The notes under the pieces: model-generated
What the model was told of the DNA's origin: nothing
The model's input: only the letters and a program-made list of their open reading frames with translations
Databases searched by the model: none
Translations under genes and position numbers: made by a program
DNA from: Allostella vacuolata
GTDB taxonomy: Bacteria; Pseudomonadota; Alphaproteobacteria; ATCC43930; Allostellaceae
Direction of reading: 5' to 3'
Length of the DNA: 64,000 nt
NCBI GenBank assembly: GCA_006739055.1
Contig: AP019702.1
Location: forward strand, 186,001 to 250,000
Shown here: piece after piece, positions 1 through 64,000 of the stretch
Position numbering within the stretch: position 1 is the stretch's first letter
Layout: each line of letters starts with the position of its first letter

Positions 1-2
1 TC

Positions 3-1010
3 GGCTTCGACCTCCAGGAGGGGCTGTGCGGCGGCGCCGCCCTGGACAAGTACGGCACCCCGCTGACCGACGAGACCATGGCCGACGCCATGGAGGTCGA
101 TGCGGTGCTGTTCGGCTCGGTCGGCGGGCCGAAATGGGACGACCTGCCGTTCGAGAAGAAGCCCGAGCGCGGCCTGCTGCGCCTGCGCAAGGAAATGGAC
201 CTGTTCGCCAACCTGCGGCCGGCGGTGGTGTTCGACCCGCTGGTCGGCGCCTCCACCCTGAAGCCGGAGATCGTCCAGGGCCTCGACATCCTGATCATCC
301 GCGAGCTGACGGGCGGGGTCTATTTCGGCGAGCCGCGCGGCATCGAGACCCTGCCCGACGGCACGAAGAGGGGCTTCGACACCCAGGTCTACACCACGCC
401 CGAGATCGAGCGCGTGGCCGACGTCGCCTTCGACCTTGCCCGCAAGCGGCGCAACAAGGTGACCTCGGTCGAGAAGGCCAACGTCATGCATTCGGGCGTC
501 CTCTGGCGCCAGACGGTGACGGCCCTCCATGCCGCCCGGCACAAGGATGTCGAACTCGGCCACATGTATGCCGACAACTGCGCCATGCAGCTGGTGCGCT
601 GGCCCAAGCAGTTCGACGTCATCGTCACCGACAACCTGTTCGGCGACATGCTGTCGGACTGCGCGGCGATGCTGACCGGCTCGCTCGGCATGCTGCCGTC
701 GGCCTCGCTCGGCGCCACCGACCCGACCACCGGCCGCCGTCGCGCCCTCTACGAGCCGGTGCACGGCTCGGCGCCGGACATCGCGGGCCAGGGCATCGCC
801 AACCCGCTGGCCGAGCTGATGAGCTACTCGATGATGCTGCGCTATTCCTTCGACCTCGGGGATGACGCGGACCTCGTCGACCAGGCCATCAACAAGGTGC
901 TGGCCGACGGCAAGCGCACCGCGGACATCGCCGAGGCCGGGTCGAGCAAGGTCTCGACCAGCCAGATGGGCGACGCGATCCTCGACGCGCTGGACCGTCT
1001 CGGCCGCTGA
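3..1010 (+). CDS. leuB: 3-isopropylmalate dehydrogenase, 5'-truncated by the window edge
   Basis: Cytosolic leucine biosynthesis enzyme: NAD-dependent oxidative decarboxylation of 3-isopropylmalate. The frame is open from the first bases, so about 335 residues are visible and the N-terminus lies upstream. Family signatures are present in order: the substrate-binding [14 protein letters not shown] loop, the metal-binding stretch around [10 protein letters not shown], and the NAD-binding [15 protein letters not shown] motif. The TGA stop is at 1008-1010. An internal ATG at 78 is not the start because homologous sequence continues upstream of it. It converges on the hydrolase gene that ends at 1041. 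Identity is secure. Confidence 0.95.
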
Positions 1011-1040
1011 TCGCCGCCGCCTCGCCCTCGGCGGCCCTCG

Positions 1041-2129
1041 TCAGGGGGCGGCGGGGGCGAGGTTGACGAACCGGAGCCGGCAATCGGCCCCGCTGCGGCC
1101 GGCGCAGAAGGTCAGTGCGGCGTCGCGCGCATCCTGGGTCGAGCTGCGCCCGGTCGCCCACCCGAACTGTCCCGTCGCCGCGGCGGCGAACGCCTTTTCC
1201 CCCGGCCCGGCCAGGTAGCGCTCCAGCGCGGCGCGATGGCGCTCGCCGGCCGCCGGCAGGCGGTCCACGCTCAGGACCCCCGGCGACCAGGTCGGCAGCC
1301 CGTGGGCCCGCAGGAAGCCGTCGACCAGCGGCCACCACAGCTCCTGCGCCCGGCCATAGACCGAGTGCCCGTCCTGGCCGAAGGGCGGCAGCAGGTGGAA
1401 CTCCGCCGGGGCGCCGCCGGCCCGGTAGGCGGCGTGCATCGCCCGCGACAGCTCCGGCCCGAAATAGAGATCGTTCTCGGCATAGATCCACAGGGCGGGC
1501 GCCCGCGCCGTGCGCCCGTACCGGGCGAAGGCCTCGACCAGCCGGTCGGGTCGGCAGACGTCTTTGGGCCCGCGCGAACCGCGTCCACCGGCGAAGCTGA
1601 CGATGCCGACCAGCCCGGCCGGCGGCTCGGCGGCCAGCGCCGTCGCGGCGAAGCCCCCGGCCGACACGCCGACCAGCAGCAGGCGGCTGCGGTCGGCCCA
1701 TTCCTGCCCGGCGAGCCAGACCGCGGCGTGGCGCAGGTCGCCGGCCGCCCGGCGCCCGGCGGCGGCGTAGTCGCGGCCCTCGCACGGCCCGGCACCCTCG
1801 GCGAAGGCGCCCTCGGAACTGCCATAGCCGCGGCGCAGGATCGACAGGGCGGCCCAGCCGCGATGGGCGAAGTCGCGGGCCTGCCGCCCGGCCCCCTCCG
1901 CCCGCATGCCGGCGCGGTCGGCGGGATCGCGCGGGGCGCCGTGGGTCAGCAGGACGATCGGGAAGGGCCCGGCCCCCTCCGGCCGAGCCAGGTATCCCGA
2001 AAGGCGAAGGGGTGTGCCGTCGGGGATGACGACCGGGACGGCGACCGGCCCTTCCATCAGCCCGTCATGGCGGGCCAGCGCCGTCGGCGGCGCCAGGAGG
2101 ATGGCCAGGACGGCCAGGATGCGGATCAT
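1041..2129 (-). CDS. secreted alpha/beta hydrolase (dienelactone hydrolase-like)
   Basis: A 362-aa protein with a clear Sec signal peptide (about residues 1-19, ending TALA) and an alpha/beta-hydrolase fold. Visible elements are the oxyanion HG near residue 63 (LLTHGAPRD), the nucleophile elbow GVSAGG with Ser156, and a candidate catalytic His in GQDGHS. The family contains esterases, dienelactone hydrolases and acyl-peptide hydrolases; the substrate cannot be read from sequence. Export suggests a periplasmic role. It is a single gene convergent with leuB, with 30 bp between the stops. Confidence 0.8.
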   Translation of the reverse strand: MIRILAVLAILLAPPTALARHDGLMEGPVAVPVVIPDGTPLRLSGYLARPEGAGPFPIVLLTHGAPRDPADRAGMRAEGAGRQARDFAHRGWAALSILRRGYGSSEGAFAEGAGPCEGRDYAAAGRRAAGDLRHAAVWLAGQEWADRSRLLLVGVSAGGFAATALAAEPPAGLVGIVSFAGGRGSRGPKDVCRPDRLVEAFARYGRTARAPALWIYAENDLYFGPELSRAMHAAYRAGGAPAEFHLLPPFGQDGHSVYGRAQELWWPLVDGFLRAHGLPTWSPGVLSVDRLPAAGERHRAALERYLAGPGEKAFAAAATGQFGWATGRSSTQDARDAALTFCAGRSGADCRLRFVNLAPAAP

Positions 2130-2169
2130 GGCGCCGATCCTACACCTCTGTCGCGGGGCAGGGCGCGCT

Positions 2170-2736
2170 TCAGAGAGGCGGCGGGCAGGGCGGCAGCAGC
2201 CGCTGCACCTGGTCGCGCAGGCGGCTCAGCGAGCGGTCGCGCAGGCCGAGCTCGTCGAGGTGGCGAACGGTGTTGTCGAGATACTCGATGCAGGGGCCGC
2301 GGTCGCCATGGGCGGCGGCGATGATGGCCGCGGTCTCCGCCACCGCCAGCCGGCCGCTGTAGAAGCGATGGCGGCGATCGACGACGAAGGCCAGGCAGGG
2401 CAGTACGCCGTCTGCGGTACGCACCGGGAGGACGCGCGGGTGGTACTCGTTGTTGAGCATCTCGCGCTCCCAGAGCGCGGCCTTGACCGCCTCCAGCTGC
2501 TCGATTGGAATGCGCAGCGCCAGCCCCTTGCAGGAGCCGCCGCGGTCGAGCCCCAGCACCAGGCCGGGCCGTTCGTCGGTGCCGCGATACTGGGTCGAAT
2601 AGATGCAGAAGCGCCGGTGATAGCCGAGCAGCAGCCCGGGGCGGACCTCGACCGGGGCGAAGCCCGGGTTCCAGATCAGCGAGCCGTAGCCGAAGACCCA
2701 GAAGTGGCCCGAAGCGCAAGGATGGAGGGACAGCAT
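2170..2736 (-). CDS. chaC: ChaC-type gamma-glutamylcyclotransferase
   Basis: Predicted glutathione-specific gamma-glutamylcyclotransferase, releasing 5-oxoproline and Cys-Gly from glutathione in the cytosol. The diagnostic N-terminal signature VFGYGSLIWNPGF lies about ten residues after the chosen ATG, followed by the GYHRRFCIYS stretch typical of ChaC. An ATG 39 bp upstream (2775) is in frame but would add a non-conserved extension, so 2736 is preferred, giving 188 aa. The gene is divergent from the DUF2125 gene at 2814, and the 77 bp between them must carry both promoters. Confidence 0.9.
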   Translation of the reverse strand: MLSLHPCASGHFWVFGYGSLIWNPGFAPVEVRPGLLLGYHRRFCIYSTQYRGTDERPGLVLGLDRGGSCKGLALRIPIEQLEAVKAALWEREMLNNEYHPRVLPVRTADGVLPCLAFVVDRRHRFYSGRLAVAETAAIIAAAHGDRGPCIEYLDNTVRHLDELGLRDRSLSRLRDQVQRLLPPCPPPL

Positions 2737-2813
2737 GAGCGGGACCGACTTTACCCGCTGCCCCGCATCCCGCAAGCGGTCGCTTTGCGGCCCGGCCCTA
2801 GTTATAGAAGGGG

Positions 2814-3851
2814 ATGATCCGTCGTTTTCGTATCGTCCTGCTGGCCGGCCTCTGCGCCCTCCTGGCGGTGGCCGCGGGCGGCTATTCCTGGTTCTGGCAT
2901 CGGGTGGCGGCCGAGATCGTGGCCGGCGTGCCGGCCTGGACCGCCGGGATGGCAGCCCAGGGTATCCGCGTCACGCACGGGCCGCTCGCCGTCTCCGGCT
3001 TTCCCTTCCAGTTCCGACTCGAAGTGCCGCAGCCGGTCTTCGCCCGGGATCGGGCCTACCCGGCCGCGACCTGGTCGGGCGACCGGCTGCTTGCCATCGC
3101 CCGGCCCTGGCGCCTGCGCGAATGGGCGCTGGAGGTGCCGCGGCCGAGCCGGCTGGATCTGGTCGCCGGCCCCGACCGGTGGCAGGCGACGGTCGCGCGG
3201 GTGGATGGCGCCCTGCGCGTCGATCCGCGTGACGGGGAACTGCTGCTGGACGCGCGGGGCATTGCCGGGGTCGATGCCGACCCGCTGTCGATCGCCGCGC
3301 TCCGCCTGCGGCTTGCGGGCGATCCCGGGCGGCCGCGGGCGACCGCGGTGGCGCTCGCGGCCGACTCGGTCCGCCTGCCGGCCCGGGCCCGGGCGCCGCT
3401 CGGCCGGGAGATCGCCCGGGTTTCGGCCGAGGGCGCGGTGGTCGAGTCCATTCCCAGCCTGCCGCCTGCCGCCGCGCTCGAATCCTGGCGCCAGGCCGGC
3501 GGTACGATCGACGTCGAACGGTTCCGGGTCGTCTGGGGGCAGGCGGAACTCGATGGCGCGGTGACCGTGGCGCTCGACCGCGAACTGCAGCCGGTGGCGG
3601 CCGGCACGGCGGCGCTGGCCGGCCATGATGCGGTGCTCGACGCGCTGGTGGAGTCGGGGTCGCTCGGCCGGATGGAGGCGTTCGGCGCCCGGGCGATCCT
3701 GGGTGCCGTGGCGGCGCCGACCGCCGGCGGAGGGGCCCCGGTCATCAGCCTTCAGTTCTCGGTGCAGGACGGCCGGATGCTTGCGGGCCCGATCGGCGGA
3801 TCGACGTTCCGGCTCCTCTCCCTGCCCCGCGTGGAATGGCCGGAACGCTGA
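2814..3851 (+). CDS. DUF2125 family envelope protein
   Basis: A 345-aa protein with one N-terminal membrane anchor or uncleaved signal (about residues 5-25), followed by a beta-rich soluble region. The stretch GPLAVSGFPFQFRLEV near residue 60 is characteristic of the alphaproteobacterial DUF2125 family, whose function is unknown but which resembles periplasmic AsmA-like proteins in topology. A GAAGGGG tract lies immediately before the ATG. No operon partner: the HU gene begins 129 bp downstream after a hairpin. Confidence 0.8.
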   Translation: MIRRFRIVLLAGLCALLAVAAGGYSWFWHRVAAEIVAGVPAWTAGMAAQGIRVTHGPLAVSGFPFQFRLEVPQPVFARDRAYPAATWSGDRLLAIARPWRLREWALEVPRPSRLDLVAGPDRWQATVARVDGALRVDPRDGELLLDARGIAGVDADPLSIAALRLRLAGDPGRPRATAVALAADSVRLPARARAPLGREIARVSAEGAVVESIPSLPPAAALESWRQAGGTIDVERFRVVWGQAELDGAVTVALDRELQPVAAGTAALAGHDAVLDALVESGSLGRMEAFGARAILGAVAAPTAGGGAPVISLQFSVQDGRMLAGPIGGSTFRLLSLPRVEWPER

Positions 3852-3920
3852 GGACCCCCGTGGAATCGGCACTTTTTGCAGTGGCAAGTTTCGACCGATG
3901 TTGCTATCGCTCGCGCCCAC

Positions 3921-3944
3921 CAGCGCCACGAGCCCGTGGCGCTG
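3921..3944 (+). promoter_or_regulatory. perfect 10-bp-stem hairpin in the leader of the HU gene
   Basis: CAGCGCCACG is followed by a 4-base loop and its exact complement CGTGGCGCTG. It sits 70 bp after the DUF2125 stop and 36 bp before the HU start. There is no T-run after it, so it could be a weak terminator for the upstream gene or a structured 5' leader of the HU mRNA. Confidence 0.5.
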
Positions 3945-3980
3945 CCGAACACAAGTGTTACCAGAGGAGCAAGAATCGTC

Positions 3981-4277
3981 ATGGCGGCTGCTGAGACCAC
4001 TCCGACGGTGTCGCTGCGCCAGTTGGCGGCGACCCTCGCCGAGAAGCACGAGATGCCGAAGAAGCAGGCGAGCGCCGTGCTCGAGGATCTCGTGGGCTTG
4101 GTGACGACGCATCTGAAGCAGGGCGACAAGGTCCGGATCACCGGGCTCGGCATCCTTCAGGTCCGCAAGCGTCCGGCACGCCAGGGTCGCAATCCCGCCA
4201 CCGGTGAACCGATCGAGATCAAGGCGTCTTCCAAGGTCGCTTTCCGCGCCTCCAAGGATCTGAAGGACGCGGTCTGA
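3981..4277 (+). CDS. HU-family DNA-binding protein
   Basis: A 98-aa basic histone-like protein that bends and compacts DNA. The family core is visible: SLRQLAATLAEKH, the helical dimerisation region, VRITGLGILQVRKRPAR (the GxG beta turn and start of the DNA-binding arm), the RNPATGEPI arm tip motif, and the final KVAFRASKDLKDAV helix. The ATG at 3981 is chosen because AGAGGAG lies 9-15 bp upstream; an upstream in-frame start at 3876 would add a non-homologous leader. A strong hairpin follows the stop. Confidence 0.9.
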   Translation: MAAAETTPTVSLRQLAATLAEKHEMPKKQASAVLEDLVGLVTTHLKQGDKVRITGLGILQVRKRPARQGRNPATGEPIEIKASSKVAFRASKDLKDAV

Positions 4278-4328
4278 TCGGTCGGGATCGCCCGGGCGCG
4301 CAGGCGCCGGGGCGAGAAGCTGAATATC

Positions 4329-4368
4329 GGCAACGCCGCGCTGTCTGGAGGGACAGCGCGGCGTTGCC
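4329..4368. terminator. strong hairpin between convergent HU and tyrA genes
   Basis: A perfect 17-bp stem (GGCAACGCCGCGCTGTC and its complement) with a 6-base loop TGGAGG. It lies in the 114-bp gap between two convergent stops, so it can serve both transcripts. There is no U-tract, as is common in GC-rich alphaproteobacteria. Confidence 0.75.
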
Positions 4369-4391
4369 ATGTCCGGCCTGGGCTTCGGGCC

Positions 4392-5330
4392 TCATGCCGC
4401 CTGCGCGGGCGGCGGCACCATGCGGCCCTCGGCCTCGATGATGCCGCGTCGGATGGCGCGGGTTCGGGTGAAGAGCTCGTGGAGCTTCTCGCCCTCGCCC
4501 CAGCGGATGGCGCGCTGGAGGTAGGCGAGGTCCTCGGAGAAGCGTCCGAGCATTTCGAGGACGGCCTCGCGGTTGTCGAGGAAGATGTCGCGCCACATGA
4601 CGGGGTCGGAGGCGGCGATGCGGGTGAAGTCGCGGAAGCCGCCGGCGGAGTACTTGATGACCTCGGAGCGGAGCGTCTCCTCGAGGTCGGTGGCGGTGCC
4701 GACGATGGTATAGGCGATGAGGTGGGGCAGGTGGGAGGTGATGGCCAGCACCTTGTCGTGGTGGGCGGGGTCCATCTCGACGACCTGGGACCCGGCCGCC
4801 TCCCAGAAGGCGCGCAGGCGCCGGACCGGCTCGGGCGGGGCGCCGGGCAGGGGGGTGAGGATGCACCAGCGGCCCTGGAAGAGCTCGGCGAAGCCGGCCT
4901 CGGGGCCGGAATGCTCGGTGCCGGCGATGGGATGGCCGGGGATGAAGTGGACGCCGTCGGGGACGTTGGGGCCGACGTCGCGGACCACGGCCTGCTTGAC
5001 CGAGCCGACGTCGGACAGGATGGTGCCGGGCGCTAGCACCGGGGCGATGGCGGCGGACAGGTCGGCATAGGTGCCGACGGGGGTGCAGAGGAGGACGAGG
5101 TCGGCGCCGGCGGCGGCCTCGGCCGGGTCCTCGTAGGCATGGTCGACGATGCCGAGGCGGAGTGCCGCCTCGCGGGTGGCCTCGCGCCGGGTGCTGCAGA
5201 CGATCTCCTCGGCCAGCCCCTCGCGCCGCGCAACCCGCGCCAGCGACGAGCCGATCAGGCCGATCCCGATGAGCGCAAGCCGGCGGAAGGGCGGCCGGGC
5301 GACGGGTCGTATGGGAAGCGGGTGGTCCAT
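4392..5330 (-). CDS. tyrA: prephenate/arogenate dehydrogenase, downstream tandem copy
   Basis: NAD(P)-dependent oxidative decarboxylation of prephenate or arogenate, towards tyrosine. Rossmann motif GIGLIGSSLAR is near the N-terminus and the substrate-binding GHPIAGTEHSG segment is intact. The central 284 residues are identical to the neighbouring copy at 5550-6422. The ends differ: this copy has a proline-rich N-terminal extension beginning MDHPLPIRPVARPP and a C-terminal tail EGRMVPPPAQAA. It lies 219 bp downstream of the first copy, behind a hairpin, so it may be transcribed separately or only partly from the operon. No frameshift or stop; it looks functional. Confidence 0.88.
   Translation of the reverse strand: MDHPLPIRPVARPPFRRLALIGIGLIGSSLARVARREGLAEEIVCSTRREATREAALRLGIVDHAYEDPAEAAAGADLVLLCTPVGTYADLSAAIAPVLAPGTILSDVGSVKQAVVRDVGPNVPDGVHFIPGHPIAGTEHSGPEAGFAELFQGRWCILTPLPGAPPEPVRRLRAFWEAAGSQVVEMDPAHHDKVLAITSHLPHLIAYTIVGTATDLEETLRSEVIKYSAGGFRDFTRIAASDPVMWRDIFLDNREAVLEMLGRFSEDLAYLQRAIRWGEGEKLHELFTRTRAIRRGIIEAEGRMVPPPAQAA
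4432..5288. repeat. 857-bp direct repeat, copy 1 (tyrA)
   Basis: Matches 5563-6419 with 7 mismatches and no indels (about 99.2 % identity), at a constant offset of 1131 bp. Both ends are sharp: sequence outside the boundaries is unrelated. All seven differences are silent in the tyrA frame. Confidence 0.97.
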
Positions 5331-5377
5331 GATGCGCTCCGGAATTGGGCCAGAAAGCCCCCGGAGGCCATGTCCTG

Positions 5378-5414
5378 AAACGAAACGCCGCCGGGTGGCG
5401 GCGGCTTCGGTTTC
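5378..5414 (-). terminator. hairpin between the two tyrA copies
   Basis: On the minus strand CGCCGCC, a 4-base loop ACCC and GGCGGCG form a perfect 7-bp stem. Flanking GAAACCGAA and TTCGTTTC extend it with a bulge, and the sequence reads into TTTCGTTTC. This is a plausible intrinsic terminator after tyrA copy 2, or an attenuator in front of copy 1. Confidence 0.5.
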
Positions 5415-5443
5415 GTCAGATCGTGATCGAACCCGCGCCGCCC

Positions 5444-5506
5444 CTATGGGAGGGCGCGTAGTAGAGGCCGCTTATGGGCAGGTTCGTGCTCACGGGGGCG
5501 GACCAT
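5444..5506 (-). CDS. possible 20-codon leader peptide upstream of tyrA copy 1
   Basis: A short frame beginning ATG at 5506 and ending TAG at 5444, lying 44 bp past tyrA copy 2 and 30 bp before the hairpin at 5414-5378. It reads MVRPREHEPAHKRPLLRALP. A leader peptide followed by a hairpin is the layout of ribosome-mediated attenuation, but the peptide has no Tyr, Phe or Trp, so tyrosine control is not supported. No good ribosome binding site was seen. This is tentative. Confidence 0.15.
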   Translation of the reverse strand: MVRPREHEPAHKRPLLRALP

Positions 5507-5549
5507 AGGCAGGCCGCCCCGTGCCGTCAACGGGGACGATCGATCCGCC

Positions 5550-6422
5550 CTATGCCTGCTTCGCCTCGATGATGCCGCGGCGGATGGCGCGGGTTCGGGT
5601 GAAGAGCTCGTGGAGCTTCTCGCCCTCGCCCCAGCGGATGGCGCGCTGGAGGTAGGCGAGGTCCTCGGAGAAGCGTCCGAGCATTTCGAGGACGGCCTCG
5701 CGGTTGTCGAGGAAGATGTCGCGCCACATGACGGGGTCGGAGGCGGCGATGCGGGTGAAGTCGCGGAAGCCGCCGGCGGAGTACTTGATGACCTCGGAGC
5801 GGAGCGTCTCCTCGAGGTCGGTGGCGGTGCCGACGATGGTGTAGGCGATGAGGTGGGGCAGGTGGGAGGTGATGGCCAGCACCTTGTCGTGGTGGGCGGG
5901 GTCCATCTCGACGACCTGGGACCCGGCCGCCTCCCAGAAGGCGCGCAGGCGCCGGACCGGCTCGGGCGGGGCGCCGGGCAGGGGGGTGAGGATGCACCAG
6001 CGGCCCTGGAAGAGCTCGGCGAAGCCGGCCTCGGGGCCGGAATGCTCGGTGCCGGCGATGGGATGGCCGGGGATGAAGTGGACGCCGTCGGGAACGTTGG
6101 GTCCGACGTCGCGGACCACGGCCTGCTTGACCGAGCCGACGTCGGACAGGATGGTGCCGGGCGCCAGCACCGGGGCGATGGCGGCGGACAGGTCGGCATA
6201 GGTGCCGACGGGGGTGCAGAGGAGGACGAGGTCGGCGCCGGCGGCGGCCTCGGCCGGGTCCTCGTAGGCATGGTCGACGATGCCGAGGCGGAGCGCCGCC
6301 TCGCGGGTGGCCTCGCGCCGGGTGCTGCAGACGATCTCCTCGGCCAGCCCCTCGCGCCGCGCCACCCGCGCCAGCGACGAGCCGATCAGGCCGATCCCGA
6401 TGAGCGCAAGCCGGCGGAACAT
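5550..6422 (-). CDS. tyrA: prephenate/arogenate dehydrogenase, operon copy
   Basis: 290 aa, same catalytic core as the copy at 4392-5330, with intact GIGLIGSSLAR nucleotide-binding and GHPIAGTEHSG motifs. This is probably the ancestral copy: it starts 7 bp after the hisC stop, in the chorismate mutase-hisC-tyrA order seen in many alphaproteobacteria. The ATG at 6422 is preferred; a GTG one codon upstream (6425) is also possible. The repeat with copy 1 begins at codon 2. The C-terminus ends IIEAKQA, unlike the other copy. Confidence 0.92.
   Translation of the reverse strand: MFRRLALIGIGLIGSSLARVARREGLAEEIVCSTRREATREAALRLGIVDHAYEDPAEAAAGADLVLLCTPVGTYADLSAAIAPVLAPGTILSDVGSVKQAVVRDVGPNVPDGVHFIPGHPIAGTEHSGPEAGFAELFQGRWCILTPLPGAPPEPVRRLRAFWEAAGSQVVEMDPAHHDKVLAITSHLPHLIAYTIVGTATDLEETLRSEVIKYSAGGFRDFTRIAASDPVMWRDIFLDNREAVLEMLGRFSEDLAYLQRAIRWGEGEKLHELFTRTRAIRRGIIEAKQA
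5563..6419. repeat. 857-bp direct repeat, copy 2 (tyrA)
   Basis: Partner of the repeat at 4432-5288. It spans codon 2 to a few codons from the end of the operon tyrA. The 274 bp between the repeats (5289-5562) is not repeated elsewhere in the window. Confidence 0.97.
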
Positions 6423-6429
6423 CACCGGC

Positions 6430-7566
6430 TCAGCCCTGGCCGCCGACGAAGTCGGCCAGTGCCGATTGGACCGCGCGCATCTCCTCCTCCAGGCCGATGC
6501 CGATGCGCAGGCACTCCGGCAGGCCGTAGCCCGCCATGCCGCGGACCAGGATGCCGCGCTGCTTGAGGAAGGCGAGCGCCGCCGCGGCGTCGCGCCCCGC
6601 GCCGTCCGGGAATCGCACCAGCACGAAGTTGGCGACGCTCGGATAGACGGTGAGGCCGAGCCGGGCGAGCTCGTCGCCGAGCCAGCTGCGCCAGCGGGTC
6701 GCGGTCTCGCGCGAAGTGGCGACGAAGGCCTCGTCCTCCATCGCGGCCACCCCGGCTTCCTGGGTGGCGAGCGTCACGTTGAAGGGCCCGCGCACCCGGT
6801 TGATCACGTCGACGACCGCGGGCGGGCCGTAGAGCCAGCCGAGCCGGAGGCCGGCCAGGGCGTAGATCTTGGAGAAGGTGCGGGTCATCACGACGTTGTC
6901 GGCCGCGTCGACCAGCTCCACGCCCGCGTCGTAGTCCGCTTCCTCGACATACTCGGCATAGGCCGAATCGAGCACCAGCAGGACGTTGCGCGGCAGGCCG
7001 GCATGCAGCCGCCGCATTTCGTCCTGGGGCAGGTAGCTGCCGGTCGGGTTGTTGGGATTGGCGAGGAAGAGGATGCGCGTGCGCTCGGTCACCCGCGCCA
7101 GCAGGGCGTCGACATCGGTCTTCAGCCCCGTCTCGGGGGCGGCCACCGGGATCGCCCCGACCGACTTCGCGGCGATCGGGTACATCATGAAGCCGTACTG
7201 GCTGTAGAGGATCTCGTCGCCGATCCCGGCATAGCACTTGGTGAGGAGCTGCAGCAGCTCGTCCGAGCCGGCGCCGCAGACGATGCGCGCGGGGTCGAGC
7301 CCGTTCACCCGGCCGATCGCCTGGCGCAGCCGCTCCGAATGGCCGTCGGGATAGCGATGGATCTCGCCCGCGGTCGCCGCATAGGCGGCGCGCGCCTTGG
7401 GGCTCGGCCCGGCGGTGTTCTCGTTCGAGGCCAGCCGGAACACCCGATTGACGCCGGGGGCCTTGTGGTCGCCGCCGACATAGGGGGCGATCTCCAGGAT
7501 GCCGGGCTTCGGCTCGGGCGCGGATGCCGGGGTAGCGGTCTCGGCGATCGGGGACAGCGTGGTCAT
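6430..7566 (-). CDS. hisC: histidinol-phosphate / aromatic aminotransferase
   Basis: A 378-aa fold-type I PLP aminotransferase of the HisC family. Landmarks: the LASNENTAGPSP substrate loop, ANPNNPTGSYL, LDSAYAEY (PLP-contacting Asp and Tyr), and TFSKIYALAGLRLGW with the PLP-binding lysine. Position between chorismate mutase and tyrA argues that it transaminates prephenate or aromatic 2-oxo acids as well as, or instead of, histidinol phosphate. The ATG at 7566 has GAGGATT upstream; an ATG at 7578 is an alternative start. Confidence 0.9.
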   Translation of the reverse strand: MTTLSPIAETATPASAPEPKPGILEIAPYVGGDHKAPGVNRVFRLASNENTAGPSPKARAAYAATAGEIHRYPDGHSERLRQAIGRVNGLDPARIVCGAGSDELLQLLTKCYAGIGDEILYSQYGFMMYPIAAKSVGAIPVAAPETGLKTDVDALLARVTERTRILFLANPNNPTGSYLPQDEMRRLHAGLPRNVLLVLDSAYAEYVEEADYDAGVELVDAADNVVMTRTFSKIYALAGLRLGWLYGPPAVVDVINRVRGPFNVTLATQEAGVAAMEDEAFVATSRETATRWRSWLGDELARLGLTVYPSVANFVLVRFPDGAGRDAAAALAFLKQRGILVRGMAGYGLPECLRIGIGLEEEMRAVQSALADFVGGQG

Positions 7567-7594
7567 GGGAATCCTCATTCGAGGCCCGCGGGGC

Positions 7595-8455
7595 CTAGCC
7601 GGCGCGGGTCTCGGTCAGCGGGACGGCGTAGGCGCCCAGCACCGACAACCCGCGCAGGCGGCCGGCGGCGCGCCGCCGGAGGTCGCCGAGGCGAGGGTCG
7701 TCGTCGGTGATGTAGTCGTCGATCTCAATCAGGCAGGTGCTTCCGGCCCGGCCGGCGATGCCGCGCAGGGGCAGCCCCGTTTCCGCGGCAAGGCCGCCGA
7801 TCCAGCCGTCCGCATCGCCCGGGGCCGCCGGCTCGAGGGCGAGATAGCTGCGGTCCAGGCCGGAGGCCTCGGTCGGCAGGCGGGCGATCGTGACGGCGTC
7901 GAGCCCCTCGCCGCGGGCGCTGCCGGGGCTGGCGAAGGGCAGGCGGCTGATGATCCGCGGCCGGTCGGCGGCATCGGACAGCAGGCGCGGCCACCAGTCG
8001 CCGCCGGCCCCGTCGGCCGGGGTCGGCAGCACGCCGACCGTGGCCCGGCCGTCCTCGACCGCGGCGATCACCGCTTCGGCGGTCGGATGCGCTTCCAACG
8101 GGGTCTCTCCGCCGAAATGGTCGCGCGCCAGGTCCCACAGGCCGGGCCGGCCGCAGGCCACCTGGACGGCGGCCGAGAACGGTCCCTGGAGGCGGGTGAA
8201 TTCGCACATGATCTCGCGCCACAGGCCGACCATGGTGGCGAGGCCGAAGGGGCCGTGGTGGCGGGCGGCGAGCCGGCGCATCACCTGGGCCTCGCGGCCC
8301 GGCCGGAACGCCCCGGCGCTGCCGCTGGCGCGCTTGGCCGCCGCGATGGCGCCGACGATGGTCGCGCGCTCGTGGATGAGGTCGAGCAGCCCGTCATCGA
8401 TCGCGTCGATGCGCTGGCGAAGGTCGTCGAGACTGGGGGCGGCCACGGAGGTCAT
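7595..8455 (-). CDS. chorismate mutase with degenerate C-terminal region
   Basis: 286 aa. Residues about 8-95 form an AroQ-type helical chorismate mutase domain: LDDLRQRIDAIDDGLLDLI, the R-x2-I-V helix, and the FRPGREAQVMRRLA segment carrying the catalytic Arg/Lys positions. It converts chorismate to prephenate, feeding the neighbouring tyrA. The remaining ~190 residues look like the extra region found in alphaproteobacterial chorismate mutases next to hisC. It lacks the TxRF motif of prephenate dehydratase, so a P-protein activity is not supported. The start is uncertain: no clear ribosome binding site precedes ATG 8455, and the frame stays open upstream through another ATG near 8541. Confidence 0.82.
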   Translation of the reverse strand: MTSVAAPSLDDLRQRIDAIDDGLLDLIHERATIVGAIAAAKRASGSAGAFRPGREAQVMRRLAARHHGPFGLATMVGLWREIMCEFTRLQGPFSAAVQVACGRPGLWDLARDHFGGETPLEAHPTAEAVIAAVEDGRATVGVLPTPADGAGGDWWPRLLSDAADRPRIISRLPFASPGSARGEGLDAVTIARLPTEASGLDRSYLALEPAAPGDADGWIGGLAAETGLPLRGIAGRAGSTCLIEIDDYITDDDPRLGDLRRRAAGRLRGLSVLGAYAVPLTETRAG

Positions 8456-8577
8456 CGAGGCAAGGCGCTGGGAGAGGCGAAAAAGGGGGTTACTGATAGT
8501 CCGCGGCCGGGGCGAAAGCAAAGAGAACATCGACATTTGCGGCTGCTTGCGCCGCCCGATCCCGGACCCTGCCGCCG

Positions 8578-9333
8578 CTAGGGCGCAGGGTCCCGGCCGC
8601 GCCTGGCGCCGACCGGGCGCATCGGTGCCGGCGCCGCCAGCCGCTCGCGACGGCCGGCCTTGGCCCGCGCCGGGGTGGCGGCATAGATCTGCTTGGTCGC
8701 CTCGATCATCACCAGCCCGGCAAAGCGCGGGAACCAGCGCTCGCCGACCTGTTCCCAGGCCAGGGCTGCGCGCTGCAGCATCCGCCAGCGGAACGGCGGC
8801 ACGAACAGGGCCTGGGTCGTCTGCACCGGGGTGAACAGGCAGTCGCGCAGCAGGCGCGACAGTTGGCCCGCGGAATAGGGGTGGCCGTGGCCGAACGGGG
8901 TCATGTCGCGCCGGGCCCACAGGCCGCGCCGGTTGGGGACGACGATCACCATCCGCCCGCCGGCGGCCAGCACCCGCCATGCCTCGCGCAGCATCGGCCG
9001 CACCTGCTCGGTGCCCTCGAGCGCGTGGACGATCAGGATGCGGTCGAAGAACTGGGCCGGAAATGGCAACTCGCCGTCCTCGCCGATGGTGGCGCGGTTG
9101 GGCCCGTCCGGCGGCCAGGCGAGCACTCCCTGCCCGGCCGGCATGCAGGCGACGACGCGGTCCGCCTCCTCCGCCAGCCGGCCGAGGAAGGGGGTCGCAT
9201 AGCCCAGCCCCAGGACGCTGAGCCCGGCGACCGAGGGCCAGAGCTGCCGCATGCGCCGGTTGACCATGCGCCGGGCCACCTGGCCGAGCGGGCTGCGGTA
9301 GAAGTCGCGGAGGTCGACGACATCGGCGTGCAT
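8578..9333 (-). CDS. class I SAM-dependent methyltransferase
   Basis: 251 aa. A Rossmann-like methyltransferase (Methyltransf_11 type): motif I is SVLGLGYATPFLG, a degenerate GxGxG, and the post-motif region includes LPFPAQFFDRILIVHALEG and LREAWRVLAAGGRMVIVVPN. The C-terminus (after about residue 215) is basic. A methyltransferase of this kind commonly neighbours gloB and the chorismate mutase-hisC-tyrA genes in alphaproteobacteria. Substrate unknown. It lies 17 bp downstream of the small secreted protein and leads the aromatic block. Confidence 0.8.
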   Translation of the reverse strand: MHADVVDLRDFYRSPLGQVARRMVNRRMRQLWPSVAGLSVLGLGYATPFLGRLAEEADRVVACMPAGQGVLAWPPDGPNRATIGEDGELPFPAQFFDRILIVHALEGTEQVRPMLREAWRVLAAGGRMVIVVPNRRGLWARRDMTPFGHGHPYSAGQLSRLLRDCLFTPVQTTQALFVPPFRWRMLQRAALAWEQVGERWFPRFAGLVMIEATKQIYAATPARAKAGRRERLAAPAPMRPVGARRGRDPAP

Positions 9334-9350
9334 CGCCCGTCAGATGTACG

Positions 9351-9617
9351 TCAGCGGCCGGGCGGGGGGAAGCGCTGCCCGGCGATTTCCGCGGGCGGCG
9401 TGCCGATCGCTGTGACCGGCAGCGGCGGGGGCGTGCCGTGTGGCGCCGGCCCGGGACCGGGCGCCGGCGCATGCACCGGCATCCGGACGACGCGGCCGTC
9501 GGGGTGAAGTTCCAGGCGGCCGACGATGCTCCGCTCGCCCGGCCCCGGATCTGAAGCCAGGGCCGAAGGGGCGGCCGTCACGAGGGCGAGGAGAAGAAGT
9601 GCGGGCGGGTATCTCAC
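9351..9617 (-). CDS. small secreted proline-rich protein, unknown function
   Basis: 88 aa starting at GTG 9617 (no strong ribosome binding site). It has a convincing signal peptide: RYPPALLLLALVTAAPSALA, cleaved before SDPG. The mature part is about 68 residues, rich in Pro and Gly (APAPGPGPAPHGTPPP). It is not recognised. It ends 17 bp before the methyltransferase, is divergent from gloB, and could lead that operon. The signal peptide is the main support. Confidence 0.45.
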   Translation of the reverse strand: MRYPPALLLLALVTAAPSALASDPGPGERSIVGRLELHPDGRVVRMPVHAPAPGPGPAPHGTPPPLPVTAIGTPPAEIAGQRFPPPGR

Positions 9618-9750
9618 GCAAGGAGAACGCGCCGCGGCCGGCCGGCATTCCTGCGGCCCGGCCGGAATCTCCGGCGCATGCGATGCCGGTTGGCGCAAAC
9701 GGGCGGAGCGGAATATGGTGGCGCCTCGCCGCAACACCCCGGGGCACGCC

Positions 9751-10515
9751 ATGCTGGATATCCACCGCATTCCGGTGCTGCAGGACAACTATGTCTGGCT
9801 GGTCCATGACGCCGCCACTTCGGCGACGGCCGTGGTCGACCCGGCGGTGGCCGAGCCGGTCGAGGCGGCCTTGCGCCAGAAGGGCTGGCGCCTGACCCAT
9901 ATCCTCAACACCCACCATCACGGCGACCATACCGGTGCGAACCTGGCGTTGAAGGCGGCCCATGGCTGCACGATCGTCGGCCCGGCGGCCGATCGCGCGC
10001 GCATCCCCGGCATCGACGTGACGGTGGCCGATGGCGACCGGTACCGGCTGGGCGAGGCCGAGGCCGAGGTGTTCGACGTGCCGGGCCACACCCGCGGCCA
10101 TATCGCCTACTGGTTCGCCGACGACCAGGCGCTCTTCTGCGGCGACACCCTCTTCGCCATGGGTTGCGGCCGCCTGTTCGAGGGAACGCCCGCCCAGATG
10201 TGGCGCTCGCTCGGCAAGCTGAAGGGTCTGCCTGCCGCGACGCGGGTCTTCTGCGCCCATGAATATACCCAGTCGAACGCGCGCTTCGCCCTCACGGTCG
10301 ATGGCGGCAACCGGGCCCTGGTCGAGCGCGCGGCGGAGGTCGACGCGCTGCGCGCCCGCGGCCAGCCGACCGTGCCGTCGACCATCGGGCTCGAACGCGC
10401 GACCAACCCCTTCCTGCGTGCCGACGACCCGGCGGTGGCGGCCGCGGTCGGCCTGTCGGGGCACAACCCGGTCGAGGTCTTCGCCGAGGTTCGCCGGCGC
10501 AAGGATTCCTTCTGA
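9751..10515 (+). CDS. gloB: hydroxyacylglutathione hydrolase (glyoxalase II)
   Basis: 254 aa; hydrolyses S-lactoylglutathione to lactate and glutathione in the methylglyoxal detoxification pathway. The metallo-beta-lactamase motif THHHGDHTG (residues about 53-61), the later metal ligands in VPGHTRGH and FCGDTLF, and the glutathione-binding FCAHEYTQSNARFA are all present. The ATG at 9751 matches the family start (MLDIHRIPVLQDNYVW). Divergent from the methyltransferase operon; a glutathione S-transferase follows 34 bp downstream. Confidence 0.95.
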   Translation: MLDIHRIPVLQDNYVWLVHDAATSATAVVDPAVAEPVEAALRQKGWRLTHILNTHHHGDHTGANLALKAAHGCTIVGPAADRARIPGIDVTVADGDRYRLGEAEAEVFDVPGHTRGHIAYWFADDQALFCGDTLFAMGCGRLFEGTPAQMWRSLGKLKGLPAATRVFCAHEYTQSNARFALTVDGGNRALVERAAEVDALRARGQPTVPSTIGLERATNPFLRADDPAVAAAVGLSGHNPVEVFAEVRRRKDSF

Positions 10516-10549
10516 CTTTCCCTTTCGACTCCGCGATCGAGGTGACGTG

Positions 10550-11164
10550 ATGAAGCTGCGTTATTCGGCGACCTCTCCCTATGTCCGCAAGGTGGTCGTG
10601 CTGGCCCTGGAAACCGGCCTCGACCACCGCATCGAGCGGGTTCCGACATCGGCCGCGCCGACCAAGGCGAGCCCCGAGATCGCGGCCGAAAACCCGCTCG
10701 GCAAGGTCCCGAGCCTGACCACCGACGACGGCCAGCACCTCTACGATTCGCCGGTCATATGCGAGTATCTCGATTCCCTGCACGAGGGCGGCCGGGCCTT
10801 CCCGACCCCGGGCCCGCTGCGCTGGACGGCCTTGCGCCAGCAGGCGCTGGCCGACGGCATCCTCGATGCCTCGCTGCTGATCCGCTACGAGATGGGGCGC
10901 AGTGCCGACAAGCAGTGGGACGAGTGGATGGCCGGCCAGAAGCGCAAGGTCGTCCAGGCCCTCGACGCGTTGGAGGCGGAGGCCGCACGGCTCGGCGATG
11001 CGGTCACCATCGGCACCATCAGCATCGGCTGCGCGCTCGGCTATCTCGACTTCCGCTTCGCCGCCGACGACTGGCGCCGGGGCCGGCCGACGCTCGCTGC
11101 CTGGTACGAGAAGTTCGCCGCCCGCCCGTCCATGGCGGCGACCATGCCGAAGGACCCGACCTGA
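10550..11164 (+). CDS. glutathione S-transferase
   Basis: 204 aa with a thioredoxin-like N-terminal domain: LRYSATSPYVRKVVVLALE carries the likely catalytic Ser, ENPLGKVPSL is the cis-Pro loop, and YDSPVICEYL binds the glutathione gamma-glutamyl group. An all-helical C-terminal domain follows. GAGGTG lies just upstream of the ATG. Substrate cannot be inferred. Probably co-transcribed with gloB and the following cupin gene. Confidence 0.9.
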   Translation: MKLRYSATSPYVRKVVVLALETGLDHRIERVPTSAAPTKASPEIAAENPLGKVPSLTTDDGQHLYDSPVICEYLDSLHEGGRAFPTPGPLRWTALRQQALADGILDASLLIRYEMGRSADKQWDEWMAGQKRKVVQALDALEAEAARLGDAVTIGTISIGCALGYLDFRFAADDWRRGRPTLAAWYEKFAARPSMAATMPKDPT

Positions 11165-11177
11165 CCCTGCGGGCGGC

Positions 11178-11609
11178 ATGACGACGGAGATGGAGGCCGA
11201 GGCGATCATCGTCGCCCTCGGCCTGCAGCCGCACCCCGAGGGCGGGCGCTACGCCGAGACCTATCGGCATGCCCCGCCCGGCGGCGGCCGGGGGGCGATG
11301 ACGGCGATCTATTTCCTGCTGCGCCGGGGCGAGCGCTCGCACTGGCACCGGGTCGATGCCGACGAGATGTGGCACTGGTACGCGGGCGCCCCCTTGCGCC
11401 TGTCGATCGCCGGTGCGGGCGGCCGCCGCGATCCGGTCCTGGGCCCGGACCTGGCGGCCGGGGCGCGGCCGCAGCTCCTGGTCCCGGCCGGGGATTGGCA
11501 GGCGGCCGAGAGCCTGGGGGCCTGGACGCTGGTCGGCTGCACGGTGGCGCCGGCCTTCGAGTTCGCCGGGTTCGAACTGGCGCCGCCGGGCTGGGAGACG
11601 GCGCCATAG
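11178..11609 (+). CDS. cupin-domain protein (Cupin_5/DUF985)
   Basis: 143 aa with the DUF985 signature: LGLQPHPEGGRYAETYR near the N-terminus, then YFLLRRGERSHWHRVDADEMWHWY arranged as a cupin barrel with candidate metal ligands His/Glu. The family's biochemical function is poorly defined (related to plant and yeast YML079w-like proteins). It starts 13 bp after the GST stop and is probably in the same operon. Confidence 0.82.
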   Translation: MTTEMEAEAIIVALGLQPHPEGGRYAETYRHAPPGGGRGAMTAIYFLLRRGERSHWHRVDADEMWHWYAGAPLRLSIAGAGGRRDPVLGPDLAAGARPQLLVPAGDWQAAESLGAWTLVGCTVAPAFEFAGFELAPPGWETAP

Positions 11610-11648
11610 GCAAGGCCGGGCCGCCTCCGCCGTTGCTCCCGTCCGGTG

Positions 11649-12560
11649 CTACCGGGTCGAGGGGGCGGCGCCGGCGGCCGGCCGTCGCCGGCGCAGACGC
11701 TCGCGGGCGGCCAGCGCTGCCCCGCCGGTGATCAGGACGCAGGCGACGGCGACGGTGGAGGATGCCGCCGCCCGGCCGGCGGCGACGAGGAGCAGGGTCG
11801 AGAGCAGCGGCGCCAGGTAGGCGAGCGCCCCCAGCAGCCGGATGTCGCCCTGCTTGACCCCGACGTCCCAGACGAAGAAGGCGAGGCCCATCGGCCCGAG
11901 GCCGAGCGCCAGGACCGCCAGCCACTGGCTGCCCTCGGGCGGCGCCCAGGGTTCCCAGGCGAGGTGGCAGAGGAAGGCCAGGGCCGCGGTGGCCCCGCAG
12001 AAGGCGCCGACCGCGTCGCTCGGCACCGCGCCGAAGCGCCGGCTGGCGACCGAATAGGCGGCCCACACCACGGCCGAACCGAGTGCGGCCGCGTAGCCCG
12101 GGGCATGTTCGGCCCGGAAGGCGACGCGCCCGCCGTCGGTCACCAGCAGGCCGGCCCCGGCGAGCCCGAGCAGGGCGCCCGCGACGTGCCACCAGCGCAG
12201 GCGCTCGCCCGGCAACAGGGCCGAGAAGACGACGATCAGCAGGGGCCACAGGTAGTTGACGAGGTTGGCCTCGAGCGGCGGCGCGTTGCGCAGGGCCACG
12301 AAGTAGAGCAGGTGGAAGCCGAACAGGCCGCCCACCCCCAGCCCCCAGACCGGCAGGGGCCAGGCGAGGCGGGCCAGGATCGACCCGCCCTTCGCGAGCC
12401 ACAGGCCGAGCGCCGCCAGGAAGGCGACGCCGAAGGTGAGCGAGACCAGCAGGAAGGGGGGAACCGGGCCGGCCGCCGTGGTCAGCAACGCCAGCGTCGC
12501 CCACAGCAGCACGGCCAGCCCGCCCAGCGCCGTCGCCCGGCCCGGCGACAGGACGATCAT
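11649..12560 (-). CDS. DMT-superfamily exporter (YddG-like)
   Basis: 303 aa with ten predicted membrane helices and two EamA repeats. The N-terminal segment (GGLAVLLWATLALLTT) and FLLVSLTFGVAFL resemble YddG-type aromatic amino acid exporters rather than generic EamA proteins. Export of aromatic amino acids would fit the nearby aromatic block, but the substrate is inferred only. Convergent with the cupin gene; phaB lies 21 bp from its start, on the same strand. Confidence 0.75.
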   Translation of the reverse strand: MIVLSPGRATALGGLAVLLWATLALLTTAAGPVPPFLLVSLTFGVAFLAALGLWLAKGGSILARLAWPLPVWGLGVGGLFGFHLLYFVALRNAPPLEANLVNYLWPLLIVVFSALLPGERLRWWHVAGALLGLAGAGLLVTDGGRVAFRAEHAPGYAAALGSAVVWAAYSVASRRFGAVPSDAVGAFCGATAALAFLCHLAWEPWAPPEGSQWLAVLALGLGPMGLAFFVWDVGVKQGDIRLLGALAYLAPLLSTLLLVAAGRAAASSTVAVACVLITGGAALAARERLRRRRPAAGAAPSTR

Positions 12561-12581
12561 CGGCTCCCCCCGTAGCCGTCG

Positions 12582-13307
12582 TCAGTACATGTGTTGCCCG
12601 CCGTTGATCGACAGCGTCGAGCCGGTGACGAAGCCGGCCTCGTCGGCGACCAGGAACAGCACGCCGCGGGCGATCTCGCTCGCCTGGCCGAGGCGGCCGA
12701 CGGGGACGCGGGCGACGATCTTCTCCAGCACGTTGGGCGGCACCGCGCGCACCATCTCGGTGTCGATGTAGCCCGGGGCGATCGCGTTGACGGTGATGCC
12801 CTTGGCCGCGCCCTCCTGCGCCAGGGCCTTGGTGAAGCCGTGGATGCCCGACTTGGCGGCGGCGTAGTTGACCTGGCCGTACTGGCCGGCCTGCCCGTTG
12901 ATGGAGCCGATATTGACGATGCGGCCGAAATTGCGCTCGCGCATGCCGTCGATCACCAGCCGGCACATGTTGAAGCAGGAGGCGAGGTTGGTCTGGATGA
13001 CGGCGTTCCACTGCTCGAACGTCATGCGGTGGATCGTGGTGTCGCGGGTGATGCCGGCATTGTTGACCAGCACCTCGACCGGGCCGAGGTCGGCCACGAT
13101 CCGGGCGAGGCCGGCCTTGCAGGCCTCGAAGTCGGCGACGTCGAACTTGTAGGCGGGGATGCCGGTCTCCGCCGTGAATGCCTGGGCCACCTCGTCGTTG
13201 CCGCCATAGTTGGCCGCTACCCGGTAGCCGGCCTGCTTCAGCGCCTCGCAGATCGCGCGCCCGATGCCGCGCGTGCCGCCGGTCACTACCGCCACCCGTC
13301 CTGCCAT
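12582..13307 (-). CDS. phaB: acetoacetyl-CoA reductase
   Basis: 241 aa short-chain dehydrogenase that reduces acetoacetyl-CoA to (R)-3-hydroxybutyryl-CoA with NADPH for polyhydroxybutyrate. TGGTRGIG is the cofactor motif (residues 9-16), NNAG is at 82-85, and the catalytic Ser135, Tyr148 and Lys152 are present. The PhaB hallmark GSINGQAGQYGQVNYAAAK is intact. ATG 13307 has GGGGAGAGG about 6 bp upstream. It lies downstream of phaA, separated by a terminator-like hairpin and 207 bp, so it probably has its own promoter. Confidence 0.93.
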   Translation of the reverse strand: MAGRVAVVTGGTRGIGRAICEALKQAGYRVAANYGGNDEVAQAFTAETGIPAYKFDVADFEACKAGLARIVADLGPVEVLVNNAGITRDTTIHRMTFEQWNAVIQTNLASCFNMCRLVIDGMRERNFGRIVNIGSINGQAGQYGQVNYAAAKSGIHGFTKALAQEGAAKGITVNAIAPGYIDTEMVRAVPPNVLEKIVARVPVGRLGQASEIARGVLFLVADEAGFVTGSTLSINGGQHMY

Positions 13308-13462
13308 GATGTCCTCTCCCCGAATTGCGACGCTCGTGAGCGGCGTCGACTTGCATGCATCAGACCACGCAGCGCCGCCCGCCGCCAGACGCCCCACGCC
13401 CTGCCCGTCGCCGCGCGCGCTCCCTTAGTGCACGGCTCGGGCGGAATTGAGGCGGAAGCGAA

Positions 13463-13488
13463 GCGGGCCGCCCCGAAGGGCGGCCCGC
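13463..13488 (-). terminator. hairpin downstream of phaA
   Basis: An 11-bp perfect stem, GCGGGCCGCCC, with a TTCG tetraloop on the minus strand, 27 bp past the phaA stop. No U-tract. Positioned to end phaA transcription ahead of phaB. Confidence 0.65.
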
Positions 13489-13514
13489 GCACAGCATCGC
13501 CGCCGCCCGAAGGG

Positions 13515-14690
13515 TCAGTCGCGCTCCACGCACATGGCGACACCCATGCCGCCGCCGATGCACAGCGTCGCCAGCCCCTTGCGGGCGCCGCGGCGGCCCA
13601 TCTCGTAGAGGAGCGTCGTCAGCACCCGCGCGCCCGAGGCGCCGATCGGGTGGCCGAGCGCGATCGCGCCGCCATTGACATTGACCCGGCCCGTGTCCCA
13701 GCCGAGCTCCTTGTTGACCGCGCAGGCCTGGGCCGCGAATGCCTCGTTGGCCTCGACCAGGTCGAGGTCGCCCGCGTTCCAGCCGGCCTTCGCCAGGGCC
13801 GCCCGGCTGGCGGGGATCGGGCCCGTGCCCATGATCGCCGGGTCGACGCCGGCCGTCGCCCACGAGACGATGCGGGCGAGCGGGGTGATGCCGCGGCGTT
13901 TGGCCTCATCGGCCGACATCAGCACGGTCGCCGCCGCGCCGTCGTTGATGCCCGATGCGTTGCCGGCCGTCACCGTGCCGTTCTTGTCGAAGGCGGCGCG
14001 CAGCTTGGCCAGGGTCTCGGCCGTGGTGCCGTGGCGCGGATACTCGTCGGTATCGACGACGGTGTCGCCCTTGCGGCCCTTGATGGTGACGGGGACGATT
14101 TCGTCGGCGAAGCGGCCGGCCTTCTGGGCGGCCTCGGCCTTCTGCTGCGAGGCGGCGGCGAAGGCGTCCTGCTCCTCGCGCGTGATCTGCCACTTCTGGG
14201 CCACGTTCTCGGCGGTGTTCCCCATGTGGTAGCCGTTGAAGGCGTCCCACAGCCCGTCCTTGATCATGGTGTCGACGAACTCGGCCGGGCCCATCTTGAC
14301 GCCGGAGCGCAGGTAGGCGGCGTGCGGCGCCTGGCTCATGCTCTCCTGGCCGCCGGCGACGACGATGCCGGCGTCGCCCAGCTTGATCGCCTGGAAGCCG
14401 AGCGCGACCGCCCGCAGGCCGGAGCCGCAGAGCTGGTTGATGCCGTAGGCGGTGCGCTCGACCGGGATGCCGGCGGCGATCGCGGCCTGGCGGGCCGGGT
14501 TCTGGCCGGCGGCGGCGGTGAGGATCTGGCCCATCACCACCTCGTCGACCTCCGAGGGGGCGACCCCGGCGCGCTCCAGCGCGGCGCCGATCGCGACCTG
14601 GCCCAGGAAATGGGCGGGAACGCTGGATAGGGTGCCGTTGAAGGCGCCGATCGGTGTGCGGGCCGCGGCGGCGATCACCACGTCGGTCAT
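13515..14690 (-). CDS. phaA: acetyl-CoA acetyltransferase (beta-ketothiolase)
   Basis: 391 aa; condenses two acetyl-CoA to acetoacetyl-CoA, the first step of polyhydroxybutyrate synthesis. The nucleophilic Cys88 sits in [11 protein letters not shown], His347 in GHPIGASG and Cys377 in CIGGGMG, so all three thiolase catalytic residues are intact. The ATG at 14690 gives the standard family N-terminus ([16 protein letters not shown]); longer frames upstream are not homologous. It begins 34 bp after the synthase stop, on the same strand. Confidence 0.95.
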
Positions 14691-14724
14691 GGGTGCGCTC
14701 CTGGGTGGGGAAAGTTCCTGCAAT

Positions 14725-15981
14725 CTAGGGATCGCCCGGACCCGAGTCCAGCCAGCGCGCCAGCGGCTCCCAGACCGTGGCCGGGGCCGCGGCGCCGACG
14801 ACCATGCCGATATGGCCGAGCGACGGCGACAGCAGCCGGGCGCCGGGAATGGCTGCCGCAAGTGCCGCCGCCGAGGCATGGGGCACGATGCGGTCGTGCT
14901 GCGGGGCGATGACCAGGGTCGGCATGGCGAGGCCGGCCGGGTCGACGCGGCGCCCGGCGACCCGCCACGCGCCGCGGGCGGTCGCGTTGGCGCCGTACCA
15001 GTCGACCAGGCATTCCCGCCCGACCGCGGCGGCCAGGGGAACCCCGTCGTTCAGCCAGTCCTCCAGCGCCACGAACGACCGGGCCTTGTCCGAGGCGGGG
15101 TCGAGGTCGGCGAACGACGAGAACTTGCGCAGGCCGAGTGCCGGGTCGAGCGCCAGGAACAGCATCTGCAGCAGGTCGACCGGCAACTCCCCCCAGCGCG
15201 CGATCCAGGGGTCGGCGGTGCCGTACCAGGCGGCGATCGCGCGGGCCTGGGCCGGCCGGTCGGCATGGAAGTCCCAGGGCGTCGCCAGCAGCGCCAGGCG
15301 GCCGATGTCGCGCCCGCGCCGGGTAGCGAGCGCCAGCGCCAGGCAGCCGCCCATGCAGTATCCGGCGACGGCGACCGGGCGACCCGTCTCGGCCGCCACC
15401 GCGTCGAGGGCCGCCTCCAGCCGCCCGGCGACATAGGCGGTCAGGTCGAAGCGGCGCTCGTCGGCCCCGGGCGCACCCCAGTCGACCAGGTAGGCCGCGA
15501 AACCGCGGGCGGCGAGGAAGCGCAGCAGGCTGGAATCCGCGGCGAGGTCGAGGATGTAGCCGCGGTTGATCAGCGAGGGCACCACCAGCACGGCGCCGGC
15601 CGGCGCGTCCGCCCGGCCGTAGCGGCGCAGCACGGTGGTGCCTTCGCTCCAGACCGCCGGCGCCTCCGGCAGAGCGCGGCGATAGGGGTGGTGTCGATAG
15701 AGTTCCAGCCCGCGCAGGAAGCGGTCGGCGCGCTCGCGGATCTCCTGGTCGAGAGCGGCGCCGAAGGCCTCAGGGTCGACGTCGCGCAGCGGCGCGGCGA
15801 GGTCGGCGATCGGCCCGGGCCAGGGCGGATTCGAGGCCGGCGATGCGTTCCTCAAGAGCGGCCATGCGGCGCGCGAGCTGGTCCAGATCGTCGCCGCGAG
15901 CGCCAGGTGTGCCGGCAGCGGGCGCGGACCCTGGCGGGGAGGCGGGCCCTGGCGCGGCGGCGGTGGGGGCGGAGGGCTCAT
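14725..15981 (-). CDS. polyhydroxyalkanoate synthase-like alpha/beta hydrolase
   Basis: A PhaC-type polymerase: the lipase-like box GYCMGG with the catalytic Cys, an Asp in [10 protein letters not shown] and the His in SLGHIGMV are all present. [12 protein letters not shown] and [14 protein letters not shown] match the N-terminal part of the catalytic domain. The enzyme polymerises (R)-3-hydroxybutyryl-CoA on the granule surface. The N-terminus is uncertain: ATG 15981 overlaps the upstream gene by 212 bp and gives a Pro-rich start ([14 protein letters not shown]); a TTG at 15855 is the main alternative. The short form (about 376 aa) resembles class III synthases, which need a partner subunit. 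Confidence 0.75.
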
Positions 15982-16207
15982 GCGGGGACCCGGTGGCCGG
16001 TTGCGGGAAGCCGGCGGCGGACGGCCAGACGCCGAACGGCGCGGGCCCGGCGCCGAACGGTGAAGGACCGAACGCCGGCGCGAACAGCGACAGCCAGCGT
16101 GCCGTCGCGTCCGCCACGGCGGGGTCCGCGGCGACGGCCAGCATCTGCTCCTGCCAGAGGGTGACGAACCGCCTGGCGAGCGCGTCGGGGTCGGGCGGGT
16201 CGGCCAT
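15770..16207 (-). CDS. PhaE/phasin-like small granule protein
   Basis: 145 aa in three parts: a helical N-terminal segment (ALARRFVTLWQEQMLAVAADP), a Pro/Ala/Gly-rich linker (about 50-100) and a C-terminal coiled coil ([25 protein letters not shown]) ending in a basic tail. This layout, and its place immediately upstream of a short PhaC, suggest a synthase partner subunit (PhaE- or PhaR-subunit-like) or phasin. Homology is not certain. It overlaps the synthase reading frame. ATG 16207 is chosen; a GTG lies three codons upstream. Confidence 0.6.
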   Translation of the reverse strand: MADPPDPDALARRFVTLWQEQMLAVAADPAVADATARWLSLFAPAFGPSPFGAGPAPFGVWPSAAGFPQPATGSPHEPSAPTAAAPGPASPPGSAPAAGTPGARGDDLDQLARRMAALEERIAGLESALARADRRPRRAAARRRP

Positions 16208-16265
16208 CGCAGGCACTATATATCCGCCGCGGCCCGGCGTCGCCAGCGCTGCCCTTTCGCGCCCG

Positions 16266-16279
16266 CAGCACAGGTGCTG
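16266..16279. promoter_or_regulatory. palindrome between divergent pha genes, candidate PhaR operator
   Basis: CAGCACAGGTGCTG is a perfect inverted repeat (6-bp arms, 2-bp centre) lying 59 bp from the small pha gene and 64 bp from phaR. PhaR proteins bind TGC/GCA-rich palindromes near phasin and phaR promoters, so autoregulation through this site is plausible but inferred. Confidence 0.35.
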
Positions 16280-16342
16280 TTCGCGACAGCGAAATCCGTG
16301 TTATGCACGAGACAGGAACCGTCCACCGCCCGGAGTGCATAC

Positions 16343-17005
16343 ATGACCGAGGATTCGGGGTCGGCGACCTCCGCCATCACGATCAAGAAGTACGCCAACC
16401 GCCGGCTCTACAACACGGCTACATCAAGCTACGTCACCCTCGACCATCTGTGCCAGATGGTGAAGGACGGCCAGGATTTCGTGGTCTACGACGCCAAGTC
16501 CGGGGATGACATCACCCGCACGGTGCTGACCCAGATCATCGTCGAGGAAGAGCAGAAGAGCGGCCACAACCTGTTGCCGATCGGCTTCCTGCGCCAGCTC
16601 ATCGGCTTCTACGGCAACAATCTGCAATGGCTGGTGCCGCGCTACCTCGATGCCAGCATGCAGAGCTTCTCGCGCAACCAGGACCAGTTCCGCGGCTATA
16701 TGCAGGGCACCTTCGGCAACCTCTTCCCGTTCGGCCGGCTGGAGGAGATGGGCAAGCAGAACCTGGCGATGTTCGAGCGGGCGATGCAGATGTGGGGGCC
16801 GTTCACCGGCAGCGCGAGCCGCCCCGGCGAGGAAGAGCGTCCCGCCCCGGCCCCGGCGAGCGGGGACGCGCCCCGCCCGGCGCCGGCCGCCGCGCCGCCC
16901 AACGAGTCGATGCGCGAGCTGGAAGCCCGGCTCGATGCGCTGCAGAAGCAGCTGGAGGCCCTGTCGCGCCGCGACGACGCCAAGGCCGGCGGCAAGGACG
17001 ACTGA
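16343..17005 (+). CDS. phaR: polyhydroxyalkanoate synthesis repressor PhaR
   Basis: 220 aa. The N-terminal PHB/PHA accumulation regulator DNA-binding domain (ITIKKYANRRLYNTATSSYV, residues about 12-31) and the following PHB_acc domain (LTQIIVEEEQKSGHNLLPIGFLRQLI) are intact; the C-terminus is Pro/Ala-rich, then a short coiled coil (MRELEARLDALQKQLEAL). PhaR senses polymer and represses phasin and its own gene. Divergent from the synthase operon. ATG 16343 gives the family start. Confidence 0.95.
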   Translation: MTEDSGSATSAITIKKYANRRLYNTATSSYVTLDHLCQMVKDGQDFVVYDAKSGDDITRTVLTQIIVEEEQKSGHNLLPIGFLRQLIGFYGNNLQWLVPRYLDASMQSFSRNQDQFRGYMQGTFGNLFPFGRLEEMGKQNLAMFERAMQMWGPFTGSASRPGEEERPAPAPASGDAPRPAPAAAPPNESMRELEARLDALQKQLEALSRRDDAKAGGKDD

Positions 17006-17014
17006 CGACGGCGG

Positions 17015-17935
17015 TCAGCTGGCCGGCTTGGCCGGCTGGCTGGCCGCACCGCGTCGACGGGTCTCGCGGTAGGCGATGAACAGGCCGGAGCAGGCGACGA
17101 TCGCCGCCCCGCCGATCAGGGTCAGGGTCGGCACGTCGCCCCAGACCAGGAAGCCCATCAGCACCGCCCAGATCATCGACAGGTAGCTGAAGGGCGCCAG
17201 GATGGCGGCCGGCGTGAAGCGGAACGCCTGGGTCCACCAGAACTGGGCGATGCCGGAACAGACGCCGATGCCGCCGATCATCAGGAAGTCCTGCCAGGTC
17301 GGCGGCACCCAGGTGAAGAAGGGCAGGGTCGCGGTCGCGATGAGGAAGGTGGTGACCGCCTGGTAGAAGACGAGCGTAGCGCTCGCTTCCGTCGCGCTCA
17401 GTCGCCGGATCCCGATCGACAGCAGCGCTCCGAACATGGCGTTGGCGAGCGCGAACATGGCGCCCGAGTTCAGCACGTCGCCCGACGGGCGCACCATGAT
17501 GAGGACGCCCGCGAAGCCGAAGGCGACCGCGCCCCAGCGGTAGATGCCCACCTTCTCGCCCAGGAGCGGCACCGAGAGCGCGGTCAGGAAGATCGGCGCG
17601 GCGAAGCCGATGGCGACCGCGTCGGCCAGCGGCATCAGGCTGAAGGCGATGAAGTTGCAGCTCATCGACACGAACTGCAGCATCGCCCGCGAGACGTGCC
17701 AGCCGAGCCGCCGGGTGCGCAGCACGCGCAGCCCGCCGCTCATCCACACCAGCACGAAGCAGGGGATGAGGGCGAAGAGGCAGCGGATGAAGACGACCTC
17801 GCCCACCGGATACCGGGCGACTTGCCATTTGATTGCCGCGTTCAACACGGAGAAGACGAAGACGGCACCGACCATGTAGACGATGCCGCGCTTGATATCG
17901 CTCCGCGAGGCTGGCGGCAGGGACTTTGCCAGCAT
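17015..17935 (-). CDS. DMT-superfamily (EamA) transporter
   Basis: 306 aa with about ten membrane helices and two EamA repeats (GIVYMVGAVFVFSVLNAAIKW in the first; SYLSMIWAVLMGFLVWGDVP in the second). The C-terminal tail is basic (YRETRRRG). Substrate unknown. The start at ATG 17935 avoids a 26-residue non-conserved extension from 18013. Convergent with phaR, with the stops only 9 bp apart. Confidence 0.8.
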   Translation of the reverse strand: MLAKSLPPASRSDIKRGIVYMVGAVFVFSVLNAAIKWQVARYPVGEVVFIRCLFALIPCFVLVWMSGGLRVLRTRRLGWHVSRAMLQFVSMSCNFIAFSLMPLADAVAIGFAAPIFLTALSVPLLGEKVGIYRWGAVAFGFAGVLIMVRPSGDVLNSGAMFALANAMFGALLSIGIRRLSATEASATLVFYQAVTTFLIATATLPFFTWVPPTWQDFLMIGGIGVCSGIAQFWWTQAFRFTPAAILAPFSYLSMIWAVLMGFLVWGDVPTLTLIGGAAIVACSGLFIAYRETRRRGAASQPAKPAS

Positions 17936-18103
17936 CGAGACCTGAAGGTTGGGCGCGAATCCTGCGCCGGAAATCGCCCGGCCGCCACAGCGATCTGCAC
18001 AAATCTGTCGCACGGCTCGCGCAAGGGTGCTGCCGTCTGGTCCAGCGGGAGGGTGGCTGATAGGCTTTCGGCGGGGAATACGCCAACCAAAGAAGGGACG
18101 CCG

Positions 18104-19630
18104 ATGAGCGCCGCCACCAGCATCGCCGAACTGCTCGCCGCCGGTCGGGACGAAGCGCCGGCCATCGCCGCTCCCGGCCGCATGCCGCTCACCTATGCCG
18201 GGTTGCGCCGCCTCGTGACGGATACGGTGGCGACGCTCAACCGTCTCGGCATCGGCCGCAACGACCCGGTGGCGATCGTCCTGCCGAACGGGCCCGAGAT
18301 GGCGGCCGCCTTCGTCTCAATCGCCTGCGGCGCGACCACCGCGCCCCTCAATCCCGCCTATCGCGCCGACGAGTTCGACTTCTACCTGGGGGATCTCGAC
18401 GCCCGGGCGCTGGTCGTCGAACGCGGCAGCGAATCCGCGGCGATCGCGGTCGCCCGGCAGCGCGGGGTGCCGATCGTCGAGCTGGTGGCCGATCCGGCCG
18501 GACCGGCCGGCGCCTTCGTGCTGGAAGGCACGGCGACCGGGGCGGCCGGGGCGACCGGCCTGGCGGGGGACGACGACGTGGCCCTGGTCCTGCACACCTC
18601 GGGCACGACCTCGCGGCCGAAGATCGTCCCGTTGCGCCATCGCAACGTCGCCGCCTCGGCGCGCAACATCCGGGTGGCGCTGGGCCTGACGCCGGCCGAC
18701 CGCTGTCTCAACATCATGCCGCTGTTCCATATCCACGGACTGATCGCGGCCGTGCTGAGCTCGCTCGGCGCCGGCGGATCGGTCTTCTGCGCGCCCGGCT
18801 TCAATGCCCTGCGCTTCTTCTCGCAACTGGGCGAGGCACGGCCGACCTGGTACACGGCGGTGCCGACCATGCACCAGGCGATCCTCGCCCGGGCCGAGCG
18901 GAACCGGGAGGCGATCGCCGCCAGCCCGCTCCGCCTCATCCGCTCGTCGTCGGCCTCGCTGCCGCCGCAGGTGATGCGGGCCCTGGAGGAGACCTTCTCG
19001 GTGCCGGTGATCGAGAGCTACGGCATGACCGAGGCCGCCCACCAGATGGCCTCCAACCCGTTGCCGCCGCGTCCGCGCAAGCCCGGCACCGTCGGTGTCG
19101 CGGCGGGCCCGGAGGTGGCGATCATGGACGAGCTGGGTCCGGACCTGCTGCCGCAGGGCGAGGTGGGCGAGGTGGTGATCCGCGGCGACAATGTCACCGC
19201 CGGCTATGCCGCCAACCCGGAAGCGAACGCCAAGGCCTTCACCGACGGCTGGTTCCGTACCGGCGACCAGGGGATGCTCGATGCCGAGGGCTACCTGACG
19301 ATCACCGGCCGCCTCAAGGAGCTGATCAACCGCGGCGGCGAGAAGATCAGCCCGAGAGAGGTCGACGAGGTGCTGATGGACCACCCGGCGGTCGACCAGG
19401 CGCTCACCTTCTCGATGCCGCACGACAAGCTGGGCGAGGAGGTGGCGGCGGTCGTCGTGCTGGTCGAGGGGTCGTCGGCGGTCGAGCAGGAGCTGCGCGA
19501 GTTCGTCGCCCGCCGTCTCGCCGACTTCAAGGTGCCGCGGCGCATCGTCTTCCTGGCGGAGATCCCCAAGGGGGCGACCGGCAAGCTGCAGCGCATCGGC
19601 CTGGCGCAGCGCCTGGGGATCTCGGCATGA
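18104..19630 (+). CDS. acyl-CoA ligase, oxalate-CoA ligase (AAE3) type
   Basis: 508 aa ANL-superfamily adenylating enzyme. Motifs in order: the P-loop LHTSGTTSRPKIVPL, MPLFHIHGLIAA, the A5 motif ESYGMTEAAHQM, GWFRTGDQG, the hinge GRLKELINRGGEKISP and the catalytic Lys in PKGATGKLQRI. The combination of PTWYTAVPTMHQAIL and the HIHGL stretch is close to plant and fungal AAE3/PCS60 oxalyl-CoA synthetases. AGAAGGG lies 7 bp upstream of the ATG. The panE-like gene overlaps its stop by 4 bp (ATGA), implying translational coupling. Confidence 0.8.
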   Translation: MSAATSIAELLAAGRDEAPAIAAPGRMPLTYAGLRRLVTDTVATLNRLGIGRNDPVAIVLPNGPEMAAAFVSIACGATTAPLNPAYRADEFDFYLGDLDARALVVERGSESAAIAVARQRGVPIVELVADPAGPAGAFVLEGTATGAAGATGLAGDDDVALVLHTSGTTSRPKIVPLRHRNVAASARNIRVALGLTPADRCLNIMPLFHIHGLIAAVLSSLGAGGSVFCAPGFNALRFFSQLGEARPTWYTAVPTMHQAILARAERNREAIAASPLRLIRSSSASLPPQVMRALEETFSVPVIESYGMTEAAHQMASNPLPPRPRKPGTVGVAAGPEVAIMDELGPDLLPQGEVGEVVIRGDNVTAGYAANPEANAKAFTDGWFRTGDQGMLDAEGYLTITGRLKELINRGGEKISPREVDEVLMDHPAVDQALTFSMPHDKLGEEVAAVVVLVEGSSAVEQELREFVARRLADFKVPRRIVFLAEIPKGATGKLQRIGLAQRLGISA

Positions 19631-20598
19631 GGATATGCATCTTCGGGGCGGGGGCGATCGGCGGCTACCTGGCGGCCGAGCTGGCACTGGCGGGCCAGGA
19701 GGTGACGGTGATCGCCCGCGGCCCCCATCTGGCGGCGATCCGCGCGCAGGGGCTGACGCTGCTGATCGGGGGCGAGCGCAAGCTGGCCCGGGTGACGGCG
19801 ACCGACGACCCGGCGGAGGCCGGCCCCCAGGACAGCGTCATCATCACCCTGAAGGCGCATTCGCTGCCGCCGGTCGCCCACCAGCTGGCCCCGCTGTTCG
19901 GACCGGAGACATCGGTGGTGACGGCGATGAACGGCGTGCCCTGGTGGTATTTCGAGCGGTTGCCGGGCCCCTGGGAGGGCCATCGCATCCGCAGCGTCGA
20001 CCCCGAGGGCCGGATCGCCGCCGCCATCGCGCCGGAGCGCGTCATCGGCTGCGTCGTCTATCCCGCCTGCGAGGTGGTCGAGCCGGGGGTCGTCCGCCAT
20101 GTCGAGGGCAACCGCTTCCAGCTGGGCGAGATCGACGGCAGCCGCACGCCGCGCATCCAGGCACTGGGCGAGGCGATGACCGCCGCCGGGCTGAAGGCGC
20201 CGGTGCGGCCGCGCATCCGCGACGATATCTGGCTCAAGCTCTGGGGCAATGCCGGGTTCAACCCGATCAGCGCGCTGACGCACGGCACGCTCGAACAGAT
20301 CGCCGGCGATCCGGCCACGCGGCCGATCGTCCGCACCCTGATGGTCGAGGTCGAGGCGGTCGCCCGCGCGCTCGGCGCCAAGCTGGCGGTCGATGTCGAC
20401 ACCCGCATCCAATGGGCGAAGGATGTCGGCGCCCACAAGACGAGCATGTTGCAGGATCTGGAGCGCGGCCGCCCGATGGAGATCGACGCGCTGGTGACCG
20501 CGGTGCAGGAGATGGCTCGACTCGTCGGCATCCCCACGCCGACCCTGGACGTGGTGCTGGGCCTGGTGCAGCAGCGGGCGACGACGGCCGGCTGCTGA
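19627..20598 (+). CDS. panE: 2-dehydropantoate 2-reductase family protein
   Basis: 323 aa ketopantoate reductase-family enzyme (NADPH-dependent reduction of 2-dehydropantoate, or a related 2-oxo acid). The Rossmann motif GAGAIGGYLAA is at the N-terminus, the catalytic Lys lies in DDIWLKLWGNAGFNPISAL, and HKTSMLQDLERGRPMEID is the substrate-binding helix. Overlap with the acyl-CoA ligase gene suggests a shared pathway, so a pantothenate role is not certain. A weak hairpin (GCCGG...CCGGC) follows the stop. Confidence 0.82.
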   Translation: MRICIFGAGAIGGYLAAELALAGQEVTVIARGPHLAAIRAQGLTLLIGGERKLARVTATDDPAEAGPQDSVIITLKAHSLPPVAHQLAPLFGPETSVVTAMNGVPWWYFERLPGPWEGHRIRSVDPEGRIAAAIAPERVIGCVVYPACEVVEPGVVRHVEGNRFQLGEIDGSRTPRIQALGEAMTAAGLKAPVRPRIRDDIWLKLWGNAGFNPISALTHGTLEQIAGDPATRPIVRTLMVEVEAVARALGAKLAVDVDTRIQWAKDVGAHKTSMLQDLERGRPMEIDALVTAVQEMARLVGIPTPTLDVVLGLVQQRATTAGC

Positions 20599-20902
20599 GC
20601 CGGTTCATCCCCGGCCGGTTGCAATTCGGAGCAATCCTGCAAGGCCGCGCATGTGGCGGAACCGATCGCGTTGCGCCGCGTTCAATCCAATATGGTGGCA
20701 ATCATAATCCAATCTGCAGGGGAACCGAGCCGTATCTGTGCGTCTTCCGGTTGACCGCCGGTCGGCCGCCCCCAGATCATCTTTCCGTAAACCTGGGATG
20801 AGGCCCGGGGGATGAACGCGCGGCGTTCATCGCGAATGGTCGCGGACGGGAAGGCCTGCACAGCATGGGGCCATGCCCGTCCCAGCAACAAGGAGCGCCA
20901 GC
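20599..20902. other. 304-bp intergenic leader before the XRE gene
   Basis: No gene seen. It holds the panE 3' hairpin, a GC-stem CCTGGG...CCCGGG near 20793, and the palindrome at 20811-20831. A moderately AT-richer stretch around 20685-20720 may contain the XRE promoter, but no convincing -35/-10 pair could be assigned. Confidence 0.5.
20811..20831. promoter_or_regulatory. perfect palindrome upstream of the XRE regulator
   Basis: GATGAACGC-GCG-GCGTTCATC: 9-bp arms and a 3-bp centre, 72 bp before the regulator's start codon. It could be an autoregulatory operator or an RNA hairpin in its leader. Confidence 0.35.
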
Positions 20903-21331
20903 ATGGATGATGGAAGCCCCAGGACGCCCGCAGCCGAGGTCGGCACCAAGCGATCCAGCAATCGTGCGCGCATCGTCGATCGCCATGTCGGCGCGATGAT
21001 CCGCGAGCGCCGGATCGTCCTCGGGCTGACCCAGCAGCAGCTCGCCGACATGATCGGCGTGACCTACCAGCAGGCCCACAAGTATGAGCGCGGCATCAAC
21101 CGCGTCTCGGCCGGCCGTCTCTTCGAGATTTCCCAGGTGCTGGGGGTGCCGGTCAGCTACTTCTTCGACGGCATCGAAGAGGATGGCGGCCGCAGTGCGG
21201 GCGGGCGCGATCGCATGAGCCTCGAACTGGCCCGGAACTTCGCCCAGATCGAGGACCAGAAGCAGAAGGAAGCGTTGAGCCATCTGGCCCGTGTCCTCGC
21301 CAATGGTCACGCGGTGGCGGTCGCCGCCTGA
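20903..21331 (+). CDS. XRE-family helix-turn-helix transcriptional regulator
   Basis: 142 aa. An HTH_3 domain spans about residues 28-84: IVDRHVGAMIRERRIVLGLTQQQLADMIGV and TYQQAHKYERGINRVSAGRL are the two recognition helices. This is the type common in Rhizobiales and Rhodospirillales that often carries a C-terminal region like LSHLARVLA. ATG 20903 follows AAGGAG at good spacing. Stand-alone, convergent with the MFS gene; target genes unknown. Confidence 0.87.
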   Translation: MDDGSPRTPAAEVGTKRSSNRARIVDRHVGAMIRERRIVLGLTQQQLADMIGVTYQQAHKYERGINRVSAGRLFEISQVLGVPVSYFFDGIEEDGGRSAGGRDRMSLELARNFAQIEDQKQKEALSHLARVLANGHAVAVAA

Positions 21332-21348
21332 TCGGCGGCGCCTGGCGG

Positions 21349-22632
21349 CTACTTCTGCTCCGGCGACCCGCGGGCGGTTTCGACCGCCACGGCAGCGCCT
21401 TGAACGTCAGCGGCGTCACGACCGGGTCCGGGTCGTGGCGCCGCCGTCGTTTCGGCCACCGGCACGAAGGCGTCGCGGCTGTCGACCGGTACCGGCGCCC
21501 GCCGCCTGATGCGATAGAGGGTGAAGAGGGCAAGCCCGGCGGCGATGGTGGCGACGTAGCCGAAGAGCGCCTGGGGACCCAGCCACCCCATCAGGTTGGC
21601 GGCCAGGATCGGGCCGATCACGGCACCGATGCCGTAGGCGAGCAGGAGCCCGGCGCTGGCCGCGACCCGCTGCCCGGGGCCGGTGAAGTCGTTGGCGTGC
21701 GCGACCATGAGCGGATAGATGGTGAGCGACAGCCCGCCATAGATCGCCACCAGCACCAGCAGCACCGGCAGCGATCCGCCGCCGACGATGGCGATGGCCG
21801 CCCCCGCGCAGACCACGCCCGTGGTCACCCCGACGATGACGTGCCGCCGGTCGCGCCGGTCGGAGAGGCGACCGACCGGCCATTGCATGACCATGCCGGC
21901 GAAGATGGTCAGGGTCATGAACTGGGCGATGGCTGCGACCGACAGGCCGAGCGACTGGCCGAACAGCGGCGCCAGGCTGTAGAAGGCGGCATTGGACAGG
22001 CCCACGGCGAAGCAGCCGATGACGCCCAGCGGCGAGATCCGGTAGAGCGCCAGCAGGTTGAGCGCATTGCGCGAGGGCGGCGGCGGCCCGGCGGACGGCG
22101 ACAGCGCGACCGGCACCAGCGCCACGGACAACAGTGCGCCCGCGATCAGGAACAGGTCGGCCCCGGCCGGGTCGCCCGCCTGGAGCAGCTGCTGGCCGAG
22201 GCCGGACGCCATCTGGTTGACGATCATGTAGAACGACAGGATGCGGCCGCGATTGCCGCTGTCGGCACGGTCGTTGAGCCAGCTTTCGGTGACCACGAAG
22301 ATGCCGGCGATGGCGAAGCCGGAGAGCACCCGGATCGCCATCCACGCCCAGGGGCTGACGAACAGCGCCAGGAACAGGAACGAGCCGGTCAGGATCGCGG
22401 CGAAGGCCGCGAAGGCGCGGATATGGCCGACCTGCCCGACGATGGCGCTGGCCCACAGGGAGCCGAAGAGGAAACCGGCGAAATAGGAGGAGACGACGAA
22501 GCCGATCAGCTGCGGCGGAAACCCCTCCAGCCCCATGCGCAGCGACAGGAACGAGTTGAACAGGCCCGATGCCAGCAGCACCATGCCGATGCCGAGCAGC
22601 AACGGCCCGACGGAACGCAACAACCCCCTCAT
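21349..22632 (-). CDS. MFS transporter (YcaD-like)
   Basis: 427 aa with twelve predicted membrane helices. The MFS loop 2-3 motif is degenerate; the loop 8-9 segment GRLSDRRDRRHVIVG is well preserved. The pattern resembles YcaD-type transporters of unknown substrate. The C-terminal 45 residues are hydrophilic, with many Pro/Ala. Single gene, bounded upstream by the palindromic element at 22744-22843. Confidence 0.8.
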   Translation of the reverse strand: MRGLLRSVGPLLLGIGMVLLASGLFNSFLSLRMGLEGFPPQLIGFVVSSYFAGFLFGSLWASAIVGQVGHIRAFAAFAAILTGSFLFLALFVSPWAWMAIRVLSGFAIAGIFVVTESWLNDRADSGNRGRILSFYMIVNQMASGLGQQLLQAGDPAGADLFLIAGALLSVALVPVALSPSAGPPPPSRNALNLLALYRISPLGVIGCFAVGLSNAAFYSLAPLFGQSLGLSVAAIAQFMTLTIFAGMVMQWPVGRLSDRRDRRHVIVGVTTGVVCAGAAIAIVGGGSLPVLLVLVAIYGGLSLTIYPLMVAHANDFTGPGQRVAASAGLLLAYGIGAVIGPILAANLMGWLGPQALFGYVATIAAGLALFTLYRIRRRAPVPVDSRDAFVPVAETTAAPRPGPGRDAADVQGAAVAVETARGSPEQK

Positions 22633-22743
22633 CCCGCCGTCCCCGACTGTCCGACCGCCTCGCTCCTACATAGCACGCATCGGCCGGGCCGCCTCAGGTC
22701 CGGATCGGCCCGAATAGAGAAAAGGCGCTGCCCGGCGGTCATG

Positions 22744-22843
22744 GCGTCCCTCGACCAGGCCCGGGATGAGGGGGAATCTCGTTCTGCACAAACGCTCGTG
22801 GAGAACGGCAGAAATCCTCATCCCGAGCCTGGTCGAGGGACGC
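22744..22843. repeat. intergenic palindromic element, copy A
   Basis: Two 28-bp arms (22744-22771 and 22816-22843) are inverted complements with one mismatch, around a 44-bp centre. The arms begin GCGTCCCTCGACC and the inner end reads GGGATGAGG. The second arm runs into CTTTTG, so the folded RNA could act as a terminator downstream of nrdJ. A related copy lies at 52792-52890 with similar arms and centre length. The rest of 22633-22937 shows no gene. Confidence 0.85.
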
Positions 22844-22937
22844 TTTTGCCGATGTCCAGCGCGCCGTTCGCGTCAGCCTCCGCCGGTTTCATCCTCGGCG
22901 GGGGGCAACCGGTCGCAACTCATGCCGACTGCCGGCG

Positions 22938-25271
22938 TCACCCGCATTTCGAGTAGCCGCAATTGACGCAGCTGTCGCAGCCTTCCTGGCGGATGAGGCC
23001 GGCCGAGCCGCATTTCGGGCATTGCCGCAGTGCGGCCCCGGTCGGCCGCTCCGCCGGCAGGCCGACCACCCGCCGCGCCGCGCCGCTCCCCGCCCGGTCC
23101 GCTTCCGGTCCGGCGATGAAGCCGATATCGATCATGTGGCGCTCGATCACCTCGCCGATCGCCGCCAGCAGGGAGGGGACGTAGCGCCCGTCCATCCAGG
23201 TGCCGCCGCGCGGGTCGAAGACGGCCTTCAGCTCCTCGACGACGAACGAGACGTCGCCGCCGCGGCGGAACACGGCGCTGATCATCCGGGTCAGCGCCAC
23301 CGTCCAGGCATAATGCTCGGTGCTCTTGGAATTGATGAACACCTCGAAGGGGCGGCGGCGCCCGTCCTGCACGATGTCGTTGAGGGTGATGTAGATGGCG
23401 TGGTCCGTCTCCGGCCAGCGGATCTTGTAGGTCTTGCCCGGCAGCGCCTCCGGCCGGTCGAGCGGGCGGGTCATGTAGACGACCCCGCCCGCCTCGTAGA
23501 GGTCGGCCGGGCGCGCCGGCGGGGGGGCCAGCGGCAGCTCCGGCTGCCGGTTCTCGGCCGCGGCCTTCTCCTTGGGGGCGGACACGCTCAGCACCGATCC
23601 CGTGACCTCGTTCGGGCGATAGGTCGTGCAGCCCTTGCAGCCCAGCTCGTACGCCTGCAGGTAGACGTCCTTGAAGCTGTCGAAGGCGATGTCGACCGGC
23701 ACGTTGATGGTCTTGGAGATCGAGCTGTCGACGAAGCGCTGGACGGCCGCCTGCATGACCACATGGTCGGCCGGGGTCAGGGTCTGGGCGTCGACGAAGT
23801 AGTCGGGCAGCGGCTTGTTCTCGCCCTCCAGCCGGCGGAACAGGCGATAGGCGTGGTCGGTCACCTCCTCCTCGCGGCGGCTGCCGTCCGGCATCAGCAC
23901 CTGGCGGGCATACTTGAAGCTGAAGACCGGCTCCAGCCCGGAGGAGACGTTGTCGGCGAAGATCGAGATGGTCCCGGTCGGCGCGACCGAGGTCAGCAGG
24001 GCGTTGCGGATGCCGTCGCGGGCGATCGCCGCGCGCACGTCGGGATCGAGTTCGGCCACCGTCTCGCCCGCCAGGTAGGCATCGCGGTCGAACAGCGGGA
24101 AGGCACCCTTCTCGCGGGCAAGCTCGGTCGAGGCGAGGTAGGCGTGGCGCTGGATCGCCCGCATCCAGCGCTCGGTCAGGGCCACCGCCTCCTGGCTGCC
24201 ATAGCGCACCCGGCACAGGATGAGCGCGTCCGCCAGGCCGGTGATGCCGAGGCCGATCCGCCGTTTGGCGCGCGCCTCGGCCTCCTGCTCGGGCAGCGGG
24301 AAGCGGGACACGTCGATGACGCCGTCCATCATCCGCACCGCCGTCGGCACCAGCGTCGCCAGCCGGTCGAGGTCGAGCCGGGCCGTCTCGGTGAACGGCT
24401 CGAGCACCAGGGCGGCCAGGTTGATCGACCCCAGCAGGCAGGCGCCGTAGGGCGGCAGGGGCTGCTCGCCGCAGGGATTGGTCGCCCGGATCTCCTCGCA
24501 ATAATGCAGGTTGTTGCGCCGGTTGATACGGTCGATGAAGATCACCCCCGGCTCGGCATAGGCATAGGTCGCGCGCATGATCGCGTCCCACAGGTCGCGC
24601 GCCGGCAGCACCTTCCAGGTCGCGCCCTCGAAGCGCAGTTCCCAGGGCTGGTCCTCGCGCACCGCCGTCATGAAGGCGTCGCTGACCAGCACCGACAGGT
24701 TGAACATGCGCAGCCGCCCCGGCTCCCGCTTGGCGGCGATGAAGGCCTCGATGTCGGGATGGTCGCAGGCCAGCGTCGCCATCATCGCGCCGCGGCGATG
24801 GCCGGCGCTCATGATCGTGCGGCACATCGCGTCCCACACGTCCATGAAGGACAGCGGGCCGGAGGCGTCGGCGCCCACGCCCTTCACCGGCGCGCCGCGC
24901 GGCCGGAGGGTGGAGAAGTCGTAGCCGATGCCGCCGCCCTGCTGCATGGTCAGGGCGGCCTCGCGCAGGTGCTGGAAGATGCCGCCCATGTCGTCCGGGA
25001 TCGTGCCCATGACGAAGCAATTGAACAGGGTCACCGTGCGCCCCGTCCCGGCACCGGCGACGATCCGCCCGGCCGGAAGGAAACGGAACCCCTCCAGCGC
25101 CTCGTAGAAGCGCGCCGTCCAGGCGGCCGGATCGGCCTCGCCGGCGGCCACCGCCTCGGCGACGCGCCGCCAGGTATCCTCGATGGTGCGGTCGACCGGG
25201 GCGCCATCCGGCCCCTTGAGCCGGTACTTCATGTCCCAGATCTGCTGGGAAATCGCCGCCACGCTGGCCAT
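22938..25271 (-). CDS. nrdJ: adenosylcobalamin-dependent ribonucleotide reductase (class II)
   Basis: 777 aa; reduces ribonucleotides to deoxyribonucleotides using an AdoCbl-generated thiyl radical, independent of oxygen. Seen: the redox FNCFVMG near residue 84, the catalytic NPCGE with the radical-site Cys, GACLLGSINLAALV, and the C-terminal zinc/thiol domain CPKC...CDSCVNCGYSKCG characteristic of the B12-dependent family. The PduO adenosyltransferase at 40714-41280 could supply its cofactor. No cobalamin riboswitch was recognised upstream. Confidence 0.95.
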   Translation of the reverse strand: MASVAAISQQIWDMKYRLKGPDGAPVDRTIEDTWRRVAEAVAAGEADPAAWTARFYEALEGFRFLPAGRIVAGAGTGRTVTLFNCFVMGTIPDDMGGIFQHLREAALTMQQGGGIGYDFSTLRPRGAPVKGVGADASGPLSFMDVWDAMCRTIMSAGHRRGAMMATLACDHPDIEAFIAAKREPGRLRMFNLSVLVSDAFMTAVREDQPWELRFEGATWKVLPARDLWDAIMRATYAYAEPGVIFIDRINRRNNLHYCEEIRATNPCGEQPLPPYGACLLGSINLAALVLEPFTETARLDLDRLATLVPTAVRMMDGVIDVSRFPLPEQEAEARAKRRIGLGITGLADALILCRVRYGSQEAVALTERWMRAIQRHAYLASTELAREKGAFPLFDRDAYLAGETVAELDPDVRAAIARDGIRNALLTSVAPTGTISIFADNVSSGLEPVFSFKYARQVLMPDGSRREEEVTDHAYRLFRRLEGENKPLPDYFVDAQTLTPADHVVMQAAVQRFVDSSISKTINVPVDIAFDSFKDVYLQAYELGCKGCTTYRPNEVTGSVLSVSAPKEKAAAENRQPELPLAPPPARPADLYEAGGVVYMTRPLDRPEALPGKTYKIRWPETDHAIYITLNDIVQDGRRRPFEVFINSKSTEHYAWTVALTRMISAVFRRGGDVSFVVEELKAVFDPRGGTWMDGRYVPSLLAAIGEVIERHMIDIGFIAGPEADRAGSGAARRVVGLPAERPTGAALRQCPKCGSAGLIRQEGCDSCVNCGYSKCG

Positions 25272-25587
25272 GGACGCGCCTCCTGCCTGCCGGTCGACCG
25301 GAATGCCGGCCGGCCCCGCGCCCTCAAAACCTAAGGGCAGCGACAGGTCCGGTCAAGGTTTTGTTCACGTTCTGTTTCCAATATGGCGGCATGGGCCAAG
25401 GGCTTGAGCAGGCGATACTTTTCCGACCTGTCCCCGCTATCCTCGGGATTGTTTCACGATGTTGTCCCCAGCCTTCGCCACGAGGCCGCCGATTCCCCGC
25501 CTCAGCGTCATCGTCGCCCCTCTGGCACGGTGATCGACGATGCCATCGGCCAGCGCCGGCCGGTCGCGCGCTGCGGCGCCAGGCGCG
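25272..25587. other. 316-bp intergenic region upstream of nrdJ
   Basis: No gene. It should contain the nrdJ promoter and the 3' end of the acyltransferase transcript. A SOS-box-like sequence lies at 25363-25377. No conserved cobalamin-riboswitch box and no NrdR-type palindrome were seen. Confidence 0.5.
25363..25377. promoter_or_regulatory. LexA-box-like site upstream of nrdJ
   Basis: GTTC-ACGTTCT-GTTT matches the alphaproteobacterial LexA consensus GTTC-N7-GTTC with one mismatch in the second half. It lies about 90 bp before the nrdJ start. DNA-damage control of a ribonucleotide reductase is biologically sensible, but one mismatch in a short motif is weak evidence. Confidence 0.25.
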
Positions 25588-26337
25588 TCAGCCGGATCCC
25601 GGGCGAGCATCGGCAGCGGCGCCCTCCGGTTGCCCGGCCGCCAGCCGATCGGTCGCGGTCTCGATCGCCGTCTCCAGTCGGCGCAGGAACTCCCGCCGGT
25701 CCAGTCCGGGCGGGATCGCCGGCAGCAGCTCGACGGTGATGGTGCCGGGCCGCTTGAAGAACGAGCGGCGGCCCCAGCAGCGGCCGGAATCGAGTGCGAT
25801 CGGCACCACCGGCAGGCCGAGCTGGGCGTAGAGCGCGGCGACTCCGGGTTGGTAGGGGGCGGCCTCGCCCGGCGCCACCCGCGTGCCCTGGGGATAGATC
25901 AGGATCGACCGGCCGGCATCGGCGGCGGCGCGCGCGTCGGCCACCATCGAGCGCAGCGCGCGGGCGCCGGCCCTGCGGTCGACCGCGATCGCCCCCCAGC
26001 GGCGCACGAAGCCGCCATAGATCGGGATCCGCAGCAGTTCGCGCTTCAGGACCACGGCCGGCTCCTCCAGCCGGCCCGGCATGGTGATGGTGTCCCAGGC
26101 CGACTGGTGCTTGGCGGCATACAGCACCGGGCCGGACGGTGCCCGGTCGAGCCCGATCCAGCGGCTCCGGATGCCGACGATGGCCCGTGCCAGGATGGCC
26201 ACGCCGGCCGACCAGAAGCGGTAGACGGCGACCGTGGCGCCGCGCGGCAGCAGCAGCGCCGGCCAGGTCAGCAGGGCGAGGCCGATGGTCCAGAGGAAGA
26301 AGGCGAGGTTGAAGAGCGCGGATCGGATGATGGTCAA
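25588..26337 (-). CDS. plsC: 1-acyl-sn-glycerol-3-phosphate acyltransferase (PlsC-like)
   Basis: 249 aa membrane-associated acyltransferase that makes phosphatidic acid from lysophosphatidic acid. N-terminal hydrophobic segment (about 8-30), the catalytic HX4D motif H77-QSAW-D82, and YPQGTR (the EGTR motif with Glu replaced by Gln). TTG at 26337 is the likely start because it overlaps the TGA of the preceding gene (TTGA), giving operon coupling. The family includes paralogues acylating other lipids. Confidence 0.83.
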   Translation of the reverse strand: MTIIRSALFNLAFFLWTIGLALLTWPALLLPRGATVAVYRFWSAGVAILARAIVGIRSRWIGLDRAPSGPVLYAAKHQSAWDTITMPGRLEEPAVVLKRELLRIPIYGGFVRRWGAIAVDRRAGARALRSMVADARAAADAGRSILIYPQGTRVAPGEAAPYQPGVAALYAQLGLPVVPIALDSGRCWGRRSFFKRPGTITVELLPAIPPGLDRREFLRRLETAIETATDRLAAGQPEGAAADARPGSG

Positions 26338-26927
26338 GCGGGGCTCCGGGGACGGACCAGGCTCCACAGATACTTCACATACTCCGCCGCGAGCAGCATC
26401 GACGTGCCGCGCCAGGCCCACCAGTCGCGCTTCATCTGCGCCGGGACCACGGGATGCAGCACGAACGCGACGTCCGGCATGGTCCGCCGCAGCTCCCGCT
26501 CCGCCCGCCACAGATGGTAGTTGGCGGTCACCAGCCGCATCGACCGGAAGCCTTCCTGCTGCATCCAGCGCGCGGTCTCGATCGCGTTGCCGCGGGTATT
26601 GTCCGCGGCGTGGCCGAGCATGATGGCATCGCGCCGGCCGGTGTCCCCGACGCCGGCATCCCGCAGCATGGTCGGCAGGTCGACGTCGGGATGGACGCCG
26701 GAGACGAAGAGCTTCTTCGCCAGCCCGCGGGCCAGCAACGTGGCGCCGGCCGGGATACGGTCGGTGCCGCCGGTCAGGACGACGATCGCATCGGTCTCGA
26801 CCGAGTCGCCGGGGGAGGACCAGGGGATCGATTCGGCGAACCAGATGAAGCCGGCAACCAGCGCCAGCCCCCCGGTCGCGGCCATCAGCAGCAACACCCG
26901 GATCAGGCGCAGCAGCCGGCGGATCAT
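26334..26927 (-). CDS. YdcF/DUF218-family envelope protein
   Basis: 197 aa with one N-terminal membrane anchor (about 10-30) and a DUF218 domain: AIVVLTGGTDRIPAGATLLARG, then the conserved NTRGNAIETARWM and RLVTANYHLWRAERELRR segments. DUF218 proteins (SanA, ElyC, YdcF) act in envelope and lipid-carrier metabolism, with unknown chemistry. The ATG overlaps the upstream stop (ATGA) and its own stop overlaps the acyltransferase start, so it is embedded in a tight operon with ftsEX. Confidence 0.85.
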   Translation of the reverse strand: MIRRLLRLIRVLLLMAATGGLALVAGFIWFAESIPWSSPGDSVETDAIVVLTGGTDRIPAGATLLARGLAKKLFVSGVHPDVDLPTMLRDAGVGDTGRRDAIMLGHAADNTRGNAIETARWMQQEGFRSMRLVTANYHLWRAERELRRTMPDVAFVLHPVVPAQMKRDWWAWRGTSMLLAAEYVKYLWSLVRPRSPA

Positions 26928-27469
26928 GGCCGGGCGAGGAGGGCTTCCACCGCGGCGGCCAGGTTCTCCTGCACGGCGACCGGCAGCAGGCGCGGGGCGA
27001 GCCCGCCTGCCTGGGTCGCCGCCCCCTTGCCGGTCCGCACCAGGATGCGCCGGCAGCCGGCCGCGACCGCGGCCTCCAGGTCGCTGGCGGCATCGCCGAT
27101 CATGACCGCGTCGGCCGGGGACAGGCGGAAATGCGCCAGCGCCTCGCGCAGCATTCCCGGGCCCGGCTTGCGCCGGTCGCTGGCCCGGCCGGGGGCGTCG
27201 GTGCACACGAACCAGGCGTCGATCCGGGCCCGTTCGCGGGCCAGCTCGGCGCGCAGCCGGTCGTGGATCTGCTCCAGCATGTCGGGCCCGATGATGCCGC
27301 GCCCGACCACCGACTGGTTCGAGACGACGGCGACCCGGATGCCGGCGTCGTTCAGGCGGGCGACCGCGGCGGCGGACCCGGGGATCATCGCCAGCTCGCC
27401 CGGATTGCGCACCGAATCGGGGCGGTCGACGTTCAGCACGCCGTCGCGGTCGAGGAGGACGAGACGCAT
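26924..27469 (-). CDS. HAD-IIIA phosphatase, GmhB-like but without the zinc site
   Basis: 181 aa. HAD motifs are intact: nucleophile and acid in LLDRDGVLN, Thr/Ser in VVSNQS, Lys in RRKPGPGML, and MIGDAASDLEAA. It resembles D-glycero-beta-D-manno-heptose-1,7-bisphosphate 7-phosphatase (GmhB) of lipopolysaccharide heptose synthesis. The Cys-His zinc ligands usual before the RKPGPGM motif are not present (only one Cys, in FVCTDAPGR). Substrate is therefore uncertain. Part of the ftsE-ftsX-...-plsC operon, overlapping ydcF by 4 bp. Confidence 0.75.
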   Translation of the reverse strand: MRLVLLDRDGVLNVDRPDSVRNPGELAMIPGSAAAVARLNDAGIRVAVVSNQSVVGRGIIGPDMLEQIHDRLRAELARERARIDAWFVCTDAPGRASDRRKPGPGMLREALAHFRLSPADAVMIGDAASDLEAAVAAGCRRILVRTGKGAATQAGGLAPRLLPVAVQENLAAAVEALLARP

Positions 27470-27475
27470 CGCCGC

Positions 27476-28363
27476 CTACATCATCCGGGCGAGCGCGCGC
27501 ATGACGACGACACGCGCGACCACGACCGCGATCAGCGCCGCGGCCAGCGGCAGGGTCGCGACCACCATCCATTCCCGGAAGCCCAGGTTCAGGGCCGGCA
27601 GCAGACCCGATCGCATCGACAGGCCGGCCAGGCCGATGATCAGCACCAGCAGGGCCGCGAGGGCGGCCCCCGCCACCCCGCCCTGGAAGCCCATGCGCAG
27701 GGCCTGGAACTGGAACTGGCGGGCGATGTAGCCGTCCTGTGCGCCGATGATGTGCAGGATCTCGATCACGTCGCGGTGGATCGCCAGCGCGGCGCGGGTG
27801 GCGAGCACGATGGTCAGCACGATGCCGATCGCGGCACAGATCAGCACCGCGCCCGCGGTCAGCCGCACCGCTGTCACCCAGCCGAGGAGCTGGTCGAGCC
27901 AGATGCGGTGGTCGTCGACGCGGATGTCGGGAGAGATGGCGGCCATCGCCGCCGCCACCGCGCCGTCGGCCGGCGGATTGCCGGTATCGAGGCGGATGTC
28001 CACCAGGGTCGGGATCGGCAGGGCAGTGCCGGCGATGCCGCTGCCGGCGAGGTCGGCGCCGAGCCATGGCTCCACCAGCTTGGCCGTCTCCGCCCGCGGC
28101 ACGATGGTGGCCGAGACCACCCCCGGGATGCGGGCGACGGCGGCGACCACCGCGTTGGCGCGGGATTCCGCCGCCCCCGCCAGTTCGGCGTGCGGGATCT
28201 CGATCGTCATGTTGCCGGAGATGCCGGCGGCGAAGCGGCCCGCGGCCCCTTCCACCGCCAGCGACAGGGCCAGGGCGAGCCCGGCGATGAAGGCCATGAC
28301 CGCGACGATCCAGGGCATCGTCCGGCTGGCGGCATCGCGGCCGAGCACGCTGCCGGCGCTCAT
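27476..28363 (-). CDS. ftsX: cell division protein FtsX
   Basis: 295 aa inner-membrane subunit of the FtsEX complex, which controls peptidoglycan hydrolases at the septum. It has the FtsX topology: one N-terminal helix (about 18-40), a roughly 130-residue periplasmic domain, then three C-terminal helices (about 165-190, 220-245, 260-285). ATG 28363 overlaps the ftsE stop by 4 bp. Confidence 0.9.
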   Translation of the reverse strand: MSAGSVLGRDAASRTMPWIVAVMAFIAGLALALSLAVEGAAGRFAAGISGNMTIEIPHAELAGAAESRANAVVAAVARIPGVVSATIVPRAETAKLVEPWLGADLAGSGIAGTALPIPTLVDIRLDTGNPPADGAVAAAMAAISPDIRVDDHRIWLDQLLGWVTAVRLTAGAVLICAAIGIVLTIVLATRAALAIHRDVIEILHIIGAQDGYIARQFQFQALRMGFQGGVAGAALAALLVLIIGLAGLSMRSGLLPALNLGFREWMVVATLPLAAALIAVVVARVVVMRALARMM

Positions 28364-29031
28364 GGCGTGCCCCCGCGGATCTCGGCCAGCTCGCCCTCGA
28401 CCAGGTGCAGGCCGCGTCCGCCATGGCGCCGCACCAGCCCCTCGTTGTGGGTGGCGATGACGATGCTGGTGCCGAGCTTGTTCATCTCCAGGAACAGGTG
28501 CATCAGGCGGTTGCCCATCTCCTCGTCCAGGTTGCCGGTCGGCTCGTCCGCCAGCAGCAGGCGGGGCTGGCCGATGACCGCCCGGGCGATGGCGACCCGC
28601 TGTTGCTGGCCGCCCGAGAGCGCGGGCGGGAAATGGTCGACGAAGGGACCCAGTCCCACCCAGCGCAGCAGCTCGCCGGCATGCTGGCGCGTCTCCGCTT
28701 CCGCCTTGCCGGCGATGCGCAGCGGCAGGGCGACGTTCTGCAGCGCGGTCAGGCTGGGGATCAGGCGGAAATCCTGGAAGACCACGCCGATCTGGCGGCG
28801 CAGCCCCGGCAGTTCGGCGCGCGGCGTGGTGGCGATGTCCCGGCCGAACAGGTTGATCAGGCCGCGCGAGGGCGCGTGCGCCAGATACATCAGGCGCAGC
28901 AGCGAGGACTTGCCGGCCCCGCTCGCCCCGGTCAGGAACCAGAATGCCCCAGGTTCGACCGTGAAGGTGAGGTCCCGCAGGATTTCCGGCCCGGTGCCGT
29001 AGCGCATTCCCACGTTCTCGAACCGGATCAC
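28360..29031 (-). CDS. ftsE: cell division ATP-binding protein FtsE
   Basis: 223 aa ABC ATPase partner of FtsX. Walker A GASGAGKSS, the FtsE-typical FQDFRLIPSLTALQNVALPL at the Q-loop, signature LSGGQQQRVAIARA, Walker B LLLADEPTGNLD and switch His in IATHNEG. The GTG at 29031 is taken as start (VIRFENVGMRYG); no strong ribosome binding site is visible. First gene of the leftward ftsE-ftsX-HAD-ydcF-plsC operon. Confidence 0.93.
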   Translation of the reverse strand: MIRFENVGMRYGTGPEILRDLTFTVEPGAFWFLTGASGAGKSSLLRLMYLAHAPSRGLINLFGRDIATTPRAELPGLRRQIGVVFQDFRLIPSLTALQNVALPLRIAGKAEAETRQHAGELLRWVGLGPFVDHFPPALSGGQQQRVAIARAVIGQPRLLLADEPTGNLDEEMGNRLMHLFLEMNKLGTSIVIATHNEGLVRRHGGRGLHLVEGELAEIRGGTP

Positions 29032-29125
29032 GTCGCCGCCCGTCTGGTTTCCCGACCTGTGAAGAGCGCGCACCTTTGCACGATGGCTGCCGGCCCGTCC
29101 ACCGGGCAACGCGTTGCGCGCAGGA

Positions 29126-29671
29126 TCAGATGTCCCGTCCGCGGACCCGGCCGCGCAATTCCCGGGCGAGACCGGCAATCGCATCCATGTGGGGGTGGAC
29201 GGCCAGGCCACGCTCGAATGCGGCCAGCGCCTCGGCGTCGCGCCGCTGCGCCCGCCGGACCAGGCCGAGGCCGGCCAGCGCCCCGAAATGGCGCGGCTCC
29301 AGCGCCAGGGTCCGGGCGATGGCCAGGGCGGATTCGTCATGGCGGTGCAGCCGGAAGAGCACGGTCGCCTGCTTGTTCCAGCCCTCGGCGAAGTCGGGCG
29401 CCATCCGGGTGACCTCGGTGAACTGGGCGAGCGCATCGGCGAGGCGGCCCTCCCCATAGGCGGCGATGCCGCGCCGGAAGGGCAGGATCGCCTCCTCGGT
29501 CCCGGTGATCGACCAGACCTGCCAGATGGCGGCCTCGGCGACCCGCGCGTCGGCGGCGTCGGGGCCGGCCAGCCGGCGGAACAGCCCGTCCAGCCGCGGA
29601 TCGGTCTGGTCGGCGACGGCACCGGCGGCCATCGACACGCAGAGCAGAAGGGCGGACAACAACCGGCGCAT
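29126..29671 (-). CDS. secreted tetratricopeptide-repeat protein
   Basis: 181 aa with a signal peptide (MRRLLSALLLCVSMAAGAVA) and about three TPR units between residues 60 and 165 (GRLADALAQFTEVTRMAPDF, RHDESALAIARTLALEPRHF, RDAEALAAFERGLAVHPHM). Probably periplasmic protein-interaction scaffold; partner unknown. Small Tpr proteins of this kind are frequent in alphaproteobacterial genomes. Divergent from the zinc-ribbon gene at 29807. Confidence 0.8.
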   Translation of the reverse strand: MRRLLSALLLCVSMAAGAVADQTDPRLDGLFRRLAGPDAADARVAEAAIWQVWSITGTEEAILPFRRGIAAYGEGRLADALAQFTEVTRMAPDFAEGWNKQATVLFRLHRHDESALAIARTLALEPRHFGALAGLGLVRRAQRRDAEALAAFERGLAVHPHMDAIAGLARELRGRVRGRDI

Positions 29672-29806
29672 GCCTTCAATCTGGACCGCGCCGGCCGGGC
29701 TGCCAGGGCACCCCGCCGGAAAATGCCGCAGTGCAGCGCGTCGCTTGCGACCGGCCGATCGACCGGCTAGGTTCCGGCATGAAACCGGAGGCTTCCCACC
29801 GCCTCG

Positions 29807-30457
29807 ATGATCCTTACCTGTTCCGCCTGCGACACGCGCTATCTGATCGACCCCCGCACCTTGGGCAGCACGGGGCGGACGGTGCGTTGCGCCCACTGCG
29901 GCCATTCCTGGCACCAGGTGCCGCCGGCTGATTCGCCGCGGCGGCTCGACCTCCTGCCCGCGCCGGATCGCGAGGCGGCGGTGCAGGCCAGCCTGCCGAC
30001 GCTGGTGCCGCCGCCCACGCCGTCCGCCAACTACCTGCCCTGGACCATCCTGCTGGCGGCCATCGTCGGCCTCATCGTCGCCGGCCACCTGGCCCGGGAC
30101 CGCGTCGTCGAGGCCTGGCCTCCGGCGGCCAAGCTCTACGCCATGGTCGGCATCCGGGTCGAGCCGCTGGGGGCAGGGCTGGAGATCCGCGGCATCGTCA
30201 CCGAACGGCGGATCGCCGGCGGGGAGCAGGAGCTGGCCGTCCGCGGCGAGATCTACAACGGATCGAGCGAGGAGCGGACCATCCCGCGCCTGCGTGCCGT
30301 GCTGAAGGATGCGGGCGAGCGCGCGCTTTCGTCCTGGACCTTCTCCACCACCGGCACCCGCCTGCTGCCGGGCGAGACGACCACCTTCAACACCATGGTC
30401 CGCGACCCGGACCGGCGCGCCGCCGGCCTGTCGATCACCTTCACCAAGGGCTCCTGA
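29807..30457 (+). CDS. MJ0042-type zinc-ribbon membrane protein (DUF3426)
   Basis: 216 aa. The N-terminal zinc ribbon is complete: CSACDTRY at residues 5-12 and CAHCGHSW near 28-35. A single membrane helix (about 77-95, YLPWTILLAAIVGLIVAGHL) is followed by a periplasmic DUF3426-like beta domain. In alphaproteobacteria this protein often sits near ftsE/ftsX. Function unknown. ATG 29807 places the ribbon at the very N-terminus, as usual. Confidence 0.85.
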   Translation: MILTCSACDTRYLIDPRTLGSTGRTVRCAHCGHSWHQVPPADSPRRLDLLPAPDREAAVQASLPTLVPPPTPSANYLPWTILLAAIVGLIVAGHLARDRVVEAWPPAAKLYAMVGIRVEPLGAGLEIRGIVTERRIAGGEQELAVRGEIYNGSSEERTIPRLRAVLKDAGERALSSWTFSTTGTRLLPGETTTFNTMVRDPDRRAAGLSITFTKGS

Positions 30458-30479
30458 CCGGCCGGCCCGCGGGTCGGCG

Positions 30480-33035
30480 TCAGAAGCGGCGCAGCAGGCG
30501 GTCGATGTAGTCCCGCTCGAGCGACGGGCGGAAACGCTCCCCGGCGCGGCGGCGCAGTTCGTCGAGGATCGCCCGGCTGCGCGACAGCTCGCCTTCGCCC
30601 GGCACCTTGACGTCGCTGCCCTCGTAGGTGCCGGTGGTCGGCATCGGCCGGCCGAGCGGGTCGCGGCTGCGATCGGCGTTGCGCTGGCCCTGGTTGGGCA
30701 CGCCCTGCGGATCGCCCTCGCCGAACTGGTCGCCGCCCATCATCTGCTCGGCCATGCCCTGCATCGCCTGCTGCAGCTGGTCCAGCGCCTCGCCCTGCGG
30801 GCCGACGGCCCCACCCGGGTCGCCCTGGCCCAGCTGCCGGGCGGCGTCGCGCATGGCGCGCTCGGCCCGGCCGAGCCCGCCCGGAATCTCGCCGCCGCCC
30901 TCGCCCATCCGGCGCATGAACTCGCCCAGCATGCGGCGCAGCTGCTCCTGGTCGCCGGCGCCCATGCCCTCGCCGTCCTGGTCGCCCTGGCCCTGCTGGC
31001 CCTGTTGCCCCTGCTGGCCGCGCTGTCCCTGCTGGCCTTGCTGGCCACGCTGGCCCTGGCGCTGCTGCTGGGCGCGATGGCTGCGGTCGAGCAGCTGCTG
31101 CTGGCGCTGCATCATGCGCTGCAGGTCGCGCATCATCTGCTGGGCCTGGCCCTGCTGCCCCTGCTGCTGCTGGCCCGGCATCGGCCGGGCCATGCGCATG
31201 TTCTCCATCATCTCCTGCAGGCGCTGCAGCATGTCGCGGGCCGCCTCGCGGGCGCCGGTCCGGGCCAGGTCGCGGGCCTGGTCCAGCATCCGCTGGATGT
31301 CCTCGCGCCGCACGACCTGGCTGTTGGGCGGGATCTCCTGCTGCTGGAAGCGCTCGGGGTTGCGCATCATCTCCTCGGCCATCGCCTGCATGTGGCGGTC
31401 GATGGCCTGCTGCAGCTCGCGCATCAGCCGCTCGATCTCCTGGTCGGAGGCGTTGCGGTCGAGGGCGTCCATCAGCGCGCGCTGCGCCTGACGCAGGTCG
31501 CGCTCGGTGGTCGACGGTCGCCCGTCCTCGATGCGCAGCGCCGTGTCCCACAGCAGCTGCTGCACCGGCTCGATCGAGCTGCCGTCGCCGTCGAAGGACA
31601 GGCGCGCGCGCGCCGAGCGCAGGGCCAGGAAGACGACGAGATCCTCGCCGAACCGTGCCGGGCGCAGGCTGAGCGTGCCCAGCACCTCGGCCACCGCCTC
31701 CCGGTTGGCGGGGTCGATGCTGAGCTCGCGCCGCTGCTCGACCAGCGCGCGGGCGACGGGATGGGTGAAGGTGCGCTCCGGCAGCACCGTGGCGATGGGC
31801 TCGCTGCGGCCCTTCTGGCCGATCGCGTCGACCGCTTCCAGGGTCACCACCACCGGCAGGCCGGCCCAGACATGGGCGGTCAGGTCATGGAAGCTGGCCG
31901 ACCTGGCCTCGGTCGGCTTCAGGCCGGGCAGCGGCAGCTCGAGGGTGATCGGTTCGACCGCCTTCCCGCCCTCCGTCTTCGCGCCGTCCTTCTTTTCGTC
32001 CGCGCGGCGGATGAAGGCCGTCACGCTCTCGATGCCGTAGTCGTCGCCGGCCTGGTATTCCAGGCGGAGCGCGGCGCGCTCGCTGCGGGCGGGCGGCGCC
32101 GCGAAGGATACGGTCGGCGCCAGGTCGGGGACGATGCGGATCGGCCAGGCGGCGACGGTCCGGCTGCCCTGCAGGACGGACAGGCGCTCGCCCTGGGTCA
32201 GGGTCGCGCCGGCCCGGAAGTTCGCGGCGTCGATCGCGGAGAACTCGGTGGCAGCCTCGTCGACGAGCAGGCGCGGAGTGGCGCCGCCGCCATGCAGCTG
32301 CGCCAGCAGGGCGCTGCCGGTCGGGATCGGCACCGGCGTCTCGCTGTCGGCGCGCAGCAGCACCGGCGGCTGCGCGGTATAGGCGGGCGGATTGATCCAG
32401 ACGTCCAGGCTGACGGTGGCGGCCGGCCCGGTGGCGGCGAAGGAGGGGGTGACCGCGCGCCACAGGCGGCTGCCGCCGTCATGGCGCGCGGCGACGACGC
32501 CGATGACGAGCAGCAGCGCGAGTGCGGCGCGCAGCCCCGCCACGTCGCGCCGGCCCCAGCCGGCGGCGGGCACGCCCACGGCCAGCTGCCGGGTGCGGGC
32601 GCGCATGCGTTCCTGGTGGATGGCCCAGAGCTGGGCCTCCTGCGGGTCGAGCGTGGCGGCGGGGCGGTCCTGCAGGGTGCCGAGCGGCCGGTGGTCCAGG
32701 CCGCTCGCCCGCTCCACCCGTCGCCGGGCGTCGTCGTCGGCCGGCATGGCGATGGCGCGCACGGCACGGGCCAGCAGGAACAGGAAGCCGGCCGCGAAGC
32801 CGGCCAGGACGGCGACATGCAGCCAGGCCGGCAACCGCGACGGCAGGTCGAGCAGGGCCAGCGCAAGAAAAAGGCCGCCGGCACCTGCCGGCGGCCACAA
32901 GGCGGGCCACACGCGCTCCCACAGGAGTGCCAGTCGAGCGAGGCGAACCCGGCGGCTCGCCCCGGGCGGAAGGCCTCCGGATGGAAGGCTCCTGGGCGGA
33001 TGCGATGCGCCGGTTACGGTCGGTGGATCTGCCAC
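30480..33035 (-). CDS. TIGR02302 family (DUF4175) large membrane protein
   Basis: 851 aa. Two or three membrane helices at the N-terminus (about 50-90 and 165-180), a beta-rich extracytoplasmic region (about 200-430), a helical region, then a Gln/Gly-rich low-complexity tract (about 625-690: GQQGQRGQQGQQGQ, GQQQQGQQGQAQQ) and the conserved C-terminal EGDPQGVPNQGQRNADRSRD. It matches the alphaproteobacterial TIGR02302/DUF4175 protein usually found after lysA. Function is unknown. It overlaps the lysA end by 22 bp. Confidence 0.85.
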   Translation of the reverse strand: MADPPTVTGASHPPRSLPSGGLPPGASRRVRLARLALLWERVWPALWPPAGAGGLFLALALLDLPSRLPAWLHVAVLAGFAAGFLFLLARAVRAIAMPADDDARRRVERASGLDHRPLGTLQDRPAATLDPQEAQLWAIHQERMRARTRQLAVGVPAAGWGRRDVAGLRAALALLLVIGVVAARHDGGSRLWRAVTPSFAATGPAATVSLDVWINPPAYTAQPPVLLRADSETPVPIPTGSALLAQLHGGGATPRLLVDEAATEFSAIDAANFRAGATLTQGERLSVLQGSRTVAAWPIRIVPDLAPTVSFAAPPARSERAALRLEYQAGDDYGIESVTAFIRRADEKKDGAKTEGGKAVEPITLELPLPGLKPTEARSASFHDLTAHVWAGLPVVVTLEAVDAIGQKGRSEPIATVLPERTFTHPVARALVEQRRELSIDPANREAVAEVLGTLSLRPARFGEDLVVFLALRSARARLSFDGDGSSIEPVQQLLWDTALRIEDGRPSTTERDLRQAQRALMDALDRNASDQEIERLMRELQQAIDRHMQAMAEEMMRNPERFQQQEIPPNSQVVRREDIQRMLDQARDLARTGAREAARDMLQRLQEMMENMRMARPMPGQQQQGQQGQAQQMMRDLQRMMQRQQQLLDRSHRAQQQRQGQRGQQGQQGQRGQQGQQGQQGQGDQDGEGMGAGDQEQLRRMLGEFMRRMGEGGGEIPGGLGRAERAMRDAARQLGQGDPGGAVGPQGEALDQLQQAMQGMAEQMMGGDQFGEGDPQGVPNQGQRNADRSRDPLGRPMPTTGTYEGSDVKVPGEGELSRSRAILDELRRRAGERFRPSLERDYIDRLLRRF

Positions 33036-34324
33036 GGGGCCAGCCTGTCCGATGCGATCAGTTCTTCATAACTAGGGCGGGCACGCACCACGGAAAAGGC
33101 CCCGTCCTTCACCATCACCTCCGGCGCCAGCGGCCGGCTGTTGTAGGTGGATCCCATGACGGCACCATAGGCGCCGGCGACGCCGATCGCCACCAGCTCG
33201 CCCTGGGCGACCGGCGGCATGGCCCGGCCGACGGCGATCACGTCGCTCGACTCGCAGATCGGGCCCACGACGTCGACCGTTTCCGGCACGGCGCCGGGCT
33301 TCGGCTCGGCGACGGGACGGACCGGGTGCCAGGCGTCGTAGAGGGCCGGCCGGATCAGGTCGTTCATCGCCGCATCCAGGATGACGAAGGTCTTGAGCGA
33401 GCCGCGCTTCACATATTGCACCCGTGCAAGGAGGATGCCGGCGTCGGCCACCATCCAGCGGCCGGGCTCCAGGACGACGGTCCCGGGGAAGCCCGCCAGC
33501 GCCTCGCGCGCGGCCGCGGCATAGGCGGCGAGGTCGACCGGCGGCGCGTGCTGGTAGTGCACGCCGAGCCCGCCGCCGAAATCCAGCCGCTCCAGCTTGT
33601 GGCCGTCCTCGCTCATCAGCATGCGGGCGAAGCCGACCAGTCGGCCGAAGGCGGCGCGGTAGGGTTCGACCGAGGTCAGCTGGCTGCCGATATGCATGGC
33701 GATGCCGGACAGCCGGAGGCCGGGCAGCTCGGCGGTGCGCCGGGCGACGGCACGGGCCTGGTCGATCTCGATGCCGAACTTGTTCTCGGCCGTGCCGGTG
33801 GTGATCTTGGCGTGGGTTCCGGCATCGACGTCGGGGTTGACGCGCAGCGCCACGCTGGCGGTCCGCCCCAGGCCGGTCGCCACCGCCGACAGCCGCTCCA
33901 GCTCCTGCTCGGATTCGACGTTGAACTGCAGGATGCCGGCGTCGAGCGCGACGGCCATCTCGATCGCGGTCTTGCCGACGCCGGCGAAGACGATCCGTTC
34001 CGGCGGCACGCCGGCCGCGAGCGCCCGGCGCAGCTCGCCCTCCGAGACGATGTCGGCGCCGGCGCCGAGGTCGGCGAAGGTGCGGATCACCGCCTGGTTG
34101 CTGTTCGCCTTCAGCGCATAGCAGACGAGGTGCGGGATGCCGGCGAAGGCCGCGTCGAAGGCGCGATAGCGGGATTCGAGCGCGCCGTGGGAATAGACCC
34201 AGCAGGGCGTGCCGGCGGCGTCGGCGATCCGCGTCAGGTCCACGCCCTCGGCATGCAGCACGCCGTCCTTGTAGGTGAAGGCGTCGAACAGGGCGGCGGC
34301 CGGCAGGGGCGAGAGCTCATTCAC
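33014..34324 (-). CDS. lysA: diaminopimelate decarboxylase
   Basis: 436 aa; last step of lysine synthesis, decarboxylating meso-diaminopimelate with PLP. The PLP Lys is in CYALKANSNQ, the glycine-rich phosphate loop in LDFGGGLGVHYQ, the catalytic Cys/Glu in GPICESSD, and the family HIGSQ motif is present. The ATG at 34324 lies 8 bp inside the lipoprotein gene. Order argH-lipoprotein-lysA-TIGR02302 is typical for alphaproteobacteria. Confidence 0.95.
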   Translation of the reverse strand: MNELSPLPAAALFDAFTYKDGVLHAEGVDLTRIADAAGTPCWVYSHGALESRYRAFDAAFAGIPHLVCYALKANSNQAVIRTFADLGAGADIVSEGELRRALAAGVPPERIVFAGVGKTAIEMAVALDAGILQFNVESEQELERLSAVATGLGRTASVALRVNPDVDAGTHAKITTGTAENKFGIEIDQARAVARRTAELPGLRLSGIAMHIGSQLTSVEPYRAAFGRLVGFARMLMSEDGHKLERLDFGGGLGVHYQHAPPVDLAAYAAAAREALAGFPGTVVLEPGRWMVADAGILLARVQYVKRGSLKTFVILDAAMNDLIRPALYDAWHPVRPVAEPKPGAVPETVDVVGPICESSDVIAVGRAMPPVAQGELVAIGVAGAYGAVMGSTYNSRPLAPEVMVKDGAFSVVRARPSYEELIASDRLAPWQIHRP

Positions 34325-34454
34325 GGGGATAGACCTTGGGATAGGTGGACTTCTCGCCGGGCGGCGGGTCGAGGTTCGACTTCTTGCCGCAGGCGCCGAG
34401 GCCGCCTGCGACGGCCACGAGGAGGAGGACGGCGACGATCGGGCGCAGTTTCAT
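34317..34454 (-). CDS. lptM: small LptM-type lipoprotein
   Basis: 45 aa. Signal peptide with lipobox LGAC (Cys22), followed by [10 protein letters not shown], the short hallmark of LptM (YifL) lipoproteins that act in LptD assembly at the outer membrane. Its position between argH and lysA is conserved in proteobacteria. It overlaps lysA by 8 bp and the end of argH by 4 bp. Confidence 0.85.
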
Positions 34455-35872
34455 GAGAGGTACTTCTCCCTGGCCTCGGCGATGCGGGCGCGCACGCCCT
34501 CGGGCGCGGTGCCCCCGAAGCTGGTGCGGCTGGCGACCGAGCGGTCGACGGTGAGCACGTCGTAGATGGCCTCGGTGATGCCGGAATGCTCGGCCTGCAA
34601 CTCCGCCAGCGACAGCTCGGCCAGCGCGCAGCCCTTCTCCTCGGCCTTGCGGACGCAGCGCCCTGTCACATGATGGGCCTCGCGGAAGGGGATGCCCAGC
34701 GTGCGCACCAGCCAGTCGGCCAGGTCGGTCGCGGTGATGAAGCCGTTGGCGGTCGCCGCCCGCATGCGCTCCGGCTCGGCCGTCATGTCGCGGACCATGC
34801 CGGACATGGCGGCCAGCGCCAGCGACAGGGTGTCGGCCGCCTCGAAGGTCGGCTCCTTGTCGTCCTGCATGTCCTTGCCGTAGGTGAGCGGCAGGCCCTT
34901 CAGCACGATCAGCAGCGAATTGAGCGCGCCGATGACGCGCCCGGCCTTGGCCCGCACCAGTTCGGCCGCGTCGGGGTTGCGCTTCTGCGGCATGATCGAG
35001 CTGCCGGTGGTGTAGGCGTCGCTCAGCCGGATGAACTTGAACCCGTCCGAGCACCACAGGACGATCTCCTCGGCGAAGCGCGACAGGTGCACGGCGCAGA
35101 TCGAGGCCGCGGCCAGGAACTCGAGCGCGTAGTCGCGGTCGGACACGGCGTCCAGCGAGTTGGCCATCGGCCGGTCGAAGCCGAGAGCGGCCGCCGTCAT
35201 GTGGCGGTCGATCGGGAACGAGGTGCCGGCGAGTGCCGCCGCCCCCAGCGGCGATTCGTTCATCCGCCGCCGGGCGTCGGCCAGCCGGCCGCGGTCGCGC
35301 CCCAGCATCTCGACATAGGCCATCAGGTGGTGGCCGAAGGTGACCGGCTGGGCCGCCTGGAGGTGGGTGTAGCCCGGCATGACGGTCGCGGCGTGGCGCT
35401 CCGCCAGGTCGATCAGGGCCGCCTGCAGGTCCTTCGCCTGCTCGTCGAGCCCGTCGACCGCATCCCGGACCCACAGCTTGAAGTCGAGGGCGACCTGGTC
35501 GTTGCGCGAGCGCGCGGTGTGCAGCCGGCCCGCGGCCGGGCCGATCAGCTCGGTCAGGCGCGATTCCACGTTCATGTGGATGTCTTCCAGCGCCACCTTG
35601 AACTCGAAGGTGCCGGCCTCGATCTCGCCCAGGATGGTGTCGAGCCCGGCGACGATGCGCTCCACGTCCCCGGCCGCGACGATGCCCGCCGCGCCCAGCA
35701 TCCGCGCATGGGCCTTGGAGCCGGCGATGTCCTGGGCGTAGAGGCGGCGGTCGAATCCGATCGAGGCGTTGATGCGTTCCATCACCGCGGCGTGGCCCGC
35801 GGCGAAACGCCCGCCCCACAGCGGGTTGGCGGCCGGCGCTGCCGCGCCCTTATTGTTGTTCGGATCGGTCAC
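34451..35872 (-). CDS. argH: argininosuccinate lyase
   Basis: 473 aa; splits argininosuccinate to arginine and fumarate. The fumarase/aspartase signature [12 protein letters not shown] is complete and [13 protein letters not shown] and HTHLQ-equivalent [15 protein letters not shown] are present. Start is taken as GTG 35872 (VTDPNNNKG), which gives a short N-terminal extension before the conserved NPLWGGRFA; no strong ribosome binding site was seen. Divergent from tlpA with a 27-bp gap, a conserved pairing. Confidence 0.95.
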
Positions 35873-35899
35873 TGGCTCGGGCTCCGGAAGGACGATTGA

Positions 35900-36460
35900 A
35901 TGGGTAGCGGGTGGATGAATATCGGGCGGCTCCTGGCGACGGCGCTGCTGGCGGCACTGCCGATGGCGGCTCCGGCGGGCGCCGCCGAGGCCCCGGCATT
36001 CCGCGGCGCGATCGGGCAATTTACCCCGGCGGCGGAGCCGCGGCCAGCGCCGACGCTACCCTTCCAGGATGGGGCGGGGCGCGAGCTCACCTTCGCGGAC
36101 TTCCGGGGCAAGCTCGTCCTGGTCAACCTGTGGGCGACATGGTGCGCCCCTTGCGTCAAGGAGATGCCGGCGCTCGACCGGCTGCGGGCGAAGATGGCCG
36201 GCAGCGACGTGGTGGTGCTGGCGCTGTCGTCCGACCGCGGCGGGGCGAAGCAGGTCGAGCCGTTCCTGAAGAAGCACGGCGTCGAGGGGCTGGGGGTGTG
36301 GGTCGACGCCAAGGGCGCCATCCCGCGCGCCTTCGCCGCCCGCGGCCTGCCGACCACCATCCTGCTCGACCGCCGGGGCCACGAGATCGGCCGCCTCGAG
36401 GGCGACGCGGAATGGGACGGCGAGGCGGCGGTGGCCCTGCTGCGGCACTACCTCGAATAG
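35900..36460 (+). CDS. tlpA: TlpA-family thiol:disulfide oxidoreductase
   Basis: 186 aa periplasmic thioredoxin-fold protein. Signal peptide or anchor (about 6-28), then the active site WATWCAPC near residues 80-87 and the cis-Pro motif [10 protein letters not shown]. TlpA-type proteins reduce disulfides during cytochrome oxidase maturation. GGAAGGA precedes ATG 35900 at suitable spacing; an in-frame ATG at 35915 is a weaker option. The tlpA-argH divergent arrangement is widespread in alphaproteobacteria. Confidence 0.88.
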
Positions 36461-36464
36461 CCGG

Positions 36465-37787
36465 CTACGCCTTGGGCCGCGGGTTGCTGCCGTCGGTGTA
36501 GCGCGAGAAGCGGAACTCCTTGGGGTCGACGATCGGCTGGCTGGCGGTGGCGAGATCGGCCGCCAGCCGGCCCGCCGCCGGGCCGATGCCGAAACCGTGG
36601 CCGGAGAAGCCGGTCGCGATGTAGAAGCCCGGCACCCGCTCCACCGGCGAGATGACCGGCACGGCGTCGGGGGTGGTGTCGATCAGCCCGCCCCAGGTCT
36701 CCACCACCTTCATGTTCTGGAAGACCGGGAAGTCGCGGGCGACGATGCCCTTCAGCTCCTCCAGCGCGGACAGGAGCGGCGGCGGGTCCATCACCCGCAC
36801 CTTCTCGAACGGGCTGACGCTGTCGAGCGACCAGCGCCGCGGCTGCTTCCATTCCTCCAGGAAGCGCCGGCCGAGCCGGAGCTTCAGGAACTTGCGGTTG
36901 GCGCGCAGCGCCGGCAGGAAGTCGAAGAAGAGGCGGAAGGAATCCGGCGTGATGTCGGTGACGTTGGTGTTGCGCTTGGCCAGCGTGTAGCCGCCGTCGT
37001 TGCGCTTGCGCATGCCGTACTGGTTGGTGCCGAGCGTGCATTCGGGCCCGCCCGCGATGGGCGCGGTGCGCAGGACCGAGCCCGTCACCATGAGCTGCGG
37101 CAGGTCGATGCCGAGATTGCCCGAGAAGAGGCGCGACCAGGCGCCGCCCGCCAGGATCACCGACTGGCAGGCGATGCGGCCGCGCTCGGTCACCACGCCG
37201 GAGACCCGGCCCCCCTGGGTCTCGATGCCGCGCACCGCGCATTGCGTGGCGACGGTGGCGCCCAGCCGCTGGGCGGCCCGCGCGATCGCCGGGGCGGCCA
37301 CGGTCGGCTCGGCGCGGCCGTCGCTGGCGGTGTGGAGGCCGCCCACCCACTTCCTGGTGGCGCCCGGCACCAGGCGCGCGATCTCGTCCGGGCCGAGGAT
37401 GCGGGAATCGAGCTGGTAGGGCCGGGCGTGCTCCAGCCACTGGGTCTTGGCCTTCAGGTCGGCCTCGTCGGAGCACAGGAAGAGCGTGCCGGCGCGGGTG
37501 TAGCCGGTCGGCTCCCCCAGCCGCTCGTCCATGCCCTCCCACATGCGCTGCGCCTCGACGCTGAGGGCGATCTCGCGCGGGTCGCGCAGCGCGGTGCGGC
37601 AGAAGCCCCAGTTGCGGCTCGACTGCTCGGCCCCGACATGGCCCTTCTCGCACAGCACCGTCGGGATGCCGCGCTCGGCGAGTGCCAGCGCAGCGCTGAC
37701 CCCGATGATGCCGGCTCCGACCACGACGACTTCGGTACGCGAAGGCAGCTTCTCGTCCGACTGGACGGGATCGACGCGCGGAGACAT
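36465..37787 (-). CDS. FAD-dependent oxidoreductase (DAO family)
   Basis: 440 aa. The FAD-binding VVVGAGIIGVSAALALAERG starts near residue 20, then RNWGFCRTALRDPREIALS and the C-terminal [20 protein letters not shown]. This is the D-amino-acid oxidase/glycine oxidase/sarcosine oxidase superfamily; the substrate is likely an amine or amino acid but cannot be named. ATG 37787 is chosen over longer frames that read into non-coding sequence. It is convergent with tlpA, stops 4 bp apart. Confidence 0.8.
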   Translation of the reverse strand: MSPRVDPVQSDEKLPSRTEVVVVGAGIIGVSAALALAERGIPTVLCEKGHVGAEQSSRNWGFCRTALRDPREIALSVEAQRMWEGMDERLGEPTGYTRAGTLFLCSDEADLKAKTQWLEHARPYQLDSRILGPDEIARLVPGATRKWVGGLHTASDGRAEPTVAAPAIARAAQRLGATVATQCAVRGIETQGGRVSGVVTERGRIACQSVILAGGAWSRLFSGNLGIDLPQLMVTGSVLRTAPIAGGPECTLGTNQYGMRKRNDGGYTLAKRNTNVTDITPDSFRLFFDFLPALRANRKFLKLRLGRRFLEEWKQPRRWSLDSVSPFEKVRVMDPPPLLSALEELKGIVARDFPVFQNMKVVETWGGLIDTTPDAVPVISPVERVPGFYIATGFSGHGFGIGPAAGRLAADLATASQPIVDPKEFRFSRYTDGSNPRPKA

Positions 37788-37920
37788 GGCCGGTGCACCC
37801 TTGGGCGAGGTTCGTGACCGGCGAGTGTCGCTCCCTTCCGCGGCCGCGCTCAAGCGCGAACCTTGCGACAGGCCGCCGCAGCGCGTGCAACCGTGCTGCC
37901 GGGCAGGCGATCGAGGAGAT

Positions 37921-37944
37921 GGCCGGGCGGCTCGCCGCCCGGCC
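37921..37944 (-). terminator. hairpin downstream of the 3-hydroxyacyl-CoA dehydrogenase
   Basis: A perfect 10-bp stem (GGCCGGGCGG / CCGCCCGGCC) with a 4-base loop, 7 bp past the gene's stop on the minus strand. No U-tract. Confidence 0.6.
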
Positions 37945-37950
37945 GCCGTC

Positions 37951-38823
37951 TCAGCGGGTCGGGACCGGCTTCTCGCCGCGATAGTCGTAGAAGCCGCGGC
38001 CGGCCTTGCGGCCGAGCCAGCCGGCCTCGACATACTTCACCAGCAGCGGGCAGGGGCGGTACTTGGAATCCGCCAGCCCGTCATAGAGCACCTGCATGAC
38101 GGCGAGGCAGGTGTCGAGGCCGATGAAGTCCGCCAGTTCCAGCGGGCCCATCGGATGGTTGGCGCCGAGCTTCATGGCGGTGTCGATCGCCACCACCGAG
38201 CCCACCCCCTCGTAGAGGGTGTAGACCGCCTCGTTGATCATCGGCAGCAGGATGCGGTTGACGATGAAGGCCGGGAAATCCTCGGCGGCGACCGGCTGCT
38301 TGCCGAGGCGCACGGCCAGCTCGCGGATCGTCTGGTAGGTGCCTTCCTCGGTGGCGATGCCGCGGATCAGCTCCACCAGCTGCATCACCGGCACCGGGTT
38401 CATGAAGTGCATGCCGATGAAGCGGCCCGGCCGGTCGGTCGCGGCCGCCAGCCGGGTGATCGAGATCGACGAGGTGTTGGAGGCGACGATGGTACTGGGC
38501 CCGAGATTGGGGACCAGCGCCCGGAAGATCTCCTTCTTGATCTGCTCGTTCTCGGTCGCGGCCTCGATCACCACGTCGCAGTCGCGGAACACGCCCATGT
38601 CGCGCGACGGCTCGATCCGGGCGATCGCGGCGGCGCGCTCCTCCTCGGTCATCTTGCCGCGGGCGACCAGCTTCTGGTAGCCGCGGTCGATGTTCTCGAC
38701 CGCGCGCTGCAGCGCGTCCTCGCTCATGTCGAGCAGGCGGACCGGGTAGCCGGCCTGGGCCCCCACCTGGGCGATGCCCGAGCCCATCTGGCCCGCGCCG
38801 ATGATGCCGATTCTGCCGATCAT
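37951..38823 (-). CDS. hbd: 3-hydroxybutyryl-CoA dehydrogenase
   Basis: 290 aa; NAD(H)-dependent interconversion of acetoacetyl-CoA and (S)-3-hydroxybutyryl-CoA. Rossmann motif GAGQMGSGIAQ at residues about 9-19, SNTSSISI, the catalytic His in HFMNPVPVMQLVE, and the C-terminal domain signature GFVNR-equivalent DFPAFIVNRILLPMINEA are intact. Located 62 bp downstream of etfA on the same strand, the usual alphaproteobacterial etfB-etfA-hbd cluster. Confidence 0.93.
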   Translation of the reverse strand: MIGRIGIIGAGQMGSGIAQVGAQAGYPVRLLDMSEDALQRAVENIDRGYQKLVARGKMTEEERAAAIARIEPSRDMGVFRDCDVVIEAATENEQIKKEIFRALVPNLGPSTIVASNTSSISITRLAAATDRPGRFIGMHFMNPVPVMQLVELIRGIATEEGTYQTIRELAVRLGKQPVAAEDFPAFIVNRILLPMINEAVYTLYEGVGSVVAIDTAMKLGANHPMGPLELADFIGLDTCLAVMQVLYDGLADSKYRPCPLLVKYVEAGWLGRKAGRGFYDYRGEKPVPTR

Positions 38824-38885
38824 CGCGTTCCCTGTTTCCTGTGCGGAACCGTGCTCGCGGGCGAAGGCTGCCCGCGGGCCCGGCG

Positions 38886-39824
38886 TCACGATTTCTCGAT
38901 GGCGCCGGTCAGCTCCGGCACGATCTGGAAGAGGTCGCCCACCAGGCCGTAGTCGGCCACCTGGAAGATCGGTGCCTCCTCGTCCTTGTTGATGGCGACG
39001 ATGACCTTGCTGTCCTTCATGCCGGCCAGATGCTGGATCGCCCCGGAGATGCCGACGGCGATGTACAGCTCCGGCGCCACCACCTTGCCGGTCTGCCCGA
39101 CCTGGTAGTCGTTCGGCACGAAGCCGGCGTCGACGGCGGCGCGGCTGGCGCCGACGGCCGCACCCAGCTTGTCGGCCAGCGCCTCCAGGAGCTTGAAGTT
39201 CTCGCCGTTCTGCATGCCGCGGCCGCCGGAAACGACCACCCGGGCGGCGGTCAGTTCCGGCCGCTCGGACTTGGACAGCTCGTTGCCGACGAAGCTGGAC
39301 TGGCCGGCATCGCCCGCGCCGGCGGCGCTCTCGATCGCGGCATTGCCGCCCTCGGCCGCCGCCGGGCCGAAGCCGGTGGTGCGCACGGTGATGACCTTGA
39401 CCGCATCCTTGGACTGCACCGTCGCCAGGGCATTGCCGGCATAGATCGGGCGCACGAAGGTGTCGGGCGAGACGACGGCGGTGATGTCGGAGATCTGCTG
39501 CACGTCGAGCAGGGCCGCCACCCGCGGCAGCACGTTCTTGCCGCTGGTGGTGGCCGGCGCCAGGATGTGGCTGTAGCCCCCGGCCAGGCCGACCAGCAAG
39601 GGCGCCAGGTTCTCGGCCAGCGGATGGGCATAGGCCGCGTCGTCGGCGACCAGCACCTTCGCGATGCCGGCCACCCTGGCGGCGGCCTCGGCGACCGGGC
39701 CGCAGCCCTGGCCCGCGACCAGGATATGCAGGTCGCCACCGATCTCGGCCGCGGCGGTCACGGCGTTGAGGGTGGCGGGCTTCAGGGCCGAGCCGTCATG
39801 CTCGGCCAGGATGAGGACGCTCAT
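38886..39824 (-). CDS. etfA: electron transfer flavoprotein alpha subunit
   Basis: 312 aa; FAD-binding subunit that takes electrons from acyl-CoA dehydrogenases and passes them to ETF:quinone oxidoreductase. ETF alpha domain at the N-terminus ([14 protein letters not shown]) and the C-terminal FAD motif, seen as [54 protein letters not shown], and [20 protein letters not shown]. The ATG overlaps the etfB stop (ATGA). Confidence 0.96.
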
Positions 39825-40573
39825 CAGATCACCCGGGCTTCGGTCTTCAGCTTCTCGACGAGTTCGGCCACGCTCTTGACCTTGATGCCGGCCTGGCGCT
39901 TGGCCGGCTCCTCGACCTTGAGGGTCGCCAGCCGCGGCGCCGGATCGACGCCGAGGTCGGCCGGCTTGGTCACGGCGATCGGCTTCTTCTTCGCCTTCAT
40001 GATGTTGGGCAGCGAGGCGTAGCGCGGCTCGTTGAGGCGCAGGTCGGTGGTGACGATCGCGGGCAGCGCGACGCGGATCGTCTCCAGCCCGCCATCGACC
40101 TCGCGGGTCACCTCGGCCTTGTCGCCATCGACCTTGATCCGCGAGGCGAAGGTCGCCTGCGGCCAGCCGAGCAGGGCTGCCAGCATCTGGCCGGTCTGGT
40201 TGGCGTCGTCGTCGATCGCCTGCTTGCCGAGGATGACGAGCCCGGGCTGTTCCTGCTCGCACACCGCCTTCAGCAGCTTGGCGACCGCCAGCGGCTCCAG
40301 GGCGGCGTCGGTCTCGACCAGGATGCCGCGGTCGGCACCCATGGCGAGCGCGGTGCGGATCGTCTCCTGGCACTGGGTCACGCCCAGCGACACGGCGACG
40401 ATCTCGGTCGCGACGCCCGCCTCTTTCAGGCGCACGGCTTCCTCGACCCCGATCTCATCGAACGGGTTCATCGACATCTTGACGTTCGCCGTCTCAACCC
40501 CGGTCTTGTCCGCCTTGACCCGGATCTTGACGTTGTAGTCGACGACCCGCTTGACGGCGACGAGCACTTTCAT
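39824..40573 (-). CDS. etfB: electron transfer flavoprotein beta subunit
   Basis: 249 aa AMP-binding partner of EtfA. Typical ETF beta features: [37 protein letters not shown] and the anchor signature [20 protein letters not shown] near the C-terminus. ATG 40573 is preferred to 40582 because it gives the family N-terminus. First gene of etfB-etfA-hbd. Confidence 0.96.
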
Positions 40574-40713
40574 CGGCACCAACTCATCTGATGGATGCTG
40601 GGAGGCGGCCTAATGGGGACGAACCGGCTGGCCCGGTCCCGTGCCTCCGTGGCGCGCGATTTGTGCACATGCACAATGGCATGGCAAGCGAAACATCCCC
40701 TGCTTCCGGCACG

Positions 40714-41280
40714 TCAGCGGTTGGCGCCGGGCACCCAGAGGACGTCCCCGGCCCCGTCGCCGTTGGCGTGGCGCGACAGCACGAACAGCAGGTCCGACAG
40801 CCGGTTGAGGTACTTGAAGGCCTCGGGATTGACCGGGTCGCGCTCGGCCAGCGCCCCCACCAGACGCTCGGCCCGCCGCGTCACCGTGCGGGCCAGGTGC
40901 AGGTAGGCGGCGGCGGGCGTGCCGCCCGGCAGGATGAACGACGACAGGGGCTGCACCCGGCCGTTGTAGTCGTCGATCTCGGCCTCCAGCCGCTCGACCT
41001 GGGCGGCGATGATGCGCAAGGCCCCGGCCGCGCGGCGCCCGTCCTCGGGCGTGCACAGGTCGGCGCCGAGGTCGAACAGATCATTCTGGATGCGCGACAG
41101 CAGCCGGTCGAGGTCGCCCGTGGTGTGCAGGCGGGCCAGCCCGACGGCGGCATTGGCCTCGTCCACCGTGCCGTAGGCTTCCACCCGGAGGTCGGATTTC
41201 GCGACCCGGGTGCCGTCGCCGAGCGAGGTCTGGCCGCGGTCGCCGCCGCGCGTGTAAATGCGGGTGAGCTGCACCATCAC
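40714..41280 (-). CDS. cob(I)yrinic acid a,c-diamide / cobalamin adenosyltransferase (PduO type)
   Basis: 188 aa ATP:cob(I)alamin adenosyltransferase that makes AdoCbl. ATP-binding motif TRGGDRGQTSLGDGTRV at residues about 9-25, then SRIQNDLFDLGADLCTP and the active-site RRAERLV. AdoCbl is needed by the class II ribonucleotide reductase at 22938-25271. The gene begins 6 bp after the HIG1-type protein. ATG 41280 or 41277 are both possible. Confidence 0.92.
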   Translation of the reverse strand: MMVQLTRIYTRGGDRGQTSLGDGTRVAKSDLRVEAYGTVDEANAAVGLARLHTTGDLDRLLSRIQNDLFDLGADLCTPEDGRRAAGALRIIAAQVERLEAEIDDYNGRVQPLSSFILPGGTPAAAYLHLARTVTRRAERLVGALAERDPVNPEAFKYLNRLSDLLFVLSRHANGDGAGDVLWVPGANR

Positions 41281-41286
41281 CGCCGC

Positions 41287-41481
41287 CTATGGCTTCATCA
41301 GCCAGAGGATCAGGCCGAAGACCAGCACCGCTGCCATCTGGAACAGCACGCGGTAGCGCATCAGCGCGTTGCTGCGGCGCGGGTCGTTGCCGCCGCGGAC
41401 CATGCCGACCACGCCGGCGCCCAGCACGCCCAGCGTCGCCAGCATGAGAAGGACCAGGATGATCGTCAGGAAAGTGTTCAT
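41287..41481 (-). CDS. HIG1-domain twin-helix membrane protein
   Basis: 64 aa. Two membrane helices (about 5-28 and 45-62) joined by a short basic loop NDPRRSNALMRYRVLFQ, the conserved core of bacterial HIG1-type (respiratory supercomplex factor-like) proteins. Commonly next to a PduO adenosyltransferase and etfBA in alphaproteobacteria. Precise function unproven. Confidence 0.85.
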   Translation of the reverse strand: MNTFLTIILVLLMLATLGVLGAGVVGMVRGGNDPRRSNALMRYRVLFQMAAVLVFGLILWLMKP

Positions 41482-41606
41482 GCGTCAGATATAGCGACTC
41501 TGGCGCGGATCGCCCAGATACGCGACGATTCGCGCCGCGGAGTTGCGGCCAAGGCCCTCCGCGGGGCAGGTTGGCCGCCAGCGCCACGCACCCGGGGAAG
41601 CGCACC

Positions 41607-42452
41607 ATGCCAGCACCAGTTCTCGACATCGCCGTGATGAGCCCGGCCGACCTCGACCGTGCGATCGGCTGGGCGGCCGATGAGGGCTGGAACCCGGGGC
41701 TGGACGACGCTCTCGCCTTCCGCGCCGCCGACCCGACCGGCTTCCTGATGGCGCGCCTCGGCGCGGAGCCGGCGGCCTCCATCTCGGTGGTCCGCTATGC
41801 GGGCGATTTCGGCTTCCTCGGCTTCTATATCGCCGCGCCCGGCCTGCGCGGCCGCGGTCATGGCTATGCCCTGTGGCAGGCCGGCATGGGCTACCTGTCG
41901 GGGGCGGTGGTCGGGCTCGACGGGGTGCCGGCGCAGCAGGCCAACTATGCCCGCTCCGGCTTCGCGCTCGCCTACCGCAACATCCGCTTCGGCGGCGCGC
42001 CCACGGCCGCCCGCATCGAAGCGGGCCTGGTGCCGCTGGCCGAGATCCCGCTCGACCGTCTCCTCGCCTATGATCGCCGCTTCTTTCCCGCCCCGCGGCG
42101 CGCCTTCCTGGCGGTATGGGCCGCCCTGCCGCACGGCCATGGCTACGCGGCTATGCGCGACGGCCGCCTCGCCGGCTATGGCGTCGTCCGCCGCTGCCGC
42201 GTCGGCTGGAAGATCGGCCCCCTCTTCGCCGACGATGCGGAGGCAGCGGAAAGCCTGTTCCGCGCGCTGGCGGCCCAGGCCGGCGAGGGGCCGGTGTTCC
42301 TCGACGTGCCGGAGGTGAACCCGGCGGCCGTTGCGCTGGCGGAGCGGCACGGGTTGCAGCCCTGCTTCGAGACGGCGCGCATGTATCGCGGGCCGGCACC
42401 CCTCCTCGACCTGGCCGGAACCTACGGGGTCTCCACCTTCGAACTGGGATAG
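41607..42452 (+). CDS. GNAT-family acetyltransferase with DUF1248/Acetyltransf_18 domain
   Basis: 281 aa in two halves: an N-terminal GNAT domain with acetyl-CoA-binding pattern PGLRGRGHGYALWQAG (about 85-100), and a C-terminal YitH/HolE-like domain (GYGVVRRCRVGWKIGPLFAD, then LDVPEVNPAAVALAERHGL). Substrate unknown. ATG 41607 gives MPAPVLDIAVMSPADL, the usual family N-terminus. Monocistronic, divergent from the HIG1 gene. Confidence 0.83.
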   Translation: MPAPVLDIAVMSPADLDRAIGWAADEGWNPGLDDALAFRAADPTGFLMARLGAEPAASISVVRYAGDFGFLGFYIAAPGLRGRGHGYALWQAGMGYLSGAVVGLDGVPAQQANYARSGFALAYRNIRFGGAPTAARIEAGLVPLAEIPLDRLLAYDRRFFPAPRRAFLAVWAALPHGHGYAAMRDGRLAGYGVVRRCRVGWKIGPLFADDAEAAESLFRALAAQAGEGPVFLDVPEVNPAAVALAERHGLQPCFETARMYRGPAPLLDLAGTYGVSTFELG

Positions 42453-42480
42453 GCCGTCGGAGCCGACGCCGGCTCTCCGC

Positions 42481-42807
42481 CTATTTTTCGAGCAGTGTGG
42501 CCAGCCGGTCGAGGCTGCCGCTCCAGAACTTCTGGTAGTGGGCGAGCCAGCGCATCGCTTCCTCCATCGGGGCCGCGCGCAGGCGGCAGGACACGGTCCG
42601 GCCGGTCTTGGTGCGGGTGATCAGGCCGGCATCGGACAGCACGTCGAGGTGCTTCATCACGGCCGGCAGGGACATCGATATCGGCCGCGCCAGCTCGCTC
42701 ACGGACAGTCCGTCCTGCTCGCCGAGGCGCGCCAGCAGGGCGCGCCGGGTCGGATCGGCGAGAGCGGAGAAGGTGCGATCGAGCGTGGCATGTATAGAGT
42801 TAACCAT
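42481..42807 (-). CDS. ArsR-family transcriptional regulator
   Basis: 108 aa winged-helix repressor. The motif ALADPTRRALLARL (about 15-28) and the recognition helix SMSLPAVMKHLDVLSDAGLI are clear. No metal-binding Cys pair of the ArsR/SmtB type is present; the pattern resembles SdpR/BigR-like ArsR members often paired with SRPBCC proteins, though none is adjacent here. Two GTTAAC palindromes overlap its start codon. Confidence 0.88.
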   Translation of the reverse strand: MVNSIHATLDRTFSALADPTRRALLARLGEQDGLSVSELARPISMSLPAVMKHLDVLSDAGLITRTKTGRTVSCRLRAAPMEEAMRWLAHYQKFWSGSLDRLATLLEK

Positions 42808-42816
42808 AAAGTTAAC
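42799..42816. promoter_or_regulatory. candidate ArsR autoregulatory operator
   Basis: Two GTTAAC palindromes at 42799-42804 and 42811-42816, 12 bp apart centre to centre, in an otherwise GC-rich area. They bracket the regulator's ATG (42805-42807), a position where bound repressor would block its own expression. Confidence 0.4.
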
Positions 42817-43000
42817 GGTATTGTGATTGGGAGCGCGCGTCAAGCGATCGAGGCGGGCGCCCGCCGCTGCGGTTGTGCGTCCCACCGTCGGCCGTCTATT
42901 TTGCCAGGAGCCATGCGCCCCCTTCGATGAGCCGGCATCCCCCAGTGCATGAACCCTTCGCCGCGCCGGACCGCGTGCCGCCGCCGGCCTCGTTTCCGGC

Positions 43001-45235
43001 ATGAGCGCGCTGCGGCGGCTGGTCGAGGGCAGCCCGATCCTGGGCCGCTCCGGCGACGGCCCGGCGGCCAGCCTGCTGCGCGCGGTCGCCCTGGGCACGA
43101 TCATCGTCCCCGCGGTACTCTTCGCGCTGTTCGCGTGGCAGGGCTGGCGCTCCGCCCTGGACGACACCCAGGCCCGGCTGCGGGGCACCGCCGACCTGGT
43201 GCTCGAGCATGCCGTGAAGGTGTTCGAGACCCAGGAGCTGGTCGGTGCCCAGGTGACCGAGATCCTCCGCGGACTCGATGCCACCTCGGCCCGGGCGGAG
43301 GGGGAGTCCCTGCACCTGCGCCTGCGCGCGATCCGGGAGCGTCTCCCCCAGCTCGAGGACATCTGGGTGATCGACGCGACCGGGCGGCCGGTGGTCGCCG
43401 CGGCGGTTGCCGATATCCCGCCCGAACTGCGCGTGAACGACCGCGAGTATTTCCAGACGCATTTCGATCGCCCCGACGGCCGGCCCTATGTCGGGCCGGT
43501 GATCCGCGGCCGGGTGCGCGGCGCGACCTTCTTCCAGGTGACCTGGCGGATCGCCAATGCGGCCGGCTTCGACGGGGTGGTCGTGGTGTCGGTGCGGCCC
43601 AGCTATTTCCATGATTTCTTCGCCCGCATCGGCAACGAGACGGGCTTCACGGCCTCGCTGATTCGCGAGGACGGGTCGATCCTGGCGCGCCACCCGCAGC
43701 CGGACGTCCCGCTGGAGGTGCTGCCACCGTCCGGTCCCTTCTCGGCCGCCACCGGCCGGCAGCCGGAAGGGGGCGAGTTCCGCACGATCTCGTCCTTCGA
43801 CGGGGTGGACCGGATCGTCGTCTACCGCCACCTGCCGCGCTACCCGGTCTATGTCACCGCCGCCGCTGCCCTGGCCGATATCCGCCGCGACTGGATGCTC
43901 GACACCGCCAGCCATCTGGCCTTCGGTGCGCCCGCGACCCTGGCGCTGTTCGTCATCACCCTGATCGCGCTCGCGCGCACCCGCCGCGAAAGCGCGGCGC
44001 TGGCCCAGCTGCGTGCCGAATCGCTGCGCCGCGAGGACACCGAGGCCCAGCTCCGGCAATCGCAGAAGATGGATGCGATCGGCCGCCTGACGGGCGGCGT
44101 GGCGCATGACTTCAACAACCTGCTGACGGTCGTGACCGGAAACCTCGACCTCGTCCTGCGCCGGCTCGGCGATGGCGCGGACCCGCGCGTCCGCCGCGGC
44201 GTCGCCGGTGCGCTGGAGGGGGCCAGGCGGGCGGCGCTCCTGACCCAGCGGCTGCTGGCCTTCGCTCGCCAGCAGCCGCTCGACCCCAAGCCGACCGACG
44301 CCAACCGCCTGGTCGGCGGGATGTCCGACCTGCTGCGCCGGACCCTCGGCGAGCTCGTGGAAGTCGAGACGGTGCTGGCCGGCGGCCTGTGGCCGATCTT
44401 CGTCGACGCCCCGCAGCTGGAGAACGCGCTGCTCAACCTCGCCGTCAACGCCCGCGACGCGATGGCTGACGGGGGCAAGCTGACGATCGAGACCGCCAAC
44501 GCCCATCTCGACGACGCCTACGCCCGGTCCCACGACGAGGTGACGGCCGGCCAGTACGTCATGGTCGCGATCTCGGACACCGGGGCCGGCATGCCGCCCG
44601 ACGTGATCGCCCGGGCCTTCGACCCGTTCTTCACCACCAAGCCGCTCGGCGAGGGCACCGGTCTCGGCCTCAGCCAGGTCTATGGCTTCGTCAAGCAGTC
44701 GGGCGGGCATGTGAAGATCTACTCCGAACCCGGCCAGGGCACGGTCGTGAAGGTCTACCTGCCGCGCTACATCGCTCGCAGCCGTGACGGCGATGCCGAC
44801 GCGGCCGCGTCGGACCAGGCGGCGGCCGGCGGGCGCGAGATGGGACGCGGCCAGACCATCCTGATTGTAGAGGACGACCCCGGCGTGCGCATGGTCAGCG
44901 TCGACTGCCTGACCGACCTCGGCTACCGGGTGCTGGACGCGGGCGACGCGGCCACCGCGCTGCGCCTGCTGGACCAGCACCCGGAGGTGAGCCTGCTCTT
45001 CACCGATGTGGTGCTGCCCCAGGGGCTGAACGGCCGCCAGCTCGCCGATGAGGCGCGGCGGCGGCGGCCCGGCCTGCCCGTGCTCTTCACCACCGGCTAC
45101 ACGCAGAACGCCATCGTCCATAACGGGATGCTCGATCCGGGCGTCGACATGATCGGCAAGCCCTTCACGCTGGCCGAGGTGGCGCGCAAGCTGGCCCAGG
45201 TCACCGCCCGCAGCCGGCCGGGCGGGACGGGCTGA
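43001..45235 (+). CDS. hybrid sensor histidine kinase with receiver domain
   Basis: 744 aa. TM helix 27-47, periplasmic double-Cache-like sensor 50-300, TM 307-326, then a HisKA-type dimerisation helix with phospho-His369 ([14 protein letters not shown]), HATPase_c with N-box ([14 protein letters not shown]), DTGAGM and GTGLGLSQV, and a C-terminal receiver domain with phospho-acceptor Asp669 (LLFTDVVLP). It belongs to the HDFNNLL class of alphaproteobacterial kinases. Cache domains usually bind small organic acids or amino acids. The convergent stand-alone response regulator is a plausible partner. Confidence 0.9.
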
Positions 45236-45262
45236 AAGCCGCCGGCGGCCGGCGCCCCGGTG

Positions 45263-45658
45263 TCAGGGGGCGGCCGCAAGCCCCCGGGTGACGCAGCGCG
45301 CCAGGTCGCTTTCGACGAACGGCTTCTGCAGGGTCGGCCGGTCCTGGTGGTCGTCGCGCAGCGTCCCGGCGCCGTAGCCGGTCGAGAAAACGTAGGGGAT
45401 GCCGCGGGCGCGCAGCAGGTCGGCGACCGGATAGGTCTCCGTCCCGCCCAGGTTGACGTCGAGGATGCCGAGGTCGATCTCGGCCGTCCCGGCGGCCTGC
45501 AGCGCCGCGTCGAGGGCGGCCGCCGTCGCCACCACGACACAGCCCATCTCTTCCAGCATGTCCTGCAGGAGCATGGCGATCATTGCCTCGTCCTCCACGA
45601 TCAGGACGCGGACCCCGGCCAGGCCTTCGCTTTCCACGGTCTTCTCTCCCGGCCGCAT
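45263..45658 (-). CDS. single-domain response regulator
   Basis: 131 aa, one receiver domain: acidic pair VEDEAM, phospho-Asp in LGILDVNLGG, Thr in FSTGYGAG and Lys in LQKPF. There is no output domain, so it probably acts in a phosphorelay or by protein contact. ATG 45658 is preferred; TTG 45707-45709 would add 17 residues. Convergent with the hybrid kinase, 27 bp between stops. Confidence 0.87.
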   Translation of the reverse strand: MRPGEKTVESEGLAGVRVLIVEDEAMIAMLLQDMLEEMGCVVVATAAALDAALQAAGTAEIDLGILDVNLGGTETYPVADLLRARGIPYVFSTGYGAGTLRDDHQDRPTLQKPFVESDLARCVTRGLAAAP

Positions 45659-45835
45659 GGCTGTCGGCGGCGCGCGCGCATCATCCTCCGGCGGCCGTCC
45701 ACCTGACAACGGGATTGCGACGCATTCCGCGACATTGCCGTCCGCAAGGCGCCGGCCCCGCTGCTACCATGGTCCCGGCCGGCCACGGCGGAACGCCGCC
45801 GCGAGCGACCGGCGCCAGAAAAGGGGACAGGTCGC

Positions 45836-46600
45836 ATGGAAGGATTCGCTCGCTATCCGAGCCTGCGGGACCGCGCGGTGTTCGTGAGCGGTGGCGCGTC
45901 GGGCATCGGGGCGTCCCTCGTCGAGCATTTCGTGGCCCAGGGCGCCCGGGTCGCGTTCGTCGACATCGACGAGACGGCGGCGGCAAGCCTGCTGGCGCGC
46001 CTGGACGGGACGGGGCCGGCGCCGCTGTTCATCCCCTGCGATCTGCGCGACATCGCCGCCCTGCGCGATGCCTGCCGCCGGGCGGGCGAGGCGATCGGCC
46101 CGATCCGCGCCGTGGTCAACAACGCCGCGCGCGACGACCGCCACACGATCGAGGAGGTGACGCCCGAGTTCTGGGACGAGCGGATGGCGACCAACCTGCG
46201 CCACCAGTTCTTCGTCTCCCAGGCGCTTGCCCCGGCGATGGCCGAGGCGGGCGGCGGGGCGATCGTCAACTTCGGCTCCATCAGCTGGATGGGCATGACG
46301 CCCCATATCCCCGTCTACCTGACGGCCAAGGCGGCGGTGCAGGGGCTGACCCGGGCGCTCGCCCGCGACCTGGGCGAGAAGAAGATCCGGGTCAACACCG
46401 TCGTCCCCGGCTGGGTCATGACCGAGCGCCAGGTCAGCATGTGGCTGACGCCGGAGGCGGAGGCGCGGCTGATGAGCCTGCAATGCCTGAAGGAGAAGGT
46501 CTATCCGCCCGACCTCGCCCGCATGGTGCTGTGGCTGACCGCCGACGACAGCCGCATGGTCTCGGCCCAGACCTTCATCGTCGACGGCGGCCGGATCTAG
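45836..46600 (+). CDS. short-chain dehydrogenase/reductase
   Basis: 254 aa classical SDR: cofactor motif SGGASGIG (about 18-25), NNAA, catalytic Ser in NFGSISWMG and YLTAK with catalytic Tyr and Lys, then VPGWVMTERQ. Resembles D-xylose/L-rhamnose/galactose 1-dehydrogenase-like SDRs, but substrate is uncertain. Starts the rightward group leading into the allantoinase and ABC transporter; the next gene begins 14 bp after its stop. Confidence 0.85.
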   Translation: MEGFARYPSLRDRAVFVSGGASGIGASLVEHFVAQGARVAFVDIDETAAASLLARLDGTGPAPLFIPCDLRDIAALRDACRRAGEAIGPIRAVVNNAARDDRHTIEEVTPEFWDERMATNLRHQFFVSQALAPAMAEAGGGAIVNFGSISWMGMTPHIPVYLTAKAAVQGLTRALARDLGEKKIRVNTVVPGWVMTERQVSMWLTPEAEARLMSLQCLKEKVYPPDLARMVLWLTADDSRMVSAQTFIVDGGRI

Positions 46601-46614
46601 GGGGGGGCCGTACC

Positions 46615-47529
46615 ATGGATGCCGGCTACCCCCGCGACCTCGTCGGCTACGGCCGCAACCCACCCGACCCGCGCTGGCCGGGCGGGGCGCGGATCGCGCT
46701 GCAGTTCGTCATCAACTACGAGGAGGGCGGCGAGAACAACCTGCTCCACGGCGATGCCCAGTCCGAGGCCTTCCTGTCGGAGATCGTCGGCGCCGCCCCC
46801 TGGCCGGGCGAGCGGCACTGGAACATGGAATCGATCTACGAATACGGGTCGCGGGCCGGCTTCTGGCGCCTGTGGCGGCTGTTCACCGGGCGCGCCGTGC
46901 CGGTCACCGTCTATGGCGTCGCCACCGCCATGATGCGCGGTCGCGAGCAGGTGGCGGCGATGCGCGAGGCCGGGTGGGAGATCGCCAGCCACGGGCTGAA
47001 ATGGATCGAGTACAAGGATTTCAGCCTGGAGGCGGAGCGCGCCCACATGCAGGACGCGATCCGCATCCACACCGAGGTGGCGGGGGAGCGGCCGCTCGGC
47101 TGGTACACCGGCCGCTGCTCGATGCGCACCCGCGACCTGGTGATGGAGGAGGGCGGGTTCCTCTACTCGTCGGACAGCTACGCCGACGACCTGCCCTACT
47201 GGGTCGAGGGGCCGAAGGGGCCGCACCTGGTGGTGCCCTACACGCTCGACGCCAACGACATGCGCTTCGCCAGCGCCCAGGGCTTCAACTCCGGCGACCA
47301 GTTCTTCGCCTATCTCAAGGACAGCTTCGACGTGCTCTATGCCGAGGGCGAGTCGGCACCGAAGATGATGTCGGTCGGCCTGCATTGCCGGCTGGCCGGC
47401 CGTCCGGGCCGCGCGGCGGCGCTGGCCCGCTTCCTCGACTATGCCGGACGCCATGCCGGGGTCTGGTTCTGCCGCCGGGTCGACATCGCCCGCCACTGGA
47501 TGGCCGAGCATCCCTGCAACCGGGAGTGA
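46615..47529 (+). CDS. puuE: PuuE-type allantoinase (polysaccharide deacetylase fold)
   Basis: 304 aa. The opening GYGRNPPDPRWPGGARIALQ and NYEEGGENNLLHGD, followed by ESIYEYGSRAGFWRLWRLF, are diagnostic of PuuE, a metal-independent-looking NodB-fold allantoinase that opens allantoin to allantoate in purine catabolism. GWYTGRCSMRTRDLV and the YSSDSYADDLPYW strand are conserved. The neighbouring hydantoin/allantoin racemase and uptake genes support a ureide role. Confidence 0.85.
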   Translation: MDAGYPRDLVGYGRNPPDPRWPGGARIALQFVINYEEGGENNLLHGDAQSEAFLSEIVGAAPWPGERHWNMESIYEYGSRAGFWRLWRLFTGRAVPVTVYGVATAMMRGREQVAAMREAGWEIASHGLKWIEYKDFSLEAERAHMQDAIRIHTEVAGERPLGWYTGRCSMRTRDLVMEEGGFLYSSDSYADDLPYWVEGPKGPHLVVPYTLDANDMRFASAQGFNSGDQFFAYLKDSFDVLYAEGESAPKMMSVGLHCRLAGRPGRAAALARFLDYAGRHAGVWFCRRVDIARHWMAEHPCNRE

Positions 47530-47583
47530 CCATTTCGTGACGGATGGCATGCCCTCTGCATAGAATTGAGGCAGGGGGTGGGC

Positions 47584-48576
47584 ATGCAGGGTGTCGCGGT
47601 CGAACTGATCCGGGTGACGAAGCGCTACGGCGCGGTGACGGCGGTCGACGCCATCGACCTGCGCATCCCGGCCGGCAGCTATTGCTGCCTGCTCGGGCCG
47701 TCCGGCTGCGGCAAGACCTCGACCCTGCGCATGATCGCCGGCCACGAGGCGATCGACGACGGCGATGTCCGGCTGGGCGACACCGTCGTCACCCACATGC
47801 CGCCGGCCCGCCGCGGCACCGCGATGATGTTCCAGTCCTATGCGCTCTTCCCGCACCTTTCGGTGGTCGACAACGTCGCCTTCAGCCTGAAGATGAAGGG
47901 CGTCGCCCGCGACGCGCGCCGGGCCAGGGCGATGGAGTTCCTGCTCCTGGTCGCCATGGAGAAGTACGCCGAGCGCCTGCCGGCCCAGCTCTCGGGCGGG
48001 CAGCAGCAGCGCGTGGCCCTCGCCCGCGCGCTGGTCACCGAGCCGCAGGTGCTGCTGCTGGACGAGCCGCTGTCGGCCCTCGATCCCTTCCTGCGCGGCC
48101 GGGTGCGGGCGGAGCTGAAGCGCCTGCAGCGCGAGCTCGGCATCAGCTTCATCCATGTCACCCACAGCCAGGACGAGGCGATGGCGCTGGCCGATCTGGT
48201 GGTGGTGATGAACGCCGGCCGCATCGAGCAGGCCGACACGCCGCGGGCGGTCTTCGACGCCCCCCGGTCGGAGTTCGTCGCCCGCTTCATCGGCGGCCAC
48301 AACATCGTCGTGACGGCGGCGGGCAAGGCGGCGGTCCGCTGCGACCGGCTGGCGGTAGCGCGCGGCGACGAGATGCCGGCGGACGGGCTCGGCCTCGCCG
48401 CGACCGTGCAGGCGGTCGAGTACCAGGGCAGCTCGGTGGTGCTGTCCTTGCAGGAGGAGCGCCATGCGGACCTGGCCGCGGTGATGGACGACGCGATCTT
48501 CTTCGCCGACCCGTTGCAGCCGGGCGACCGCGTGACCGTGCGCTGGCGCCCCGGCGACGCGCACCGCCTGGACTAG
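47584..48576 (+). CDS. ABC transporter ATP-binding protein (PotA-like)
   Basis: 330 aa. Walker A GPSGCGKTS, Q-loop MFQSYALFPHLSV, signature LSGGQQQRVALARAL, Walker B LLLDEPLSALD, switch His in HVTHSQDEAM, and a C-terminal TOBE domain (about 250-325). The polyamine/Fe/opine subfamily. The ATG at 47584 has GGGGTG upstream; TTG 47566 is an alternative. Energises the permeases at 49954-51724. Confidence 0.9.
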   Translation: MQGVAVELIRVTKRYGAVTAVDAIDLRIPAGSYCCLLGPSGCGKTSTLRMIAGHEAIDDGDVRLGDTVVTHMPPARRGTAMMFQSYALFPHLSVVDNVAFSLKMKGVARDARRARAMEFLLLVAMEKYAERLPAQLSGGQQQRVALARALVTEPQVLLLDEPLSALDPFLRGRVRAELKRLQRELGISFIHVTHSQDEAMALADLVVVMNAGRIEQADTPRAVFDAPRSEFVARFIGGHNIVVTAAGKAAVRCDRLAVARGDEMPADGLGLAATVQAVEYQGSSVVLSLQEERHADLAAVMDDAIFFADPLQPGDRVTVRWRPGDAHRLD

Positions 48577-48614
48577 GACCCAAGGACCTCGACCGGAAGA
48601 AGGGGAAGCGGACC

Positions 48615-49883
48615 ATGAGCAAGACACGAACGACGATCTCTCGCCGCGGCCTGCTGAAGGGGGCCGCGGCCACCGCCGGGGTCGGCGCCATCACCGGCTT
48701 CCCGGCCATCGTCTCGGCCGAGCCGGTGACGCTGCGCTACCTCGGCACGGCCGTGAACCAGTCGCGCGAGATCGCCGAGAAGGTGAAGCAGGACCTCGGC
48801 ATCATCATCGAGTACGTCCCGGTCACCACCGACGACGTCACCAAGCGGGTCATCACCCAGCCGAACTCGTTCGACATCGTCGACACCGAGTATTTCTCGC
48901 TGAAGAAGCTGGTGCCGTCGGGCAACCTGCTCGGCATGGACGCCAAGCGGATCAAGCTTGCCGACAAGATCACCCCCGTCTTCACCAAGGGCGAGATCGC
49001 CGGCAAGAAGATCGGCGACCAGGGCACCGCGCCCAAGAAGGTCTTCTACCTCGAGGGCCAGACCTCGAAGAAGTTCGCGAGCCAGCCGACGCAGTGGATC
49101 ACGCTGATCCCCACCGTCTACAACGCCGACACGCTCGGCATCCGCCCCGACCTGATCAAGCGCCCGATCGAGAGCTGGAAGGAGCTGCTGAACCCGGAGT
49201 TCAAGGGCAAGGCCTCGATCCTCAACATCCCGTCGATCGGCATCATGGACGCGGCCATGGTCATCGAAGCCTCCGGCATCCACAAGTATGCCGACAAGGG
49301 CAACATGACGAAGGCCGAGATCGACCTCACCATGAAGACCATGATCGAGGCGAAGAAGGCCGGCCAGTTCCGCGCCTTCTGGAAGGACTTCAACGAGAGC
49401 GTCAACCTGATGGCCTCGGGCGAGACGGTGATCCAGTCGATGTGGTCGCCGGCCGTCACCAAGGTCCGCTCGATGGGGGTCGCCTGCACCTACCAGCCGC
49501 TCAAGGAAGGCTATCGCGCCTGGGCCGCCGGCTTCGCCCTGCCCAAGACCCTGAAGGGCAGGAAGCTCGACGCCTCGTACGAGTTCATCAACTGGTTCCT
49601 GTCCGGCTGGGCCGGCGCCTTCCTCAACCGCCAGGGCTATTATTCCGCGGTGCTGGAGACGGCGAAGGCCAACATGGAGCCCTACGAGTGGGCCTACTGG
49701 ATGGAAGGCAAGGCGGCCGAGAAGGACATCAAGGCGCCGGACGGCACCGTCCTGGAGAAGGCGGGCGCGATGCGCGACGGCGGTTCCTACGAGGCGCGCA
49801 TGGGCGGCGTCGCCTGCTGGAACGCGATCATGGACGAGAACGAGTACATGGTCCGCAAGTGGAACGAGTTCATCGCCGCCTGA
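48615..49883 (+). CDS. ABC transporter substrate-binding protein, Tat-exported
   Basis: 422 aa periplasmic binding protein of the polyamine/2-aminoethylphosphonate (PotD-like) class. The N-terminus carries a twin-arginine signal (ISRRGLLKGAAATAG) rather than a normal Sec signal, so it is exported folded. The body has the bilobal pattern, including ELLNPEFKGKASILNIPSIG and VNLMASGETVIQSMW. Ligand probably a ureide, purine derivative or amine; this is inferred from context. Confidence 0.88.
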   Translation: MSKTRTTISRRGLLKGAAATAGVGAITGFPAIVSAEPVTLRYLGTAVNQSREIAEKVKQDLGIIIEYVPVTTDDVTKRVITQPNSFDIVDTEYFSLKKLVPSGNLLGMDAKRIKLADKITPVFTKGEIAGKKIGDQGTAPKKVFYLEGQTSKKFASQPTQWITLIPTVYNADTLGIRPDLIKRPIESWKELLNPEFKGKASILNIPSIGIMDAAMVIEASGIHKYADKGNMTKAEIDLTMKTMIEAKKAGQFRAFWKDFNESVNLMASGETVIQSMWSPAVTKVRSMGVACTYQPLKEGYRAWAAGFALPKTLKGRKLDASYEFINWFLSGWAGAFLNRQGYYSAVLETAKANMEPYEWAYWMEGKAAEKDIKAPDGTVLEKAGAMRDGGSYEARMGGVACWNAIMDENEYMVRKWNEFIAA

Positions 49884-49898
49884 TCGGGATCGGGCGCG

Positions 49899-49924
49899 GC
49901 GGGCGGGGGCCATCCCCCGCCCGC
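49899..49924 (+). promoter_or_regulatory. strong intra-operon hairpin after the binding-protein gene
   Basis: An 11-bp perfect stem (GCGGGCGGGGG / CCCCCGCCCGC) with loop CCAT, 16 bp after the stop of the binding-protein gene and 30 bp before the permease start. Such structures commonly protect binding-protein mRNA and partly terminate, setting a high binding-protein to permease ratio. Confidence 0.55.
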
Positions 49925-49953
49925 TGTCCGCCCGTGGCCGGGGACCGTCATCG

Positions 49954-50835
49954 ATGAGCCGGGTCGCTTCCAGCCGGGCCGCCCTGTGGCAGGCGGCACC
50001 GCTCGTCGTGCTGCTGGCGGTGTTCTTCGTCCTGCCGCTGGTGCTGGTCGTCGTGGTCAGCGTCTGGGACTACAACGACTACGCCATCCTGCCGGACGTG
50101 ACGCCGCGCAACTATCGCGACGTGTTCGAGGGCTGCCTGGTCGCCCTGCCCGAGCTGTGCGTGACCTTCAAGACCTACCTGTCGACGCTGAAGTTCTGCC
50201 TCATGGTGTGGCTGTCGACCCTGCTGATCGGCTTCACCGTCGCCTATTTCCTGGCCTTCCACGTCCGCTCGCTCGGCTGGCAGGTGGTGCTGTTCCTGGT
50301 CTGCACCATCCCGTTCTGGACCTCGAACGTCATCCGAATGATCTCGTGGATCCCGCTGCTCGGCCGCAACGGCGTCATCAACCAGTGGCTCCAGCAGGCC
50401 GGTATCACCGACGCGCCGCTGGAATGGCTGCTCTTCTCGGACTTCTCGGTCCTGCTCGCCTTCGTCCACCTCTACACCATGTTCATGATCGTCCCGATCT
50501 TCAACTCGATGACCCGGATCGACCGCTCGCTGCTGGAGGCCGCCTACGATGCCGGCGCGTCCGGCTGGCAGACCCTGTGGAACGTGGTCATCCCGCTCTG
50601 CAAGCCCGGCATCGTCATCGGCTCGATCTTCGTCGTCACCATCGTCATGGGCGACTTCGTGACGATCGGCGTGATGGGCGGGCAGCAGATCGCCTCGATC
50701 GGCAAGATCATCAGCGTGCAGATGAGCTACCTGCAGTTCCCGCTGGCGGCCGCCAACGCGGTCATCCTGCTGGCGGTGGTGATGATGATCATCTGGGCCA
50801 TGACGCGGGCCGTCGACATCCGGCGGGAGCTGTAG
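49954..50835 (+). CDS. ABC transporter permease (PotB-like)
   Basis: 293 aa with six predicted helices and the EAA loop EAAYDAGASGWQTLWNVVIP (about 190-209), the contact point for the ATPase. Belongs to the spermidine/putrescine-type permeases. The next permease begins 5 bp after its stop. Confidence 0.9.
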   Translation: MSRVASSRAALWQAAPLVVLLAVFFVLPLVLVVVVSVWDYNDYAILPDVTPRNYRDVFEGCLVALPELCVTFKTYLSTLKFCLMVWLSTLLIGFTVAYFLAFHVRSLGWQVVLFLVCTIPFWTSNVIRMISWIPLLGRNGVINQWLQQAGITDAPLEWLLFSDFSVLLAFVHLYTMFMIVPIFNSMTRIDRSLLEAAYDAGASGWQTLWNVVIPLCKPGIVIGSIFVVTIVMGDFVTIGVMGGQQIASIGKIISVQMSYLQFPLAAANAVILLAVVMMIIWAMTRAVDIRREL

Positions 50836-50839
50836 CGCG

Positions 50840-51724
50840 ATGCGCCGACCCCCCGCCTTCTGGCTCCTCGCCGGGTTCTTCGCCCTCTTCGTGCTGTTCC
50901 TCTACGGGCCGGTCATCACCATCGTCGTGCTGTCGTTCCAGGGGCCGTCGGGCGGCCTCACCTTCCCGATGCAGGGCCTGTCGCTGCACTGGTTCGGCCG
51001 GCTGTGGGAAGGGGTGGGGGTGGTCGACATCTGGGCCGCCTTCGGCCGCTCCTTCCGCCTCGGCATCGTCGTCATGGTGCTGACGGTGCTGGTGTCGCTG
51101 GCGGCGGGCTATGCCTTCCGCCGCCGCTTCCCGGGCTCGGGCCTCGTCTTCTATGCCGCGGTCGCCAGCCTGATCGTGCCCTCGATCGTCGTCTCGCTCG
51201 GCATCGCCGTCATGTTCCGGCTGCTCGACCTGGGCGTCGCCTCGGTCGGCGAATGGCTCGGCATCGAGTGGTTCGCCGACAGCTTCACCACCACGGCCGG
51301 CATCTACACCTCCGGCCTCGGCGCCCACCTGACCTGGACCCTGCCGTTCGGGCTGCTGATCATGTTCGCCGTCTTCAACCGCTTCGACGGCCGCTTCGAG
51401 GAGGCCGCCCGCGACCTCGGCGCCACCCCGTGGCAGACCTTCCGCCATGTCGTGCTGCCGATCGTGGCGCCGTCGCTGATCGGCATCGGCCTCTTCGGCT
51501 TCACGCTGTCCTGGGACGAGGCGGCGCGCAGCAGCCAGGCGCTGGGCGGCGACCAGAACACCCTGCCACTGGAGCTGACCGGCCTCACCACCACCGTCAC
51601 CAACCCCGAGATCTATGCGCTGGGCAGCCTGACCACCGGCGTCTCCTTCGCCGTCATCCTGTCGGCGCTCCTGACCATCCGGGCCCTGCGCAACCGTGCC
51701 GCCGCCCTGCGCGCCAAGGAGTGA
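50840..51724 (+). CDS. ABC transporter permease (PotC-like)
   Basis: 294 aa with six predicted helices and the EAA loop EEAARDLGATPWQTFRHVVLP. Second half of the PotABCD-type permease pair. It is followed closely by the racemase gene, whose ribosome binding site (AAGGAG) lies in this gene's last codons. Confidence 0.9.
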   Translation: MRRPPAFWLLAGFFALFVLFLYGPVITIVVLSFQGPSGGLTFPMQGLSLHWFGRLWEGVGVVDIWAAFGRSFRLGIVVMVLTVLVSLAAGYAFRRRFPGSGLVFYAAVASLIVPSIVVSLGIAVMFRLLDLGVASVGEWLGIEWFADSFTTTAGIYTSGLGAHLTWTLPFGLLIMFAVFNRFDGRFEEAARDLGATPWQTFRHVVLPIVAPSLIGIGLFGFTLSWDEAARSSQALGGDQNTLPLELTGLTTTVTNPEIYALGSLTTGVSFAVILSALLTIRALRNRAAALRAKE

Positions 51725-51729
51725 GACGG

Positions 51730-52470
51730 GTGGAGATCCTGGTCGTCAATCCCAACACCACCCGATCGATGACGGACAAGATCGGCCGCGCGGCCGAGCG
51801 GGCGGCCGCCCCCGGCACCCGCATCCGCGCCGTCCAGCCGGCGATGGGGCCGGCCTCGATCGAGGGCTTCTACGACGAGGCCTTCTCGGTCCCGGGCCTG
51901 CTGGGAGAGATCGCCCGCGGCGAGGCGGACGGGGTCGCCGGCCACATCATCGCCTGCTTCGACGACACCGGGCTCGATGCCGCGCGCTCGCTGGCGGCGG
52001 CCCCGGTGGTCGGCATCGGCGAGGCGGCGTTCCACCTCGCCGCCCTGCTCGCCCACCGCTTCGCCGTGGTCACCACCCTGTCGCGCTCGATCGCGGCGAT
52101 CGAGGGCAACCTCGCGCGCTACGGCCTGGCGGCGCGCTGCGCCGGCGTGCGCGCGGCCGAGGTGCCGGTGCTGGCGCTGGAGGACCGCGACGCCGGCGCG
52201 GTCGGCCGCATCGCGGCCGAGATCGAGCGGGCCAAGGCCGACGACCGGGCCGACGCCATCGTGCTCGGCTGCGCCGGCATGGCCGACCTGGCGGGCGAGC
52301 TGGCGGCCGCCCACGGCATCCCGGTCATCGACGGGGTCGCGTCCGCCGTCGTCCTGGTCGAGGGGCTGGCCCGCCTCGGCCTGCGCACCGCCAAGTCCGG
52401 CCCCTACGCCCCGCCCTTGCCCAAGCGCTATGACGGCCTGTTCGCGCCCTGGGCGCCGGGGGGCGGGTGA
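51730..52470 (+). CDS. Asp/Glu/hydantoin racemase family protein, allantoin racemase candidate
   Basis: 246 aa cofactor-independent racemase. VVNPNTTRSMTDKIG at the N-terminus and the two catalytic cysteines, in IIACFDDTGLDAARSLA and in LGCAGMADL, are intact. Hydantoin racemase (HyuE) and allantoin racemase (HpxA) share this fold; beside a PuuE allantoinase the latter is attractive. GTG 51730 is preferred, with AAGGAG 8 bp upstream; GTG 51721 is an alternative. Confidence 0.87.
   Translation: MEILVVNPNTTRSMTDKIGRAAERAAAPGTRIRAVQPAMGPASIEGFYDEAFSVPGLLGEIARGEADGVAGHIIACFDDTGLDAARSLAAAPVVGIGEAAFHLAALLAHRFAVVTTLSRSIAAIEGNLARYGLAARCAGVRAAEVPVLALEDRDAGAVGRIAAEIERAKADDRADAIVLGCAGMADLAGELAAAHGIPVIDGVASAVVLVEGLARLGLRTAKSGPYAPPLPKRYDGLFAPWAPGGG
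52191..52232 (+). repeat. donor copy of a 42-bp inverted repeat (inside the intact racemase gene)
   Basis: Encodes AGAVGRIAAEIERA in the intact racemase. The exact reverse complement occurs at 52542-52583 inside the racemase pseudogene, 310 bp away. Weaker similarity extends several bases beyond each end. Confidence 0.95.
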
Positions 52471-52792
52471 TGGCGGCGCCGTGTATCCTGCTGGTCAATC
52501 CGAACACCAGCGCCTCGGTCACCGGGCTGCTGGCGGCCGAGGCCCGCTCGATCTCGGCCGCGATGCGGCCGACCGCGCCGGCGGCGCGGTCTTCGCCGGC
52601 ATCGGCCGCGAGCTGGCCGGGCGCGTCGCCGTGCCGCTGTTCGACGGGGTGGGCTGCGCGGTGGATGCAGCCCTGGCCGCCATCGCCGCCAGGTCGGCGC
52701 ACCCGCAGCCGCGCGATCCGGCCAAGCCCTATCCCGGCCTGCCGGACGGGCTGGCGCGCCTGCTGGCGGGCGGGCTGGCCCACCAGTCGTAG
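52470..52792 (+). pseudogene. decayed second Asp/Glu/hydantoin racemase gene
   Basis: Starts at ATG 52470 overlapping the intact racemase stop (TGATG) and encodes a good family N-terminus (CILLVNPNTSASVTGLLAAEAR). After about 27 codons comes a 42-bp segment in the wrong orientation. The C-terminus of a racemase then resumes in another frame: GIGRELAGRVAVPLFDGVG, then LAAIAARSAHPQPRDPAKP, ending at TAG 52790-52792. About 150 codons of the middle, including both catalytic cysteines, are missing. The stop overlaps the next palindromic element. Confidence 0.8.
52542..52583 (-). repeat. inverted 42-bp copy inside the racemase pseudogene
   Basis: Exact reverse complement of 52191-52232, with no mismatch. 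Read on the minus strand it encodes the same peptide as the intact gene. This points to an inverted template switch between the two adjacent paralogues. Confidence 0.95.
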
Positions 52793-52890
52793 CGTCCCTC
52801 GACTGGGCTCGGGATGAGGGGCTTCCTTGGTGGCGGAGGCGCTTGTGGAAGAAAGAAAATTTCCTCATCCCGAGCGAAGTCGAGGGACGC
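52792..52890. repeat. intergenic palindromic element, copy B
   Basis: Arms 52792-52819 and 52863-52890 (28 bp, two mismatches) around a 43-bp centre. Arms start GCGTCCCTCGACT and resemble copy A at 22744-22843. It sits between the convergent ends of the racemase pseudogene and tctA, and is followed by CTTTGG. Confidence 0.85.
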
Positions 52891-52903
52891 TTTGGCCGTC
52901 GGC

Positions 52904-54394
52904 CTATCCCCGCCGGCGGCGCAGCAGCGGCGCCAGCGCGCTGCCGGCGAGCACCAGCGCCACCATCGCCCAGATCGCGAGCGCGATCGGCGATTCGACG
53001 AAGACCCACGCGTCGCCGTCGCTCATGAACAGGCCCTCGCGCAGGTGCTTCTCGATCAGCGGCCCCAGCACCAGGCCGATCACCATCGGCGCCAGCTGGA
53101 AATCGAGCTTGCGCAGCAGGTAGCCGACCACCCCCAGCAGCACCAGGACATAGACGTCGACCATGCTGTTGCCGACGCCGTAGGAGCCGATGACCGCGAT
53201 CACCACGATGATCGGCAGGAAGATGTGCCGCGGGATGCGCAGCATGCTGACCCACAGGCCGATCATCGGGATGTTGAGGGCAAGCAGCGCCACGTTGCCG
53301 ATGTAGAGCGAGGCGATGACCCCCCAGAAGACGTCGGCATTGGTCTGCATCAGGAGCGGGCCCGGCTGGATGCCGTGCACCATCATCGCCGCCAGCATCA
53401 GCGCGGTGACCGACCCGAAGGGGATGCCCAGCGCCAGCAGCGGCACCATCGACGAGGTGGCCGCCGCATTGTTCGCCGTCTCCGGCCCCGTCACCCCCTC
53501 GACCGCGCCGTGGCCGATCTCGTCGCGGTATCTGGAGACCGCCTTCTCCAGCCGGTAGGAGGCGAAGCTGGACATCGCCGCCGACGGCCCGGGCAGCAGG
53601 CCGAAGACGAAGCCGACCAGCGTGCCGCGCCCGAACGGTGCCACCGAGCGGCGCCATTCCGTGCCGGTCGGCATCATCTCGCGCAGCCGGACCGGTACCG
53701 GCGGCGGGCCGGCCAGGCGGGATTCGACCAGGGCCAGGATCTCCGCGATGCCGTAGAGCCCGACCACGGCCGCCACCAGCTCGACCCCCTGAGACAGCTC
53801 CAGGATGCCGAAGGTGAAGCGGTTCTGCGCCGTGATCGCCTCCTGCCCGATGGTGGAGAGCATCAGGCCGAGCGCCATCGGGAAGATGCCGGCGGCGAAG
53901 CTGCCGCCGGATATGCGCGACAGGATCAGCAGCCCGCCCGCGGACACGGCCAGGAACTCCGCCGGCCCGAACAGGATGCCGAACTGCGCCAGCCACGGCG
54001 CGAACAGCATCACCCCGATGACCGAGATCGTGCCGCCGACGAAGGAGCCGACCGCGACCAGGGCCAGCACCGCGCCGGCCCGCCCTTTCTTCGTCAGCTG
54101 GTAGCCGTCGATGCAGGTCATGACCGAGGCGGACTCGCCCGGCATGTTGAGGAGGATCGCGGTGGTCGAGCCGCCATACATGGCGCCGTAGTAGATGCCG
54201 GCCATCATGATGAGGCCGGTGACCGGGTCGAAGGCGTAGGACAGCGGCAGGATCATCGCCACCCCGGCGACCGGCCCCAGGCCGGGCAGCACGCCGATCA
54301 TCGTGCCCACCAGCGCCCCCAGCAGCGCGGCCGCCAGGTTCTGCAGGCTGAGCGCCACGCCGAAGCCGTAGAGCAGTCCCTCGATCGGGCCCAT
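52904..54394 (-). CDS. tctA: tripartite tricarboxylate transporter, large permease TctA
   Basis: 496 aa with about twelve membrane helices. Contains the TctA glycine-rich segments GVLPGLGPVAGVAMILPLSY and TSMVPLLALGIPFGSV, and YGGSTTAILLNMPGESASV. Works with TctB and a periplasmic TctC in secondary, ion-driven uptake of carboxylates. Starts 21 bp after the tctB stop. Confidence 0.92.
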   Translation of the reverse strand: MGPIEGLLYGFGVALSLQNLAAALLGALVGTMIGVLPGLGPVAGVAMILPLSYAFDPVTGLIMMAGIYYGAMYGGSTTAILLNMPGESASVMTCIDGYQLTKKGRAGAVLALVAVGSFVGGTISVIGVMLFAPWLAQFGILFGPAEFLAVSAGGLLILSRISGGSFAAGIFPMALGLMLSTIGQEAITAQNRFTFGILELSQGVELVAAVVGLYGIAEILALVESRLAGPPPVPVRLREMMPTGTEWRRSVAPFGRGTLVGFVFGLLPGPSAAMSSFASYRLEKAVSRYRDEIGHGAVEGVTGPETANNAAATSSMVPLLALGIPFGSVTALMLAAMMVHGIQPGPLLMQTNADVFWGVIASLYIGNVALLALNIPMIGLWVSMLRIPRHIFLPIIVVIAVIGSYGVGNSMVDVYVLVLLGVVGYLLRKLDFQLAPMVIGLVLGPLIEKHLREGLFMSDGDAWVFVESPIALAIWAMVALVLAGSALAPLLRRRRG

Positions 54395-54415
54395 GGGGTT
54401 CTCCGGCGGTCGGCG

Positions 54416-54886
54416 CTACAGGCCCAGGATGCCGCGGGGCATCTGGACCTGCAGCAGCCGGATGAAGACGAAGTAGGCGACGGCGGCGATGAGGGCGGCC
54501 TGGACCGCCGCCCGCACCCACCCGGTGTCCGACAGCAGCCGGATGAGGAGGAGGCAGAAGAGGAAGCTGCCGGCGACCTGCCCCAGCCACGGCAGCAGCG
54601 CGACATAGGCGACGATCAGCCCCAGCAGGCCCAGCACCCGCAGGGCGTCCGCCCCGGCCGGGAACTCGACCGTCGCGTCCCGGGGCATCCGCCACCCTTC
54701 CCACAGCACGGCCAGGCTGGCGAGCAGCACCAGGATGCCGACGATCGCCGGGAACACTCCGGCCCCCGGCTGGTTCATCTCGCCCAGCGGCAGGTGCCGC
54801 GCCGTCGCCAGGTAGCCGGCACTGAGCGCCACCCCGGCCGCCCCCGTCGCCAGGTAGGCGCGCCCCTTGCCGTGCGTCCGTCCCAT
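54416..54886 (-). CDS. tctB: tripartite tricarboxylate transporter, small permease TctB
   Basis: 156 aa with four predicted helices. TctB family pattern: GVFPAIVGILVLLASLAVLWEG and the C-terminal YFVFIRLLQVQMPRGILGL. Low sequence conservation is normal in this subunit; placement between an SDR/tctC pair and tctA is decisive. Confidence 0.87.
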   Translation of the reverse strand: MGRTHGKGRAYLATGAAGVALSAGYLATARHLPLGEMNQPGAGVFPAIVGILVLLASLAVLWEGWRMPRDATVEFPAGADALRVLGLLGLIVAYVALLPWLGQVAGSFLFCLLLIRLLSDTGWVRAAVQAALIAAVAYFVFIRLLQVQMPRGILGL

Positions 54887-54912
54887 GTCCGCGACCTCCC
54901 CCCGGTCCAGGC

Positions 54913-55680
54913 TCAGAACACGAACTCGCCGCCGTTCAGGTGCAGCAGCTGGCCGGTGACGTACTCGCCGCCCGAGGCGAGGTAGACGCAGGCCTCGCCC
55001 ACATCCTCGGCCGTGCCGAGCCGGCGCAGCGGCATCACCTTCACCGCCTCCGCCCAGGCCTCGCGGTAGCCCGGATAGTGCTTCTCGTCCCGGACCGTGT
55101 CCATCTTGCCGGGCGCGATGGTGTTGGCGGTGATGTTGAACTCCCCGAACTCGACCGCGATCGCCTTGGCCAGCGAGTGCAGGCCGGCCTTGCAGGTGAC
55201 GTTGTGGGCGCGGTGCGAGATGGTGAAGAACCCGTCCCGCCCGGAGATATGGATGATCCGCCCGAAGCGGCGCTTCTTCATTTCCGGCAGGACGGCGCGG
55301 GCGAGGTAGAAGGCCGAACTGAGGTTGGTCTCGATGACACGGCGCCAGTCCTCGACCGAGATGTCGAGGAAGGCCTGGCGGGGGCGCAGGCCGACATTGG
55401 CGACCGCGATGTCGGCCGAGCCGAAGGCGGCCACCGTCTCGGCCACCATCCGCTCGACCTCTTCGGGCTGCGAGACGTCGGCCAGCACCGTCAGCGCCTC
55501 GACGCCGAGCGCGCGGGCCTCGTCGGCGACCCGCTCGATCGCGTCGCGGTCGCGGTGGCCGTTCACCACCACGTTGGCGCCGGCCTGGGCGAAGGCCAGC
55601 ACCATGCCCCGGCCGAGGTTGCGGCCGGAGCCGGTGACGATCGCGGAGCGGCCGCGCAGCGGCTTGTGGGAATCGGTCAT
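54913..55680 (-). CDS. SDR-family protein lacking the catalytic tyrosine
   Basis: 255 aa. Cofactor motif TGSGRNLGRG, ANVG, and ISG with the catalytic Ser are present, but the usual Y-x3-K reads N-V-T-C-K (in HNVTCKAGLHSLAKA), so the catalytic Tyr is Asn. It may have an altered mechanism or only bind nucleotide. ATG 55680 is preferred; GTG 55692 would overlap the tctC stop. Its place inside the tct operon suggests it acts on the imported compound. Confidence 0.8.
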   Translation of the reverse strand: MTDSHKPLRGRSAIVTGSGRNLGRGMVLAFAQAGANVVVNGHRDRDAIERVADEARALGVEALTVLADVSQPEEVERMVAETVAAFGSADIAVANVGLRPRQAFLDISVEDWRRVIETNLSSAFYLARAVLPEMKKRRFGRIIHISGRDGFFTISHRAHNVTCKAGLHSLAKAIAVEFGEFNITANTIAPGKMDTVRDEKHYPGYREAWAEAVKVMPLRRLGTAEDVGEACVYLASGGEYVTGQLLHLNGGEFVF

Positions 55681-55688
55681 CGGTACGG

Positions 55689-56648
55689 TCACTTCTGTTC
55701 CAGGAACTTGAGCAGGTCGGTGAACATCGCGTGGTCGCGCACGAACTCCTCGCGGATCTGGGCCGGCGTCAGGTTCTCGACCGAATAGCCGTTGTCGGCG
55801 GCGAACTTGCGGTATTCGGCGCTGTCGATGACCTTGCGGGCGGCGGCCGAAAGCTTGTCGAGTGCCGCCTGCGGCACGCCCTTGGGCGCGATCGCGTAGT
55901 AGATGGGCCCGAGCGTGGCGTCGTAGCCGGCGTCGCCGGTCGGCGTCGCATCGGGGAACAGGTCGTAGCGGCCCTTCTGGAACACCGCCAGCACCCGGAC
56001 CGACCCGGCCTCGGCATGGCCCGCGGTGCTGGCGCCGGTGCCGACATAGGCCTCGACCCGCCCGCCCAGCAGCGCCACCATCGCCTCGCCGCCGCCGCCC
56101 GTGAACGGGATGGTGCGCACGCGGATGCCGGCCGCCCGGTTCAGCTGCTGCATCGTCAGGTCGTTGGTCGCCCGGATGCCGGAGACGGACGCGCGCAGCT
56201 TGCCCGGCTGCTTCTTGGCGTCGTCGATGAACTCCTGCAGCGTCTTCCAGGGCGCGTCGGCCTTCACCACCAGCACGTAGGGCAGGCTGACCAGCTTGGC
56301 GATCGGCTCGTAGTCGCTGGTCGACTGGAAGACCAGGTCCTTGTTGGTCATCGGCGCGAACAGCAGCGTCGTGTTCGGCGCCAGCCCGATCGTGTAGCCG
56401 TCGGGCCGGGAGGTGACGATGGCGCTGGTGCCGAGCGTGCCGGCCGCGCCCGGCTTGTTCTGGATGGCGATGCTGCGGCCCAGCTCCTTTTCCATCTGCG
56501 AGGCGAACTGCCGGGAGATGGGGTCGGTCGACCCGCCGGGGCCGTAGGGCACGATGAAGGTCAGGTCGCGGGCAGGATAGTCCTGCGCGAGGGCGGTGCC
56601 GGACAGCGCCACGAAGGCGGCAGCCAGCACGCGGAGAAGCGGCGTCAT
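55689..56648 (-). CDS. tctC: tripartite tricarboxylate transporter substrate-binding protein (TctC/Bug family)
   Basis: 319 aa periplasmic Bug-type receptor. Signal peptide (about 1-22, ending TALA), then YPARDLTFIVPYGPGGSTDP and the conserved carboxylate-binding loops NKPGAAGTLGTSAIVTSRPDGYTIG. C-terminal FAADNGYSVENLTPAQ. First gene of the tctC-SDR-tctB-tctA operon, divergent from hyuA. Confidence 0.9.
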   Translation of the reverse strand: MTPLLRVLAAAFVALSGTALAQDYPARDLTFIVPYGPGGSTDPISRQFASQMEKELGRSIAIQNKPGAAGTLGTSAIVTSRPDGYTIGLAPNTTLLFAPMTNKDLVFQSTSDYEPIAKLVSLPYVLVVKADAPWKTLQEFIDDAKKQPGKLRASVSGIRATNDLTMQQLNRAAGIRVRTIPFTGGGGEAMVALLGGRVEAYVGTGASTAGHAEAGSVRVLAVFQKGRYDLFPDATPTGDAGYDATLGPIYYAIAPKGVPQAALDKLSAAARKVIDSAEYRKFAADNGYSVENLTPAQIREEFVRDHAMFTDLLKFLEQK

Positions 56649-56952
56649 GGGTGGTTTCCTCTCTCTTCCACGTTCTTGGCGACGTTGAAAGCGCTTACAG
56701 GGTGGGGTGGAACGTTCGGCCTGGAGACACTCCTCGGTCGCGGTTGCCAGTCGGGCGCGGTCGCCAATCCGGCGGGGTGGATGGATCAGGTGGGTGCGGG
56801 CCATGCCGGACGCCCGGCGCGGCGGATCGATCGCTCAAGGGTAACCGCACTCCGCCGCTCCTGCCAACCGCCGATCTCGCGCGGCTTGCAGCCGCCCCCG
56901 GGGCCGCTAGACTGCGCGCCTTGGTGGTTTCGAGCGCGTGAAGGGGACTTGG
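56649..56952. other. 304-bp divergent control region between tctC and hyuA
   Basis: No gene. It holds the promoters of both operons and the LacI-type operator at 56686-56699. Much of the middle is GC-rich with no further clear motif. Confidence 0.6.
56686..56699. promoter_or_regulatory. LacI-family-type operator upstream of tctC
   Basis: TGTAAGCGCTTTCA on the minus strand fits the general LacI/GalR-family pattern TGNAANCGNTTNCA at every fixed position. It lies 38 bp before the tctC ATG. No LacI-family gene is in the window, so the regulator would be encoded elsewhere. Confidence 0.5.
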
Positions 56953-59040
56953 GTGCAGTCTGGCAGCAAGGGGCCGCGTCTGGCGGTCGACATCGGCGGA
57001 ACCTTCACCGACATCGTGCTCGAGGCGGCGGGCCGCCGCTGGACCCGCAAGGTGCTGACCACCCCGACGGCACCCGAGCAGGGGGTGATGGACGGGGTCG
57101 CGGTGACGCTGGCCGACGCCGGGCTGACGCTGGCAGAGGTCGACATGCTGGTGCACGGCACCACGCTTGCCACCAACGCCATCATCGAGCGCAAGGGGGC
57201 GTTGACCGCCCTCATCGCCACCGAGGGCTTCCGCGACACCATCGATATCGCCTACGAGAGCCGCTACGACCAGTACGACATCTTCATCGAGAAGCCGCCC
57301 GCCCTGGTGCCGCGCTGGCGCCGCTTCACCGTGCCGGAGCGGGTGGACGTGAAGGGCCAGGTGCGCCTGCCCCTCGACATGGCCGCCGTCGAGGCGCTGG
57401 CCGGCCCGCTGGCCGAGCACGGGATCGAGAGCGTGGCCGTCGCCCTGATGCACAGCTACGCCGAGCCCAGCCACGAGGAGCGCATCCGCGAGGTGCTGAA
57501 CCGGCGCCTGCCCGACCTGTGGGTGACCCTGTCGTCGGAGGTCTGCCCCGAGATCCGCGAGTATGAGCGCACCTCGACCGCGATCGCCAATGCCTATGTC
57601 CAGCCGCTGATGGCGGGCTACCTGGCGCGGCTGGAACAGGCCCTGCGCCAGGGCGGCTTCCCGGGCGCCATCTACCTGATGACGTCGGGCGGCGGCCTCA
57701 CCACCATCGCGACCGCGCGGCGCTTCCCCATCCGCCTCGTCGAATCGGGCCCGGCCGGCGGCGCCATCCTCGCCTCGCACATCGCGGCGGCGGCGGGGGA
57801 GGAGAAGGTGCTATCCTACGACATGGGCGGCACGACGGCCAAGATCTGCCTGATCGAGAAGTACCGCCCGGCCAGCGCGCGGTCGTTCGAGGTCGACCGC
57901 GCCGCCCGCTTCCTCAAGGGCAGCGGCCTGCCGCTCCGCATCCCGGTCATCGAGATGGTGGAGATCGGGGCGGGCGGCGGCTCGATCGCCCGCGTCGACG
58001 TGCTGAAGCGCATCACCGTCGGGCCGGACTCGGCCGGCTCGGAGCCGGGGCCCGCCTGCTACGGGCGCGGCGGACAGATGCCGACCGTGACCGACGCCGA
58101 CGTGGTGCTGGGCAAGATCGACCCGGCCCGCTTCGCCGGCGGCAAGATCCCCCTCTATCCCGATCGCTCGGCTGCCGTGCTGGAGGCCCAGGTGGGCGAG
58201 CCGCTCGGCCTGGGCGCGGAGATGGCGGCCTTGGGCGTGGCCGAGATCGTCGACGAGAACATGGCCAACGCCGCCCGCGTCCACGCGGTGGAGCGCGGCG
58301 AGGCCGCCGACGCCCACACCCTCGTCGCCTTCGGCGGCGCCGCGCCGCTCCACGCCGCCCGCCTCGCCGAGAAGCTCGGCATCGACCGGGTGATCGTGCC
58401 GGTCAATGCCGGGGTCGGCTCGGCCGTCGGCTTCCTGCTGGCGCCGATCGCCTACGAGGTGGTGCGCAGCCGCTACATGCGCCTCGATGCCTTCGACGCC
58501 GGCCTCGCCAACCAGCTCCTGGCGGCGATGACGGCGGAGGCGAACGAGGTGGTCGCCGCCGGCGCCGGCGACCGCCCGCTGACCCAGACCCGCTACGCCT
58601 TCATGCGCTATGTCGGCCAGGGGCACGAGATCGTCGTGCCGCTGCCCGACCGCCCCCTGGTGGCGGCCGACCGCGCCGCCCTCCAGGCCGCCTACGACGC
58701 CGAATACCGCACCCTCTTCGCCCGCGTCGTGCCGACCGCCGCCGTCGAGGTGCTGAGCTGGGGCGTGGTCGTCTCGACCGAGGCCCCGCTGCCGGCCGTG
58801 GTGCCGGACCCGGCGGAACGCTCGGTCGCGACCGAGGCCGCCCGGATCAACGTGTTCGATGCCGAGACGGGGGAGCACCGCGAGATCCCGCTCTACTGGC
58901 GCGCCGACCTCGCGGTGGGTGCTGCGCTGTCGGGGCCGGCGGTGATCGCGGAGGATGAGACGTCGACGTATGTGCCGGCGCGGTTTGGGGCGCGGGTGGC
59001 GGCTACGGGGAGCATCGTGTTGGAGCGGCGAGGTGGATAA
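56953..59040 (+). CDS. hyuA: hydantoinase/oxoprolinase subunit A
   Basis: 695 aa N-methylhydantoinase A / 5-oxoprolinase-type ATPase subunit. N-terminal ASKHA-like fold: DIGGTFTDIVLE, then HGTTLATNAIIERKG, MTSGGGLTT, SGPAGGAILAS, YDMGGTTAKICLI, and GGAAPLHAARLAEKLG. With HyuB it opens cyclic amides such as hydantoins or 5-oxoproline using ATP. GTG 56953 is preferred, with AAGGGG 6 bp upstream; GTG 56938 is an alternative. Its natural partner hyuB begins 4.3 kb downstream because an island intervenes. Confidence 0.9.
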   Translation: MQSGSKGPRLAVDIGGTFTDIVLEAAGRRWTRKVLTTPTAPEQGVMDGVAVTLADAGLTLAEVDMLVHGTTLATNAIIERKGALTALIATEGFRDTIDIAYESRYDQYDIFIEKPPALVPRWRRFTVPERVDVKGQVRLPLDMAAVEALAGPLAEHGIESVAVALMHSYAEPSHEERIREVLNRRLPDLWVTLSSEVCPEIREYERTSTAIANAYVQPLMAGYLARLEQALRQGGFPGAIYLMTSGGGLTTIATARRFPIRLVESGPAGGAILASHIAAAAGEEKVLSYDMGGTTAKICLIEKYRPASARSFEVDRAARFLKGSGLPLRIPVIEMVEIGAGGGSIARVDVLKRITVGPDSAGSEPGPACYGRGGQMPTVTDADVVLGKIDPARFAGGKIPLYPDRSAAVLEAQVGEPLGLGAEMAALGVAEIVDENMANAARVHAVERGEAADAHTLVAFGGAAPLHAARLAEKLGIDRVIVPVNAGVGSAVGFLLAPIAYEVVRSRYMRLDAFDAGLANQLLAAMTAEANEVVAAGAGDRPLTQTRYAFMRYVGQGHEIVVPLPDRPLVAADRAALQAAYDAEYRTLFARVVPTAAVEVLSWGVVVSTEAPLPAVVPDPAERSVATEAARINVFDAETGEHREIPLYWRADLAVGAALSGPAVIAEDETSTYVPARFGARVAATGSIVLERRGG

Positions 59041-59102
59041 AGAAAGTTAGGGAATATTGGGCGTCGCTCGCGTTGGATCAGTTGCGTGCTCGGGGTGTCC
59101 TG

Positions 59103-59136
59103 CGCCGCCGAGGCGGCGTTTTAGCGGCTCGCTAAA
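59103..59136. terminator. double hairpin at the hyuA/island boundary
   Basis: CGCCGC-CGAG-GCGGCG followed by TTTT on the plus strand is a textbook intrinsic terminator 63 bp past hyuA. It runs straight into a second hairpin, TTTAGCG-GCT-CGCTAAA, suited to the opposite strand. Together they insulate hyuA from the convergent island operon. Confidence 0.75.
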
Positions 59137-59223
59137 TTGACCGTCGAGCCGCACCAGACGAGCCTATGCTATGCGTCTGATCTCAAGCCGCGGAATCCAG
59201 CGAGTTATCCTCCTTACGCACCG

Positions 59224-61134
59224 CTACGCGACCGCTGGGGGTCGGATGGATAGAGTCCGATTCTCGTGCGAATAGTGCGGCCCTATCACATACTTCTCTT
59301 CGTCGAGAGATGGGTTAAGCATTGAAGTCGTAAAAATAATCTGATGATTTAGTTTGGCCGAATCTGAGGCGCGCAGAATAATTTCCTGGAAATTATGACT
59401 TCTATCCTGCTCCATTCCTTTGTCTTCAATATTATCAAGCAAGGCAAAGCGAGGATGATTGAATTTTTCGTCCTGTGTGGCTGCCAGCAAAAGCGAGACT
59501 ATGGCTGCATTTTTCACAATAACATTGCTGCTCTCTGCGAAATTGAGTTCACCGTCGACAAGAACAGAGTTATCTCCGAAACTAACTTCCACGCTCCGTG
59601 CATTTCGGAATTCATCCTGCCGATCCAAATCGTCCCTCAGTATGGCTCTTGCCGTGTCGGAAACACGCGTCAGTGCCTGCCTGCGGCGCTGTTCGCTAAG
59701 CATCTGTAGCGCTTTTTGACGGTCTTTGAGGCGGTTGATCTTCTCCTGCAAAGCAGCCTTTTCAGCGCTGAGGGCCGCTATCTCAAGTGCTTTCTCCCGA
59801 AGCCGAGACAACTCCATTCGCTCGCGGTCAATCTGGCCAAGGCGCTGATAACGCTCTGCGACAAAACTATCACGCGGCGAGGTGCTTATTTGGTATCTAA
59901 CAGTGTATTCGGAAAGCTTCTCTTGATATTCACGACGCTGCCGGCGGAGTTCGCGTTCGATATCGGCGGAAGAGCGCCTCTTCTCTTCGAGGAGTTGCCG
60001 CGATTCTCGCACTTGGATATCTAGATCCATCTTGATCTGGAGATAGCGCGATCGCTCCTGCTCCGGATCCGTTTCGGTGCCACATAGCACGCAATGATGT
60101 GGACCTTGGCTGCCTGAAAGCGGCGCAAGGCAGGCCGGGCAATGGGTGAAATCTATATTTCCAATGATGCTGGATGAAGCTTGAGCTCGCGGCAACTTCT
60201 CGATCAACTCTTCCAGGTAGCTAACAAAGCTAAAAAGGTCAGAAGTCTCAAGGTTGTTGATATGAATATTTTGTTCATTTAAAGTAATCTGCATGCGATC
60301 CTTCCTAAGGTCATCGCTCGATTTCCGTTTTGCTCTGAGAAAATCCTGAACCTCCCTGCCATTGATAAGATCATCGACGTTGTCAATTTCTGACGTCAAT
60401 CTCTCATACTCGTTAGATAACTCACTGAGGCGGATATCAATCGCCTCGGCCTGCCAAAAGAGTTCATCGTGCGGAAGCGCGTTTAAAAGAGCGGCAAAGC
60501 GCCGATTCTTTTCATCAAACTGCTTATCGAGATCGCGCAGACTGAGCTCTATCTCATAAAGTTCGTATACGCTGAGGCCACAAATAAGATCGCCAACGGC
60601 CTCGCGAATCTCGCGCGTATCGAAGGGTTCAAATCTGAAGAGAAAAGCCGCCGGTGTCCGCTGGTCGGAGTAAAGCAACCGTAATAGCTGATTCATTGTG
60701 ATATTGGCAGCTCCTTGGCTCTGCGCCTCAGGGATGCCTGATGCGCGAAATAGGACCTGCGAAAAGCTTTCCCGGCTTTCCGATCTTCGGATTGGATAGG
60801 TTTCCCATCCGTTGAGACCGTGTTGCGCAGCCTCTGTCATCGGCCCAAAGAAAACCTTCATAGGCGTTTGCGCGCGGCCGATCTCTCTGCGAAGCGTTAG
60901 CACGCCACCTTGCGTCACAACTTCGGCCTGCACCTCACTGCAATTTCCGGCAGCTGACTTCCAATTATCAAACTCGCCACCGAGAATATAAAAAATAAAA
61001 TCTGCGATAGTGGACTTCCCGGAGCCGTTTTCTCCTCTAATTATATTTACACCTCTGTGAAAGAGCTGGTCATAGACCGGTGCTCCTTTCAGTAATACCC
61101 TAAGGTGCCGGATATAGAAATGTGAATAGCTCAC
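59224..61134 (-). CDS. Rad50/RecN-like ABC ATPase of an ABC three-component (ABC-3C) system
   Basis: 636 aa. N-terminal Walker A GENGSGKST (34-42) and C-terminal half-site: FAESSNVIVKNAAIVSLLL (532-550) in place of the ABC signature, and Walker B FALLDN (563-568), where the usual Glu after Asp is Asn. Between them are long coiled coils (about 190-330 and 360-500) split by a four-cysteine zinc site, CPAC (332-335) and CVLC (348-351). The layout fits ABC ATPases of ABC-3C conflict systems rather than housekeeping Rad50. GTG start overlaps the middle gene's stop (GTGA). Confidence 0.8.
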   Translation of the reverse strand: MSYSHFYIRHLRVLLKGAPVYDQLFHRGVNIIRGENGSGKSTIADFIFYILGGEFDNWKSAAGNCSEVQAEVVTQGGVLTLRREIGRAQTPMKVFFGPMTEAAQHGLNGWETYPIRRSESRESFSQVLFRASGIPEAQSQGAANITMNQLLRLLYSDQRTPAAFLFRFEPFDTREIREAVGDLICGLSVYELYEIELSLRDLDKQFDEKNRRFAALLNALPHDELFWQAEAIDIRLSELSNEYERLTSEIDNVDDLINGREVQDFLRAKRKSSDDLRKDRMQITLNEQNIHINNLETSDLFSFVSYLEELIEKLPRAQASSSIIGNIDFTHCPACLAPLSGSQGPHHCVLCGTETDPEQERSRYLQIKMDLDIQVRESRQLLEEKRRSSADIERELRRQRREYQEKLSEYTVRYQISTSPRDSFVAERYQRLGQIDRERMELSRLREKALEIAALSAEKAALQEKINRLKDRQKALQMLSEQRRRQALTRVSDTARAILRDDLDRQDEFRNARSVEVSFGDNSVLVDGELNFAESSNVIVKNAAIVSLLLAATQDEKFNHPRFALLDNIEDKGMEQDRSHNFQEIILRASDSAKLNHQIIFTTSMLNPSLDEEKYVIGPHYSHENRTLSIRPPAVA

Positions 61135-61640
61135 CGCACTACCCTTCTCAGGCCCGTACTGCGACGTAGGGCACCGATGTCACTTTCCACAGGTATAAAT
61201 GACGTTGCGATAAACTCGGCGACTTTACGTTCAATATTGGTAAAGAGCGGCACGAATAGCTCCTCAAAAAGTGTAAGTCCAGAAACAGAAGGAGATACTA
61301 CACCCTTCTCAAGTTTCTGTAAGTCGATCAAGCCCTTGCCGGTCAGAGTTCTGAATGCCTGTCGTTGTACTTCGTCCATTTTCTGGAATAAAATAGGTGG
61401 CGATGGATAGCTGATAAAGGTCTTTTCTGGATGCGGAATCCCAATAGTACAGAATTTATTCCGCAATTCACGCGCCATATGCGTCTTGTGTAGAAGAGGT
61501 GGATTTGCGAGATAGAAATCGGCGATAAATAGTTTCTCCGGTGAAGGTGCGGCATCCGCATTCCAGAAGCTCAGCAACCCACCGATCCGCCGAATGGCAT
61601 CATACACATCAAGCTGCGGATACCAAAGACGAGTGCTCAT
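61131..61640 (-). CDS. ABC-3C middle component-like protein
   Basis: 169 aa, mostly alpha/beta, no membrane segment or known enzyme motif. N-terminus MSTRLWYPQLDVYDAIRRIG, then FYLANPPLLHK and a C-terminal helical part. Size, central place and 4-bp overlaps on both sides match the small middle component of ABC three-component systems; subtype (MC5-like is a guess) needs a profile search. ATG 61640 overlaps the upstream stop (ATGA). On its own the sequence is not recognised. Confidence 0.65.
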   Translation of the reverse strand: MSTRLWYPQLDVYDAIRRIGGLLSFWNADAAPSPEKLFIADFYLANPPLLHKTHMARELRNKFCTIGIPHPEKTFISYPSPPILFQKMDEVQRQAFRTLTGKGLIDLQKLEKGVVSPSVSGLTLFEELFVPLFTNIERKVAEFIATSFIPVESDIGALRRSTGLRRVVR

Positions 61641-62830
61641 GGTGCATCCCACTGGACATGGCACTGCTCGGTTAGAAAGTAGAGTGCCTGCAAGACTGCT
61701 GTGGGGCTTAGGTATTCGTTTCCTTTTCCGCTGCACAGAGGATCTATCACATGAGTCTGTAAGGCGCTGGCGATTTCATCATCAGTTGCCCCTTTGCAGA
61801 TCTTGTTGCCGTAGACATGTGTGATGAAACGCTGTTCTACGGCGGATAGCACAGCATCGCTCTGCGATTTAGCCTCTGTGTGCAAACCCAACCTGTAATA
61901 GCGCTGTGCAAACCTATTTTGCAGGGCATTGATTTTTTGGTATTCGTGCTCACGACCAGCATCGATTAGCTTCTGCAACAAATCGCGCCGATCTGATTCT
62001 GAGCTCGTAGTGTAATCTTCAGCAGAAAATGAATTTAGGGGCACCTCTTCCGAGAGTACAGGACATTTTTTCAGAACAGATCTTAGATGTCGGCATAACG
62101 ATACGTAAATAATATCTGTCCGGCTGGCCGGTTTGCAGATCGAGATGTGATCGGCATCAACCGCTACCGGTCTTAATGTACCTACACCGGGGTCAGCACT
62201 ATCTTCGTGAACGATAATGCTGGCGCCTTTGATCTTATATTTCTCGTAATACGAGACTGTTGCAATGTCAGATGCCGTTGCCAATTCGCGATAAGATTGA
62301 TTCAGGTTTGTTAAATATCCGCTGTCATTAGTTAAAATATCCAAGTGAGTGGAGGCTAGTCTCGGTATCATAAACTTAACTACAGATGCTAGGGAGGCGC
62401 CCTTGTGTGGTGTCGCCATAAAGACAGCAAGGCGAGTCTGCGTAGAAATAGCCTTCCATCCTTCGTCTTTGCACTCGTTCGACGTGCGGAGCATCTCTTT
62501 CGCTAGAATGCCGCCGAGGCTATGGCAGACTAGGGCGATAGGATTCGAACCGATGCCGTCAGCGGCAAGGTATTCTAACATGTTGACTGCGCGTTCGTGG
62601 AGAGTCATCTCCTTCTTGGCCCATTTTCCAAAGATACTGGCGGGATATCCTAGGGCGTAGATAGATATACCCTTCAAGCTCTCACACAGCCAAGTCGGCC
62701 AGTATTCTTGAGTAGGCTCGGAAGTCCACGTACTTACTGGATCGCCCGTCAATCCGTGGACAAACAGAACGTCGAGTCGGGAGGGCTCGGTGCCGCCGCA
62801 AACCCTGGAAAAGTGGGGGCTATCAGGCAT
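61637..62830 (-). CDS. alpha/beta-hydrolase effector with ABC-3C-type C-terminal domain
   Basis: 397 aa. Residues about 18-250 are a lipase/esterase (SERAC1/PGAP1-like) fold: oxyanion HG at 25-26 in VLFVHGLTGDP, nucleophile Ser104 in VCHSLGG, ATPHKGASLASV (138-150), and candidate His228 in DADHISICKP. Residues about 282-397 are a helical domain (AGREHEYQKINALQNRFAQR, EQRFITHVYGNKICKGA, ALYFLTEQCHVQWD) like the shared C-terminal domain of ABC-3C effectors. No signal peptide, so a cytosolic hydrolase. First gene of the island operon. Confidence 0.8.
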   Translation of the reverse strand: MPDSPHFSRVCGGTEPSRLDVLFVHGLTGDPVSTWTSEPTQEYWPTWLCESLKGISIYALGYPASIFGKWAKKEMTLHERAVNMLEYLAADGIGSNPIALVCHSLGGILAKEMLRTSNECKDEGWKAISTQTRLAVFMATPHKGASLASVVKFMIPRLASTHLDILTNDSGYLTNLNQSYRELATASDIATVSYYEKYKIKGASIIVHEDSADPGVGTLRPVAVDADHISICKPASRTDIIYVSLCRHLRSVLKKCPVLSEEVPLNSFSAEDYTTSSESDRRDLLQKLIDAGREHEYQKINALQNRFAQRYYRLGLHTEAKSQSDAVLSAVEQRFITHVYGNKICKGATDDEIASALQTHVIDPLCSGKGNEYLSPTAVLQALYFLTEQCHVQWDAP

Positions 62831-63352
62831 GGTCGCACTCTTGATAAGCTAGAGATATAATGTCACTGCTGATGTGATAGGCGACGCGCCTGGGGCTGGT
62901 AAGATATAAACTGAGCAAGTTAGCGCCCTCACACGTTTGCGGTCGCGAGTATCGCGCGGTGGTCCTTGATCGTGCAACCGCTAGAGACGATTGATTCATG
63001 TCGGCGTGAGTGGCGCATGGAACGATGCGTGTATGGAGGCGCGGCCCTGACGTTCGTCGTTGTTAAGCATCGTACTCGACGATCAAAAATTGCTGGTAGC
63101 GAGGCCGATCAGGTTCCCTTTCGGCGATGGCGGGCAGTATCCTGGTGGCTGTCTCGCCTCGAACCTGTCGCGGTCCGGATGCGACTCGCTCTCTCTCACC
63201 AGCCGCAACCGCCGCACTTGTTACCTACATGGGGGGCGTAGCTCAGTCGTGAGGCGGCGAACCACCGCGGTATTGCCATCCCGGACCGTGCTCGAACCGC
63301 TATATTGCCGCCGTTCATACTATCCGCGTTCGAATAGCAGGAGCCCACCCCC
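62831..63352. other. 522-bp gene-free right end of the island
   Basis: Contains the leftward promoter region of the defence-like operon: AT-rich, with CATTATAT about 28 bp before the ATG on the minus strand, but no confident -35. Further right there are only short frames without homology. Near 63231 there is a stretch resembling a tRNA 5' end. The hyuB ribosome binding site (AGGAG, about 63340) marks the return to native sequence. Confidence 0.5.
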
Positions 63353-64000
63353 ATGCCCCGCTCCAACACCCTCTCCCAGATCCACACCCAGATCATGTGG
63401 AACCGCCTGATCGCGGTCGTCGAGGAGCAGGCGCAGACGTTGATCCGCACCGCCTTCAGCCCGATCGTGCGCGAGTGTGGCGACCTGTCGGCCGGCGTGT
63501 TCGACCTCCAGGGGCGGATGCTGGCGCAGGCGGTCACCGGCACGCCCGGGCACGTCAACTCCATGGCGGAGTCGGTGAAGCACTTCCTGCGGCACTTCCC
63601 CGTCGAGACGATGCAGGAAGGCGACATCTACATCACCAACGACCCGTGGATGGGCACGGGCCACCTCAATGACTTCGTGCTGACGACGCCCTGCTTCCAC
63701 CACGGCAAGCTGGTGGCGCTCCTGTCCTGCACCAGCCACCTGATGGACATCGGCGGCATCGGCTTCGGGCCGGACGGGACCGACGTCTTCATGGAGGGGC
63801 TCTACATCCCCATGCTGAAGCTGGCCGAGCGCGGCCGCATGAACGAGACGCTGCTGGCGATGATCCGCGCCAACACGCGCCTGCCCGTCGACACCGAGGG
63901 CGACGTCTATTCGCTGGCCGCCTGCAACGATGTCGGCTGCAAGCGCCTGTCGGAGATGATGGACGAGTTCGCCCTCTCCAGCCTCGACGACCTGGCCGAG
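63353..64000 (+). CDS. hyuB: hydantoinase/oxoprolinase subunit B, 3'-truncated by the window edge
   Basis: First 216 residues visible, open to the last base. Family landmarks: IMWNRLIAVVEEQAQTLIRT, AFSPIVRECGDLSAGVFD, the TPGHVNSM stretch and DIYITNDPWMGTGHLNDFVL, all typical of N-methylhydantoinase B. It forms the complex with HyuA. AGCAGGAG lies upstream of ATG 63353. Normally it would directly follow hyuA; here it must rely on its own promoter or on one in the island. Confidence 0.92.
   Translation, partial: MPRSNTLSQIHTQIMWNRLIAVVEEQAQTLIRTAFSPIVRECGDLSAGVFDLQGRMLAQAVTGTPGHVNSMAESVKHFLRHFPVETMQEGDIYITNDPWMGTGHLNDFVLTTPCFHHGKLVALLSCTSHLMDIGGIGFGPDGTDVFMEGLYIPMLKLAERGRMNETLLAMIRANTRLPVDTEGDVYSLAACNDVGCKRLSEMMDEFALSSLDDLAE

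Follow-up and report, generated by a model that had tools for sequence, protein, structure and literature searches.

The trpLE(G) genes of S. meliloti are controlled by a Trp leader-peptide attenuator, and the trpL transcript begins at the ATG codon (PMC7298713). In C. glutamicum, the aroR leader, with a Phe-Tyr-Phe motif, precedes aroF, and the review that describes it gives the operon as unaffected by Tyr availability (PMC11802643). For the aroF-tyrA operon of E. coli, attenuation sensing tRNA-Tyr was proposed by Camakaris in 1980, as cited in PMC2659441 and PMC8632094, while for cysS of Rhodobacterales a leader with tandem Cys codons, uORFC-8-2, followed by a terminator, has been predicted (PMC8632094). 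Long-lasting concerted evolution in prokaryotes is tabled for 26 genes, including tuf, the amo genes, and dxs in Rhodospirillales; tyrA does not occur in either of the two tables, although the threshold of five or more species applied there would leave out a case known from three (PMC6053082). A search of the open-licence literature gave no demonstrated tyrosine-specific leader-peptide attenuator, which is not proof of absence, and no title relevant to gene conversion of tyrA.

The DNA analysed here, 64 kb in length and referred to below as the window, comprises positions 186,001–250,000 of AP019702, the 5,834,761-bp chromosome of S. vacuolata ATCC 43931. S. vacuolata is a star-shaped soil bacterium. 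Its genus is now named Allostella and placed in Rhodospirillales (NCBI taxonomy). Two other complete genomes of the genus, those of Stella sp. ATCC 35155 (5,339,096 bp) and S. humosa (5,832,650 bp), and a fourth, fragmented one (G003, 570 contigs) were available for comparison. Very probably the window carries an old duplication of tyrA whose two copies have been homogenised by recombination, the second of them, tyrA2, having a putative promoter of its own and a predicted tyrosine leader-peptide attenuator.

The genes concerned lie on the minus strand in the order chorismate mutase type II (7595–8455, PF01817), hisC-type aminotransferase (6430–7578, TIGR01141 above the cut-off), tyrA1 (5550–6422), a 219-nt spacer, and tyrA2 (4392–5330), tyrA1 being the final gene of the chorismate mutase–hisC–tyrA run. 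Convergent with tyrA2, on the plus strand, is a gene of the HU/IHF family (3981–4277, PF00216), and a DUF2125 gene (2814–3851) lies on the same strand. tyrA1 codes for a prephenate/arogenate dehydrogenase of 290 residues (NF005694, 494.4 bits with a cut-off of 409) and tyrA2 for a protein of 312 residues with the same core (492.1 bits against the same cut-off). Both products contain PF02153 and PF20463, and tyrA1, the one used as a query, matches the solved structure 4wji; on these matches both belong to the TyrA-family dehydrogenases. TyrA protein matches were found in the S. vacuolata genome at these two places only (E 0.001), and the pair is the sole direct-repeat family reported in the window (minimal length 60 nt; given in the output as a 300-nt family).

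The repeated segment is 857 bp long and occupies positions 5563–6419 in tyrA1 and 4432–5288 in tyrA2, both on the minus strand, with an offset of 1,131 bp. The copies differ at seven positions (4449, 4710, 4962, 4971, 5034, 5163, and 5232), all of them third codon positions and all silent, so that the count given in the preliminary description proved exact. Its statements on where the repeat starts in the operon copy and on the complete difference of the protein termini were likewise confirmed: identity begins at codon 2 of tyrA1 (ATG at 6422–6420) and at codon 15 of tyrA2, whose product has 14 extra residues ahead of the core, and the C-terminal ends are the 12-residue EGRMVPPPAQAA in TyrA2 and KQA in TyrA1.

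A search for tyrA gave a match in 53 of 61 genomes, with two strong matches in the three complete Stella genomes only; none of the other 50 matching genomes has two strong ones, and in the four with a second match this scored at most 25.3 bits. A named genome collection yielded 95 relatives, of which 80 were retained as loci; two tyrA matches occur in one of these loci, that of Stella sp. ATCC 35155. In G003, tyrA is represented by residues 1–43 only, the contig stopping 129 nt into the gene, and neither the leader described below nor the HU orthologue was found; such a contig end fits an assembly halting at an unresolved repeat but is not proof of it. Comparison with sister strains, proposed in the preliminary description, thus shows the tandem pair in all three complete Stella genomes, across which the spacer and the tyrA2 ends can be aligned; on this alignment the duplication predates the divergence of the sequenced Stella species.

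A recent tandem duplication in S. vacuolata, yet to diverge, as which the seven silent differences could be read if considered alone, is refuted by these relatives and retains next to no probability, since three species whose tyrA genes are 79–98 nucleotides in 861 apart have this pair in common, along with a spacer, a leader, and tyrA2 termini that are homologous. Of the two causes offered in the preliminary description, recent duplication therefore falls and ongoing gene conversion is supported, with the same kind of pair and spacer in three genomes and the copies closest within each genome. The paralogues of the relatives, expected there to be old and diverged were the duplication not recent, turned out to be old and not diverged. 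Independent tandem duplication in each species would likewise cluster the copies by genome; it is nevertheless very improbable and a poor alternative, because homology between the species extends over the spacer, including its promoter-like site, leader, and terminator, and over the ends of tyrA2, and because all three share a difference between tyrA1 and tyrA2 at core position 859. An artefact of assembly or polishing deserves hardly any credence. The published assemblies were built from nanopore reads with a mean length of 3.3–4.9 kb together with Illumina reads, with Canu for S. humosa and with Unicycler for the other two, and, although polishing with short reads might remove some of the differences between near-identical copies, two copies are given by both assemblers in each of these three genomes, the spacer and the ends are unique sequence, and differences remain between the copies; the broken G003 contig also speaks against it. 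The tyrA pair does not appear in the text of the genome announcement for these strains.

Of the two copies, tyrA1 is taken to be the native one. A convergent DUF2125 match lies downstream of tyrA in 18 of the 79 loci other than that of Stella sp. ATCC 35155, at a distance of 13–3,387 nt (19 values, the Stella locus among them), and among the 80 loci an HU match was seen in Stella only. The inference rests on the order in the three complete Stella genomes, in all of which the spacer, tyrA2, and the HU-family gene intervene between tyrA1 and DUF2125.

The core copies differ within a genome at 9 (S. vacuolata), 14 (S. humosa), and 6 (Stella sp. ATCC 35155) positions per 861 nt and between species at 79–98. 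By the Nei–Gojobori count, the synonymous divergence (dS) of tyrA is 0.032, 0.055, and 0.014, respectively, within the genomes and 0.23–0.31 between species, and dS of four neighbouring genes (hisC, chorismate mutase, methyltransferase, and HU), compared between S. vacuolata and each of the other two, is 0.26–0.56. Among 137 variable core sites, the copies are sorted by genome at 111 (43, 37, 28, and 3) and by position at a single one, the above-mentioned site 859 at the edge of the repeat; the remaining 25 fit neither grouping, many being a change in a single copy. In a tree built on a codon alignment of the three Stella pairs and nine outgroups, each within-genome pair has a support of 100, and the orthologue tree, with the tyrA1 genes together and the tyrA2 genes together, is rejected (−410 log-likelihood units, AU p 1.7e-44). 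Supports elsewhere are 29–84 among the nine outgroups and 64 for the grouping of Stella sp. ATCC 35155 with S. humosa, which leaves the pairs unaffected. Two marks of concerted evolution are therefore found, namely paralogues closer within a genome than orthologues between species and a duplication older than the species split, with shared flanks.

Recombination, most simply gene conversion, apparently homogenises the tyrA bodies in each genome. In Stella sp. ATCC 35155 all six differences between the copies are confined to the final 31 nt of the core, the distribution to be expected were conversion to break down close to where homology ends. The ease with which direct tandem repeats recombine speaks for another route to the same end, repeated unequal crossing-over through three copies and back to two, and the data of the three genomes appear to fit both routes alike. 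Such crossing-over is nonetheless unlikely as the explanation, since every round would have to pass through an array of three copies and return to two with a single leader, so that conversion is simpler. Under the preferred reading, with conversion acting on an old pair, the flanks of each copy would evolve independently while the cores stay near-identical.

The suggestion of the preliminary description that one copy is differently regulated holds in kind, although its source is sought here not in the new protein ends but in the 219-nt spacer, to which that description does not refer and which contains a candidate tyrosine leader. A sequence scan revealed a promoter-like site, TTGACG-17-TATGGT (5502–5530, minus strand), ahead of the leader; it is the sole such match in the segment 4200–9800, for which shuffles expect 0.2, and TTGACG with the 17-nt spacing is kept in all three species. 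The leader ORF (5416–5493, minus strand) has a GTG start and 25 codons and encodes VSTNLPISGLYYAPSHRGGAGSITI; the peptides of the three Stella genomes are VSTNLPISGLYYAPSHRGGAGSITI, VKTNLPISGLYYAPSHRGGAGSITI, and VTTNRPIAGLYYAASHRGGQGSITI, where V stands for the initiator. Its start codon lies 8 nt past the −10 box in S. vacuolata and 7 nt past it in both S. humosa and Stella sp. ATCC 35155, so the transcript is expected to begin at or just before this codon. Codons 11 and 12 (5458–5463) are tandem Tyr codons, TAC TAC in S. vacuolata and TAT TAC in the other two species, a synonymous change. The window has two short ORFs with adjacent Tyr codons, of which the leader is followed by a hairpin of −20.1 kcal/mol and the other by one of −10.3 kcal/mol.

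The 126-nt leader region is predicted to fold more stably than its shuffles (z −5.2), and four segments, all on the minus strand, may be distinguished in it. Hairpin 1:2 (5435–5457) is predicted directly 3' of the Tyr codons, so that its 5' arm would lie beneath a ribosome stalled there; alternative pairings are also predicted in this region, and a truncated fragment, 5440–5470, is no stabler than shuffles (z +0.5). In each of the three species, 21 nt separate the start of segment 2, GGCGGC (5437–5442), from the first base of the first Tyr codon. Segment 3, GCCGCCGCC (5397–5405), can pair either with segment 2, forming a predicted antiterminator (−26.3 kcal/mol, z −3.0), or with segment 4, forming a predicted terminator hairpin (5377–5412; −23.2 kcal/mol, z −4.6, with one of 200 shuffles as stable) followed by a T-rich, interrupted tail. 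The two predicted structures are mutually exclusive, and their segments are found in each of the three species. A further hairpin, across the Shine-Dalgarno sequence of tyrA2 (5337–5366, minus strand), is predicted in all three as well; taken alone it is not significant (z −1.5, 16 of 200 shuffles as stable).

When the region covered by the ribosome is masked, equilibrium folds contain in part pairs resembling 2:3, and the top of the terminator is still drawn; since part of the terminator persists, the attenuator model requires folding during transcription. In the three-leader alignment, none of the 38 pairs is altered on both sides, the variation being too small for this to weigh against the structure. 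The consensus structure is no better conserved than in shuffled columns (93.0% of cells as against 92.4%, with 162 of 500 shuffles as high), although it far exceeds slid versions of itself (34–49%). This consensus pairs the early leader otherwise than hairpin 1:2 does. Rfam 15 at the gathering score gave no match in the window.

In the mechanism proposed, tyrA1 would be expressed along with the chorismate mutase–hisC–tyrA run, and tyrA2 would be driven by its own promoter under the control of the leader-peptide attenuator. A scarcity of charged tRNA-Tyr would make the ribosome stall on the tandem Tyr codons and block hairpin 1:2; segment 2 would then pair with segment 3, the terminator would not form, and tyrA2 would be transcribed. 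With tyrosine plentiful, hairpins 1:2 and 3:4 would both form and transcription would stop. The terminator may additionally end transcripts arriving from tyrA1. The duplication, its age, the homogenisation of the copies, and the conserved leader layout are established by the sequences, whereas use of the promoter, translation of the leader, stalling, termination, and the response to tyrosine are inferred, and a tyrosine attenuator ahead of tyrA2, as a candidate found in all three species of one genus, is a well-founded prediction.

A covariance model (R1) of the three Stella leaders was run against 385 genomes of the class under strict filters, with which weak matches are lost. Three genomes were matched, S. 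vacuolata, Stella sp. ATCC 35155, and, weakly (E 0.0049), G134, with S. humosa and G003 not among them, and nothing convincing outside Stella emerged from this set. The G134 element was rejected as a tyrA leader: its peptide, MIVPARATRWYFSATS, has Trp-Tyr-Phe, and it precedes an acetyltransferase-like gene (named by eye). In a search of five genomes with E up to 10 the S. humosa leader was recovered, no leader was obtained in G003, and 13 weak matches appeared in addition to the Stella leaders and the one in G134; of these, three, inspected by eye, lie in or beside coding sequence. On 45 loci, E values below 0.1 were obtained for the three Stella leaders only. Of 43 genomes searched in the order, three contain exact matches to the degenerate pattern for YYAxSHRG; these are the complete Stella genomes, and G003 is without it.

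In the three Stella genomes, the regions ahead of trpE, of pheA, and of the gene for class II DAHP synthase were also scanned for leaders with adjacent aromatic residues. A trpE leader is present in all three, its peptide ending in TGLWWPAF, with a terminator-like hairpin after it. It is preceded by TTGACA, and at a 17-nt spacing its ATG lies 8 (S. vacuolata), 9 (Stella sp. ATCC 35155), and 8 (S. humosa) nt past the −10 position; the −10 hexamers at this fixed spacing (GTTTGA, CTTACA, GTTTGA) are poor, so the trpE promoter is a guess only. No such leader was found ahead of the DAHP synthase gene in any of the three genomes or ahead of pheA in Stella sp. ATCC 35155, and the pheA candidates of S. 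vacuolata and S. humosa were rejected, the only short ORF being about 700 nt away. Given the near-leaderless Trp-Trp leader of trpE, Stella appears to use one similar plan, with Trp-Trp codons for a trp gene and Tyr-Tyr codons for a tyr gene. For a leaderless start, S. meliloti trpL provides a published precedent (PMC7298713).

The spacer could be a terminator with a constitutive promoter and nothing more, the Tyr-Tyr peptide being incidental and tyrosine not sensed, in keeping with the presence of just two Tyr codons, of three sequences, and of no compensatory changes among them. This is unlikely in view of the retention of the Tyr pair through a synonymous change, its fixed 21-nt distance to segment 2, the near-leaderless start, which the trpE leader of these genomes shares, and the role of the gene behind the leader in making tyrosine. 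Under attenuation by tyrosine, which is favoured here, the likely use of the pair is to give one enzyme two regulatory inputs, operon expression through tyrA1 and a response to tyrosine starvation through tyrA2. That neither copy has been lost, easily as direct repeats are deleted, suggests selection for both.

That a near-leaderless attenuator reads tyrosine alone and drives one of two TyrA genes with identical cores kept so by recombination is a reasonably probable combination. If true, one enzyme sequence would answer to two regulatory inputs, and selection for an identical protein would coexist with selection for separate control in a tandem pair otherwise expected to be lost by deletion. 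Tandem identical copies are expected to diverge or to be lost by recombination. The tyrA pair has persisted in three species or more, its gene bodies almost the same and its control regions different, and is a compact natural test of why bacteria retain such pairs; the tyrA2 spacer also offers a candidate for a tyrosine-specific leader-peptide attenuator.

The closest known systems share some features with this locus. With S. meliloti trpLE(G) it has in common a short leader ORF at the 5' end, end-product codons in tandem, structures that compete with each other, and a terminator ahead of the biosynthetic gene (PMC7298713), and a comparable leader precedes trpE in Stella itself; the differences are the Tyr-Tyr codons, tyrA as the gene concerned, the position of the leader ahead of only one member of a gene pair with a common core, and regulation that is here predicted. 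C. glutamicum aroR is similar in having a leader peptide with a Tyr codon ahead of a gene of the aromatic pathway, but its gene is that of DAHP synthase and the review gives no effect of Tyr availability on that operon (PMC11802643). The likeness to E. coli aroF-tyrA is that tyrosine-dependent attenuation has been proposed there for an operon that includes tyrA; that proposal is a hypothesis, cited with no leader peptide described in the passages concerned, and relates to another organism and another gene arrangement (PMC2659441, PMC8632094). The cysS leader uORFC-8-2 has likewise been predicted in alphaproteobacteria and combines a tandem pair of codons with a terminator, differing from the Stella one in the amino acid and in the gene (PMC8632094). 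Finally, as in the tuf, amo, and dxs cases, the tyrA paralogues are closer to each other within a genome than to their orthologues; unlike the cases described in that work, the tyrA pair is tandem, is known in one genus, and includes one copy with a candidate attenuator of its own (PMC6053082).

The second copy of the tandem tyrA pair, tyrA2, is adjoined by an HU/IHF-family gene (window 3981-4277) in the three Stella genomes G000 (S. vacuolata, the genome of the window), G001 (Stella sp. ATCC 35155) and G002 (S. humosa). The encoded protein scores under the NCBIfam cut-offs for both HU and IHF, and no close match to it was found in the fragmented fourth Stella genome, the best showing 40% identity. 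The two genes converge, and between them lies a GC-rich inverted repeat (4331-4367), with a counterpart in all three genomes (read by eye), which is probably their common terminator. Two further inverted-repeat pairs are found in the window, one at 52180-52594 (arms of 61 nt, 93% complementary, separated by 293 nt), the other at 22725-22862 (arms of 65 nt, 74% complementary, separated by 8 nt).

An attenuator-like element with hairpins and a terminator is located in an alphaproteobacterium outside Stella (L153, G134:C56:87500-92500, locus 2400-2512, minus strand). Its near-leaderless peptide, MIVPARATRWYFSATS, contains consecutive Trp-Tyr-Phe, and the gene behind it is acetyltransferase-like (named by eye).

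In the same three Stella genomes trpE is preceded by a Trp leader with the C-terminal end TGLWWPAF (L171, L172 and L173). Since its start codon lies 8-9 nt past the -10 position, this leader is possibly leaderless, like S. meliloti trpL.
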